Source: Candidatus Hodarchaeota archaeon (lineage in GTDB: Archaea > Asgardarchaeota > Heimdallarchaeia > Hodarchaeales > Hodarchaeaceae). From it: DNA of 37,293 nucleotides. The first letter of the stretch is position 1, and the number at the start of each line of letters is the position of its first letter. Where the stretch lies: positions 1 to 37,293 of the forward strand of contig JAEOTY010000154.1 of the NCBI GenBank assembly GCA_016839625.1, read 5' to 3'. Below, in pieces: positions 1-37,293 of the stretch. The translations under genes and the position numbers were made by a program. The notes under the pieces are model-generated. The model did not search any database. It saw only the letters and a list, made by a program, of their open reading frames with translations, and was not told the origin of the DNA.

Positions 1-1120
1 TCCCTGTAGATAGTACAACCATATCCATTTCTTCTGTTGTGATACCTGGTGAGCCAGTGAAGTTTTCATATTTTAAAAGTAAATTATTGGTATCTGGATC
101 TTCTTGTATTTCGTAGATTTGAGAATTTACAAAGTGGATGTTAAACTCATCGATTGCACGTCTATAGAATTCTTCGAATCCTTTACCAAAAGCGCGAATA
201 TCTATGTATAGAATGTAAACCTCTACGTTAGGATCGTGTTCTTTCGCCATTATAGCTTCTTTCACTGCATACATACAACAAGCTGCGGAACAATAACTTC
301 TATCAATAGATAAATCACGAGACCCAACACACTGCAAGAACGCTATCTTTTTAGGATGTTTTCCATCTGATCGTCTTATTACTTCTCCTCCCGTTGGGCC
401 TGATGCACTGAGAAGCCTTTCGAACTGAAGAGTCGTGAAAACATTGGGGTATTCCCCAAAATGAAGTCTTTCGATTTTCTTTACATCATAAGGATCGAAC
501 CCAGTGGTTGTTATGACTGCTCCAATATTTATTTCACATTCCTCATCTTTCTGGTCAAAATCAATCGCCCCAGGACCACAGTTCTTCTTACAAACTCCAC
601 ATTTTCCATTTTGAAGAAACCTACAGGTCTCTGCATGAATATAAGCTACTTTTGGAACTGCTTGTGGGAAAGGAATAGAGATGTTTTTTCTACCAGCTCT
701 TTCTCTTCCCTTCTTATCTTTTTGTGTGAGACCCTCGTTAAAATCATCGTAAACCCACACAGGACATTTTTCTTCACAAACCCCACAACCAGTGCACTTA
801 GCTTCATCAACGTAACGGGCTTTTTTGAGATATTTCAGAGTAAAATTGCCAGCTGAACCAGAAAGATCAAGTGGATCACAATAAGATAATAGTTCAATAT
901 TTGGATGACGTTGAACATCAACTAGTTTTGGACCAAGGATGCACATTGCACAATCAAGGGTAGGAAATGTCTTATCAAGTTGTACCATTCTCCCACCAAT
1001 ACTTGGATTGCTCTCTACCATGTACACCTTAAATCCTTGATCTGCCAGATCCAGAGATGCTTGTATACCTGCAATACCTCCACCTATTACTGCTATTGAA
1101 CCGATTTTTTCATCTGACAT
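1..1120 (-). CDS. hdrA: HdrA-like heterodisulfide reductase subunit A (FAD/Fe-S), 3' part cut by the window edge
   Basis: Minus-strand translation from ATG at 1120: MSDEKIGSIAVIGGGIAGIQASLDLADQGFKVYMVESNPSIGGRMVQLDKTFPTLDCAMCILGPKLVDV..., with ferredoxin-like CTGCGVCEEKCP and CVGSRD...YCSAACCMYAVKEA motifs. Absent from the ORF track because it runs off the edge. Confidence 0.93.
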   Translation of the reverse strand, partial: MSDEKIGSIAVIGGGIAGIQASLDLADQGFKVYMVESNPSIGGRMVQLDKTFPTLDCAMCILGPKLVDVQRHPNIELLSYCDPLDLSGSAGNFTLKYLKKARYVDEAKCTGCGVCEEKCPVWVYDDFNEGLTQKDKKGRERAGRKNISIPFPQAVPKVAYIHAETCRFLQNGKCGVCKKNCGPGAIDFDQKDEECEINIGAVITTTGFDPYDVKKIERLHFGEYPNVFTTLQFERLLSASGPTGGEVIRRSDGKHPKKIAFLQCVGSRDLSIDRSYCSAACCMYAVKEAIMAKEHDPNVEVYILYIDIRAFGKGFEEFYRRAIDEFNIHFVNSQIYEIQEDPDTNNLLLKYENFTGSPGITTEEMDMVVLSTG

Positions 1121-1139
1121 TCTTCTTACCTCTCAATCA

Positions 1140-2270
1140 TTACTTTTTAGTAGAAATTTCATCTACTAACATCCCCAATTCTTTTACTTGAAGCTTGTAA
1201 TCATGTTGGGGTTCTCTATCTTCTAAGACACAATTTAAATGAGCAAAGCATTTAGTACAGGCTACAGTAAGTATTCCCTCATTTCCAACAACCTGCTTTG
1301 CTTCTTCTAATTTCCGTAACATTACTGCACGTGACTGATCATCGCATCTAAGCCAAGCTGATACCCCACAGCAATTGGTATATTGCTTATTGAGGGGTAG
1401 TTCTTTTAATGTCGCACCTGTATTCTTCAGTACATTTCTTGGACTTTCATATTCTTTCATAAATCGACCAAGCCGACAGGGATCATGATAAGTTAATGTA
1501 ATGTTCTCTCCCTTGAAACCAAGTGCTTCTTGATGTTCCTCTATAAATTGTGAAATATGCTGAATTTTAATGCCTTCAAGATCGTATAATTCACTAAAAG
1601 TGTAAAAACATTCAGCACAAGAGGTAACAAGTGTTGTTATCTTTGATTCTTTGATCATCTTCGCATTGTATTGTTGGACTTTGTCAAAGGAGTCAAGATC
1701 ACCAGTCCAATATGCATCGTGTCCACAACATTTAAGCGAGATAACATTAGGCTTTATTCCCACTTTATTCATTAGATTTATTGCACTTTGCCCGATCGGA
1801 TGAAACTTAGTTTTTTGTAAATCCAAAAAGCGATCAAAAAGATCAATGCATCCTGGAAAGTATGCGATGCTAGAATTCGGATCAATTTCGCCTTCATAAT
1901 CAAACTCCATTCCCTTTTCTGTCATTTCTGCCATGAAAATTTGCAGGAGATTGAAAACATTATGATGTGCGTAACTTGTTTCATCGATTATTGTGTTTGC
2001 GCGTGATAACCGTATAAATTCAGGAATGTTAACCTCTTGAGGACAGACCTCGTAACATTTTGCGCAGGTTAAGCACATTGTAAGCTCATCATCACTTAGT
2101 GATTTTCCTAATTGTGCATTATGTATGAACTTACGCGGATTGAACTTAGAAACCCTCCGTAAGGGACATACACTAGTACAATTCCCACATTGATAACACG
2201 ATTTGATTATTGATTCAATACTAGAAGACAACGTGTCCATATCAAGAAAGTGGGATTCTGTATTAATCAT
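1140..2270 (-). CDS. HdrC-HdrB fusion (HdrD-like) Fe-S oxidoreductase
   Basis: Two N-terminal 4Fe-4S motifs (CYQCGNCTSVCP, CLTCAKCYEVCP), then two complete CCG domains (FPGC...KCCGHD...CAEC and YHDPC...NCCGVS...CTKC). 19 nt upstream of hdrA on the same strand. Confidence 0.88.
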   Translation of the reverse strand: MINTESHFLDMDTLSSSIESIIKSCYQCGNCTSVCPLRRVSKFNPRKFIHNAQLGKSLSDDELTMCLTCAKCYEVCPQEVNIPEFIRLSRANTIIDETSYAHHNVFNLLQIFMAEMTEKGMEFDYEGEIDPNSSIAYFPGCIDLFDRFLDLQKTKFHPIGQSAINLMNKVGIKPNVISLKCCGHDAYWTGDLDSFDKVQQYNAKMIKESKITTLVTSCAECFYTFSELYDLEGIKIQHISQFIEEHQEALGFKGENITLTYHDPCRLGRFMKEYESPRNVLKNTGATLKELPLNKQYTNCCGVSAWLRCDDQSRAVMLRKLEEAKQVVGNEGILTVACTKCFAHLNCVLEDREPQHDYKLQVKELGMLVDEISTKK

Positions 2271-2780
2271 TTCAAAAATTCTCCTTGAAGATATTGAAAC
2301 ACTTTATTTTTTGTACAAGTAGGTTTAGCAACAAGACAGGAATATATGGATTAGCCATATTAAATTCAACGATTTTACCCATGGTTGCTAACCTCATGAT
2401 AACCACACATGTTGTAAGGCATTATGGTGGATAGAAATGGTTTTATAGTACCTCGGGGCTTGAGAAAAGTATTTTGTATTTCTATTTTAATCTTTCTTGT
2501 AATCAGCGACATTTTTTTCATTTACTATTGTTAAAAAAATTTTTCCGAAGAATATTTCCATTATAATCACTTTCTAATTATTTTATCATGATTAAACAAA
2601 AGCTCGGGTATTTTTCGAATCTTTAATTCTTGAGAATTTAGGAATTAGATATTCCCGTAAGCCACAGTAAAGAGTCTTATATTGGTAATATGCACATGTT
2701 TGAATTTTACGTATTAAATATTCTGCGTTTGTTTTGTACTTTTCTCATTATCAGGTTTTAATGGGTTATTAATCCAAAAA

Positions 2781-2790
2781 AATTTATAAC
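2781..2790 (+). promoter_or_regulatory. Candidate archaeal TATA box for gcvH
   Basis: aatttataac, about 130 nt upstream of the preferred gcvH ATG at 2918; visual inspection only. Confidence 0.3.
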
Positions 2791-2917
2791 ATCAAGAAAG
2801 AACACCAAAGGAGATATTTCTTATCGCCAGTTAATAAGCAAAGATATAAAAAATGAATAAGTGAAATCGCTTGATGGTTACTCACATATCACGAATACGG
2901 TATTGGAGTTATTTAAG

Positions 2918-3313
2918 ATGTCCTATGAATTAGATAGTAATGCTAAATATTATAAAGAACATGACTGGATCAGAGTAGAAGAAGACGGTACTTGTTTAAT
3001 TGGAATTACTGATTACGCCCAAAAGGCGCTTAAAGACGTGGTCTTTGTAGAACTTCCAGAAGTTGGTGATACTGTTTCTCTTGGAGAAGTGTATGGTTCT
3101 GTAGAGAGTGTGAAAGCGGTTTCTGATGTATACAGCCCTATTTCTGGAGAGATCGCTGAGGTTAATGAGGAAGTGGTAGATTCTCCTGAGATGCTTAATG
3201 AAGATCCATATGGTGCATGGTTACTTCGGATCAAACCATCCAATCTTGAAGAAGAATTAGCAAAGCTTATGAGCCCCGAAGAATACGATGACCTTTGTAC
3301 CCAAGAAGGATAA
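2918..3313 (+). CDS. gcvH: Glycine cleavage system H protein (lipoyl carrier)
   Basis: MSYELDSNAKYYKEHDWIRVEEDGTCLIGITDYAQKALKDVVFVELPEVGD...GSVESVKAVSDVYSPISGEI. ATG 2918 preferred over the ORF-track GTG 2861: GcvH homology starts there and ggag lies about 9 nt upstream. Confidence 0.93.
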   Translation: MSYELDSNAKYYKEHDWIRVEEDGTCLIGITDYAQKALKDVVFVELPEVGDTVSLGEVYGSVESVKAVSDVYSPISGEIAEVNEEVVDSPEMLNEDPYGAWLLRIKPSNLEEELAKLMSPEEYDDLCTQEG

Positions 3314-3344
3314 TTTCCTTCTTATCTATCTTCTTATTTTTTTT
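3303..3344 (+). terminator. Intrinsic-type terminator for gcvH
   Basis: Perfect 8-bp stem AAGAAGGA(3303-3310)/TCCTTCTT(3316-3323) with loop TAATT containing the stop codon, followed by T8 (3337-3344). Confidence 0.55.
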
Positions 3345-3352
3345 GTTCTGAA

Positions 3353-5509
3353 CTAGCTCATTGCTTCGAGTACTAATTCTATTAGATCCTTTACTTCAAC
3401 ATCCTCTTCTAATTGTTGGGTTTTTGTTGCATCGGTTAACATACTTGTACAGAAGGGGCAAGCTGCGATCAAAACCTTCTGTTTAGGTTTATCCTCGTTT
3501 TCATCTTCAGAAAGTAAATCCAAGGTTCTTTTAGCTTCTAATACCCTACGTTCAGAGATGCGAGTAGTCACCCATTCAGGAGTCTCACGAAACATACCAC
3601 CCCCGCCTCCACCGCAGCAGTAACTGAATTGGCCATGATTTGGCATCTCTTTCATTCTCACACCTGGAAGGAGCTCTATTATCTTTCGAGGGGCATCATA
3701 AACGTCATTATATCTGCCAAGGTAGCAGGGGTCATGATAAGTGACCTCATAATTCAAATCTTTAGTGAATTCAATTTTCCCCTCTTCAATAAGCTCAACC
3801 AATAACTCAGTGTAATGCACAACATCAAATTCCCCTCCATACTCAGGGTACTCGTTCTTAATAGCATTAAAAGCATGAGGTGAGGATGTAACAATTCTCT
3901 TAACATTATTTTTCTTAAACATCTTGATATTATCTTCAGCAAGCATCTGGAATAAGGCTTCTTCACCTAATCGCCTCATTTCGTTACCATCGTTCTTTTC
4001 GGCATCACCAAGCGTTCCAAAATCAATTCCAGCCTTTGTAAATACCTCATAAGTTGCCCGAGCAACTTTCTGGTTTCTAGGATCATATGCGAGTGTATCG
4101 CCAGGAAGCCATAACAGTTTTGATTCTGATTCTTTTATACTCGGTAATATCCCCTCCTTCAACCATTTCACGCGGTCTCGCTTAGGTTGATCCCAGATGT
4201 TACCATAGTTATAGGCACTTTCGAGCATTGTTGTGAAAGTTCCTGGTATTTCACCTTCTTCAATCAAATTGGCTCGCATACCTACAATCATATCAATATG
4301 TCCAATAAGATGAGGACAGGCGTTTACACAAGCGTAGCAGGTGACACAAGCCCACAAGACATCTCCAGTAATCCCCGATTCTTCACCGATAATAGGGACG
4401 TTCTTTTTGGAATTTATTAAACCATATTGCTTCCTACCCCAATTTTTCACGTCTTGAACAACTTTGAGAGGGGAAAGTGGTTCACCTGTATCTTGGGCAG
4501 GACAATAATTATGACAAAAATGACACTTCATACATGCTGATGTTTCAAATAACTGGTAGAATGTGAAATCTTCTATCGATTTGATACCTTCAGGGTCGAA
4601 TCGTAACTGACCTGCTGGTGATTTTATATCTGTAAGAACGATATTTCCAAGACCCACCCCAATATGGAAAAATTTCCCGTAAGCTATGTAAGATGCGCCA
4701 ATGAATGCCACACCTAAGTGGGAAAGATAGAAAAAAAGGTGTAAGGCAAAAATTTGCCCATTAGTCAGTGAAAGGGTTTGGAGGATTAATGCCAGAGGAT
4801 ATCCAATGAATGAAAAGACCTCAAAACTAATTTCAGCTTGGTTAACCAAACCATATCCAATACGGAGGGCTTCTACGAAGAATCCAGAGATACTAATCCA
4901 AAATAGCATTAATAACAGAAGAAGATCCTCATAACCTGCTCGAGCATAATAATCACGATCCATTAAGTAACGTCTCATTAATGCCAACGTGGTGCCTAAG
5001 AATAAAAGTAATCCAGCTATATCAGCAAAAAGAGAATGAGCAATGTATAGGGGGCCGACTAGAAGTTCCTCGTGTAAAAACCATTCATGAATTGTTGAAA
5101 TAATGGTAGCAATTGCAGCACCAAGGAAACCAAGCATAATCATTGAATGAGCTATGAAACTAAACCACTGCCTGGATTCACGTCTCGTGATACCAGTTCC
5201 AATGCCATAATAGATTCTTTTAGGGAGAGAACGTGAGAAAATATTCTTAAAAACCTTTAATATCAGGCCTAGAAAAAAAAGAATGAATTTTTGGTCTTCT
5301 GTATCATATTTTCCATGAAACCAAACACGCATTCCACGATAAATCCCAATTAGGACTATTAGAACAGCGATCATTGCACTAATATAAATCAAAAAGCCAA
5401 GTTGATGTCCATATAATTCTAAGTGACGAGGCCAATAAGCCTCTCTACCAGGTTCCTGCAATATAGAAAGAATTGTTTGAATCATAAAGTTCACCGATAC
5501 CGAATTCAC
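3353..5509 (-). CDS. Membrane Fe-S oxidoreductase resembling Etf:(mena)quinone oxidoreductase (EMO-type; NarI-like membrane domain + 2x4Fe-4S + CCG domains)
   Basis: N-terminal multi-TM segment, 4Fe-4S motifs CMKCHFCHNYCP and CVTCYACVNACP, C-terminal CCG domain HDPCYLGR...SYCCGGGGGGMF...CPFCTSML; followed by etfA and etfB in the same orientation upstream. Confidence 0.83.
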   Translation of the reverse strand: MNSVSVNFMIQTILSILQEPGREAYWPRHLELYGHQLGFLIYISAMIAVLIVLIGIYRGMRVWFHGKYDTEDQKFILFFLGLILKVFKNIFSRSLPKRIYYGIGTGITRRESRQWFSFIAHSMIMLGFLGAAIATIISTIHEWFLHEELLVGPLYIAHSLFADIAGLLLFLGTTLALMRRYLMDRDYYARAGYEDLLLLLMLFWISISGFFVEALRIGYGLVNQAEISFEVFSFIGYPLALILQTLSLTNGQIFALHLFFYLSHLGVAFIGASYIAYGKFFHIGVGLGNIVLTDIKSPAGQLRFDPEGIKSIEDFTFYQLFETSACMKCHFCHNYCPAQDTGEPLSPLKVVQDVKNWGRKQYGLINSKKNVPIIGEESGITGDVLWACVTCYACVNACPHLIGHIDMIVGMRANLIEEGEIPGTFTTMLESAYNYGNIWDQPKRDRVKWLKEGILPSIKESESKLLWLPGDTLAYDPRNQKVARATYEVFTKAGIDFGTLGDAEKNDGNEMRRLGEEALFQMLAEDNIKMFKKNNVKRIVTSSPHAFNAIKNEYPEYGGEFDVVHYTELLVELIEEGKIEFTKDLNYEVTYHDPCYLGRYNDVYDAPRKIIELLPGVRMKEMPNHGQFSYCCGGGGGGMFRETPEWVTTRISERRVLEAKRTLDLLSEDENEDKPKQKVLIAACPFCTSMLTDATKTQQLEEDVEVKDLIELVLEAMS

Positions 5510-5786
5510 TAACTTTTCTGCAATATTTTCCTTATTCTACGGCAAAAGCGTTTAGAAATATTGTTTTAGCTAATTCTAAGCCAGATTTGTATGCGAAGCG
5601 ACTGATAAACTCAGGCCGCTCCTCTTAGGAAATTGACATTTGCTATCTTAATTTCTTATATGAAGGTGTCGTGTTCATAATACAACTGAAAGATGAATAC
5701 CTATTTCCAAACAGAGCAATAATACACATTCAGAGGAGCCTGGTATGAGCTAGAGAAAAAAAGAGAATTTTAATCTGAAATAGAGA

Positions 5787-6752
5787 TTAAACTTTCTTTA
5801 ACAGTTCGGGGAGCACTTCGTGAAGATCAGCAATAATTGCGTAATGAGCTACATCTAGAATCGGAGCTTCCTCATCCGTATTAACAGCAATTATCGTTTT
5901 GGAGTTACGCATCCCAACTAAATGTTGAATAGCTCCTGAAATTCCACACGCTATGTAGAAATCTGGTGTAATAGTTTTTCCTGTTTGACCGACTTCATGA
6001 TCGTATGGTACCCAATCAGCATCAACTGCTGCCCGACTAGCACCTACTTCGCCACCTAATTCCTTAGCTGCATCAATGATGATTGAATATTTTTCTTTGC
6101 CACCCACACCACGACCACCTGCAACTACTAGCTTAGCTTTTGTAATATCAACAGAAACTTTCGCAATCTTCTCCTCAACAAAAGCTTCACGCTTATCACT
6201 ATCACTGATGGATGGAGCAAAATCAGCAATTTCTCCAGATAACGATTCATCTTTTTCAACTTCTGGATTGTTTCCACTCAAAATGGTCACAAAATTCAAT
6301 TGGTGTTTAGTAGCTGACAGTGTTCCTAACAATTTTTCTTCAAAGAGCGGATGTATCCCTACCAAATTGTCTCCTTCAACTGTGATGTCCTTTACAGAAG
6401 CAAACATTGCGGAGCCGAATCGTGCTGCCAAGCGAGGTATTACTTCTTGACCGTAAAGACTAGCGCCAGCTATGACAACAGATGGGTTAACTTCATTAAT
6501 CAATGCTTCTAAAGTGCGAGTATGATGAAGAATGTTTATTCCTGCGAATTGAGCATCATCAATTTTGTGTACCTTCTTTATTCCATATTTAGTGGCCTCC
6601 AGAGCCAACTCGGAAATATCCTGACCCAAAATGACTCCTTCAACTTCTTTTCCTAAATTTTCGCTCAATTTTTGTGCAGCAGTTAAACATTCCTTTGTAA
6701 TCCCCATTATCTTACCTTTTGCAATCTCTATAACTACAAGTATGTTAGTCAT
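5787..6752 (-). CDS. etfA: Electron transfer flavoprotein alpha subunit
   Basis: C-terminal FAD domain GGEVGASRAAVDADWVPYDHEVGQTGKTITPDFYIACGISGAIQHLVGM...NTDEEAPILDVAHYAIIADLHEVLPEL. Confidence 0.95.
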   Translation of the reverse strand: MTNILVVIEIAKGKIMGITKECLTAAQKLSENLGKEVEGVILGQDISELALEATKYGIKKVHKIDDAQFAGINILHHTRTLEALINEVNPSVVIAGASLYGQEVIPRLAARFGSAMFASVKDITVEGDNLVGIHPLFEEKLLGTLSATKHQLNFVTILSGNNPEVEKDESLSGEIADFAPSISDSDKREAFVEEKIAKVSVDITKAKLVVAGGRGVGGKEKYSIIIDAAKELGGEVGASRAAVDADWVPYDHEVGQTGKTITPDFYIACGISGAIQHLVGMRNSKTIIAVNTDEEAPILDVAHYAIIADLHEVLPELLKKV

Positions 6753-6765
6753 TCTTCTTCACCTC

Positions 6766-7566
6766 TCATTTAAAGGCTCCTAAGTTCAAACCTTTATCTT
6801 TCAGAGTAGCAAGTAACTGATCAACCAAAGTTGATGTATCCTCATCCTTGAAAACCACACACTCTTCAGTACGTGGTGGAGGAGCTTCCATCTTGATAAA
6901 GCTGACATTAGTGTCAAGAGAACCCGCTTCCAACTCACTAATTTTCCAAACAGGAACTTTTGTTCTACTAGCTTTCATAATTCGACGCACACTTGTATAA
7001 CGGGGTTCTTCAAAATCACCACTCGAAGCAATACTTAGTACTGCGGGTAATTGAAGTTCTACTGTTCTGGTTCCTCCCTCAATGACTTTATCGACTTTGA
7101 TCTTATCACCGTCAAATTTAATCCTTTCAACCCACGAGGCAGTGGGAAGGTCAAGAAACTCAGACACGATTGGGGCCATTGTAGCAGTACCAAAATCATA
7201 ACTTTGCATTCCAAAAAGAACTAAATCATAAGTTCCTATCTTTTTAACCGCCGCAGATAAAATTTTGGCAACTCCAAAAAAATTTGTCACCCGCGCTTCT
7301 GAATTCTCAATTCGAATAGCGTCGTTGCAACCCATCGCAATTGCTTCCTTAACAACCTTATCGGCCATATCAGAGCCTAAACAAACTGCTGTGACTTTAC
7401 TTTCGCCTTTCTCTTCAACAATCTTTAGAGCTGCCTCAATGGCATGCTTATCATAATTGTTCGTCATGACATCAGCTTTGTCATCACGATCCCCTGGGAA
7501 GGTTTCTTCAGGGGAAAGAGGAGCATTTCGATCTATTGTTGCTTTAACAAATACTATAATGTTCAT
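6766..7566 (-). CDS. etfB: Electron transfer flavoprotein beta subunit
   Basis: MNIIVFVKATIDRNAPL...YDKHAIEAALKIVEEKGESKVTAVCLGSD...GMQSYDFGTATMAPIVSEFLDLPTASWVERI; 13 nt from etfA. Confidence 0.94.
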   Translation of the reverse strand: MNIIVFVKATIDRNAPLSPEETFPGDRDDKADVMTNNYDKHAIEAALKIVEEKGESKVTAVCLGSDMADKVVKEAIAMGCNDAIRIENSEARVTNFFGVAKILSAAVKKIGTYDLVLFGMQSYDFGTATMAPIVSEFLDLPTASWVERIKFDGDKIKVDKVIEGGTRTVELQLPAVLSIASSGDFEEPRYTSVRRIMKASRTKVPVWKISELEAGSLDTNVSFIKMEAPPPRTEECVVFKDEDTSTLVDQLLATLKDKGLNLGAFK

Positions 7567-7774
7567 ATCAGCATTACATCCTTAGTATTATCTTTTCGTT
7601 GAGCTCATGCTAATGTATCCTGAGCAATAATTATGTTCTGTATCTCCTATGTTGATTGATTGGGAAGAGATACTAAACTGATTCAGCAAAATATTAGTAT
7701 ATAATCGCTTTTCTTGTATATATAAAAAATATTAATTAATTACAATTTAGGTATACCTAGCAGAGAGAAACTCA

Positions 7775-8878
7775 ATGATTGATCAAAATAACCTAATCGG
7801 AATCTTGTGGATGGGAGGTCAAAGCCGTCGTTTTCAAAACAAATCAGGTATCTCTCAGTTTAGTGATAACAAGATTTATGCTCTATTGCATAAAAAACCA
7901 CTTTTTTTATGGGCATTTGAAACCTTAGAATCCGTTGTTGACCGTTGTGTACTATCTTTTAATTCTTCTACTCAGTATAATTATTTTATGGAGTTTCTTG
8001 ATCAAACATCCCTTTCCCTACCTCTTTTTGACACAATTATAGATAAATTTTCGATTCCGTCTCAAGGCCCTCTCCAGGCGCAATTAACTGCCCTTCATAA
8101 GTTCAAAGGTGCAACGAAAGTTAGTACACTCTCATCTGACATGCCATTTATCACATCAAGATTATTAATAGATATTATAGATGAAGCAACTGCGATTTCT
8201 ACCCTAGGTTCACAAAATAACATCTTAGAACCTTTAGTTAGTGCTTATACAATTAATGAATGTAAGGTAGCGTTAAATTTCCTCTCTTCCTTTCCCTTTG
8301 GTAGAGCTGATGATCTCCATAGATCGGTAGAATCATTGACACTGTTAAATATTTCACCCAACTATCCTTCGGATGTAGTATCTTGGAACCAAAATGTTAA
8401 CTACAAGCAAGATATTTCAGAACTGAATCGATTAAAAATTTTATTTACAAACCAAAAACCGAATGTAAATAAAAAGAAAATCACAAATCCAGGCAATACC
8501 CCTAAAAAATTGAAAAGTATTCTACCTCCAGATTTGAAACAACAAAACCAAGAACCAAAATCCATGAAAAAAGACATTCTTAATTCCTTGATAAAGGAAG
8601 AAAGTTATTTCTTTGGGGGAAGATACTCAGAATTTCTAGCTAATACCTCGGGGGAGAAAAAAGGAGTATCTTTTTGGTATTCTAAAGCTGCAGATTGTTA
8701 TTGGAATGAAACTCAATTTTGGATCAAAGAGAATGTTCCATTCCTGGCTTTTCATTCAGTAAAAGACTGCTATCATTGTATTAACAAAAGCAATTTTCAA
8801 TCCTCATGGATTCATGAGGCTGAATTTTTGCACTCACAATTAATGAAAAAATTGAATCTAACAAAGGGAGTATCATAA
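7775..8878 (+). CDS. MobA-like nucleotidyltransferase fused to an unrecognised C-terminal domain
   Basis: N-term GILWMGGQSRRFQNKSG and STLSSDMPFI resemble MobA-type motifs; a low-complexity linker (residues ~225-265) leads to a Trp/Cys/His-containing C-terminal domain. Confidence 0.65.
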   Translation: MIDQNNLIGILWMGGQSRRFQNKSGISQFSDNKIYALLHKKPLFLWAFETLESVVDRCVLSFNSSTQYNYFMEFLDQTSLSLPLFDTIIDKFSIPSQGPLQAQLTALHKFKGATKVSTLSSDMPFITSRLLIDIIDEATAISTLGSQNNILEPLVSAYTINECKVALNFLSSFPFGRADDLHRSVESLTLLNISPNYPSDVVSWNQNVNYKQDISELNRLKILFTNQKPNVNKKKITNPGNTPKKLKSILPPDLKQQNQEPKSMKKDILNSLIKEESYFFGGRYSEFLANTSGEKKGVSFWYSKAADCYWNETQFWIKENVPFLAFHSVKDCYHCINKSNFQSSWIHEAEFLHSQLMKKLNLTKGVS

Positions 8879-8950
8879 ATTAACTTCGACCTGTTTTGTC
8901 AAAAATGAGTTAGAATACTACTGGATAACAATTTAACATGTGATTTTTCT

Positions 8951-11332
8951 GTGTACTGTCGAATACTAATAAACGGTGTGGTTCAAGGAATCGGATTTCG
9001 TCCGTTCGTATACAATATTGCGTTAAAACATAATCTAAAGGGTTATGTTTTGAATCGAGGCGATGCTGGTGTTGAAATCCTAGTCAAAGGGAGTAAGAGT
9101 CAGATTGAGAATTTTATCTTCAGTCTAAAGAATCATAAACCGACATTAGCGCGTTATGAAACCTTTGTAATTGAATATAATCCATCACCATCAAGTTCAG
9201 ATCATAAAACGTTTGAGATCGCACCTAGCTCTCTAACACGTGGTTCCGCGGGTTCTTACATACCTCCAGATCTTCCTATCTGTGAAAAATGCATCACGGA
9301 AATGAAATCAGATCCTCGACGAGTTAATTATCCATTCACTTCTTGTGTCGATTGTGGACCACGATATACAGTGATAACCTCCCTTCCGTACGACAGACCT
9401 AGGACTGTAATGGAGGAGTTTCCCTTGTGTCCTGACTGTCTGGTAGAGTATAAAAATCCAGCTGATCGGCGATTCCATGCCCAAACAACATGTTGTTGGA
9501 ATTGTGGGCCAAGATATTATCTATTGGATAAATTTGGGAATGTAATATTTGACAAAGAGGACTTCCAAAACAATTGGCTTGATGTTGCTAAAATACTCGA
9601 TGAAGGCAATATTATAGCTATTAAAGGGATTGGTGGTACCCATCTTGCTTCTTGTACAGTAAATGATGATCCTATTCTAAAATTGCGACGATGGAAAGGC
9701 GCACGTGGAGACAAACCTTTTGCCGTAATGTCATCAAACCTGGATCGAGTAAGAATTTTTGCTGAATATTCACCAGCAGAAGCACAACTTCTTCAGTCTC
9801 TTACAAGACCAATTTTACTTCTTGAAAAGAAACACGATTTTCCTCTATCTCCCTTTATATCACCTAGATTGCATAACATCGGTGTTTTATTACCGTACGC
9901 AGGGATTCATTTTTTACTTTCGGAAAATATCACCGACCCAGCACTTATAATGACTTCAGGAAATCCAAGTAATATTCCAATCTTGATTGAGAATGAGGAG
10001 ATCCAACAACAACTCTCATCAGTCGCAGATTATTTTCTTCTCCATGATAGACAAATCTATCAACGAGCTGACGACAGTGTTATGCGATTCCACAAGGTAA
10101 ATGAAGAAGGATATCCTTTGCTCATAAGAAGAAGTAGGGGTTACGTTCCTGAGCCCATTCAGTTACCATGGACTTCCTCAAACATCACAGTACTTGCACT
10201 TGGAGCAGAAATGTATAATGTTGGAGCATTAGGGATTGGTGGTCGTTGCTTTCCAACCCAACATATTGGACATATGACTACAATCGAAAATGTTGACTTT
10301 TTTAATTCCACTATTGAACACATGAAAGAATTATTAGGGATCAAATCCCTTGATGCACTTGGTGGTGACCTTCATCCGCAATTCCTGACAACACAAAAAG
10401 GCCAACAACTTGCATCTGAAAATAATATCCCTTTTTTTCAGTTTCAACATCACTTTGCTCATTTAGGTGCATTGGCTTTAGATGCAAAAGTTGATCCACA
10501 AGAAAAAATCATTTGTGTGGCTTTAGATGGAACTGGATATGGAGAGGATGGAACAATATGGGGTGGAGAAATCCTGTACGGCAATTATTCTGAATATAAG
10601 CGACTAGCTCATTTGGAGAAACAAATCCTCTTAGGTGGAGATCAGGCAATTTCTCAGCCTTATCGAGTGCTTCTAGGCATTCTCCTCTCAGATTTTTCTC
10701 TTGAAGACATAACTGCAGAGTTTAAAAGAATACCATGGTTATCATGGATTCCACAAACCTCTTCTTATCCGCTTATTGGCAAACAGTTAGAGAAAATTAT
10801 GTTTCACAGGTCTTCAGGAGGTTTCCACAAAACTTCGAGTTGTGGCCGTCTTCTAGACGCTATAAGTGTTCTGTTAGGCGCTGCGAAGAATCGAACTTAC
10901 GAAGGTGAACCAGCTATCAAGCTGGAATCATTTGCTGAAAAAGCATTAGACAAATCCATCAGTCTTGAATTTAAATTATCCTCAATAACCACAGCAGACG
11001 GAATGGTTGAAATTCAAACCTCTCCTTTAATTCACAACATCTGGGAATATATTTGTCGAAATTATCAGCGTGAACGAATTGCATTGGCAGCGGAAAAAGC
11101 AATTGCTAGGAAGTTTGCGGAGGTCGCATTAGACCTTGCTAATAAGCATGGAGCGTCAAAAATTGGGATGTCAGGAGGAGTTTGTTACAACCGAGTGATT
11201 TTTACTGAATTTTATGAATATATTTCTAAATATGGAAATGCTAACAGTATCATTTCACACAAACGAATACCTTGTGGTGATGGAGGAATAGCAATTGGCC
11301 AAGTTCCACTGATTCAGGCCAAACTCGTCTGA
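8951..11332 (+). CDS. hypF: Carbamoyltransferase HypF ([NiFe]-hydrogenase maturation)
   Basis: Acylphosphatase domain RILINGVVQGIGFRPFVYNIA, zinc fingers CEKC...CVDCGPRYT and CPDC...CCWNCGPRYY, YrdC domain, C-terminal Kae1-like domain (FQHHFAHLGA, CVALDGTGYGEDGTIWGGE). GTG start. Confidence 0.95.
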   Translation: MYCRILINGVVQGIGFRPFVYNIALKHNLKGYVLNRGDAGVEILVKGSKSQIENFIFSLKNHKPTLARYETFVIEYNPSPSSSDHKTFEIAPSSLTRGSAGSYIPPDLPICEKCITEMKSDPRRVNYPFTSCVDCGPRYTVITSLPYDRPRTVMEEFPLCPDCLVEYKNPADRRFHAQTTCCWNCGPRYYLLDKFGNVIFDKEDFQNNWLDVAKILDEGNIIAIKGIGGTHLASCTVNDDPILKLRRWKGARGDKPFAVMSSNLDRVRIFAEYSPAEAQLLQSLTRPILLLEKKHDFPLSPFISPRLHNIGVLLPYAGIHFLLSENITDPALIMTSGNPSNIPILIENEEIQQQLSSVADYFLLHDRQIYQRADDSVMRFHKVNEEGYPLLIRRSRGYVPEPIQLPWTSSNITVLALGAEMYNVGALGIGGRCFPTQHIGHMTTIENVDFFNSTIEHMKELLGIKSLDALGGDLHPQFLTTQKGQQLASENNIPFFQFQHHFAHLGALALDAKVDPQEKIICVALDGTGYGEDGTIWGGEILYGNYSEYKRLAHLEKQILLGGDQAISQPYRVLLGILLSDFSLEDITAEFKRIPWLSWIPQTSSYPLIGKQLEKIMFHRSSGGFHKTSSCGRLLDAISVLLGAAKNRTYEGEPAIKLESFAEKALDKSISLEFKLSSITTADGMVEIQTSPLIHNIWEYICRNYQRERIALAAEKAIARKFAEVALDLANKHGASKIGMSGGVCYNRVIFTEFYEYISKYGNANSIISHKRIPCGDGGIAIGQVPLIQAKLV

Positions 11333-11482
11333 GAATAATCCTAACCCTGTTTAAACAAAATTTTTTTTTCGAGAGAAGACCCTTTACGAATACTTTTAAA
11401 ACTGATAGTTCCGTATTAACACTAAAAAAAATAGTCTTTCTCTATAACGATTCTAAAACATCCTAGGAGAGAAGAGATTAAA

Positions 11483-12094
11483 ATGACTGCTCCAGATGAA
11501 CCAAAAGAAAAAGATTACAAAGATTATTTAGAAGCTTTGTACCAAACATTGAATACCCTGAATGATCATTCTTTACAGGACCGAGATGAATTATATAGCC
11601 AACTTGCTATGGTTGAAGACGCTTTAGAAACAGTGCTAAACTGGACAAAGCTAGAGAAGAGTGCATTAAGGAATTTCGAGACAATTTTAGAGTGGACTGA
11701 AATTTTGTCACAAGAAACTGCAATCAATACGGATGAAATTCGTTATCGGTTACGAGTTGTTGTTCAACCACAGGTTGAGGCTTTCATCCAGAATCTTACT
11801 ACGTGTGAGAAAAGCGCTCTGAAAATGCTTGATGCTGTGAATAAGAACTTGGAAACACTACCTGCATTTTTAAAAGAATTTCAACAGACCAATTTTCAAC
11901 TACTCAGTATCCTCGGTTATGAACCCGAGAGTCAGACATCACACCTAGATTTAGCATTAGCCAATTTGTATCAGGGACGTTATAGGGAATTTGAACAAGA
12001 AATTAAATCATTGAATGATAATTTGATTCCCCCTGAAGCAGAAGAGGACACTGAAACAGTTGAAACAAAAAAGGACACTGAAACAGATTATTAA
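11483..12094 (+). CDS. Uncharacterised helical protein, 203 aa
   Basis: Long ORF with preceding gaggagag-like SD (cctaggagagaagag); helical composition; C-terminal repeat DTETVETKKDTETD; no family recognised. Confidence 0.7.
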   Translation: MTAPDEPKEKDYKDYLEALYQTLNTLNDHSLQDRDELYSQLAMVEDALETVLNWTKLEKSALRNFETILEWTEILSQETAINTDEIRYRLRVVVQPQVEAFIQNLTTCEKSALKMLDAVNKNLETLPAFLKEFQQTNFQLLSILGYEPESQTSHLDLALANLYQGRYREFEQEIKSLNDNLIPPEAEEDTETVETKKDTETDY

Positions 12095-12234
12095 AAATAA
12101 ATATAATCCATCATTGCATGAGTATTATTTAGACTTGAGCCCAGATTACATCGGACTAAAGTGTTTATTGCAGATATTTTAGAAGATGATTGGGAAAATT
12201 TGGCATATTTTGATTAAGAAGAAGGTTCTGTATT

Positions 12235-14019
12235 TTGTCACAAAAAAATCCGAAATTAATCTTTATTCAGAACATTGCAGAGCAGGAACGCCGTCTAGAT
12301 CATCAAATATCATCAGAGGCTAAATCCACGATAAAAAATCTTCAACATCGTCCCAAATCATACTATACAATAGAAGATGTAGAAGAGGTTGTTGAAACGC
12401 TCAAAGGAAAGATGCAAGCAATAAATAAGTCAGCACACACCGAGTTCTCGAAAAAAGGACTAAGAGGTATTGATAACATTGATACAATTAGTTCACCAGA
12501 CACTTTATTCCCAAATGAGGAAATCACCAGACTTGAAGAAGAAAATCGGAACCTAAAAGAGAAAATATCTGAAAGCGAATCATTGGAAATGAAAATAGAT
12601 GAACTGCAAATACTCTTAGATGAGAAGGAAACAGAAATAGCTCAATTACAAAGTCAAAGTGGAATAGACTCGGGTAAAGCTCATGATCAAATAGAAGAAT
12701 TGAATCGACTCCAAGAAGCATATGATGAGGCTCAACGGGCTGAAAAGAAAGCAATACAAGATCGTGAAAAGATAGAAGCTGAATTTGAGACTGTCGGTAA
12801 TGCTCTAATGTCTACAAGGCTCGAAATCGAAGAACTTCAAGAAGCATTAGGAAGCAAAGATATCGAAATTGAAAATTTAAAATCGGAAAAAAATATCCAA
12901 ATAGAGAACCTAAAATCTGAGGTCCAAGTATTAAGTTCTCAAGCAGAGGAAAATATTGAGCTAAACGAAAGTATTGCAACACTTCAGGAAGAAATCCTCA
13001 GTCTTGAAGATAAGCACAGACAAGAACTTGAGAACCAGGGGAAGAATGCTTCAAATATGACCCAACAAATTGACGAAATGGAATCAGAAAGAAACCAGAT
13101 GAAAGAAAGAATTTCACAATTAGAGCAAGAGAATGAAGATTTGTTATCAGATGCAGGAGAAACAAGTCAGGAAGCAATAGACATACGCAACAAATATGAG
13201 GAATCGCAACAATTATTAAATCAAAAAGAAGAAGAGAATAAAGAACTACTTCTTAGAGTAGAGAGGATTGAGAAAGAATCACTGAAATCTTCAGAACAAC
13301 TTGATACTCATCGTAATGAAAAAGAATCGTTAGAGTCTCAAGTGAATGATCTTGAAGTGCAGCTAAAGGGGAAAAACGAACGAATCCAGACAATTGAAGC
13401 AGATCGTAATGAATTACGAGAAAATCTTGCTAGTATGAAAATTGAACATGAAAAACAAAAAACCGTTGAAATCGATCTTAAAAGCCAACTTGGTATAAAA
13501 GAGCGTGAACTTGAAGAAAGACAGAAAGATATTGAAAGATTACGTGAAAAACAGGAGGAAGTTGTAAAACAGGCTGATTATTCTCGTTCTAAACAAGCTG
13601 AGGTTGAACGTGAACGAGATAAATATGAAAGTAATTTAAAATCCATTCGGACGCAGCTAGAAGATACAACAAATGAGCGAGATCGATTTATTAAGAGATT
13701 TGATGAAATAGAGGAAGATTTAGCAGACAAAAATTCCGAGATTGAATCATTAAAAGAATCGAACAATTACTTAGAAGAAAATATTAGCAAATTAAAAGAA
13801 ACTTTTGAGAACTTCAAAATAAACATGTCTAAGAATCCAAAATATGCGCTCCTATTTGTTCTTCAGGATATTCAACAAGGTACTGTTGAAGAGCTAGCTA
13901 AAACAGTTGGTTTACTTAAGGGAGGTGCAACTCGGTTACTAAAGGAACTTGACTCAGAAGGCTGGATTGATTTTAACGAAGAAAAATATTCTGCAAAGCT
14001 AAAAAAACAAATATTTTAA
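12235..14019 (+). CDS. Long coiled-coil protein with C-terminal winged-helix-like domain
   Basis: About 400 residues of Glu/Lys/Gln-rich heptad-like sequence ending in KYALLFVLQDIQQGTVEELAKTVGLLKGGATRLLKELDSEGWIDFNEEKYSAK (wHTH-like). TTG start. Confidence 0.75.
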   Translation: MSQKNPKLIFIQNIAEQERRLDHQISSEAKSTIKNLQHRPKSYYTIEDVEEVVETLKGKMQAINKSAHTEFSKKGLRGIDNIDTISSPDTLFPNEEITRLEEENRNLKEKISESESLEMKIDELQILLDEKETEIAQLQSQSGIDSGKAHDQIEELNRLQEAYDEAQRAEKKAIQDREKIEAEFETVGNALMSTRLEIEELQEALGSKDIEIENLKSEKNIQIENLKSEVQVLSSQAEENIELNESIATLQEEILSLEDKHRQELENQGKNASNMTQQIDEMESERNQMKERISQLEQENEDLLSDAGETSQEAIDIRNKYEESQQLLNQKEEENKELLLRVERIEKESLKSSEQLDTHRNEKESLESQVNDLEVQLKGKNERIQTIEADRNELRENLASMKIEHEKQKTVEIDLKSQLGIKERELEERQKDIERLREKQEEVVKQADYSRSKQAEVERERDKYESNLKSIRTQLEDTTNERDRFIKRFDEIEEDLADKNSEIESLKESNNYLEENISKLKETFENFKINMSKNPKYALLFVLQDIQQGTVEELAKTVGLLKGGATRLLKELDSEGWIDFNEEKYSAKLKKQIF

Positions 14020-14066
14020 TTCAGTAGAGACCAGCTTTTTCATATTCATTAACTAGGGATTTTAAG

Positions 14067-14921
14067 ATGGAATTGGAGAAAATCATTGGAATCTGTAAAC
14101 AAAACCTAATCGGTTTAAAGGCAGAGATTCAGTTAATCACTTCAGCTATTAATAGTAAAATCCCAGTAGTAATTGAGGGAGAATCTGGAACTGGGAAAAC
14201 AGAATTAGGAAAAACAATCGCACAAGCCTTAGAACGCCCTTTCTATCGTGTTGACGGGGATGAAAATCTCACAATCACTCATTTACGTGGATGGTTTGAT
14301 CCACCATTGGTTATGAAATCTGGTTTTGGAGAGAAAAGTTACATCCCTGGTCCTCTAGTAAATGCTATGCGAAAAGGTGGCCTATTTTTCTTTAATGAGG
14401 TCAACAGAGCTCCAAGTGAATCTATAAATGGAGTTCTAGCCGCTCTCGACGAAAGACAAATTGAAGTTCCCCAACTTGGTCGAATTCATGCAGTAGAGGA
14501 ATTTTACTCGATTTTTGCTAGAAATCCCTTAGAATATGTAGGGACAAATCCATTGCCTGAAGCTTTTTTTGATAGATGCATTTTAATTCGCCTCGAACAC
14601 AAAACTGGTGACGAAGCTGAAAGAATCGTGAGATTACGTACAAATTGTACTGATAGTGATCTAATTACAAAAGTTATTCTTTTTACAGATCGAACTAGAT
14701 CCTCTGAGAATTTTGAAGTAGGAGCAAGTGTCCGTGCAGCTATCCAGCTTACACAACTCTTAAAAAATAGTCCGAGAACTCCAGATATTGTATTTCCTGC
14801 AATCTATGCAGTTTACTCTGGTAAAGTAAAAATGCAATCAGATACGGTAAAAACTGTTGAAAATTGCCTTTATGAAATCGCAGAACCAATATTTTTTCCC
14901 ACGGATAAAAAAAAACTATAG
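14067..14921 (+). CDS. MoxR-type AAA+ ATPase (zero-frame product, 284 aa)
   Basis: Walker A EGESGTGKTELGK, Walker B GGLFFFNEVNRAP, sensor region FARNPLEYVGTNPLPEAFFDRC; ends DKKKL* in an A9 run. Confidence 0.9.
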   Translation: MELEKIIGICKQNLIGLKAEIQLITSAINSKIPVVIEGESGTGKTELGKTIAQALERPFYRVDGDENLTITHLRGWFDPPLVMKSGFGEKSYIPGPLVNAMRKGGLFFFNEVNRAPSESINGVLAALDERQIEVPQLGRIHAVEEFYSIFARNPLEYVGTNPLPEAFFDRCILIRLEHKTGDEAERIVRLRTNCTDSDLITKVILFTDRTRSSENFEVGASVRAAIQLTQLLKNSPRTPDIVFPAIYAVYSGKVKMQSDTVKTVENCLYEIAEPIFFPTDKKKL

Positions 14922-14941
14922 GGCGGGATTATATTCCCGCC
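14907..14941 (+). promoter_or_regulatory. Candidate -1 programmed frameshift cassette: A9 slippery run, 6-nt spacer, GC-rich stem-loop
   Basis: gat AAA AAA AAA cta tag; A9 at 14907-14915; heptamer A_AAA_AAA 14909-14915; spacer CTATAG; stem GGCGGGA(14922-14928)/TCCCGCC(14935-14941), loop TTATAT; no U-tract after the stem. Confidence 0.6.
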
Positions 14942-15949
14942 TCAGGAAAACAAACTGTATCGATTCGTGAAACAAAACAACACAAACACCTACTCGAAAG
15001 AATCTACGAGTATCAGCTACAACAAAGATTAACCACTGAATCAGCTCTAGATTTTACGAAACAAGCAGTTAAAACCAAAAATCTAAGAGCAATTGAGATA
15101 CTATCAGAGGTTTACCCTCGTGTTGTCGCTGAGGCTTTACATATCGATTTTGGTGATGCTGACTTTATACTGGAATCGAACTCATTAGTTTTTCAAATCA
15201 AAGAATTTCTCTCACCTGAAGAAAAAAGATTACTCTTCAAAAAAGTTATTCCAAAATTATTCAGACAAGCTGAGAGAATATTTCATACTATTGATAGAAC
15301 CAAATATCCTGTACAAGTTTCCTATCTTCCTGGCCATGCTTGGAATTTAGAGAGAACCATTGAGAACTTTCTTCTTTCTGGAGACACCACGTTTACTTAT
15401 GACCATGTAATTTGTTCTAAGAGAAAAGATAAACAAAAAAATGTTATTCTCCTGATTGATAAGAGCCATTCAGTTCTAGTATACCTTAAATTGATTATTC
15501 TTACTTCAATTATGTTTAGTTTTGTTATAAATCTAACCGATTTTGCTATTATCGGTTTTGACACTCATCCAGAGGTCATTAAAAGATTCATTGAATCAAA
15601 CATTACAAATCGGGATGTTATAGACCGTTTAATTAGCATCAGCTCAGGAGGAAAAACAAACATCTACTCTGCTTTACAAACTGCTAATAAAGAATTTTCT
15701 CACCAAATTAAACCTAAGAAAACTCTAGTAATGATTTCTGATCTCCTTGCCACTAGTGGAGGGGACTTTTTACCAGTTCTTAAACGAATGGACGATGTTC
15801 GTATTATTCTAACTCCACGAAGACAAACACTCCAGTTGACAGCTCCTATCATTAACCAGCTACGAAAACTACCTAATGTCAAACTCTACTTCATGAAACC
15901 TGACGAACGATTAATTCCCACATTGTTGGAAAAAGTTCTCTATGATTGA
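14909..15949 (+). CDS. VWA (von Willebrand factor A) domain protein, open frame lacking its own canonical start; probably expressed as a C-terminal extension of the upstream AAA+ ATPase (fusion ~627 aa, 14067-15949)
   Basis: Uninterrupted -1 frame ...TIGRDYIPASGKQTVSIRETKQHKHLLERIYEYQLQQRL...KNVILLIDKSHSVL...GGKTNIYSAL...LVMISDLLAT...; MIDAS motif DKSHS at 15458-15472 lies upstream of the ORF-track TTG at 15491, so the 152-aa ORF is truncated. Confidence 0.8.
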   Translation, partial: KKTIGRDYIPASGKQTVSIRETKQHKHLLERIYEYQLQQRLTTESALDFTKQAVKTKNLRAIEILSEVYPRVVAEALHIDFGDADFILESNSLVFQIKEFLSPEEKRLLFKKVIPKLFRQAERIFHTIDRTKYPVQVSYLPGHAWNLERTIENFLLSGDTTFTYDHVICSKRKDKQKNVILLIDKSHSVLVYLKLIILTSIMFSFVINLTDFAIIGFDTHPEVIKRFIESNITNRDVIDRLISISSGGKTNIYSALQTANKEFSHQIKPKKTLVMISDLLATSGGDFLPVLKRMDDVRIILTPRRQTLQLTAPIINQLRKLPNVKLYFMKPDERLIPTLLEKVLYD

Positions 15950-17427
15950 GAATCGGATACAACTCTTGAATGTGACTTCGTTTCAGTCGAGATTTTTTTT
16001 ACCATTTGTTCATATTTCTCATAATGAAAAAGTCGGTACACAGTTAGAATTCGCTCCCGAAAACCAGGATGGTCATAATCCTTTTCTGGTGTTTGAAAGA
16101 GCTCATGCTCAAATATAATTTTGCTTGGTTGAGCAATTAAAGTTGCAATGAAACTGTCAATTTCTTCTGAATCGAGTGTTTGGCTAGAATCAGAATCAAA
16201 CCGACGCCAATCAATCGTTTTTTCCTTTAGAACACTTGGTGTAAAAACCCTCTCTTCCTCTGTTAATGAATCAAAATAGTTGGCTCTTTTTTCTAATAGT
16301 ATAGGAACAGCTTGGTTTATAAGCTGTGTCCTCGCCTCAAGATCTAAACCGACGCCGTAATGATTCACTAGATCTTCCAGTTTCTCCTCAAGGAATAATT
16401 TGGGGGCAATTTCACGAGCAACATCCTCATTGAGCTGTGTTTTAGGAAATCGTTGATAAACATTTCTTAAAAAGGTGTTTGAGGGTTTCTTTTCTTCTGA
16501 GAGGTTAGAGAGCCACGTGATCTCTCGTGATAAGACTTGCATTGCTTCACTACGTTGTCCTAAGTGAATTAAAGAGTTGATTAATACATCGGAACCAACT
16601 AATTGCGCGGCAAAATAGTCAGCTAAGTATTCGGCCTGACGATTTGCAGAATAGAGAAACCTCACAGTTATCCTAGTAAGTAAAGCTAAAACCAGATATA
16701 CTAAACCCAAAAAGATTACGCGTTCTATTACTGTTACCAGATCTGGAGTATCAAATATTGCATCTAGAATTCCGGTGACAATCTGTAGATAGATAAAAAG
16801 ATAAGCAAGATTGAGAAATAACCTAGGGATTGACAGAACTAGCCGAAAAAGACTATCACCATTTTTTACATGAGCAAGCTCATGAGCAATCACAGCTTCA
16901 ATTTCTTCCTCGCTCAAGATTTCTAATACATTTGTATTGAGTACCAAATATGGTCTTCGAAGAAAGGGAATAGGAAGAAGATCTAGACTAAATGCATTGG
17001 GTACGGCTTTCCGGAACACAAAAATCTTAGTTACATTGATGTTCACCCTTTTTGATACATGTGAAACCAATGAAATGGTCTTTTCGACATGCTGAGCCTC
17101 TTCGGGAGTATATCCAGGCCCGTACAATGGTCTTGGATAAATTTGAATCATATTTTTATTTGAAAAAACGACATTAACAAGAAACACTAATAATAGTATT
17201 TGTAAGCCTGCAGTCATTAACAGCAGTAAGAAGGTAAATTGAGGGTTTGCAAATGGATTAATAGACACGTAAAATCCGAGGAATCGCGCAAATGCTCTCA
17301 AAGGTTCTGTTCGTTGTTCCTGACTAATAGAAATCCAAGAAACAACAATTATTTGAGCAAAGGTTAAAATGAAGAATGTTCCAGCATTAACAATCCTAGA
17401 TACCCTGATTCTTAGTATTGAAACCAT
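15940..17427 (-). CDS. M48 family membrane metallopeptidase (HtpX/Ste24-like)
   Basis: EAVIAHELAHVKNGDSLFRL (HExxH) with several hydrophobic TM segments; second zinc-ligand region RQAEYLADYFA. Overlaps the VWA 3' end by 10 nt convergently. Confidence 0.9.
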   Translation of the reverse strand: MVSILRIRVSRIVNAGTFFILTFAQIIVVSWISISQEQRTEPLRAFARFLGFYVSINPFANPQFTFLLLLMTAGLQILLLVFLVNVVFSNKNMIQIYPRPLYGPGYTPEEAQHVEKTISLVSHVSKRVNINVTKIFVFRKAVPNAFSLDLLPIPFLRRPYLVLNTNVLEILSEEEIEAVIAHELAHVKNGDSLFRLVLSIPRLFLNLAYLFIYLQIVTGILDAIFDTPDLVTVIERVIFLGLVYLVLALLTRITVRFLYSANRQAEYLADYFAAQLVGSDVLINSLIHLGQRSEAMQVLSREITWLSNLSEEKKPSNTFLRNVYQRFPKTQLNEDVAREIAPKLFLEEKLEDLVNHYGVGLDLEARTQLINQAVPILLEKRANYFDSLTEEERVFTPSVLKEKTIDWRRFDSDSSQTLDSEEIDSFIATLIAQPSKIIFEHELFQTPEKDYDHPGFRERILTVYRLFHYEKYEQMVKKISTETKSHSRVVSDSQS

Positions 17428-17644
17428 TTAGGCACCCCCGCCATACTGAAAATGTTTTCTTTGCTTGGTGTTTCATGAAATAAAATTAGTATTAAAATCA
17501 TTCATTTCAAAAAACGAGAATTGACTATATGGTATTTTCTTTTAGTGCAATTTTAATCACTCTCTCCCTGCTTCCAAAACAAAAAATAACTTATTAACTA
17601 TTAGATTGCGACCTTTCCTCTTGAAACGATAACCCTGGAGGAAA

Positions 17645-20386
17645 TCACCAATAACCTGCGAGCTGTTTTAAGCGAGAAACTCTATGTGCTAAGAACGTCC
17701 GGATCTCATCAACTATTACTAAAAAGCTTCCGATAATAATGATTACAACCCAATCAACCAGTTCGAGTGCTGCTGTATCGAAAAATGGTTGGAAAAAAGG
17801 AATGTAGAGGATTAATATATGAAGAAGGATTGAACTAGAAATAGCGAGAAGAAGATATGGATTTCGGAAGAACTCTTTACCGAGTAACGAATGTTCTTCC
17901 TTCCGAATATTCAGGGCCATGATCATCTGGAACATGATTAGCATAGTAAATGCAACGGTTCTTGCATAAGTTTCAGTGTGTTTAGGATTAGGAGAATACA
18001 TGTACAAGAAGAATAAAAACAAAGTTCCAATCGCAATAATGATTCCAGAATATATTATGAATAATACCGATTTTCTAGTAAGAATCGGTTCGTTCGGATT
18101 ACGAGGTTTTCTAATCATAACATCAGGGTCGGGAGGATCGACTCCCATAGCTAATGCAGGTAATCCATCAGTTACCAGATTAACCCAAAGTATTTGGATT
18201 GCCAATAATGGTAAGATGGGAGTGTTAAATAAGAATGAAGTGAGTAGAATTCCAAAAAACATAACTGCGATTTCTCCCGCATTACATGAAAGTAAGTAAA
18301 GAATGAATTTTCTCATGTTATCATAAATCGTTCTACCTTCAAGAATTGCTCCCACAATGGTTGAGAAGTCATCATCAGCTAACACCATGTCGGAGGCTTC
18401 TTTTGATACGTCTGTTCCAGCAATACCCATTGCTACACCAATATCTGCGCGTTTTAATGCAGGAGCATCATTTACACCGTCCCCAGTCATAGCAACAATT
18501 TGATCATTTGCTTTAAGAGCAGAAATTAACTTTAATTTGTGCTCAGGAGAAACTCGAGCAAAGACATTTACATCCATGACAGCTAAAGAAAATTCCTTAT
18601 CATCTATATTATCTAAATCTTTTCCTTCCATATATTGGGCTGAATCTTGGGATGAAACCAGACCTATTTCGGACGCAACAGCTATTGCTGTTTTGAGGTG
18701 ATCTCCCGTAATCATAACTGGTCGAATCCCAGCAGTTTTGCAAGTTTTGATAGCATCCCGAGTACCTTTTCTGGGAGGATCCATGATAGCTACAGCACCA
18801 ACATAAATCAATCGACCCTCAATCTCTTCTACATCTTCAGATAGCACTTCTATTTTGGCTTTTTCAGGATCAACTGATTTATATGCCATACCAAGCATAC
18901 GATAGCCCCTCCTTGCAAACTTTTGATCTGCTATTTCGAGATTCATTCGCATTTCATCATCAAGCGGTTTGATCTCTCCTTTAGAAAAGAAATGGGTACA
19001 TAATTCTATTAAAACATCAGGAGCTCCTTTAGTAAAAACGAAAATCTTTCCTTCCTCATTCCTCACAACAACACTCATTCTTTTCGAAATTGAATCGAAT
19101 GGAACTTCATAAAGTCGTTCATAATCGCGCTTGAAATCAAATCCTTCTGTAAGTCTCAAAAGAGCTATTTCGGTTGGATCTCCAATATCAACCTCTGAAT
19201 TTTCACCATGATGAGAGACAGCTAGCTGAGCATTGTTACAAGCCAATCCTATTGAAAGTATTAAATCCACTGCTTCATCGATTGGTTTTGCTTTAGACAC
19301 TAGATAATCACTATCAACTGTGAGCATTTGTCTTACCGTCATTTTATTTTCAGTAAGAGTACCAGTCTTATCAGAACATATCACTGTAGTCGAACCTAAT
19401 GTTTCAACCGAGGGAAGTCGTCTAATGATGGCATTTTTTTGACTCATCCGCTGAACTCCAAGAGCTAAGGCAAGGGTAACAACTGCAGGTAACCCTTCTG
19501 GAACAGCTGCTACTGCTAGGCCAACTGCCACAATGAACATCTCTATTACCTCCTGCTCCAACAGAACACCGATTGAGAAAATAGCCGTGCAAATCGTCAA
19601 GCTAGCTATCCCAATCCACTTCCCTAAAGTTGCTAACCTTTTTTGAAGAGGAGTCACTTCTGTTTCCTCTTCCAATAATCCTTTTGCTATTTTACCAAAT
19701 TCCGTTCGCATTCCAGTCATAACAATAACTGCTTGACCCCGTCCTCTTGTGACACTAGTACCACTGAACACACAATTTCGACGGTCAGCTATAGCTGTAT
19801 ACGGCTGAATATTGCTCATTGCCTCTTTAGCAACTGGAAATGACTCTCCTGTAAGAGCAGATTCATCAATACGAAGAGAGTGGGATTCAAGAAGACGTCC
19901 GTCAGCAGGAATTTTATCTCCTTCTTCAATCAGAATGATATCACCAGGAACAAGGAGTTGAGCTTCAATCCTCTGCTTCTTTCCCTCACGAAAAACAGTA
20001 GAATAAGGTGCTGCCATAGATTTCAGCGCTTCTATTGATTTCTCGGCTTTATATTCTTGAATAAATCCAAAAAATGCATTAAAAAGAACAATAGCTGTTA
20101 TGGCGAAGGCATCGATAAAATACTCTAGCTTTTGATGCTCATCGGTCGAGAAAAGCCCGATAGTGATAGATATTACTAGAGCTACGAGTAGGATGATTAC
20201 CAATGGATCTTTGAATTGTTCAAAAAAGAGAAAAATTGGATGTCTTTTCTTGGCTTTCTCTAGCTCATTGTAGCCATACTTTTCTTGTCTCTGTTCAGCT
20301 TCTTTGTTTGATAATCCAACTTCAGTTGTAACCCCTAGTTGATTTAATAAAGAACTTCGCTTCTCTGCATACCAGTGTTGACTCAT
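17645..20386 (-). CDS. P-type cation-transporting ATPase (P2A/Ca2+-like)
   Basis: CSDKTGTLTENKMTV, TGES, AVAAVPEGLPAVVTLALALGVQRM, GDGVNDAPALKRADIGVAMG; N-terminal cation ATPase domain. Confidence 0.95.
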   Translation of the reverse strand: MSQHWYAEKRSSLLNQLGVTTEVGLSNKEAEQRQEKYGYNELEKAKKRHPIFLFFEQFKDPLVIILLVALVISITIGLFSTDEHQKLEYFIDAFAITAIVLFNAFFGFIQEYKAEKSIEALKSMAAPYSTVFREGKKQRIEAQLLVPGDIILIEEGDKIPADGRLLESHSLRIDESALTGESFPVAKEAMSNIQPYTAIADRRNCVFSGTSVTRGRGQAVIVMTGMRTEFGKIAKGLLEEETEVTPLQKRLATLGKWIGIASLTICTAIFSIGVLLEQEVIEMFIVAVGLAVAAVPEGLPAVVTLALALGVQRMSQKNAIIRRLPSVETLGSTTVICSDKTGTLTENKMTVRQMLTVDSDYLVSKAKPIDEAVDLILSIGLACNNAQLAVSHHGENSEVDIGDPTEIALLRLTEGFDFKRDYERLYEVPFDSISKRMSVVVRNEEGKIFVFTKGAPDVLIELCTHFFSKGEIKPLDDEMRMNLEIADQKFARRGYRMLGMAYKSVDPEKAKIEVLSEDVEEIEGRLIYVGAVAIMDPPRKGTRDAIKTCKTAGIRPVMITGDHLKTAIAVASEIGLVSSQDSAQYMEGKDLDNIDDKEFSLAVMDVNVFARVSPEHKLKLISALKANDQIVAMTGDGVNDAPALKRADIGVAMGIAGTDVSKEASDMVLADDDFSTIVGAILEGRTIYDNMRKFILYLLSCNAGEIAVMFFGILLTSFLFNTPILPLLAIQILWVNLVTDGLPALAMGVDPPDPDVMIRKPRNPNEPILTRKSVLFIIYSGIIIAIGTLFLFFLYMYSPNPKHTETYARTVAFTMLIMFQMIMALNIRKEEHSLLGKEFFRNPYLLLAISSSILLHILILYIPFFQPFFDTAALELVDWVVIIIIGSFLVIVDEIRTFLAHRVSRLKQLAGYW

Positions 20387-20684
20387 AAAAAACCACTTTA
20401 GATTTTCTCAAGAGCTAGCTTACTTGATTTTCAAGAAAAACATAGAATAGTCGTAAATTGACTTATAAACAATCCGTGTAATTTTTTTATTAACGCAATA
20501 AAATCAATTCGGTAATTCATACATTTGATGCTCAAAGCACATTGTTATATATAATCTGTATTCAATATGTAGTCAAATTAACTAAGTCTTGAATATGACT
20601 GTTCCTTTTTATTCATTTGAAAACGGATTTCGAGATTTTGAAATATTTTTCCTTTTCAGAACTTTGATTTTTTGAGAGATTAAT

Positions 20685-21860
20685 TCAAGCAAAAACTTGT
20701 ATAACATCACCATCTTGTAGAACACGATCCAAGCCAACCTTTTCACCATCGAACTTGGCTGAGCGTCCCCAGATACGAGTAAAACGGAAATATTTCAACA
20801 TTTTTTTACTTAAGACTTCAATAGCATTTTCAACTGTACTTCCCTCCCTTAGGATTATGGGTCTAATTGAAATATCACCTTTAGAATCACGAGTAAAAAC
20901 TCGGATTTTACCTAATTGGCTGAAAATTGATTCCTCTAGACCTTCAAATCCTTTTTTCTGGTTTACAGATGTCGGGATAACTGGGAAGTTGAGATTTCTC
21001 TCTTTAATAAATTTGATAAGTTTTTCATAATTCTGTTTGGAACCTTCAATATCTCCTTTCGTTCCTACTATGAGCGTGGGAAGGTAACTAATTGATTTAT
21101 CCAGAGCATCTAGAAATTGATCTACTGTAACAGGTGCGTGAAAACGTACGATGGCATTTAGGAAACCATTCCCTCTCATAATTTCAATTACCGCCTCTTT
21201 TCCTTCACCTTCAAAAAAATGCTCATTAAAGACTTGAATGTTACCTGAACCAACTTTTTCAATAGTTATTGGAGGTTTCAGCACATTTAAGCGAATTTTT
21301 CCCTTATGAAGCTCTGATTGAATTAGCTGAAGTTGCTCTATAGGATCTTTTGATAAATCTATTGTGACCAACACACAATCTGCGTTTCGAATTCCCGCCA
21401 AAACCAATTTTCCTGACATATCTCCCTTTACACTTCCTTCTACTAATGCAGGTAGCTCTACTAGTTGTAATCGTGCCCCGCTTGCAGTAGTTGAACCTAC
21501 TTCTGGTTTAACAGTGGTAAAAGGATATGATCCGACTTTTGCTGCCTCTGATTGAGCAATTTCATTAAGAATAGATGATTTTCCAGAGTTAACTTTCCCA
21601 ATTATCGCAATCTGGGCGTCTTCTCCCTTAGGAACGAGCCATTTTTCCCCTGAACCTTTCTTAGTCGCTTGTAATTTTTCTTGTTGAGCTTTAAGCTTCT
21701 TTAATTTTGTTTTTGCCATCCTAAGATGGTTTTCCACCCCTTTGTGCTTGACAACGACCCCGAGGAACCTTTCTAGGTGAGCAATCTGTTCCTCGATGCT
21801 AGAGGCTTCCAGATATTTTCCCCACTCGGCCTGCGCCTCTTGATTTAAATTGATAGGCAT
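20685..21860 (-). CDS. DRG/Obg-like GTPase with C-terminal TGS domain, divergent G motifs
   Basis: P-loop IAIIGKVNSGKSSILNEI, switch region GSYPFTTVKPEVG, C-terminal TGS-like KYFRFTRIWGRSAKFDGEKVGLDRVLQDGDVIQVFA. Confidence 0.85.
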   Translation of the reverse strand: MPINLNQEAQAEWGKYLEASSIEEQIAHLERFLGVVVKHKGVENHLRMAKTKLKKLKAQQEKLQATKKGSGEKWLVPKGEDAQIAIIGKVNSGKSSILNEIAQSEAAKVGSYPFTTVKPEVGSTTASGARLQLVELPALVEGSVKGDMSGKLVLAGIRNADCVLVTIDLSKDPIEQLQLIQSELHKGKIRLNVLKPPITIEKVGSGNIQVFNEHFFEGEGKEAVIEIMRGNGFLNAIVRFHAPVTVDQFLDALDKSISYLPTLIVGTKGDIEGSKQNYEKLIKFIKERNLNFPVIPTSVNQKKGFEGLEESIFSQLGKIRVFTRDSKGDISIRPIILREGSTVENAIEVLSKKMLKYFRFTRIWGRSAKFDGEKVGLDRVLQDGDVIQVFA

Positions 21861-21992
21861 ATGTTTGGAGCACCAAATGTGAAAATGATGATATCCAATG
21901 CTTTTATGTTTCTCTAATTTAAAAAAATATTCTCAACAATGATTCTTTTATCTTCCTCATTAATTAAGGTATAATACTTCAGGTACGTTATC

Positions 21993-22670
21993 ATGAGATT
22001 CAAAGCTATTCTTTTTGATCTTGATGGCACCCTGGTTGATTCAGTCAGACTTTTTCCCCAACTTATCGCGCAGGAATTCTTCAACACACCCAGTTCTGAT
22101 CAAGTACGCAAATATATCACTCGTTTGGGGACATTTTACAACGCAGGGGGAAAATATACCTGGTTTCGATTGGAACTGTTTAGGGCAATTCATGCTGATT
22201 TTAGATTATCGTGGTGGGGGTTCGCTTGTGGGATGACTCGAGTCCTCTGGCAATTTTACAATTGGGATCGAGAGATTCATGTTTTCCCAGAAGTGCCAAA
22301 AACCTTGAAATTACTAAAGAAGAAGGGATATTTGCTAGGAATAGTGTCAAATGGCTCTCCATATTTATTAAAGAAAAGATTTAGACCATATTTGAACCTT
22401 TTTGATGTATTAGCTGATTCCAAAACTCTGGGGATACGTAAACCCTCTCCATTCCCAATTCAATACGCATGTAAGAGATTAAAAATTCCAATAAATGAAA
22501 CAATCTTCGTAGGTGACACGATTGTAGATCTTTTGGCTGCAAAAAACGCAAAAATCCAAATTATTCTGGTTAAAACAGGAACATTTGGCTTGCCTCCGAT
22601 CCAACAAGTTGGTTACAATCCCTTTGCAGTCATTTCAGTTGTAGGAAGGGAATTGATTTCGATCTTGTGA
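21993..22670 (+). CDS. HAD-superfamily hydrolase (phosphoglycolate phosphatase-like)
   Basis: LFDLDGTLVDS, GIVSNGSP, RKPSPFPI, IFVGDTIVDLLAAKNA. Confidence 0.92.
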   Translation: MRFKAILFDLDGTLVDSVRLFPQLIAQEFFNTPSSDQVRKYITRLGTFYNAGGKYTWFRLELFRAIHADFRLSWWGFACGMTRVLWQFYNWDREIHVFPEVPKTLKLLKKKGYLLGIVSNGSPYLLKKRFRPYLNLFDVLADSKTLGIRKPSPFPIQYACKRLKIPINETIFVGDTIVDLLAAKNAKIQIILVKTGTFGLPPIQQVGYNPFAVISVVGRELISIL

Positions 22671-22753
22671 GAATCTAACCATTCAAGAATCAATCAGGTT
22701 TATTGTATCTCTGAGGGTCTTACTTTTATTCTTCTAAATTTACATCAGTAAAT

Positions 22754-23938
22754 TTATGTTTCATTAAGAGTTAGACGACTACCAAAAAGAAACAAAAAGA
22801 AGAACAATAACATTGCGATTAGATCAATGTTGAACAGCTCTAAGACATATCCTTCGATAGCGATTTGACGTAGTAAATGCACAGCATAGGTTGTAGGCAG
22901 CAAATAACTTACCCAACGAATGATTTCAGGAATTTGAGAAATTGGAATAACTATTCCTGACATTAATATAATTGGTAGGATCACAATCGGGACAAATTGG
23001 ATGGCTTGAAATTCTGAGCGTGCAAATGACGAAAGAAAGATCGCTAGCACTAACCCTGTCCATCCAACGATAACAGCACCGATATAAATCGATATATAGT
23101 GGGCTAAGGTTGTTCCAAAAGATACATTAAAGATGGTGCTAGCCACTATAATTGTTACAGTTGTTTGAACCATACTGAAGATAGAAAAGGCAGCAAGATA
23201 CCCTAAAATAATCTGACTTTTGTCATATGGACATTGGAGAAGTAATGGCAGTGTGCCTCCTTTTCTTTCTCCGATAAGATTCATGATGATAAGGATAAAA
23301 GAGAAAAAGAACACTCCAAAGACAATCATGCCAGGCGCAAAGAAATCTATTGTATTTAAGTCCTCACCAAAAGCATATTCCACATCCAATCCTAAGTTTC
23401 CTCGAAACTCACCAGTAGCATTCTGAAACGCCTCTTGAAAAGCTTGTAACGCTACCACGCCTACCTGAGGGTTTGAATTATCTAAATAAAGTTCTATTGA
23501 AACATTGTCACCTTCAGGGGAAGCTAAATTAAAGGTAAAATTGCTTGGAATTAAAATTGCACATATAAACCTTTTAGCATCAACTTCATCCTTAGCGTTT
23601 TCATAATTATCATAATCATCATTCACATTTACTTTTGATGTATCTTGAAGATTATTTACAATTTCAACCCCTATTGATTTAACTGTCTCATTGAACACTG
23701 TAATTGTAGTGGTGAAATTAAATGGATAGATCTCTACATCAACTGTCCTTTGAATCAAAACCTGAGCATCACTATCTTTATTGATGATGACAATAGGAAC
23801 ATGTTCGATTTCTCCCCCGAACGCGAGACCAAACATTATAATAAATAAAATTGGAGCAAATAGAGCCAGTCCTGCTGTCCGTCTATCTCGCAGTAGTTGT
23901 TTCCATATCCTTATAGTGATTAAATATGCAAATCTCAT
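22754..23938 (-). CDS. ABC-2 type transporter permease
   Basis: N-terminal TM, large soluble loop, C-terminal multi-TM with GERKGGTLPLLLQCPYDKSQIILG and LPTTYAVHLLRQIAI; overlaps the ABC ATPase stop. Confidence 0.9.
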   Translation of the reverse strand: MRFAYLITIRIWKQLLRDRRTAGLALFAPILFIIMFGLAFGGEIEHVPIVIINKDSDAQVLIQRTVDVEIYPFNFTTTITVFNETVKSIGVEIVNNLQDTSKVNVNDDYDNYENAKDEVDAKRFICAILIPSNFTFNLASPEGDNVSIELYLDNSNPQVGVVALQAFQEAFQNATGEFRGNLGLDVEYAFGEDLNTIDFFAPGMIVFGVFFFSFILIIMNLIGERKGGTLPLLLQCPYDKSQIILGYLAAFSIFSMVQTTVTIIVASTIFNVSFGTTLAHYISIYIGAVIVGWTGLVLAIFLSSFARSEFQAIQFVPIVILPIILMSGIVIPISQIPEIIRWVSYLLPTTYAVHLLRQIAIEGYVLELFNIDLIAMLLFFFLFLFGSRLTLNET

Positions 23939-24690
23939 GTGGTATCACCCTTTATAAGTTCAAAAAACATGTTTTCCATATTTTTTTGTTCAGTTTGCTT
24001 CAGGAGGTTTTCTGGTGTGTCAAGTGCTAGCAAAGATCCATCTCTCATTACTGCCACTCTATCAGCCCACTCAGCTTCGTTTAAGTAATGAGTAGTTACT
24101 AAAACTGTGGTACCTCTCTCTTTAGCTATTTCTCTAAAATATTCCCAAAATTCCCTCCTTAAAACAGGATCGAGACCAACAGTTGGCTCATCAAGAAAAG
24201 CTATCTCTGGCTTGTTAACCATAGCTGCTGCCAATGCTGTTCTTTGCTGCGTACCTCCCGACAAATGGAGAGCTAATTTGTCTTGGTGTCCAATGAGAGA
24301 AAGTTTGTCTATCATATGGGATGTAAATTCATTAACTAATCCCTTAGGAACACCTTTTGCACGGGCAAAGAACTCAATATTCTCCTTTGTAGTAAGAAGA
24401 TCATAAAGTGCCCTTTGTTGCGGAAGATACCCCATTATTCGTCTGAGCTTTTTTTTCTCTTGGGGGATCTGATATCCTTTAACTAGAATGTCTCCTTGAC
24501 CTTTTTCTGATCTAAGGATTCCTAACAACAAGCGGATTGTAGTAGTTTTTCCGGCCGCATTAGGGCCCACTAAGCAAAAAATTTCACCTTTTTTTACCTG
24601 TAAATCCAGTTTATTTACAGCAATTACATCTCCAAATTTTTTCGTGACATTAGAGATATTAATATCAAACGTCAAGTTATTCACCTTCAC
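23935..24690 (-). CDS. ABC transporter ATP-binding protein
   Basis: Walker A GPNAAGKTTTIRLL, signature LSGGTQQRTALAAAM, Walker B IAFLDEPTVGLDP. Start trimmed from ORF-track 24726 (overlaps the SDR gene); GTG 24690 or TTG 24675 more plausible. Confidence 0.93.
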   Translation of the reverse strand: MKVNNLTFDINISNVTKKFGDVIAVNKLDLQVKKGEIFCLVGPNAAGKTTTIRLLLGILRSEKGQGDILVKGYQIPQEKKKLRRIMGYLPQQRALYDLLTTKENIEFFARAKGVPKGLVNEFTSHMIDKLSLIGHQDKLALHLSGGTQQRTALAAAMVNKPEIAFLDEPTVGLDPVLRREFWEYFREIAKERGTTVLVTTHYLNEAEWADRVAVMRDGSLLALDTPENLLKQTEQKNMENMFFELIKGDTT

Positions 24691-25621
24691 TAGACTTTTC
24701 TTCTTGATTGTACCACATTCTAGCACTAGTTTTTAAAGTGGTGGGAGTATAATTAAAAGTTTCTTTCAAAATATTGTGGTCATTTGGAACTTCTGCTACA
24801 ATATCTTGGGGAAATTTATTCAGTAGTTTCACAAATTTTGATAAATGCCAAATATAAGGATTGAAAGGCCAAGTAAGTATTGAAGCAATTTTTAACGGGA
24901 GAAGTGGAATTTTTCGATATTTGATTTGTTTCCCTGTAATATTGGATATTCTTTCTGCTGCTTCTGAAAAAGAAATTGCCTCTGGGCCCGTTAACCGAAA
25001 TCGTTTTCTTGCTAAATCAGTTCTAATAACTGCTTGGGCAATTATCTCTCCTAAATCAATAGGAGAAATAGTTGGTAAAGCAGGAGGGCCTCCACCAGGA
25101 ACAACCATTGTATTTCCTCGTATCATAGAGAAGAATATATCATTTGATGGAGCAGCACCCATTACTGTCCAATTAAAGTCTGACCTAGCAAGAAATTCTT
25201 CAATTTCTATTTTTAATTTTCCTTGAAGAATGTTTAACTTGTCTACGACACTTTTTCTAATGTCGTAAACAGAAATGTATACAATTCGAGAAATCCCAGC
25301 ATTTCTAGCCTCCTCTAAGACCATAAGCACCGAATCGCGCTCAATAAGCTTCGTTTTGCGTATCAATTTCCTGCTCATTGCAGAAACACTAATTATGACA
25401 GCTTTCGTCTCCTCTAGTGACTCTATTATTGACTTTCTGGAGGTTATATCTCCCTCAATGATTTCAGGCTTTTCACCGAGAACTTCTCTACCTTTTTGGG
25501 TATTTCGTGATAAAACTTTAACGGATTCACCTTTTGCTAAAAGACTGTGTACAATGTGTCTACCATAGTGGCCTGTTCCACCAAGCACGAGAATAAACTT
25601 CTTTTTATCATCTTTTTGCAT
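24677..25621 (-). CDS. NAD(P)-binding atypical SDR (NmrA-like)
   Basis: ILVLGGTGHYGRHIVHSLLAKGESVKVLSRNTQKG Rossmann motif; GPEAISFSEAAERISNITGK. Confidence 0.88.
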   Translation of the reverse strand: MQKDDKKKFILVLGGTGHYGRHIVHSLLAKGESVKVLSRNTQKGREVLGEKPEIIEGDITSRKSIIESLEETKAVIISVSAMSRKLIRKTKLIERDSVLMVLEEARNAGISRIVYISVYDIRKSVVDKLNILQGKLKIEIEEFLARSDFNWTVMGAAPSNDIFFSMIRGNTMVVPGGGPPALPTISPIDLGEIIAQAVIRTDLARKRFRLTGPEAISFSEAAERISNITGKQIKYRKIPLLPLKIASILTWPFNPYIWHLSKFVKLLNKFPQDIVAEVPNDHNILKETFNYTPTTLKTSARMWYNQEEKSSEGE

Positions 25622-25667
25622 GAATTATGCCTCTTTGACATTTAAAAGTCTGTCACTACTATGGGTA

Positions 25668-25687
25668 GTAACACTTATAAGTGTTAC
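25668..25687. promoter_or_regulatory. Perfect 20-bp palindrome, candidate TrmB operator overlapping a TATA-like core
   Basis: GTAACACTTATAAGTGTTAC equals its own reverse complement; lies between the divergent SDR/ABC operon (start 25621) and the TrmB gene (start 25723). Confidence 0.75.
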
Positions 25688-25722
25688 CACTGAGGATGTA
25701 TCTAGAACAATAGGCGAAACAA

Positions 25723-26631
25723 ATGACTGTTGATGAAAAGCTAATATTGGATGATCTACAAACGCTTGGTTTAACAAAAAACGAAGGAAAAGTATTGATA
25801 TCCTTAGTAAAATTAAACAGGTCTGTTGGAGCTTCAAGAATTGCTAGTGAGTCAGATGTTCCACGAAGCAAGATCTATCAAGCCCTTGAGGGACTTGAGG
25901 AGAAAAAGATTGTGACAAAGGATGAGATCAAAGGCAGCGCGAATGTCTATCGACTTCTGTTCAGTCCCGCTCAGATATTAACTCATCTAAAGCAAATAAA
26001 GGTTAATCCTATTGAAGAAGCTGTTGAAAGATCATCTGAAAATTTACTAAATATAATCAATTCTATTGGAGAGGAGGAAGGTATAGACGAGCTTTTCCTA
26101 ATCAAAGGACTTGTTCATATTACTAAAACAGCAAAAGAGATCATAGATGCGGCAAATTATCTAGTTATTTCAAATTTATTCCCATATTACCTTGAACCAC
26201 TAACTACAAATCTTATTGAAGCGAAAAAACGAGGAACTCACATTAAACTCATTAATTTAGACGAAGAAATCAAAGAACTGAGTAAAAAGATATTAATTGA
26301 TTCAATATCTACTGAAACCAGAGGAATAAGCATAGAAACACTGAAACATGTGGGAAAATACTTCATGATGGACGAAGAAGAGTTCTCCTTAGAAGCAATC
26401 ACGTTTACGTTTGAAAAATTTCTCCAAGAAAGACCAAACTTCCTTCTAATCGATCCGAATTCAGAAAACGCAAATGCTATTTTGATTTTGATGGATCCAA
26501 ATGATCTGGCTAATTCAAACGCAGTCCAAACAAGAAATCAGAGTTTCATTAGATCGATTGATAGGCTGGTAGATTTTGTCATAAATTTTGCTGGAAATTT
26601 AAGGGTTCTCTTGGAAAATTTAACTCCGTAG
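25723..26631 (+). CDS. TrmB-family transcriptional regulator
   Basis: N-terminal wHTH LQTLGLTKNEGKVLISLVKLNRSVGASRIASESDVPRSKIYQALEGLEEKKIV, followed by a PLD-like/TrmB C-terminal region. Confidence 0.9.
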   Translation: MTVDEKLILDDLQTLGLTKNEGKVLISLVKLNRSVGASRIASESDVPRSKIYQALEGLEEKKIVTKDEIKGSANVYRLLFSPAQILTHLKQIKVNPIEEAVERSSENLLNIINSIGEEEGIDELFLIKGLVHITKTAKEIIDAANYLVISNLFPYYLEPLTTNLIEAKKRGTHIKLINLDEEIKELSKKILIDSISTETRGISIETLKHVGKYFMMDEEEFSLEAITFTFEKFLQERPNFLLIDPNSENANAILILMDPNDLANSNAVQTRNQSFIRSIDRLVDFVINFAGNLRVLLENLTP

Positions 26632-26735
26632 TTTTCCCAACAGCTAACAGTCTTCTCACTCCGCAAAAAAAAGGAGGAAGAACGAAAGGTGAATTATACT
26701 TTACCTATCGTTATTTAAAGAATATTTTCAGTCTG

Positions 26736-27497
26736 TTAATGTTTTCGTTTCCTAAGGAAAACAGCCAAGAGAGGTAACACTAGTATGGGAATAGCTATAT
26801 CAAACCCTGGAGTACCATCACCATCAACAGGTTCCAAAGAATCGGTTGTTTCTACCGAGGTATCTTCATACCCCGACAGTTCATCAGGATAATAATCCCA
26901 ATAGTGATCGCCTTGTGTAGCAGCAGCAAAAGAGCTATTCTCAGATGTCCATGCCCAGGCTTCAATCTCCCAAGATCCAGAATTAGCAAGATCATCCCAA
27001 TATACTTCGTTTGTTTCCCAAGAAAGAGAATTTCCACTAATCTGAGGGCTCGTTGTGCCTGTACCATAAGTTGTATAATTTGTAAGATCTTTGTAAACTA
27101 ACCATGATGCAGTAGCGTCAGTTCCTTCATAACCACCCGCCCAAAACCATGCACCAGGACTAGAACCTTGTGTTCCTTCTGCTTCAAAAGCTATCCAAAT
27201 CCAATAGACATGTGTACCATCGAAAGCAGGAGTACCTTGACAAGTCAAAGTCATTGTTATGTTTCCAGCACCGTCAGCTTCCGCGCTAAGCGAAACAATG
27301 TCGATCTCGTCATGAAAATTCCCTTTCTCATAACCATAAGCAGTGAATGCCCAACTGATTTTTTCCACATCATTCGTATCATCAGTTCCTAGATTAACCG
27401 TGGGAAAGGCATGAACGATTGAAACACCAAGAACTAAGAAGAAAAACACTCCGAATTTAATTCCAAATAACTTCGCATGCATTTTAAGTTTCACCAT
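26736..27497 (-). CDS. Secreted surface protein with signal peptide and C-terminal PGF-CTERM-like anchor
   Basis: N-term hydrophobic FGIKFGVFFFLVLGVSIVHA; acidic extracellular body; C-term DGDGTPGFDIAIPILVLPLLAVFLRKRKH (PGF + TM + basic tail). Confidence 0.75.
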   Translation of the reverse strand: MVKLKMHAKLFGIKFGVFFFLVLGVSIVHAFPTVNLGTDDTNDVEKISWAFTAYGYEKGNFHDEIDIVSLSAEADGAGNITMTLTCQGTPAFDGTHVYWIWIAFEAEGTQGSSPGAWFWAGGYEGTDATASWLVYKDLTNYTTYGTGTTSPQISGNSLSWETNEVYWDDLANSGSWEIEAWAWTSENSSFAAATQGDHYWDYYPDELSGYEDTSVETTDSLEPVDGDGTPGFDIAIPILVLPLLAVFLRKRKH

Positions 27498-27814
27498 TTC
27501 TATATACTGTATATTTCATTTTTAATTCAGTTATAGTTTAAAAATTATGCTTTTTAATGATAATGATCAGGGCCTTTTTGACTCTTTCAGGCTCTAATAT
27601 CAGTAAAAAATAACTACTCAGAGTTAAAATGCTAATTCATAGACCAATGTGATTTAATTTGAAATAACCTACCTTGGTTGTATTCTGTTTATATTTCTAG
27701 GTTTCCTTTTTTCGAAACCTACTGGATTGAAAAGAATTCCTAAAAAAACGGTAATTCTTCAAAATTAATATTACGGTAGTTAAATTTGGTCTTATCGCAA
27801 GGAAATGATTGAAA

Positions 27815-28717
27815 TCACTGAATCTCGAAGAAAATATTCTTAGCACGAGTTATAAAGTGTTCATCTATTTCTTCCATGTCTGAATAGCCTGAAAGTAATT
27901 CTTCCAATCTTTTCTCAATAATTGACCTGTTTGGGAGAATGGATCGAAAAAACACTGGGAAAATAATGACAATTAATCCATAATTCTTCCCTCCACTTCT
28001 TTTTATTCGTTCATCTTTATGATTCTTTTCCGTCATTCTAAATCCAAAAACTAATCCACGATATTTGTCATGATCCGGAACAGGAAGCTCAAACAATCCT
28101 TGCGAGTACGCATGGCCTGCCCCAGTTGCCGAAAAATAGTGAGTACCAATTTTTATTAGAAAACTTTCTTTTTCTTGAGATGAAATTGAATCTTCAAAAG
28201 GGAGAGCTGATGTTAAAAATGGTTCTGGGCCAAACCGACCAAATTTATAAACTGAGATCGAAAACAAATCAGGATTTGCCTTTAAACGTTGAGTAAGAGC
28301 CATTTCTTGTTGAGCGTGATGTTCTAATAGAATTGGAGTAATAATCTGCCGAAGATTTAGATTTGTAAAGAATTCTTCCTTCGTTAAATAATCCTTGATC
28401 CCAAGTTTCATGGCTTGGACTGCTATTTTTTCAGATCCTAATCCAGTGATCATTATCATTGGGGTTTCAGGACTTATCCGCGTAATTTCCTCTATTACTT
28501 CTAATCCTGATTTTCCGGGAAGTATGTAATCTACCAATACTAGATCGAAATTATCCGATCTTATTTTTTCTAATCCTAATTCACCTGTTTCACAAACGAT
28601 GACACGTTTTAATCCAATGTTACTCAATCGTTTGATAATAAGGAATTGATGGTCACGTGTGTCCTCTATCAATAAAACTCTTGCATCGACAATTGGATCA
28701 TCATCTTCAGAAGACAT
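27815..28717 (-). CDS. Response-regulator receiver (REC) domain protein with uncharacterised C-terminal domain
   Basis: VLLIEDTRDHQFLIIKRL...LVLVDYILPGKSGLEVIEEI...MITGLGSEKIAVQAMKLGIKDYLTKEE; C-term ISVYKFGRFGPEPFLTSALPFED... not recognised. Confidence 0.88.
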   Translation of the reverse strand: MSSEDDDPIVDARVLLIEDTRDHQFLIIKRLSNIGLKRVIVCETGELGLEKIRSDNFDLVLVDYILPGKSGLEVIEEITRISPETPMIMITGLGSEKIAVQAMKLGIKDYLTKEEFFTNLNLRQIITPILLEHHAQQEMALTQRLKANPDLFSISVYKFGRFGPEPFLTSALPFEDSISSQEKESFLIKIGTHYFSATGAGHAYSQGLFELPVPDHDKYRGLVFGFRMTEKNHKDERIKRSGGKNYGLIVIIFPVFFRSILPNRSIIEKRLEELLSGYSDMEEIDEHFITRAKNIFFEIQ

Positions 28718-28732
28718 CGATAATACCTTTAA

Positions 28733-29746
28733 CTATTGGTTAGGAGGAAATAAATCGCGTTGAACCAACCATTCAAGTGATTCATCAATTGTTGTTTCCA
28801 TAGTTTTTTGGGGGTGGAATCCTAATTCATTTTTAATTTTTTGATCAATGTATCGACGGGAACGAGCAAATTTACTGACACGATAACGATTGAGAGTAGT
28901 ATGTCTTCCCGTTATTTTAACGTATATTTCCGAGAGAATTGCAATAGTATAGACCAAACGGAAATTCCTATGTTTGGGAGGTTTAGGAGGATTTATTTTT
29001 TTAACTATATAATTCAAGAAATCTCCTAAATGACATTCAAAAGATTTCAAATTGTAAGCTTGACCTCTTGCTTGGTTTCTATTTTTATCTATTAACAATA
29101 ATGCCGAACACATGTCAACTGGATGAATAAATGTTAGATACGGTGTTCCTTTATTGAAGATGGGGAATTTTCGTTCATGTACGGCTTTAAAGATGCCATA
29201 CATCGTTTTCATATCTCTAGGCCCAATAACACTAGGAGGCCGTATAATACCGAAGTTATGCCAGTCTTGTTCACTTTGAACCTCCCAAATAGCTTTCTCT
29301 TGATAATATTTGCTCTTTTGATAGATATTAGTAGGATTAAATTTATAGCTCTCATCAATTGGCGTTTCAGGAATATAATGTCCATACACCCCTGTGCTAC
29401 TGACATGAGCTAAGAACGGATCAGTGTTGGTATGTAGGCAGGCCTCTAATAAATTCTTCATCCCCTCCACATTCACTTTATATAATTCTTTCCATCCTAC
29501 CCAATCACTGGCTAAAGCTGCTAAATTGAAGATAACGTTGACGTCTTTCAAAGCTGTCTTTAAACTCCCTATGTTATTTAAGTCGGCTTTGACGGCGCTC
29601 AGGCCCAATTTCTCAATTTTTTCTTTGTCCTCATCAGAACGAACAATAACCCGACATTCTCCATTCAGGCGTTGGTCGTCTTTCGACAAAATTTCTACCA
29701 GAAAGCTTCCTACTAGTCCAGTACCACCAGTGATCAAATAAACCAC
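28733..29746 (-). CDS. NAD-dependent epimerase/dehydratase (extended SDR, 3beta-HSD-like)
   Basis: MVYLITGGTGLVGSFLVEIL; HVSSTGVYG; YxxxK (YQKSKYYQEK); GIIRPPSVIGPRD. Confidence 0.9.
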   Translation of the reverse strand: MVYLITGGTGLVGSFLVEILSKDDQRLNGECRVIVRSDEDKEKIEKLGLSAVKADLNNIGSLKTALKDVNVIFNLAALASDWVGWKELYKVNVEGMKNLLEACLHTNTDPFLAHVSSTGVYGHYIPETPIDESYKFNPTNIYQKSKYYQEKAIWEVQSEQDWHNFGIIRPPSVIGPRDMKTMYGIFKAVHERKFPIFNKGTPYLTFIHPVDMCSALLLIDKNRNQARGQAYNLKSFECHLGDFLNYIVKKINPPKPPKHRNFRLVYTIAILSEIYVKITGRHTTLNRYRVSKFARSRRYIDQKIKNELGFHPQKTMETTIDESLEWLVQRDLFPPNQ

Positions 29747-29820
29747 TTTTTTTCACCATAAAAAAAGGCATTTTGTACGTAAAAAGTAATAATGAATAAT
29801 TTTGTGATGATTTAAAAGAA

Positions 29821-30618
29821 TTATTTCTTGGTTTTCTTCAACCAGCTTTCGAGATTGTCAGTTTTTTCGCCAAGTTGCTCTTTCACTCTCTTTATCCTGT
29901 TTTTCGCGATATTAAAAATTGGTTCCGAGATTTCAAATCCAACATAATGTCTATTGTATTGAATACATGATAGAACCACAGAACCACTTCCTAAAAAGGG
30001 TTCCAGTACAAGATCACCCTCATTGCTCCCTATTCGGACACATTTATCTGTCACTGCTAGTGGAAGACGCGTAGGAGTCTTTTCACCTCCTTTCTGATAA
30101 TCCCTGTTAATTCTCCATACATCCTCAAAATAAAGCTTTCCTGGGGAGCTAGAATATTCTGGAATCCGATTGAAAGTTCGTAATCGATCATTCTTTTCAG
30201 GTAATTTTGTAATATACAGGATATGATAATGACTCGAAACAAATTTTTTCTTGGTAAAAACCCCGAATTGGTATTTCCATATAATATGATTAACCAATCT
30301 AAATCCGATTTCAGTTATAGCATTGAGAATATCACCCAGCCGGTTCCAACCTGAAAAAATAAACCCACTCGCGGTCGGTTTCATTGCCCTCCAAGCAGAT
30401 TGAAGCCATTGTAAGGTGAAATCATAATAATCCTGCTCTTGAACTTCAATATAATCCCTACCAAGCTCTCTTTGCAATCTATTATACTGTGATCCCATTT
30501 TATGGAAATCTATTCCAAAAGGAGGATCTGTCAGCAAGAGATCCACTGTTTCAGGTTCTAGTTGATCCAATCCTTTAAGACAATCTTCATTATAAACTTC
30601 ATTAATGGATAAAGTCAT
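29821..30618 (-). CDS. Site-specific DNA methyltransferase (N4-C/N6-A type), apparently solitary
   Basis: LLLTDPPFGIDF (catalytic DPPF) N-terminal and VLEPFLGSGSVVLSCIQYNRHYVGFEI (FxGxG SAM motif) C-terminal. Confidence 0.92.
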   Translation of the reverse strand: MTLSINEVYNEDCLKGLDQLEPETVDLLLTDPPFGIDFHKMGSQYNRLQRELGRDYIEVQEQDYYDFTLQWLQSAWRAMKPTASGFIFSGWNRLGDILNAITEIGFRLVNHIIWKYQFGVFTKKKFVSSHYHILYITKLPEKNDRLRTFNRIPEYSSSPGKLYFEDVWRINRDYQKGGEKTPTRLPLAVTDKCVRIGSNEGDLVLEPFLGSGSVVLSCIQYNRHYVGFEISEPIFNIAKNRIKRVKEQLGEKTDNLESWLKKTKK

Positions 30619-30704
30619 AGATTTTCTATCCCTTTCCTCATCATTTTCAGTTTTAAATCAATATCTTTAGTAACCATTATTTGATATTTCTTTATAATAC
30701 AGTC

Positions 30705-32381
30705 TCAGAACAAACCTGTTATTCTTCCATCTGGATAATATTCCATATTCGTTGCAGAGGGATTTTTGGGCAAACCAGGCATGGTTAACATTTTTCCTGC
30801 AATTGGGTACAAGAATCCAGCTCCAGCTGATAGATGGATAGCATCTATTGAAATAAAATGATCTGATGGTCGTCCTACAATATCAGGATTGTCAGATAGA
30901 CTCATTTGAGTTTTAGCAATGCAGATAGGTAATTTATTATATTTCAATTCAAACCATAGGGCAATGTCTTCCTTAGCTTGATCTGAAAACATAACACCAG
31001 ATGCATTATACGCCTGTTTTGCAATTTTGATTATTTTCTCTTCAATAGAATCCTCAACGCCATAAGTGTAGTTGATAGGTTTAGGATCGGTCTTGATTGC
31101 CTCCATTAGTAGTTTAGCTAACTCAATCCCTCCTTTTCCACCTTTCAAAAACAGATAGGTAATTGTAGCACCGTAAGCGCCAGCGTTAAGAGCCTCCTCC
31201 TTAATAAACTCCAGCTCTTCTGAAGGATCTCCTTCAAAGGCATTAATTGCTACTATTACAGGTTTACCAAATGATGAGATATTGTTAATATGATGGGAGA
31301 GGTTTTCACATCCTCTTCTGAGGCCCTCAAACATTTCTGGTGTCCCTGATTCTAGTTCTCCTACACTCCCCTGTCTTTTAATAGCACGAACGCTGCAAAC
31401 TAAGATAATAGCACTAGGATTGATACCACTCATCCTACATTTAATATTAAAGAATTTTTCACCTCCTAAATCCGAACCGAACCCGGCTTCAGTTAAGACA
31501 ACATCAGAGAGCTTTAATGCAATCTTATCAGCAATAATACTTGAACATCCATGGGCAATGTTAGCGAATGGGCCAGTATGAATAAAACAGGGAGCACCTT
31601 CATAAGTTTGAACTAAGTTTGGTTTAATTGCATCTTTTAAAATTAGAGTCATTGCTCCTGCGGCTTGGAGATCTTCTGAACTAATTATTTTTCCATCCTG
31701 TGATCTTGCTACAATTATTCTTCCTAGTCGTTGACGAAGATCAGCAATATCATTTGCTAAGGCCAAGATGGCCATTACTTCTGAAGCTGCAGTGATGTCA
31801 AATCCTGAGTTACGAGGGATACCGTTTTGTGGTCCGCCAAGTCCAATTCTTACTTCTCTTAGAGGTCTATCATTCATGTCAATGACTCTTTTCCAAAAGA
31901 TTTGTTCAATATCAATATTAAGTTTATTTCCTTTGAAGATGTGAGTATCAATCATAGCAGCTAATAAGTTATGAGCAGAGGTTACTCTATCAATATCACC
32001 TGTTAATCCTAAATTGATATTTTCCATGGGGAGAACTTGGGAGTATCCTCCTCCTGTTGCTCCCCCTTTAACCCCGAAAATTGGCCCCATTGATGCTTGT
32101 CGGATTACACAACACGAATTCACACCTATCCGTTTGAGAGCTTGGGTTGTCCCAATAGTATGAACAGTCTTTCCTTCACCATAACGGGTGGGTGTAATCC
32201 CTGTAACCAAAACCAATTTTCCATTGGGACGATTTTTAAAGCGATCTAGAATACTCAAACTGATTTTTCCAACGAAATGTCCAAAAGGTTCAAGCTCTTC
32301 AGTCATTATCCCAAATTGTTGCGCAATCTCTATAATCGGCTTCATACTTGCTTCTTGAGCTATCTCTAAACTTGACTTCAT
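30705..32381 (-). CDS. fhs: Formate--tetrahydrofolate ligase
   Basis: KLVLVTGITPTRYGEGKTVHTIGTTQAL; GPFANIAHGCSSIIAD; ITAASEVMAILALANDIADLRQRLG; C-term AGAGFLYPIAGKMLTMPGLPKNPSATNMEYYPDGRITGLF. Confidence 0.97.
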   Translation of the reverse strand: MKSSLEIAQEASMKPIIEIAQQFGIMTEELEPFGHFVGKISLSILDRFKNRPNGKLVLVTGITPTRYGEGKTVHTIGTTQALKRIGVNSCCVIRQASMGPIFGVKGGATGGGYSQVLPMENINLGLTGDIDRVTSAHNLLAAMIDTHIFKGNKLNIDIEQIFWKRVIDMNDRPLREVRIGLGGPQNGIPRNSGFDITAASEVMAILALANDIADLRQRLGRIIVARSQDGKIISSEDLQAAGAMTLILKDAIKPNLVQTYEGAPCFIHTGPFANIAHGCSSIIADKIALKLSDVVLTEAGFGSDLGGEKFFNIKCRMSGINPSAIILVCSVRAIKRQGSVGELESGTPEMFEGLRRGCENLSHHINNISSFGKPVIVAINAFEGDPSEELEFIKEEALNAGAYGATITYLFLKGGKGGIELAKLLMEAIKTDPKPINYTYGVEDSIEEKIIKIAKQAYNASGVMFSDQAKEDIALWFELKYNKLPICIAKTQMSLSDNPDIVGRPSDHFISIDAIHLSAGAGFLYPIAGKMLTMPGLPKNPSATNMEYYPDGRITGLF

Positions 32382-32408
32382 TTTTCTACCCCACCATGTC
32401 GAGCAGTA

Positions 32409-33248
32409 TTAATCATTAGCTTGTTTTCGCTCTGAAGCTAAAATTGTGTTATTAAATAGTTCTACAACCGTCATTGGCCCAATCCCGCCTGGAACTGGTG
32501 TTATATAACTGCATTTTTCTTTAACATTCTCAAAATCAACATCCCCGCACAATTTTCCGTTTTCATCTCTGTTCATACCGATATCAATCACAATAACACC
32601 ATCCTTTACCATATCTGAGGTTACCATTTTTGCCCTCCCTATTGCAGTAACAAGAATATCAGCGAGTAGGGTGTATCGGGACAATGGATTACTACGGGAG
32701 TGGCATTGTGTAACAGTTGCATTCCGTTTTTCCAATAATGTAGCCAGTGGTCGTCCTACAGAGTTAGATCGCCCTACAACAACAGCATGTTTACCCTCAA
32801 TTTCAATATTATAATGATCAAGAATTTCTATGCATCCTAGGGGTGTACTTGGCCAAAAGACATCTTCATACCCAAGAAGACGGCGTCCGATGTTATTATA
32901 GTGTAATCCATCAACATCTTGATCTGGACGAATTGCGGTTAAAATTCTCTCAACATTCATATTAATAGGAAGTGGTAATTGTATAATTATTGCATCTTCG
33001 CTTTTCAAATCATTTGAGATAAATCGGAACAGCTGTAAATCAGAAATTTTATCGAAATGCTGGAGTTTGGCGGATATTCCTACCTCTTTGCTTGTTTTAA
33101 CTTGATTCCTAGCATAAACAGCTGAGGCTGAGTCAGTTCCTACGTAAATTATGCTTAATGTGGGGGGACGTTTTAATTTCTTTATTCTTAACTTTAAATC
33201 TTCTTTTAACGCATCTGCAGTAGCTTTTCCATCCAATATTGTTGCCAA
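32409..33248 (-). CDS. folD: Methylenetetrahydrofolate dehydrogenase/methenyltetrahydrofolate cyclohydrolase
   Basis: IIYVGTDSASAVYARNQVKTSKEVGI; DVDGLHYNNIGRRL; PSTPLGCIEIL; VVGRSNSVGRPLATLL; TPVPGGIGPMTVVELFNNT. Confidence 0.97.
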   Translation of the reverse strand: MATILDGKATADALKEDLKLRIKKLKRPPTLSIIYVGTDSASAVYARNQVKTSKEVGISAKLQHFDKISDLQLFRFISNDLKSEDAIIIQLPLPINMNVERILTAIRPDQDVDGLHYNNIGRRLLGYEDVFWPSTPLGCIEILDHYNIEIEGKHAVVVGRSNSVGRPLATLLEKRNATVTQCHSRSNPLSRYTLLADILVTAIGRAKMVTSDMVKDGVIVIDIGMNRDENGKLCGDVDFENVKEKCSYITPVPGGIGPMTVVELFNNTILASERKQAND

Positions 33249-33302
33249 TAAGAAAAAACTCCTATTCTTTGAATGATTTCAAAGATTCAGTAAGAAGCTA
33301 TT

Positions 33303-33932
33303 CTAAGCGAGTTCTGCTTCAACAACTTTTATAATAGCTTCTCTTTTTGAAGCAAGCTGAGCCAGAATTTCCTCCATATCGTTTGTTAAATTCTGCTTAA
33401 CTGCTTCATCTTTTATACTTAGCATGTTGATTTTGACGTTAAATAATGCTCCTCTGACAGCCGATTCAGCAAATAAAGCAGCAACACCTGCATCGGTAAT
33501 GGCATTTCTATTTCCCCTCTCAGCTACAGCTATGATTAGGTCTAAGACTTCAAAACTAAGCTTTGCAGTCTGTAATGGAACTTCAGCAGCTCGTTTCAAC
33601 GCGTCTTGAATTGCTGCAGAACGAACTTCTGGTTCATCTTTTGGCATTCGATAGGCCTGCAAAATTTGATTAAAAGCTTCAGTGTCTTCATCTACTAATT
33701 TATTCAATGTCAGGTGAAGTTCAGTTCCTCTTGACACCACTCTTTCCATTTCTTCTTGGACATCTTTGAATTTTTCTTTCCCAACAGTCGCTTTTCCAAC
33801 TAAAACAGCTAAAGCAGCGCCCAATGCACCACCTAGAGCGCTTACACTTCCACCTCCAGGTGCAGGTTTGTCCGATGCTACCTCTTCAACAAACTTTGAT
33901 ACGGAAAGGTCAACTAGATTGATATCAGTCAT
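33303..33932 (-). CDS. fchA: Formimidoyltetrahydrofolate cyclodeaminase (FTCD C-domain homologue)
   Basis: KPAPGGGSVSALGGALGAALAVLVGKATVGK; DEDTEAFNQILQAYRMPK; NRNAITDAGVAALFAESAVRGALFNVKIN. 4-nt overlap with the upstream gene. Confidence 0.93.
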   Translation of the reverse strand: MTDINLVDLSVSKFVEEVASDKPAPGGGSVSALGGALGAALAVLVGKATVGKEKFKDVQEEMERVVSRGTELHLTLNKLVDEDTEAFNQILQAYRMPKDEPEVRSAAIQDALKRAAEVPLQTAKLSFEVLDLIIAVAERGNRNAITDAGVAALFAESAVRGALFNVKINMLSIKDEAVKQNLTNDMEEILAQLASKREAIIKVVEAELA

Positions 33933-34930
33933 TTTATCATCAACTCTATTATTTTCTGTTCAGGGACGAACTCGTCAAGATCGCTTAATCCAAGATTATC
34001 TGTGGCAATTTTGATTAATTGATCTTGATCCTCTTCATCTGGTGCATAGTATTTTCCAGCCATGCGAATAGCCTCTAGAGGGATCAACCCAACAATTTCA
34101 CTTCCAGTAACATTTACGCCTCTATCAGTAGCTAATCTTTTTATTTCTTCAAAAACCTCATGGGGTTTCGTTAGTTGTCTGTAATTCATTACATTCATAG
34201 AAATTTGTGTTAACTTGCGATCGGGTTTCTCAAGCGTAACTCCCATGCCTTGTATTCCTTTGAATAACCCGGATTTTCGAATTTTCTGTCCATCTTTTTC
34301 TACCCACCACCCGCTTTCTCGAACAATACGTCCGATTTCTACTGCGATATCTACATCTTCGGAGTCAATGTTCACATTATAAGCTATAAGGAAATCTCTA
34401 ACTCCTATGACATATGCTCCAGAGCGCTCATTAAAAACGGGCTCACCAAAATCAGGTTTCCATTTAGGATCTACAATCTTTTGTGGTAAGCCTTCATACT
34501 CGCCTTTACGTATGTTTGGTAATCTTACTCGTTCTTCATCAGTAGCTGCTTTTGCATATAAATAAGTGGGAACTTTCAACTCATTAGCTACCCTTTCAGC
34601 TACTTGACGAGCTATTTGGACGCATTCCTCATCTGTGACTCCCTTAACTGGGACGAAAGGACAAACATCGGTTGCTCCGATCCTAGGATGCTCACCTTTA
34701 TGATTTCTCATATCAATTAATTCAGTTGCTTTGATCATCCCTTGGAAAGCCGCTTCTCCTATTGTTTCGGGAGATCCAACAAAAGTTACTACGACTCTAT
34801 TATAATCTGCATCTGGTTCTACATTCAACAACATGGTGTTTTCAACTGCTTCAATCGCATTGGTTATGGCTTCTATCACAGTAGGATCAACAGTTGAAAA
34901 ATTGGGGACACACTCAACGATTTTATCCAT
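33929..34930 (-). CDS. Glutamate formimidoyltransferase (FTCD N-domain homologue)
   Basis: [48 protein letters not shown]-type motif; [52 protein letters not shown]. Confidence 0.94.
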   Translation of the reverse strand: [333 protein letters not shown]

Positions 34931-35046
34931 ATTACAACCTCAACATACATTATGTAGCTTAGAAAAATGATTGATTAACGAGCTCTGATGATTTTAAATT
35001 ATTTTATTAAAATTGTTTCATCACATTTACCTGAAAATTGTCAGAA

Positions 35047-36492
35047 TTAAATAAAACCTGCTAGGGCTAAAATTGAAAGATAAATACCGCTAATGATTAG
35101 TAAAATGATCGATATTGGCAGGAAACAAATTATAAAAGATTTAAAGTCTAAGGGGTGTTTTCTTTTTGCTAACAATGATACAGCCAATATTCCTGCTGCT
35201 GATCCAAAAGGTGTCCATCCTCCCCCCAATGCACCAGAGAAAATTAAAATATACCAAAGATAACGGGGATTTGAATCAATATGAGCTGTATTTATGTCTT
35301 CAACGACTGGAAGAAGTGCCGCTGTAACAGGGATATTATCCAGAATCCCGCTGAAAAATCCTGAAATTATAAGGATGAGAAAACCTGATAGAAAAAGATT
35401 ATCTCCGCTTATTATTTCGAACCAATGGGCAAGATCAATCAATACTTCAGTTTCTTCTAATAAACCCACTAAAATAAAGAGTCCTCCGAAAAAGATGAGA
35501 GCACTCCAATTTACTTTTGTAATCAATTCATGCTCATTTGGTCTAGTAAGTACTATTGCAAATATTCCACCAGCAATTGCTATAACACCAAGTGGTATAT
35601 TCAATGGTTGAGAAAGCACAAATCCAATGATTGTTATCGCCAATGAGACAGCTGCAAGCCTAAATTTCTTTAAATCATCTACTACTACCCATGGATCTAT
35701 AGACGAAATCATATAAACGTCCACACCAGGTGAATCTTGCTGAAGCGGAATCTTCTCTGGTGGGTAGAATTTTTTCATATAAAAAATACATAATGGAGTA
35801 CAAATTAGTACAAAGGGTAAAGAAATGATAAGGAATTCAATAAAACCTATTCCTGCCCTTGCTCCTACTAAAATTGCAGGTAAGGAAGATACCAATGTTG
35901 ACAAGCCTGCAAGATCCGTGGCGAGGACCGCACCAAGAATAAATGGAGTAGGGTCATAATCAAGACCTTTACAAGTAGTAATAATCATTGAACTTACTAG
36001 AATCATCGCTGTAACGTTTGCTAACACAGATGATAATAACATGGTCAATATAAAAGTAAGAACGAACAAGGGAAAAACCTCCCCTTTAGAAATTTTCAAC
36101 ATTCTTATGATTAACCAATCAAACAATCCTGTTTCTGATGTTGTTTCGACTAGGAGTGACATACCAAAAACTACAGCTAAAACTTCCCATTCTATATAAT
36201 GATCAATTATATTGTACCAAGTAAAGCCTTCAAACAACAGAAGTGCTAAAGCTAACCCAATTAAACAAGAGACTAATATGATCGTTATTTGTTGATGATG
36301 ATATTTAGCCACTAAAATAAAAGTTGAAATAAACAGAAGTGAAAATACTAGTATTTTTCCCATACGTGGATTTATTAAATAAAAAATCACCAAAAGACCG
36401 ATTAATACAACAAAAATGAACATTAAAGGAATTGATTTATTTGATTCCATTCTCTTATAAATCATCACACTAATAAATGTCAGCATTTTCAC
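35047..36492 (-). CDS. ArsB/NhaD/SLC13-superfamily membrane permease
   Basis: About 11 hydrophobic segments; duplicated motifs VLANVTAMILVSSMI and ILDNIPVTAALLPVV; GGGWTPFGSAAGILAVS. Confidence 0.82.
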   Translation of the reverse strand: MKMLTFISVMIYKRMESNKSIPLMFIFVVLIGLLVIFYLINPRMGKILVFSLLFISTFILVAKYHHQQITIILVSCLIGLALALLLFEGFTWYNIIDHYIEWEVLAVVFGMSLLVETTSETGLFDWLIIRMLKISKGEVFPLFVLTFILTMLLSSVLANVTAMILVSSMIITTCKGLDYDPTPFILGAVLATDLAGLSTLVSSLPAILVGARAGIGFIEFLIISLPFVLICTPLCIFYMKKFYPPEKIPLQQDSPGVDVYMISSIDPWVVVDDLKKFRLAAVSLAITIIGFVLSQPLNIPLGVIAIAGGIFAIVLTRPNEHELITKVNWSALIFFGGLFILVGLLEETEVLIDLAHWFEIISGDNLFLSGFLILIISGFFSGILDNIPVTAALLPVVEDINTAHIDSNPRYLWYILIFSGALGGGWTPFGSAAGILAVSLLAKRKHPLDFKSFIICFLPISIILLIISGIYLSILALAGFI

Positions 36493-36828
36493 TTTTATTT
36501 TTTTTCACGATAAATATTAACTATCTTAGTAGTTCAATTCAAAAATTATCATTATCTTAGAATAGTGTGACTCTAAATAAACTTAACTAAATATGTTTTA
36601 AAATGTAGATTGGATGGTACAAGTGCTAGAACATGAGGATGACTTTATGAAACGACTCATATCTACTCTTTCACAATTAAATGAGCTATTTAATGTCAAA
36701 ACTCTAATAGCAAACATGAAATTAAACTATCGAACTTTCACCAGACATTCTGATAATAGTATTTGACCAATTAAGATACTAAGATGAATAATAATGTAAA
36801 CTTTTATTTAAATGAAGAAGAACAAGAC

Positions 36829-36836
36829 TTATAAAT
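36829..36836 (+). promoter_or_regulatory. Candidate TATA box of the histone gene
   Basis: ttataaat about 76 nt upstream of ATG 36912; implied TSS near 36858 leaves a ~50-nt leader with purine-rich SD aaaaggtga. Confidence 0.45.
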
Positions 36837-36911
36837 CCTAAATGTACCTCCGTCACATGTGAGATTTTAAAGAACTCACAGTAACTTTAAAAGGAGAAAA
36901 GGTGAAGTAAC

Positions 36912-37130
36912 ATGGCCAAAAAAAAGAAAGCGGGCTTTGCTAGTGCTCGTGTTGAAAAATTAATTCGTACCGCAGGAGCTTTTCGTGTTTCTGCTGATGC
37001 AACATATAGATTGAATGAAATCTTAACAGATTACGGAACGAACATCGCGAAGTATGCTGTTGAGATCGCACAACATTCTGGGCGTAAGACTGTTCAGGAA
37101 CCTGATATAAGACTAGCAGCAACAAAATAA
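36912..37130 (+). CDS. Archaeal histone with short Lys-rich N-terminal extension
   Basis: ARVEKLIRTAGAFRVSADATYRLNEILTDYGTNIAKYAVEIAQHSGRKTVQEPDIRLA matches the archaeal histone fold (RVS, HAGRKT-like HSGRKT); N-term MAKKKKAGFAS. Confidence 0.96.
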   Translation: MAKKKKAGFASARVEKLIRTAGAFRVSADATYRLNEILTDYGTNIAKYAVEIAQHSGRKTVQEPDIRLAATK

Positions 37131-37161
37131 AGGAAGAGATGACCTCTTCTTTCCTTTTTTT
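37131..37161 (+). terminator. Intrinsic-type terminator after the histone gene
   Basis: GAAGAG(37133-37138)/CTCTTC(37144-37149) stem followed by ttt cc and T7 at 37155-37161, immediately after the stop codon. Confidence 0.55.
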
Positions 37162-37293
37162 ATTTAAGTCTTGACTTTACAAGATTTTACCTTTTAGGCT
37201 AAAAAAATTTTCTTCTTTTAAAAGGAATGGGGTTCAATAGAAAGGAATCGCTTTAAATCAGCCTTTATATTTTTATTTATTCCAGTACATCAA

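Follow-up and report, generated by a model that had tools for sequence, protein, structure and literature searches.

At the junction between a MoxR-type AAA+ ATPase gene and the VWA coding region behind it in a Hodarchaeota genome, the signal for a programmed −1 frameshift proved to be real and conserved. The window (the whole stretch of DNA that was analysed) comprised positions 1–37,293 of the forward strand of contig JAEOTY010000154.1 of Candidatus Hodarchaeota archaeon. We consider it very likely (probability approximately 0.92) that programmed −1 ribosomal frameshifting yields MoxR AAA+ and MoxR-VWA subunits in a set ratio. The support for this is comparative and lies at the sequence level: the reading register, slippery sites, hairpins, missing start codons, conservation, in-frame fusions, and a lineage in which the gene seems to have been split by duplication. 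The trans-frame protein itself is inferred, without expression, proteomic or reporter data, as are the shift efficiency and the ring stoichiometry.

The AAA+ ORF ended with the codons GAT AAA AAA AAA CTA TAG and matched the Pfam models AAA_5 (2.7e-21) and AAA_3 (7.1e-14), and the −1 frame matched VWA_2 (1.1e-8) and VWA_CoxE (4e-8; Table 1). The −1 frame began exactly after an in-frame TAA (14906–14908), which confined the transition to the stretch between 14909 and the zero-frame stop, where A_AAA_AAA is located. A shift at this heptamer gave a predicted product of 627 aa. The arms of the downstream stem (14922–14928 and 14935–14941) formed 7 bp, were GC-rich and enclosed a 6-nt loop. A 61-nt stretch with the stem had a folding energy of −17.2 kcal/mol (z = −4.0), and none of 200 shuffled sequences was equally stable. 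Programmed −1 frameshifting is expected to involve an in-frame X_XXY_YYZ heptamer with an open −1 frame, a downstream structure at 5–9 nt, and evolutionary conservation of register and signal. The heptamer and conservation criteria were met; that of the downstream structure was met in the window and clearly in only part of the other clades. Judged from sequence alone, the first usual start codon of the −1 frame is not a plausible start for the VWA protein because it sits past the MIDAS motif, and the VWA frame appears to be reachable only by shifting. Before that codon, the −1 frames of the window and of orthologue L004 differed at 28, 17, and 48% of first, second, and third codon positions, respectively; the −1 frame thus evolves as coding sequence upstream of any usual start.

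Table 1. Features of the MoxR-VWA junction, in window coordinates.
Feature	Position	Strand	Remarks
MoxR-type AAA+ ATPase ORF	14067–14921	+	284 aa, zero-frame product; stop TAG 14919–14921
Slippery heptamer A_AAA_AAA	14909–14915	+	Zero-frame codons AAA AAA, within A9 run 14907–14915
Spacer CTATAG, 6 nt, contains zero-frame stop	14916–14921	+	
Presumed stimulatory stem-loop GGCGGGA-6nt-TCCCGCC	14922–14941	+	Folding and conservation
−1 frame: helical N-terminal region and VWA domain, 346 codons	14909–15949	+	Stop 15947–15949
MIDAS motif DKSHS	15458–15472	+	−1 frame
First ATG/GTG/TTG of the −1 frame (TTG)	15491–15493	+	Downstream of MIDAS motif

An earlier note, made without database searches, had described the A9 run, heptamer, spacer, stem, start-less −1 frame and MIDAS motif ahead of the TTG, and had judged the stem, which lacks a U-tract, not to be terminator-like. 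All of these points held on recheck, and its 284-aa and 627-aa products held as predicted ORF readings. Its interpretation as a programmed −1 frameshift was supported by the register, the varied heptamers, the rare stem codons, the in-frame fusions, and the split-gene lineage described below.

Searches of related genomes yielded same-genus orthologues with 63–76% AAA+ identity, to which one (L032) was added by a contig scan; records of this genus go under the names Ca. Hodarchaeota, Hodarchaeum mangrovi and Ca. Heimdallarchaeota. All close orthologues (49–76% protein identity, some in single-contig genomes) shared the −1 register, a slippery heptamer (A_AAA_AAA, A_AAA_AAC or A_AAA_AAT) and, downstream of it, a GCGGG/CCCGC stem, and in all of them the VWA region could be aligned from the first post-slip codons. 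The stem sequence was unchanged in 10/10 distinct sequences of the window's group. Read in the shifted frame, it encodes Arg by CGG and Pro by CCC, which make up only 4.8% of the Arg and 13% of the Pro codons in these genes. Both recurred at the stem despite commoner synonyms, pointing to selection on the RNA. Formal covariation, tested within each stem alignment, was weak because most pairs never vary (five of seven in the window's group) and was not used as proof. The orthologue alignment proposed in the earlier note therefore showed the frame offset, heptamer and stem to be conserved in close relatives, with in-frame fusions or separate genes in some other lineages.

The surroundings of the gene were shared within the genus only and included HypF, a coiled-coil winged-helix protein, an M48 peptidase and a cation ATPase. 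In the window, the coiled-coil protein (594 aa, with a C-terminal MarR-like winged helix; 12235–14019, + strand) is encoded just 5' of the AAA+ gene and was kept within the genus at 55–58% identity. The M48 peptidase gene (15940–17427, − strand), likewise found beside the locus in the same genus only, is convergent with the VWA frame and overlaps its end by 10 nt. Neighbours in other families included MutS, PAPS reductase, YdjM and BadF. Since the surroundings were not conserved across families, functional inference from gene neighbours was dropped and no client protein could be assigned.

Profile searches of the class (60 genomes) and the phylum (232 genomes), after which the loci were fetched, returned 125 distinct loci with the VWA frame at −1 and overlapping the AAA+ stop; at 70% identity, these formed 29 clusters. 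The −1 arrangement thus spans the Asgard phylum and several paralogous families. An in-frame X_XXY_YYZ heptamer lay within three codons of the AAA+ stop in 21 of the 29 clusters, compared to 0.5 expected from the background rate of 1.8% that these AAA+ genes show internally at matched phase (binomial P about 1e-30, phylogeny ignored). X_XX at −10, −7 or −4 was present in all 29 clusters (7.2 expected). By locus, the heptamers were A_AAA_AAA (26), U_UUU_UUC (24), A_AAU_UUU (15), U_UUU_UUA (13) and A_AAA_AAC (6), besides further types that included A_AAC_CCU and C_CCU_UUU at single loci. P-site U_UUU (e.g., in U_UUU_CAA or U_UUU_UAG) occurred at 23 loci. The 8 clusters without a near-stop heptamer, among them the large family f19, mostly had P-site U_UUU alone, usually as U_UUU_CAA or U_UUU_UAG; at locus L121, U_UUU_UUC was placed further upstream. 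We infer that tandem tRNA slippage accounts for heptamers of such varied X and Y (A_AAU_UUU, A_AAC_CCU, C_CCU_UUU, U_UUU_UUA), which no simpler mechanism fits.

Folding just after the stop was more stable than in control windows (mean z of −1.45 vs. −0.12, P = 2e-7). Strong hairpins of unrelated sequence occupied the same place in separate clades, i.e., GCACGGCC/GGCCGTGC (L135), CCCGAG/CTCGGG, and GGGAATTC/GAATTCCC (L188). In several clades, no obvious hairpin followed the stop. A tree of the AAA+ domains, with limited deep support, showed the −1 arrangement throughout, and the in-frame fusions of family f23 and the +1 clade f4 were placed among −1 lineages.

In-frame fusions and separate genes served as natural controls. 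In f23 (L197, L198, L200, L229), AAA+ and VWA are fused in frame in proteins of 668–730 aa, and two genomes (G181 and G182) each carry a frameshifted copy plus an in-frame fused paralogue. At L153 (G029:C74, family f6), an AAA+-only gene is followed by a separate gene for a 643-aa AAA+-VWA protein with an altered Walker A motif (GRSGSGKR). This pair recalls ChlI/ChlD. It possibly represents a frameshift gene resolved by duplication, although this is inferred. With in-frame fusions in one lineage and separate AAA+-only and AAA+-VWA genes in another, both products appear to be wanted. In family f4 of the class (L028–L031, L115, L123–L125), the VWA frame is instead offset by +1 and follows a conserved AAG TTT TTT CGG. 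Most members have an ATG at +10 to +13. Because L028 lacks one until +52, a +1 frameshift, from UUU to UUC ahead of the CGG codon, is conceivable in this family.

Further copies were also encountered. A third paralogous MoxR-VWA family in the class (L137–L140, L142), distinct from that of the window, had the VWA frame at −1 as well, with A-runs reaching 10. Two bacterial copies, from Nitrospira sp. and Nitrospirales MAGs (L057, L060), were 42–43% identical to the AAA+ protein of the window and had an A10 run with the VWA frame at −1. Of 148 genomes sampled in a survey of the Nitrospira phylum, just one, the source of L057, had the family. The two copies thus appear sporadic, perhaps laterally transferred with the frameshift kept.

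The gene pair combined an AAA_3/AAA_5 MoxR-class ATPase with an adjacent VWA coding region, as expected of MoxR/VWA pairs, and in the VWA MIDAS motif (DKSHS) the D, S and S were invariant. A search of PDB sequences with the VWA profile gave zero matches. The predicted VWA model (pLDDT 81.7) later gave matches in a fold search, the best being NorD in NorQD complexes, followed by the MIDAS domain of Rea1; the MDN1 MIDAS domain was also among the matches. Membership of the ChlD family was rejected (TIGR02031, BchD-ChlD: 16 bits vs. a cut-off of 499.55). Individual midasin AAA domains scored up to 67.5 bits, compared to 78.8 bits for NorQ, and the high total score of midasin is a sum over several domains. 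As its per-domain scores were no better than those of NorQ, no special kinship with midasin was shown and none is claimed.

Explanations other than ribosomal frameshifting were considered. The earlier note had allowed for transcriptional slippage, in which RNA polymerase gains or loses an A on the A9 run and produces mixed mRNAs, one of them coding for the fusion. The A9 of the window, the runs of 8–10 nt at 12/125 loci and the precedent of transcriptional slippage on an A9 in Thermus dnaX (PMC3711429) speak for it. However, no homopolymer longer than 6 nt was present near the junction at 91/125 loci, several loci use A_AAC_CCU or A_AAU_UUU, and the conserved hairpin at 6–7 nt spacing is a translational feature. 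With such short runs at most loci, slippage failed as a general cause and is very improbable as the main explanation, although it might still contribute at the A9 of the window. The same note had also raised one missing A (A9 instead of A10), due to misassembly or to a real inactivating indel. The rival considered here was that of an in-frame fusion gene disrupted by such an indel of recent date, or merely by an error in sequencing or assembly. Homopolymers are indeed error-prone, and A10 would give a continuous frame. Nevertheless, the same register was found across independent assemblies at 49–69% VWA identity, single-contig genomes among them, and also where no long homopolymer was present. 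This rules out the missing-A alternative for the family and all but excludes an error or indel as the explanation; A10 in raw reads would affect only the genome of the window.

The remaining possibility is that of two genes, with the VWA protein translated from its own transcript or through termination-reinitiation at a non-AUG codon. As a rule, MoxR and VWA proteins are encoded separately, rare codons (e.g., ATA 14918) occur close to the junction, and several clades have an in-frame ATG about 60 nt past the stop, which could yield a VWA-only product. Against this, 86/125 loci had no ATG, GTG or TTG between −40 and +40, and the −1 frame overlapped the stop every time and was open through the slippery site. 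Ordinary starts do occur in more distant MoxR genes of the same genomes (L143–L151), where the next ORF has a usual start within 11 nt and registers are mixed. In-frame fusions also occur. We therefore regard a two-gene arrangement as very unlikely.

Points that weigh against programmed −1 ribosomal frameshifting are the weak covariation, the clusters with P-site U_UUU alone, the clades lacking a clear hairpin, the downstream ATG of several clades and the +1 frame of f4. Under this preferred reading, one gene would be read in two ways. Completion of the zero frame would give the MoxR-type ATPase, while some ribosomes would pause at the GC-rich hairpin just past the stop, with two tRNAs on A_AAA_AAA, and slip back one base into the −1 frame to give the AAA+-VWA fusion. 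Both products would probably co-assemble into a MoxR ring bearing one or a few covalent VWA (MIDAS) domains, and the frameshift rate would fix the subunit ratio. This ring was modelled on MoxR6:VWA1 complexes such as NorQ/NorD, in which the NorQ hexamer carries one NorD (NorQ6:NorD1; PMC9976466). By inference, each hexamer would contain about one fused subunit at a shift of approximately 15–20%; this value and the roughly 6:1 ring are not backed by data on a complex. The same holds for the inferred action of the ring on a client protein, which remains unidentified.

A close parallel is chlD (fs-chlD), in which frameshifting gives the small and medium subunits of Mg/Co chelatases, AAA+ and AAA+-VWA; it is reported from bacteria and from certain methanogens (PMC3711429, PMC9227772). 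There, too, a single gene, an AT-rich slip site and a downstream RNA structure are involved. The Asgard AAA+ is, however, MoxR-like, its VWA part is CoxE-like/VWA_2, the arrangement is phylum-wide, and no chelatase context was seen. The archaeal MoxR/VWA equivalent suggested in the earlier note was supported, but proved wider, extending across the phylum and several paralogous families. In dnaX (tau/gamma), an A-rich heptamer and a hairpin likewise set the ratio of short and long AAA+ subunits, but the shift makes the short product there and the long product in the Asgard gene, and the AAA+ families differ. NorQ/NorD, CbbQ/CbbO and RavA/ViaA also pair a MoxR ring with a MIDAS VWA partner, but as two proteins from two genes, whereas in the Asgard gene, frameshifting is proposed to attach the VWA covalently to part of the ring subunits. 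Sulfolobus fucA1 is an archaeal −1 programmed frameshift as well; its shift is limited to certain strains, relatives being full-length, and its purpose is unknown (PMC8211752), whereas the Asgard site is kept across a phylum. Midasin (Rea1/Mdn1) combines six AAA+ modules and one MIDAS VWA domain; its AAA domains match the Asgard profiles and its MIDAS domain the VWA model, but it is a single eukaryotic polypeptide. A bolder reading, in which the MoxR-VWA frameshift is ancestral to Asgard archaea, provides each AAA+ hexamer with about one VWA-bearing subunit and is a counterpart of midasin, possibly resembling a pre-fusion state in the eukaryotic line, appears unlikely.

A 2021 review of archaeal recoding listed one chromosomal gene with demonstrated −1 frameshifting (fucA1), a suggested methanogen chelatase case and some haloviruses, and did not mention Asgard archaea (PMC8211752). 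In the open-licence literature searched, we found no paper on MoxR frameshifting and no work devoted to frameshifting in Asgard genes; earlier notice elsewhere is not excluded. With the present case, the chelatase strategy of producing both AAA+ and AAA+-VWA proteins from a single gene extends to MoxR machines. Asgard AAA+-VWA proteins have probably been mis-annotated as two genes. A signal conserved across a phylum, with slip sites that change composition under the X_XXY_YYZ rule, would constitute a natural comparative set for frame shifting by the archaeal ribosome, and the motor-to-MIDAS-adaptor ratio becomes directly testable. Asgard archaea are the nearest relatives of eukaryotes known so far, and a single gene of theirs appears to give either a motor alone or the same motor with a fused metal-binding domain.
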